Assembly (NCBI GenBank): GCA_014859225.1
Contig: JACUUP010000051.1
Span: 1 to 9,310, forward strand
DNA length: 9,310 bases
DNA from: Candidatus Aerophobota bacterium
GTDB lineage: Bacteria; Aerophobota; Aerophobia; Aerophobales; B3-G15
Direction of reading: 5' to 3'
Below the pieces are notes generated by a model. That model was not told where the DNA came from. It did no database searches and saw only the letters and a program-made list of their open reading frames with translations. Below, piece after piece: positions 1 to 9,310 of the stretch (position 1 is its first letter; each line of letters starts with the position of its first letter). Position numbers and translations under genes: made by a program.

Positions 1-90
1 AGAATATTATACTGCTACAGACTAACAGGCAAGAGTGTAAGATTACGGCAGTTCTGTAGCATAAAAACTCAAGGAGAAACCAAAAAGTTA

Positions 91-98
91 GGAAGGAG
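91..98 (+). promoter_or_regulatory. Ribosome binding site of the iolN-like gene
   Basis: GGAAGGAG lies seven bases before the GTG codon at 106. The frame is open all the way to the left edge, so this site is what decides the start. The residues it would add upstream are Lys/Arg-rich and do not look like part of the enzyme. Confidence 0.7.
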
Positions 99-105
99 AA
101 AAAAA

Positions 106-1221
106 GTGTCTAGCCAGAATAAATCTAATATGTGGATAACGACTGATAATCCTGCTATCATCTTTGAAAATAGCGATGTTGGTAGGCTGAAAAAAAAGCT
201 GTGGGATGCATCGGAGGAGGAGATTGAGGCTATTTTGAAGGAGTACGATATCCCCTCACCGCCTGAGCTTTCCAAACCGGGAACTTATATTCAAACCACA
301 GTGCGTGAGGAGCTGATTAAGAATCGTCGCAAAAACGATATAGTTTTTATACCCATAGGCTGCACGGAAAATCATGGCAGACATACAGTATCGGGGTTGG
401 ACACCTTCATGGTTACTCAGATACTGGAGGCGCTGAGAAGATACACTGTCGGGAAGGGAAAACCCATTAACCTTGCCTTTCCTCCACTCAACTATGGCTC
501 ACATCCCTACCATCATATAGGAATGCCCGGAAACGTGATCATGCCCCAGGAGGTTACCAGGGAGGTTCTCATTAATGTGATGCTTGGTCTTTGGAACGAC
601 GGTTTTCGCAAACAGATTATCGTAAATAATCATGGTCACCTCTGGGTTCTGGAGACAGCGCTGCATGAGTTTCTATATCGTTATCAGCTCCCGGGTGTCT
701 TCCAGATAGTGGACTGGCACAGAGCTGTCAGGGAGTTCTTTTTCCCGGGAGGAAAGAGTGACCTTATTGAGACACCCTTTATCCATGCTGATGAAGCTGA
801 AACATCGGTTGGCCTTTTGCTCTTCCCCGAAGGCATGATTAAGATGGACCTTGCCCAGGAAGCTGAGCCAAAGGCGCTTTTGCCCGCTGGTCACTTTGAT
901 AACGCTATTGACTCTTTCCACCGGCCCCACCGCTGGTCAGAGGGAGAAGGGCACAACGCCATCGAAATTGCCGCAACTCCCGAGGGTGTAGTGGGAAAAC
1001 CAACCATTGCTACTGCAAAAAAGGCTAAAAGGCCCATTGCGGCAATCCTGAGGTATCTAACCCTGGTTACCGACCAGATTCTTCAGGCATTTCCCGCTGG
1101 CACCGTCCCTCCTGTGGAGCAGGTTACTCTTCGCACTGCCGCTGAAATGGAGCCTTACTTGAAGGAGCCTGGAAGTCTTGGATGGAAATCGGTATACTGT
1201 TTGCGCAAAATAGGCTTTTAG
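106..1221 (+). CDS. iolN: Creatininase-family amidohydrolase, probably 3-dehydro-scyllo-inosose hydrolase
   Basis: A 371-residue cytoplasmic metal-dependent hydrolase of the creatininase family. Family signatures visible are PIGCTENHG (83-91) with E88, H90 and D99 as likely metal ligands, VNNHGH (173-178) with H176, and HADEAETS (228-235), which matches the family HAGExETS motif. The long N-terminal part before the core (1-75) and the C-terminal GWKSVY segment (359-364) fit the IolN group better than creatininase or mycofactocin MftE proteins. IolN hydrolyses the ring of 3-dehydro-scyllo-inosose to give 5-dehydro-L-gluconate in the Thermotoga inositol pathway. The neighbour uxaE acts on D-tagaturonate, two steps further on, which supports this role. 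The start is GTG with a good Shine-Dalgarno site. The family call is firm. The substrate is inferred from recall of the subgroup and from context; another cyclic ketone or lactam is possible. Confidence 0.75.
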   Translation: MSSQNKSNMWITTDNPAIIFENSDVGRLKKKLWDASEEEIEAILKEYDIPSPPELSKPGTYIQTTVREELIKNRRKNDIVFIPIGCTENHGRHTVSGLDTFMVTQILEALRRYTVGKGKPINLAFPPLNYGSHPYHHIGMPGNVIMPQEVTREVLINVMLGLWNDGFRKQIIVNNHGHLWVLETALHEFLYRYQLPGVFQIVDWHRAVREFFFPGGKSDLIETPFIHADEAETSVGLLLFPEGMIKMDLAQEAEPKALLPAGHFDNAIDSFHRPHRWSEGEGHNAIEIAATPEGVVGKPTIATAKKAKRPIAAILRYLTLVTDQILQAFPAGTVPPVEQVTLRTAAEMEPYLKEPGSLGWKSVYCLRKIGF

Positions 1222-1222
1222 G

Positions 1223-1357
1223 TTGATAGAAAAATCCATCTGTATCTATTTCCAGTTCAGCAAGATTGATAGGATTATCGATGAACATCCTGTCATGCCC
1301 GATGTGGATGACATAGCAAAGGTAGCAAGTCAGATTCAGAAAAGAGGTGAGCATTGA
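1223..1357 (+). other. Short open frame of 44 codons, possible gene remnant or small protein
   Basis: The frame is open from about 1214, with TTG at 1223 as the only early start, and it ends with TGA at 1355-1357. That stop overlaps the TTG start of uxaE as TTGA, the arrangement usual between coupled genes. The second half (1256-1354) reads like real protein: charged and helical, with FSKIDRIIDEHPVMPDVDD followed by an AKVASQIQKRG helix. The first dozen residues do not, and no Shine-Dalgarno site precedes the TTG. This fits the C-terminal end of a deleted or frameshifted gene whose translation once fed uxaE. I do not recognise the family. A chance open frame cannot be excluded at this length. 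Confidence 0.35.
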
Positions 1358-2868
1358 TAGGTGAGCAACTTGTTATAGAATCTTTCTCCAGGAAGTTTGG
1401 GGAACGGTTTAGAATGTATCCTTCTTCCGCAAAAAGGGGAGCGGATAATTTTTTCTTCCTTATAAGAGATGATAATGACAAGTATCTGGTCATAGCTGGT
1501 GATTCTGCGGTCTGTGCCCGATTTGACGGGGAACCTTCAGGTACGTTACAATTCAATAGTAACACGTTATCTTTGAAAGTGGCTTATTTGAATCACCACA
1601 ACCTTACCGTACTCCAGAAGTTTTTCCCACACCTTGCCCCTTCTACTTGCAGCAAAAGAGCTTCGTTTGGCACCGGGGATAGATTGGGAGTAACCACACC
1701 TGCCCACATTCGAGCGTTTAAAGACAGGTATACCTTCCCTGTGCTGGCACAGCAGTCGGTGCGAGAAAATAGCCGCACGGGTAGAGATTTCCAGAAGGTT
1801 CTGGATGATGCTATCTGGGGAGCTTTTGAGGCTGGATATGAGGGACCTTTTGGAGCAGATGCTGACCATGTGAAAAGGATTGAGGACTTAAAAGAGGCTG
1901 TAGATTGCGGATATACTATGTTTACCATTGACCCTTCTGATTGGGTGAGGAGTGACATTCATAGGTTAAGCGAAGAAGAGAAAAATCTTTTTTATGAATC
2001 TTTTCCCGAGAAAAAAGAGCTGGAGAGAAGGTATCTAAATAAAAGGTATGCCGTAGAGGGAGAAAAAGTATACTTTGAGGAAAAATCTCTACGGGACATC
2101 GCTCTTACGTACTTCAGAGCTGTTCAACATGTGGCAGAAAGCTATGAGTTTTTGAGAGGTTACAAAAGAAATAATTTTGACTTTGAGGTCTCTGTAGATG
2201 AGACTCCCTTTTCCACTTCCCCGTTAGCTCATATATTTGTTGTGGAGGAGCTGCATCGCCGGGGGGTTGATTTTCAAAATCTTGCCCTTCACTTCATAGG
2301 AGACTGGCAAAAAGGTATAGATTACATAGGAGAGGTGGATAAGTTTGCCCGTGAGATGTCCCTGCATGCGAGCATAGCAAGGAAATTTGGCGCTTATAAA
2401 CTATCACTTCACTCTGGTAGCGATAAGTTTTCTGTATATCCCGTCTTTGCTAAACAAACACAGGGGCTTTTCCATATTAAAACTGCTGGAACGAGCTTCC
2501 TGGAAGCAATAAAGATTGTAGCCAGAAAAAATCCCTCTCTTTACCGAGAAATTCATAACTTTGCCCTCACAAGGTTTGCAGAAGATACAGCCGCCTACCA
2601 TGTCACCACAGATGTATCTCGTATTCCTGATGCGGAAAAAGTTCCCGATGATAACTTAGATTCTCTTTTACAACAGCCGGATTCTCGTCAGCTCATCCAT
2701 ATAACTTTCGGTTCAGTTTTAAGGGCAAAAAATAGTGAGGGAAAATTTCTCTTCAGAGATAAAATCTATGCGACTTTGTTTAAATATGAGGATGATTATT
2801 ATAAAGAGGTTACCACCCACATTGAAAAACATCTTACATTGTTAGAAGGCTCACAAGGAGGTAAATAA
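1354..2868 (+). CDS. uxaE: Tagaturonate epimerase family protein (UxaE)
   Basis: A 504-residue protein closely resembling Thermotoga UxaE (tagaturonate epimerase family), which interconverts D-tagaturonate and D-fructuronate by metal-dependent C4 epimerisation in the cytoplasm. Blocks recognised in family order are RASFGTGDRLG and TTPAH (102-118), AQQSVREN.RTGR (132-144), FGADADHVKR (166-175), FTIDPSD (190-196), FEVSVDET (277-284), SLHSGSDKFSVYP (351-363), KTAGTS (376-381) and QLIHITFGSVL (446-456). All are present, so the enzyme looks intact and full length. The start is TTG at 1354, three bases after an AGAGGTGA site. That spacing is short, but the alignment to the family begins near here. 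The stop abuts the ATG of the next gene. Beside an IolN-like hydrolase it probably takes tagaturonate coming from inositol, though hexuronate use cannot be excluded. Confidence 0.85.
   Translation: MIGEQLVIESFSRKFGERFRMYPSSAKRGADNFFFLIRDDNDKYLVIAGDSAVCARFDGEPSGTLQFNSNTLSLKVAYLNHHNLTVLQKFFPHLAPSTCSKRASFGTGDRLGVTTPAHIRAFKDRYTFPVLAQQSVRENSRTGRDFQKVLDDAIWGAFEAGYEGPFGADADHVKRIEDLKEAVDCGYTMFTIDPSDWVRSDIHRLSEEEKNLFYESFPEKKELERRYLNKRYAVEGEKVYFEEKSLRDIALTYFRAVQHVAESYEFLRGYKRNNFDFEVSVDETPFSTSPLAHIFVVEELHRRGVDFQNLALHFIGDWQKGIDYIGEVDKFAREMSLHASIARKFGAYKLSLHSGSDKFSVYPVFAKQTQGLFHIKTAGTSFLEAIKIVARKNPSLYREIHNFALTRFAEDTAAYHVTTDVSRIPDAEKVPDDNLDSLLQQPDSRQLIHITFGSVLRAKNSEGKFLFRDKIYATLFKYEDDYYKEVTTHIEKHLTLLEGSQGGK
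2855..2861 (+). promoter_or_regulatory. Strong ribosome binding site inside the end of uxaE
   Basis: AAGGAGG seven bases before the ATG at 2869 is close to the full anti-16S complement. It lies within the last codons of uxaE, whose TAA directly touches the ATG. This points to co-transcription and translational coupling and fixes the start of the transaldolase-like gene. Confidence 0.85.
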
Positions 2869-4992
2869 ATGCTAACAACAGATGATATTATTGCATTAGT
2901 TATGGCTAAATCACGATTAAAAAAACTTACTTTCCCGCCTGTAAGATTAGATCACGTAGACCACATTGTTCAAATGAGCCTGGCAGGTGCTCCTCAATTA
3001 GCAGCAGACCACATCCTTCATGCCAAAATGAGAGGAAAGCTGCAAAAAATAGTAGGAAGTGTCATTCGTCAGTTAAATTTTGAATTCATGAGAAATGAGA
3101 TAACTCAGGCAGACTCAGGGGAGCTTCTCAGGAAGAAAATTCAGCAGCGGGGATTTTCTTACTGGACACTTATAGAAATAGCCATGAACCTGGTAGGGAT
3201 GGAAGCTAAGATGCTCAGGTTCTTTCCTGAGGAGATAGATGCTACCTACAAGTTTATTCTGGAAACTCTTGTTAGGTGGGAGCACATAGAAAAAAAAGAA
3301 AAAGATAGCCCTGTTGCTCGGGCAATAGTGAGGATGCTCATTGAAGATATGAAAAAGGTGATGGGAGGAGCTGGTATGGTAGCGAGGATGGGAAAGGAAA
3401 TTGAAGAAAAACTTGACAAAGATAAGCTTACAACAAGCTTTGTTTTGCAGGCAAAGTGCATATTCCAGAAAAATGTATATTATCAAATGGTAAAAGAGGG
3501 GCTGGGCAAGTTTGGCAACGACTATGCTATTGGCCTAAGGTATCTTAGGCACTTAGGGTATGTTCAGGTCTCTACCAACCCGGTGCTTGCGGCAAGAGCC
3601 TATGAGGATGATGCGGAGCTCTGGGAAGATTTTAAAGAGGTGGTTACAGCTCATCCTGAGTGGCAAAAAAATCCAGAAAACTTTGCTGATGAGATTGCCA
3701 TGGAAGCAACCAAAACTGCCCTGTGGCCAAATCTTGTTATTTTCAGACCTATTTTCCTGGCCTCCAATTTCCAGGATGGAATGGTAAGCTACCAGCTCAA
3801 TCCCAACGTGGCAGATAATCTTGAAGGTAGCCTGAGGGATGCCTTAGAGATTTATTCCTCTGCCCAGGAGTTTCTCCGAAATTATGATTCCAAGCTTCTG
3901 TGGGGCTACTCCAATTTAGAGGAAAGGAAAAGACCTAATATTGTATTTAAAGTTGCAGGAGGATACCCTGCCTCTATTGAAATCACCAAAAAGCTAAATA
4001 CCATAGGAATAGGAACTAATAATACCGTTACCTACAGCGTATCTCAAGAGGTCAGTCTTATCATTGCTGCCATGGAAGGAATGGCAGCTTCTCTGAAGAT
4101 GGGAATACCAGTTACCCAGGTCTATGAGACCAATATGGGTGGAAGACTTGAAAGTCATTTAAGGGAAGTAGAGGCGGAAAAACTTCTTTTTAAGGCTATG
4201 GATAAGGTTAATGTCCGGGAAATAATTTTAAACAGGCTCGCCCAAAAGCTCGGTGCAACCGAAGAGCTTAAAAAAACTTCTTCTCTGGAGGAAAAACTTA
4301 AGATGTTAACCTCCTACAACTATTTGAAGTCCTTAACTAACCAGGACTTTGTTCAAGTCATTGCTGATGCCAGAGGCGATGAGTGCTTCAAAAATGATAC
4401 CTTTTCTTTCCTCAGGAATCTGGAAAATGATATAGGATATGCCGGCACCTTCGTCGCCCAGAGAGTCTACACAATTTTCTTCAGTCAAAAGAACAAAGCT
4501 ATATGGTTAAGTTATTTAGAGAAGCAGTTTGGTCTCACAAAAACTCAGGCAGAAAACATCATGGATAAGATAGATGTGCTTCCGGCTTCCAAGAGAAAAC
4601 CAGATGATACCTATTTGACCTTAGCAACGAAGAATATGACCAACACCGAGTTTCCCAATCATCAACAAAGTGTCCTTGAGACTTACTTAAAGAAAGAGCT
4701 GAACTTACAAGATTTTAAAGATGCCATTTTAAAAGACCACAACCCGCAGATTAGAAAAAACCTGCTCAGGTTGCCAGATTTCCGAAAGGCATACGAGCTT
4801 ACCCCTGAACTTACAGAACAACTTACCAAAGTGGGAATTAAAGATGATTTTGGTACGGGTGGTCTTAAGGTAGAAGAGTGGTCCAGCTTTGGGCCAGTGG
4901 TAAAGACGATGAATGAGTTCACCTGTGCATACAATAATTTTAGAGAAAGAACTATTGAATTTGTGCACCAAATTAACAGAAGTTCCTCTTAG
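2869..4992 (+). CDS. Large transaldolase-family protein of unknown substrate
   Basis: A 707-residue protein, about twice the length of an ordinary transaldolase. Residues 1 to about 220 form a helical extension I do not recognise. From there a class I transaldolase barrel can be followed in order: VSTNP (234-238), DGMVSYQLNP (303-312), the Schiff-base lysine K361 in FKVAGGYPAS, N384 and T386 in the strand ending VTYS, GGRLESH (424-430), AGTFVAQRVY (525-534), and a DVLPAS...NTEFPN stretch (569-597) that matches the WAST...NTMP region of the actinobacterial-type enzyme. Around VSYQLNP the glutamate conserved in transaldolases appears as Q309, and the Asp after the GR pair is E428. The Lys, Asn and Thr are kept, so aldol chemistry is plausible but may differ. 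It is coupled to uxaE, so it probably serves the same sugar-acid or cyclitol pathway. The family call comes from remembered motifs; the reaction is unknown. Confidence 0.75.
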   Translation: MLTTDDIIALVMAKSRLKKLTFPPVRLDHVDHIVQMSLAGAPQLAADHILHAKMRGKLQKIVGSVIRQLNFEFMRNEITQADSGELLRKKIQQRGFSYWTLIEIAMNLVGMEAKMLRFFPEEIDATYKFILETLVRWEHIEKKEKDSPVARAIVRMLIEDMKKVMGGAGMVARMGKEIEEKLDKDKLTTSFVLQAKCIFQKNVYYQMVKEGLGKFGNDYAIGLRYLRHLGYVQVSTNPVLAARAYEDDAELWEDFKEVVTAHPEWQKNPENFADEIAMEATKTALWPNLVIFRPIFLASNFQDGMVSYQLNPNVADNLEGSLRDALEIYSSAQEFLRNYDSKLLWGYSNLEERKRPNIVFKVAGGYPASIEITKKLNTIGIGTNNTVTYSVSQEVSLIIAAMEGMAASLKMGIPVTQVYETNMGGRLESHLREVEAEKLLFKAMDKVNVREIILNRLAQKLGATEELKKTSSLEEKLKMLTSYNYLKSLTNQDFVQVIADARGDECFKNDTFSFLRNLENDIGYAGTFVAQRVYTIFFSQKNKAIWLSYLEKQFGLTKTQAENIMDKIDVLPASKRKPDDTYLTLATKNMTNTEFPNHQQSVLETYLKKELNLQDFKDAILKDHNPQIRKNLLRLPDFRKAYELTPELTEQLTKVGIKDDFGTGGLKVEEWSSFGPVVKTMNEFTCAYNNFRERTIEFVHQINRSSS

Positions 4993-5145
4993 CCGTGTCT
5001 GTAGGTTGAGCCTGGAAAGATGATGATTCTTTGGAAAATTTATCAGTAACGGTTGAGATTTCAAGTTTAGAAAATCGAGGTTCTTTTTGTGATGACCCTA
5101 TATTAAAACTGCTATTTAAGCCAACCCTGTTTTCCTCTATAGATT

Positions 5146-5185
5146 AAATTGAATTGAATGTCATTTAATTCTATTCAATTTTTTA
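5146..5185 (+). terminator. AT-rich hairpin with T-run, possible terminator
   Basis: The arms 5147-5159 (AATTGAATTGAAT) and 5168-5180 (ATTCTATTCAATT) pair over 13 bases with one mismatch. The loop has eight bases, and the stem runs into six T residues at 5179-5184. The position, 154 bases after the transaldolase-like gene and just before the metG promoter, suits a terminator separating the two blocks. The stem holds few G-C pairs, so termination may be weak. Confidence 0.5.
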
Positions 5186-5204
5186 GAGGTAAGGCTTATG
5201 AGGG

Positions 5205-5233
5205 TTGACAGAGAGGGAGAAATTTGATAGGAT
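5205..5233 (+). promoter_or_regulatory. Sigma-70-type promoter of the metG operon
   Basis: A perfect TTGACA -35 element at 5205-5210 is followed after a 17-base spacer by TAGGAT at 5228-5233, four of six matches to TATAAT. Transcription would begin near 5240, giving a very short leader before the AAGGAA site (5245-5250) and the ATG at 5255. That leaves no room for a T-box or riboswitch on transcripts from this promoter. Confidence 0.6.
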
Positions 5234-5254
5234 TGGCTTTAAAAAAGGAAACTT

Positions 5255-6814
5255 ATGGGAAAATTTTTTATCACAACACCTGTTTACTATGTGAATGATG
5301 TTCCCCATCTGGGGCACGCCTATACTACTATTGCTGCTGATACCTTGAGTAGATACAGAAGACTTTTGGGGGATGAGGTTTTCTTTTTAACCGGCACAGA
5401 TGAGCACGGTAGTAAAATTCTCCAGGCAGCAAGACAAAAAAACATCTCTCCTCAAAAGCTTGCAGATGAGATGACTGCAAGATTTAAGAATCTGTGGGAA
5501 AAACTTTCCATCTCCTATTCTGATTTTATCCGAACAACTGACCAAAAACACATAAAAGTTGTGCAAAATGTTTTTTCCCGGCTTCACGAAAAAGGTGACA
5601 TATATAAAGGAAAATACAGTGGATGGTACTGTGTTCCCTGTGAGAGCTTCTGGCTTGAGTCTCAATTAAAAGATAAAAAGTTTTGCCCGGAGTGCAAGAG
5701 AGAGACAGTAAAACTTGAGGAGGACAGCTATTTTTTCTCTCTTTCTAAATATCAAAAACCTCTGCTTGATTATTACAATGAAAATCCTGATTTTGTGCTT
5801 CCATCTACGAGGAAAAACGAGGTGGTGGAGTTTGTTAAAAGAGGATTAAGGGACATCAGTGTAACCCGTTTGAATCTGGAGTGGGGCATTCCCTGTCCTG
5901 TGGATGAGCAGCACAGCATATATGTTTGGGTGGACGCTTTAATTAATTACATCTCTGCTCTTGGATATTCACTGGAGGAGGAAAGATTTTTTACCTTCTG
6001 GCCGGCAGATGTTCATCTTGTGGGTAAAGATATTTTGAAATTTCACGCAATTATCTGGCCTGCCTTGCTTATGGCAATTGGCATAAAGCTACCCGGGATG
6101 GTTTTTGCTCATGGATGGTGGATGATAAAAGGGGAAAAGATGTCAAAATCCAGAAAGAATGTAGTTGAGCCGGAGTGGATAATAGATAGATTTGGGTCAG
6201 ATTATCTCAGGTACTTTCTTCTGCGTGAAGTTCCTTTTGGAGAGGATGGAAATTTTTCCCCGGCTCTTTTTGTTAAAAGGGTAAATAGTGACCTGGCTAA
6301 CGACCTTGGTAATCTGCTTAATCGGACTTTGACCCTTGTTGTGAAGCACTTTCAGGCAAAAGTTCCCCGGCCAGGGAAAATAAATGCTCAGGATGATGAA
6401 CTTAAAGGAAAAATAGATTCACTTCCTGACAACCTGCAAAACTTTATGGATAGGCTTTCCTTTTCTCAGGCTTTTGATTCAATCTGGGAGGTGGTTAGAG
6501 GTGCCAACCTTTATCTTGACCGATGTGCTCCCTGGAGACTGGTAAAAAAAGGGGAAACAGAAAGAATGGGCAGCGTTCTTTACAATGTGCTTGAGATAAT
6601 AAGGATATTGACAGTAGTTCTTTTCCCCTTTATCCCGCGGGGAGCTGAGAAAATGTGGAAACAGCTGGGGATGGAGGATATTCTATCAGAACAAAAGCTG
6701 AAGGATGCAGTTAAATGGGGAAAACTTCCTTTCGCTCTGGAAGTTAAAAAGCCTGAGCCGGTTTTTCCCCGCATAAAAGAAGAAGATTTTTATGAAGTTG
6801 AAAGAGAAACTTGA
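5255..6814 (+). CDS. metG: Methionine--tRNA ligase (methionyl-tRNA synthetase), short form
   Basis: Charges tRNA-Met with methionine using ATP in the cytoplasm; essential for translation. The class I Rossmann fold opens with TTPVYYVNDVPHLGHAY, with the HIGH box as HLGH (18-21), and the KMSKS loop is exact at 295-299. The knuckle insert carries two CxxC pairs, C126/C129 and C144/C147, so a zinc-binding form is expected. The anticodon-binding helical domain occupies about 350-500, and the protein ends soon after the FPRI motif. At 519 residues it lacks the C-terminal tRNA-binding (EMAP/Arc1p-like) dimerisation domain found in many bacterial MetG proteins of about 630-680 residues. The ATG has an AAGGAA site four bases upstream. 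It is the first gene of a housekeeping operon and overlaps ksgA by 23 bases. Confidence 0.98.
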   Translation: MGKFFITTPVYYVNDVPHLGHAYTTIAADTLSRYRRLLGDEVFFLTGTDEHGSKILQAARQKNISPQKLADEMTARFKNLWEKLSISYSDFIRTTDQKHIKVVQNVFSRLHEKGDIYKGKYSGWYCVPCESFWLESQLKDKKFCPECKRETVKLEEDSYFFSLSKYQKPLLDYYNENPDFVLPSTRKNEVVEFVKRGLRDISVTRLNLEWGIPCPVDEQHSIYVWVDALINYISALGYSLEEERFFTFWPADVHLVGKDILKFHAIIWPALLMAIGIKLPGMVFAHGWWMIKGEKMSKSRKNVVEPEWIIDRFGSDYLRYFLLREVPFGEDGNFSPALFVKRVNSDLANDLGNLLNRTLTLVVKHFQAKVPRPGKINAQDDELKGKIDSLPDNLQNFMDRLSFSQAFDSIWEVVRGANLYLDRCAPWRLVKKGETERMGSVLYNVLEIIRILTVVLFPFIPRGAEKMWKQLGMEDILSEQKLKDAVKWGKLPFALEVKKPEPVFPRIKEEDFYEVERET

Positions 6815-7658
6815 ACACCTTATGGCAGTGTATAACCTTTGCCCCAGAGCATCTCTTTCTCAAAATTTCCTGATTGATGCAAGATGTGTGTCTCGCCTGA
6901 TAGAGGAGATTGGGCTTGAGGAAAAAGACATTGTATTAGAAATTGGTGCGGGAACAGGGATTTTAACCTCACATCTTCTACAGAAGGCAGGTAGAGTCTT
7001 TGCCGTGGAGATAGATGAGAGTCTTTGTAAGGTTATGAGAGATGAACTTAAGGGAAAGAGCAACCTGAAGATACTATGTGGGGATATTACGAAGCTTGCT
7101 CTTGACAGCTTATTTTTAGAAGAGGATAGTGTCAAGGTCGTGGGTAATCTACCTTATCATATTGCTTCCCGCATAATTCTGGAACTTGTCAGAAAAAAAT
7201 GGTGGGAACTGATGGTTTTTACCATTCAGCGAGAAGTTGCCGATAAGCTTTTGTCTTGCCCCGGAAAAAAAACAAGAGGAGCCTTAAGCGTGATTGTATC
7301 TTATTATACTGATGTCAAAAAGGTTATGGATATCCCGCCTCAGGCTTTCTATCCTGCTCCCAGAGTAACATCTACGGTGGTTAAAATTGAAGCAAAAAAG
7401 AAAAAACTTGTGGCAGAAGATGAGAAGTTTTTTCTTGATGTAGTGAAGGCAAGCTTTACCGCTCGCAGAAAGACTTTACTTAACTGCCTGAGCAGAGGGC
7501 TAAGCCTATCGCGTGAGGTTGCCAGAGATATTTTAATAAAATCAAAAGTCCCGGAGAAAAAAAGAGCAGAAGAGCTTGAGGTAGAGGATTTTATCAGAAT
7601 AAGTAATGTGCTCTTGAGGAAGAAGGGGAGAGGAAAAATTGCCCATCAATCCGATTGA
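6792..7658 (+). CDS. ksgA: 16S rRNA (adenine1518-N6/adenine1519-N6)-dimethyltransferase
   Basis: Also called RsmA. It dimethylates two adjacent adenines in the 3'-terminal hairpin of 16S rRNA, using S-adenosylmethionine, as a late step in 30S assembly. Of 288 residues, the Rossmann domain shows motif I EIGAGTG (50-56), the acidic AVEID (71-75), GDIT (98-101, D99) and the catalytic NLPY (119-122). The later blocks QREVA (146-150), FYPAPRV (186-192) and FTARRKTLLN (222-231) are all kept. The N-terminal box usually written SLGQNFL reads SLSQNFL (21-27), a Gly to Ser change. The ATG at 6792 lies inside metG; it gives the family's usual lead-in before that box, and an internal ATG at 6822 would trim it. 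The end overlaps mtnA by 20 bases, so translation is probably coupled through the operon. Confidence 0.98.
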   Translation: MKLKEKLEHLMAVYNLCPRASLSQNFLIDARCVSRLIEEIGLEEKDIVLEIGAGTGILTSHLLQKAGRVFAVEIDESLCKVMRDELKGKSNLKILCGDITKLALDSLFLEEDSVKVVGNLPYHIASRIILELVRKKWWELMVFTIQREVADKLLSCPGKKTRGALSVIVSYYTDVKKVMDIPPQAFYPAPRVTSTVVKIEAKKKKLVAEDEKFFLDVVKASFTARRKTLLNCLSRGLSLSREVARDILIKSKVPEKKRAEELEVEDFIRISNVLLRKKGRGKIAHQSD

Positions 7659-8679
7659 GTGGGAAAATAACAGGATAAAAATAATTGACCAGACACAGCT
7701 TCCCCATAAGCTCAAGTTTCTCTACCTGGATAGTATTGAGAAAGTTAAAGATGCTATTTGCAAAATGAAAGTAAGGGGAGCACCTGCCTTAGGAGTTGCC
7801 GCAGCTTTTGGAGTTGTGGTAGGAGTACAGGATTCAACTTCCAGGGATTTTAACCAGTTTAAGAGGGAGGTGGAGGGAGTTTGCAGATTCCTTCGCTCAT
7901 CAAGACCAACTGCTGTCAATCTTTCCTGGGCACTTGACAGAATGTACAGGGTTGTTGTAAATAATGCCGAGTTTAGCCTGGACAAAATAAAACAAAAGCT
8001 TGCAGAAGAGGCTCTTTGCATTATGGAAGAGGACAGGCAGTGCAACAGGGCTATAGGAGAAAAAGGTGCCTCGCTTATCAATGACGGGGATACGGTGTTA
8101 ACTCACTGTAATGCTGGAGTGTTGGCTACAGCAGGGTATGGAACAGCACTATCCATTATTTACCAGGCTAAGAATGAGGGTAAAAAAGTAAAGGTTTATG
8201 TGGATGAAACAAGACCTCTTCTTCAAGGCTCACGCCTAACTTGCTGGGAGCTTTTAAGGGAAGCAATTGAGGTTACACTTATATGTGACAGCGTAGCAGG
8301 GGAGTTGATGAGAGAGGGGAAAATAAACAAGGTGGTAGTCGGGGCAGATAGAGTTGTGGCAAATGGGGATGCGGCAAACAAAATAGGGACATATTCTCTT
8401 TCTGTTCTGGCAAAGGAAAACAAGGTTGCCTTTTATGTTGCCTGTCCCTTATCCACAATTGACCTATCCATAGCTTCAGGGGATGAAATACCCATAGAGA
8501 TAAGAAGTGATGAGGAAGTTACAACCTTTTGCGGTAGAAGATGTGCACCTGAAGGGGTGGATGTTTATAATCCAGCTTTTGATATTACCCCCTCCCGATA
8601 TATCTCAGCCATAATTACCGAGAGGGGGATTTGCCGAGCTCCCTATGAGGAGAGTCTACGCATAATTTTTGGAGGATAA
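7639..8679 (+). CDS. mtnA: S-methyl-5-thioribose-1-phosphate isomerase
   Basis: Converts 5-methylthioribose 1-phosphate to 5-methylthioribulose 1-phosphate in the methionine salvage pathway, or in shunts that dispose of methylthioadenosine. Of 346 residues, it belongs to the eIF2B-like isomerase family. Visible motifs are VRGAPALG (45-52), SRPTAVNLSWAL (88-99), THCNAG (155-160) with catalytic C157, GADR (235-238) with catalytic D237, and NKIGTY (247-252). Both catalytic residues mark it as a true isomerase rather than an eIF2B regulatory subunit. It starts with TTG at 7639 inside the end of ksgA, preceded by the purine-rich GGGGAGAGG at 7625-7633. No other methionine salvage gene is in the window. 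A ribose-1-phosphate isomerase role, known for some relatives, is a less likely alternative. Confidence 0.95.
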   Translation: MPINPIEWENNRIKIIDQTQLPHKLKFLYLDSIEKVKDAICKMKVRGAPALGVAAAFGVVVGVQDSTSRDFNQFKREVEGVCRFLRSSRPTAVNLSWALDRMYRVVVNNAEFSLDKIKQKLAEEALCIMEEDRQCNRAIGEKGASLINDGDTVLTHCNAGVLATAGYGTALSIIYQAKNEGKKVKVYVDETRPLLQGSRLTCWELLREAIEVTLICDSVAGELMREGKINKVVVGADRVVANGDAANKIGTYSLSVLAKENKVAFYVACPLSTIDLSIASGDEIPIEIRSDEEVTTFCGRRCAPEGVDVYNPAFDITPSRYISAIITERGICRAPYEESLRIIFGG

Positions 8680-8684
8680 AATAT

Positions 8685-8981
8685 ATGGAAAAAAGAACAA
8701 TTGACCTGGAACAGGTAAGGTATATTGCCCATCTTGCAAGACTGGAACTTTCTTTAGAGGAGGAAGAAAAATTTGCCAGACAGCTGGGGAGGATTTTATC
8801 TTATGTGGAAAAATTAAAAGAACTTGATACAACTAATGTTCCTCCTACCTCCCACGTCCTGCCTCTCAAGAATGTGTTCAGAGAAGATGCTCTGGGGTTT
8901 TCTCTTTCATCCAAAGAGGCTCTTTCCAACGCTCCCTGCCGCAAGGATAACTGGTTCAAGGTTCCTAAGATTGTGGGATAG
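8685..8981 (+). CDS. gatC: Asp-tRNA(Asn)/Glu-tRNA(Gln) amidotransferase subunit C
   Basis: The small subunit of the GatCAB complex, which amidates misacylated Glu-tRNA(Gln) and Asp-tRNA(Asn). GatC wraps around GatA and stabilises the complex. At 98 residues it has the usual length and the typical sequence throughout: VRYIAHLARLEL near the N-terminus, the ILSYVEKLKELDT helix, PTSHVLPLKNVFRED, and the C-terminal NAP...FKVPKIV block. The ATG follows GGAGG (8671-8675) with good spacing, five bases after mtnA, so it is the last gene of the metG operon. In many bacteria gatA follows directly. Here the next coding signal is convergent, so gatA and gatB must be elsewhere. Presence of GatC implies that the organism makes Gln-tRNA and/or Asn-tRNA by the indirect route. 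Confidence 0.97.
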   Translation: MEKRTIDLEQVRYIAHLARLELSLEEEEKFARQLGRILSYVEKLKELDTTNVPPTSHVLPLKNVFREDALGFSLSSKEALSNAPCRKDNWFKVPKIVG

Positions 8982-9310
8982 ATAATTTTGTTTGTTTTCC
9001 CCCTATGAAAAATATAAGGCTACATAAAGCACAGGTATACAGCAGGGATGGATACAGGGAATCTGTGAAGGTTGGTATAAGAGGAAGCTGGTGAAATAGC
9101 AAAAGCCATGAAGCGGTGACAAAATTGTTAATTAAAAAAGCTATTCCCACCATGAGGGTAAAAAATACAACATTTTGCTGATATATTCTACTTTTTGCCT
9201 CACTTATCAAAAAGCCTATCAAAGATAAAGAGAACGCGTTAATTCCAACTACTGGAAAAAATACAACATTTTGCTGATATATTCTACTTTTTGCCTCACT
9301 TATCAAAAAG
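8965..9310 (-). CDS. mreD: C-terminal part of an MreD-like membrane protein, cut by the window edge
   Basis: An open frame enters from the right edge and stops at 8965, overlapping the end of gatC by 17 bases tail to tail. The product is strongly hydrophobic, with few charges. From the stretch GINAFSLSLIGF (encoded about 9211-9246) it goes through a short basic loop, EAKSRIYQQN, into a membrane segment (FFTLMVGIAFLINNF) and a last one (LYTCALCSLIFFIGG), ending in a short polar tail. This order resembles the second half of rod-shape protein MreD, a subunit of the elongasome that guides cell wall synthesis. The first 17 residues from the edge duplicate the EAKSRIYQQN segment and probably do not belong there (see the repeat entries). 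The call rests on pattern and hydropathy; another small membrane protein is possible. Genes further upstream, such as mreC, would lie beyond the edge. Confidence 0.5.
   Translation of the reverse strand, partial: FLISEAKSRIYQQNVVFFPVVGINAFSLSLIGFLISEAKSRIYQQNVVFFTLMVGIAFLINNFVTASWLLLFHQLPLIPTFTDSLYPSLLYTCALCSLIFFIGGKQTKLSIPQS
9160..9214. repeat. 55-base direct repeat, inner copy
   Basis: Identical base for base to 9256-9310, with a 96-base period (32 codons, so in frame on the - strand). On that strand it encodes the LISEAKSRIYQQNVVFF segment. This copy sits in a natural-looking MreD context on both sides and is probably the original. Confidence 0.97.
9256..9310. repeat. 55-base direct repeat, outer copy at the window edge
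   Basis: A perfect copy of 9160-9214 that ends exactly on the last base of the window. The 41-base spacer (9215-9255) is not clearly repeated before the inner copy, so this is not a clean tandem array. A perfect repeat of common assembler word length at the very end of a sequence suggests an assembly loop; a true local duplication is the alternative. Confidence 0.95.

Follow-up and report, generated by a model that had tools for sequence, protein, structure and literature searches.

The inositol route of Bacillus includes IolJ, a zinc-dependent class II 5-dehydro-2-deoxy-6-phosphogluconate aldolase that splits a phosphorylated deoxy substrate into DHAP and malonate semialdehyde. The Thermotoga inositol/hexuronate network comprises IolG, IolM, IolN, IolO, and UxaE; T. 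maritima also has a UxuA-family protein and continues towards KDG. Two reactions of hexuronate conversion are described as epimerizations: a C4 epimerase converts 5-keto-L-gluconate to D-tagaturonate (PMC12632266), and UxaE works by retro-aldol cleavage followed by re-addition, changing a single centre so that D-tagaturonate and D-fructuronate are converted into each other (PMC11194214). Among transaldolase-fold enzymes, the catalytic water of fructose-6-phosphate aldolase (FSA/TalC) is held by Gln59, Thr109, and Tyr131, and swapping the residues at these positions between FSA and E. coli transaldolase (TalB) switches aldolase into transaldolase activity and vice versa (PMC13259622, citing Stellmacher et al.). 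Sulfofructose (SF) transaldolase works through a Schiff base to convert SF and GAP to sulfolactaldehyde (SLA), which is released, and F6P (PMC12890257). A search of the open-access literature returned no described fructuronate aldolase.

Here we describe a transaldolase-like gene of an Aerophobota bacterium located directly behind uxaE. The window, i.e., the whole stretch of 9310 nucleotides analysed, is one contig of a 1.8 Mb draft genome, and its first three genes lie in the same direction and in the following order, with one signal at the last junction:

106–1221, + strand: iolN-like gene (creatininase fold; 3-dehydro-scyllo-inosose hydrolase), NCBIfam NF041098 at 298.9 bits against a curated cut-off of 245, also matched by Pfam Creatininase
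1354–2868, + strand: uxaE, tagaturonate/fructuronate 3-epimerase, Pfam PF16257 at 619 bits against a cut-off of 27
2856–2862, + strand: AGGAGGT ribosome-binding site of the transaldolase-like gene, within the end of uxaE, read directly from the sequence
2869–4992, + strand: 707-residue transaldolase-fold protein, proposed D-fructuronate aldolase, from the open reading frame, a Pfam match, and the predicted structure

The bounds of the third reading frame are exact and its start codon is ATG, and the frame of the iolN-like gene is open up to base 1. The uxaE stop codon (2866–2868) abuts the ATG of the transaldolase-like gene, and AGGAGGT lies about six bases upstream of it, an arrangement like that of a translated operon. 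Downstream, a 260-base gap is followed by the housekeeping genes metG, rsmA, mtnA, and gatC. No RNA element was found in the window, and promoter and terminator scans of it performed no better than on shuffles. The window ends in a perfect 55-bp direct repeat (9160–9214 and 9256–9310, spaced by 96 bp), possibly an assembly break at a repeat.

The first-pass annotation had described the protein as a 707-residue transaldolase relative and had suggested a distinct subfamily, and both points are supported. Pfam TAL_FSA matches it at 48.3 bits (cut-off 27), and an AlphaFold2 model built from 46 sequences (pLDDT 94.0, pTM 0.93; pLDDT 84 when built from nine) shows all eight barrel strands (214–217, 231–236, 305–309, 358–363, 383–388, 418–422, 568–572, and 590–594). 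This model aligns with the transaldolases (EC 2.2.1.2) of Neisseria (Z 32.5, 333 residues, 2.5 Å), Corynebacterium (Z 31.4), and E. coli (TalB, Z 27.2), with the sulfofructose transaldolase SqvA (BmSF-TAL, Z 17.9), and with FSA (Z 16.7, FSA being smaller); for the transaldolases, the match spans residues 200–700 at 12–19% identity. Similarity to characterised transaldolases is only marginal in profile comparisons, and the protein falls far below the cut-offs of all curated transaldolase/FSA models (best NCBIfam score 37.6 bits against 367). Members of its own subfamily are 40–67% identical to it, including homologues from the same order (65–67%; the one at 65% is recorded as Candidatus Aerophobetes) and archaeal homologues (46–52%) recorded as Bathyarchaeota, Thermoprotei, Thermoproteales, and Thermofilaceae. 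A profile search of 398 Thermoproteota genomes, this being the phylum of the host of one archaeal homologue, found the ~700-residue family in 52. The protein thus belongs to a strongly conserved, uncharacterised group of ~700-residue transaldolase-family proteins that an Aerophobota bacterium shares with many archaea. An unrooted maximum-likelihood tree of 46 sequences unites the three bacterial proteins in a single clade (100/100) beside archaeal groups, and it is plausible that the bacterial copies were acquired by transfer from archaea.

Two additions to the barrel further set this branch apart:

2869–3468, + strand: N-terminal all-helical domain, residues 1–200, conserved in the family, without a Pfam match (predicted structure, Pfam search)
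4156–4569, + strand: residues 430–567, connecting strands 6 and 7 and exceeding the TalB counterpart by ~100 residues, from the predicted strand positions and the length of TalB

An N-terminal helical extension had been noted before at about 220 residues; it is present and all-helical, but closer to 200 residues long, as the alignment to transaldolases begins at residue 200–202. The insertion of ~100 residues between strands 6 and 7 is absent from that earlier description. Two other similarities were dismissed as chance: an N-terminal phmmer match to HPPK (E 0.014), given that residues 1–211 alone have no Pfam match and the family profile misses HPPK, and a helical match to Pfam DASH_Dad3 at residues 467–543 that lies below the cut-off (19.9 bits against 23.1).

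The active-site positions were assigned as follows:

3520–3522, + strand: D218, counterpart of TalB D17 and FSA D6, assigned from its place at the end of strand 1 in the model
3577–3579, + strand: N237 of the TNP motif, counterpart of TalB N35
3793–3795, + strand: Q309, at TalB E96 (profile alignment) and FSA Q59
3799–3801, + strand: N311, an Asp in the 400-residue paralogues
3949–3951, + strand: K361, Schiff-base lysine, at TalB K132 (profile alignment)
4018–4026, + strand: N384 and T386, at TalB N154 and T156 (profile alignment)
4135–4137, + strand: M423, at the position of TalB F178 and FSA Y131, from an alignment anchored on R426 and strand 6
4144–4146, + strand: R426, at the position of TalB R181 and FSA R134, candidate carboxylate or phosphate contact

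All of these residues, together with T421, are invariant in 46/46 homologues. The first-pass annotation had read K361 as the Schiff-base lysine, N237 and the N384/T386 pair as retained, and Q309 and N311 as substitutions of an active-site Glu and the following Asp, and these assignments agree with the alignment and the model: Q309 ends strand 3, K361 lies in strand 4, and N384 and T386 lie in strand 5. Judged at the level of strand position, the model would place K361 in the barrel pocket. The Gln is also fixed among homologues, as the same annotation had suggested checking, and the invariance in 46 of 46 sequences rules out a recent or local mutation, a sequencing error, or chance. What does not fully stand is the reading of this Gln as a sign of altered chemistry. 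It is fixed and differs from TalB, but FSA provides a precedent, so that Q309 hints at an aldolase rather than at new chemistry. Two paralogues of the same genome also have Gln here.

A second substitution had been overlooked. When the strand 6 motif ETNMGGR is aligned through R426 with the corresponding motifs of TalB (SPFVGR) and FSA (APYVNR), M423 falls at the F178/Y131 position, an assignment that we infer from strand and motif and that an alignment with a 400-residue paralogue supports. On these alignments, it is the pair of Gln and Met that is unprecedented, with neither of the known acid-base residues (TalB Glu, FSA Tyr) in place. The protein therefore resembles both described groups in part. 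With the transaldolases it shares the fold and counterparts of Lys132, Asn154, Thr156, Asp17, Asn35, and Arg181, yet it differs in the Gln at Glu96, the Met at Phe178, the helical N-terminus, and the insertion. With FSA/TalC it shares the Gln at Gln59, T386 at Thr109, the Schiff-base Lys, and counterparts of Asp6 and Asn28, yet the catalytic Tyr131 is replaced by Met, the profile alignment is weak, and 707 residues compare with ~220 in FSA, which forms a decamer. Taken together, sequence and model place it as a novel variant inside the transaldolase/FSA superfamily, with a predicted activity.

The pair of Gln and Met also occurs, with the Arg, in shorter TAL_FSA proteins of the same order, two of 400 residues and one of 591 (QLDP or QVNP, xMxxR), and thus marks a wider branch of which the 707-residue family is one member. 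Most of the 591-residue type (L007) can be aligned with the 707-residue protein, and the alignment takes in part of the N-terminal domain. These shorter proteins have different neighbours (Zn-alcohol dehydrogenase, FGGY kinase, GntR regulator). Both 400-residue paralogues (L001:1303-2499 and L008:967-2175) come from the genome of the window, carry QLDP and xMxxR motifs, adjoin an FGGY kinase and a zinc alcohol dehydrogenase, and are likely to be aldolases of related specificity.

Next, we considered how the ~700-residue family is distributed relative to UxaE and related genes. The UxaE family was detected in 37 of the 398 archaeal genomes, 34 of which also carry the ~700-residue protein (4.8 expected; Fisher p = 1.4e-32, a value that overstates the independence of cases because the genomes are related to one another). 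The association is nevertheless seen repeatedly, in widely separated branches of the tree as well as in bacteria, and in about ten archaeal genomes no more than ~12 kb separates the two genes. Many archaeal UxaE matches do not reach beyond the central part of the model (73–108 bits), and their specificity may differ. Conversely, UxaE was not detected in 18 of 52 carriers. In archaeal locus L081, the order is ABC transporter, IolG-like, IolM (545.7 bits, cut-off 450), IolN (302, cut-off 245), IolO-like (270.6, cut-off 300), ~700-residue gene, UxaE, 2-hydroxyacid dehydrogenase, and a second TIM-barrel epimerase-like gene. Archaeal locus L077 resembles it, with a hydroxyacid dehydrogenase that scores as glyoxylate reductase (600.4, cut-off 455), and a bacterial relative (G011) has IolM, a second zinc dehydrogenase, IolN, and UxaE in a row. 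The upstream enzymes of the Thermotoga network are found in clusters with this family, and unlike T. maritima, most carriers lack the mannonate dehydratase UxuA, which normally takes over after fructuronate and mannonate: PF03786 was missing in 51 of 56 carriers, including the genome of the window, with no bacterium among the other 5, although this model leaves out enolase-type mannonate dehydratases and absences from draft genomes are soft.

Genes for possible downstream steps were also evaluated. Glycerate 2-kinase adjoins the ~700-residue gene in one locus (L101), is nearby in four others (L089, L091, L093, L094), and is encoded by 55/56 carriers versus 16/24 non-carriers (p = 2e-4); hydroxypyruvate reductase-type genes occur in about ten clusters with the ~700-residue gene. 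One locus (L090) has DhaL and DhaK ~7 kb from it, and a GH2 glycosidase and a distant relative of glucuronate isomerase are also in the vicinity. DhaK was detected in 3 of 52 archaeal and none of 3 bacterial carriers, and was rejected as a general pathway marker (p = 0.07). UxaC (PF02614) exceeded its cut-off in no more than 3 of 56 carriers and in no bacterium, which argues against glucuronate isomerase as a general entry. IolN-like proteins above 200 bits are found in 29/56 carriers versus 1/24 non-carriers (p = 3e-5), suggesting that inositol is the commoner source.

On the basis of these sequences and the model, we tentatively propose, giving it a little less than an even chance, that the 707-residue protein works as a class I (Schiff-base) aldolase of transaldolase fold with a ketohexuronate as its substrate, in all likelihood D-fructuronate, which it would cleave to dihydroxyacetone (DHA) and tartronate semialdehyde. 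UxaE would flip one centre of D-tagaturonate, derived from inositol or galacturonate, to yield D-fructuronate, whose C3/C4 configuration is the D-threo arrangement of fructose, i.e., the one found at the bond that transaldolase-fold enzymes break. K361 would form an imine at the keto group, retro-aldol cleavage would break the C3–C4 bond (ketose numbering) with departure of tartronate semialdehyde, and a water held by Q309 and T386 would hydrolyse the K361 adduct to free DHA. Reduction of tartronate semialdehyde, or of the isomeric hydroxypyruvate, would yield glycerate, from which glycerate 2-kinase would make 2-phosphoglycerate, and DHA would pass to DhaKL, glycerol dehydrogenase, or another kinase; in this host, a glycerol-dehydrogenase-like gene and an FGGY kinase beside a second iolN copy could take it up. 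Such an enzyme would fill the same pathway role as IolJ, converting a C6 ketoacid from inositol to a triose and a C3 semialdehyde, but it would differ from the zinc-dependent class II IolJ, whose deoxy substrate is phosphorylated.

Several observations count in favour of a fructuronate aldolase, namely the fold and the mapped residues, the FSA-like pairing of Gln with Thr, the operon with uxaE and iolN, the co-occurrence with UxaE, the iol clusters, the absence of UxuA, and the fact that the retro-aldol step of UxaE cleaves the same bond. The linked glycerate kinase and hydroxypyruvate reductase genes suggest that a C3 acid leaves the pathway, with the qualification that glycerate kinase is also common in archaea that lack the ~700-residue gene. 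Against the proposal count the rarity of DhaK, which leaves no obvious sink for free DHA in most genomes, the carriers without detectable UxaE, and the other contexts of some relatives (Fae-Hps, pyrimidine genes, ribosomal operon). A further point against it is that neither the TalB Glu nor the FSA Tyr is present as an acid-base group.

The main rival is a transfer of DHA to an acceptor, i.e., a true transaldolase with fructuronate as donor, in which K361-bound DHA would pass to GAP (or E4P) to give F6P (or S7P) and tartronate semialdehyde. SqvA is a functional model for such a reaction, as it acts on a C6-anionic, non-phosphorylated ketose and transfers to GAP (PMC12890257); SqvA itself is an FSA-size decamer with a sulfonate substrate and no uxaE linkage. 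This reading would require no DHA kinase, consistent with most carriers lacking one, R426 is kept at the phosphate-binding position, and the top structural matches are transaldolases (Z 27–32, versus 17–18 for FSA-size proteins, partly a length effect). However, a Gln in place of the Glu is the aldolase state of FSA, a DHA kinase pair is present in one cluster (L090), and the site would have to hold two polar acceptors, so that we consider a fructuronate transaldolase unlikely. More doubtful still is an ordinary sugar-phosphate transaldolase or fructose-6-phosphate aldolase with a pentose phosphate role, located near uxaE by chance. It would fit the six archaeal carriers checked in which this is the sole TAL_FSA protein, and the FGGY kinases scoring near xylulokinase that flank some copies, but the co-occurrence with UxaE is much stronger than this would allow, neither the Glu nor the Phe/Tyr is retained, the host has two further TAL_FSA genes, and G011 encodes a normal 310-residue transaldolase. 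Gene context thus disfavours the pentose phosphate role. Scarcely different in probability, and also improbable, is an enzyme with another outcome on ketouronates, either a retro-aldol/re-addition epimerase, a mechanism used by UxaE, or an aldolase for another inositol-route intermediate: several TIM-barrel epimerase-like genes share the clusters, but IolO-like and UxaE proteins already cover the epimerase steps, and a C3 product is to be expected from the linked glycerate kinase and hydroxypyruvate reductase. Finally, a relative that lacks catalysis and serves a structural or regulatory purpose would explain why both known acid-base residues are missing, but is very improbable given that the Schiff-base lysine and its whole first shell (D218, N237, Q309, N384, T386, T421, and R426) do not vary among 46 sequences with identities as low as 40%.

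A D-fructuronate aldolase (or fructuronate:GAP transaldolase) would be an undescribed activity and, by a judgement that we regard as evenly balanced, would define a non-phosphorylated cleavage branch in Thermoproteota and Aerophobota that degrades inositol and hexuronates without passing through mannonate, KDG, or KDPG and yields DHA (or F6P) and glycerate, the enzyme having Gln and Met where both known acid-base residues would be. If so, it would supply the missing step after UxaE in fructuronate-making genomes without UxuA, and a defined end point for the degradation of inositol and uronic acids in uncultured archaea. The family, by fixing a third combination, would also offer a natural test of the roles of Glu/Gln and Phe/Tyr in the transaldolase site, and a thermostable aldolase for a carboxylated ketose could be of practical use in C–C bond synthesis.

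The remaining neighbourhoods are varied. A second cluster of the host (L132:65-18921) contains an iolN copy 69% identical to that of the window, an FGGY kinase, sugar ABC transporter genes, a glycerol-dehydrogenase-like gene (382.8 bits, cut-off 336), and an SDR that scores as D-mannonate oxidoreductase, from which a reductive branch may coexist; two ATPase genes of this cluster are each present in two copies that agree in length and start (5486-7754 and 16653-18921). In six archaeal loci (L089, L091, L093, L094, L079, and L092), the ~700-residue gene is flanked by genes (cluster c8) with starts like those of uroporphyrinogen-decarboxylase-type methyltransferases, joined in L092 by a corrinoid-protein-like gene, and such flanks could possibly serve O-demethylation of methylated uronates. 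Five Bathyarchaeota-type loci (L010, L064, L065, L066, and L015) have the gene beside a Gfo/Idh dehydrogenase, a TIM-barrel isomerase-like gene, and a fused formaldehyde-activating enzyme/hexulose-6-phosphate synthase. A ~310-residue xylose-isomerase-like TIM-barrel protein, with no good match among curated models, recurs beside UxaE and/or the ~700-residue gene (L077, L081, L090, L092, L095, L099, L101, and L124), and is a candidate for a second pathway step, e.g., tartronate semialdehyde/hydroxypyruvate isomerisation. In one archaeon, a radical SAM protein with an intein-splicing domain (L091:12724-14229) is encoded near the ~700-residue gene.
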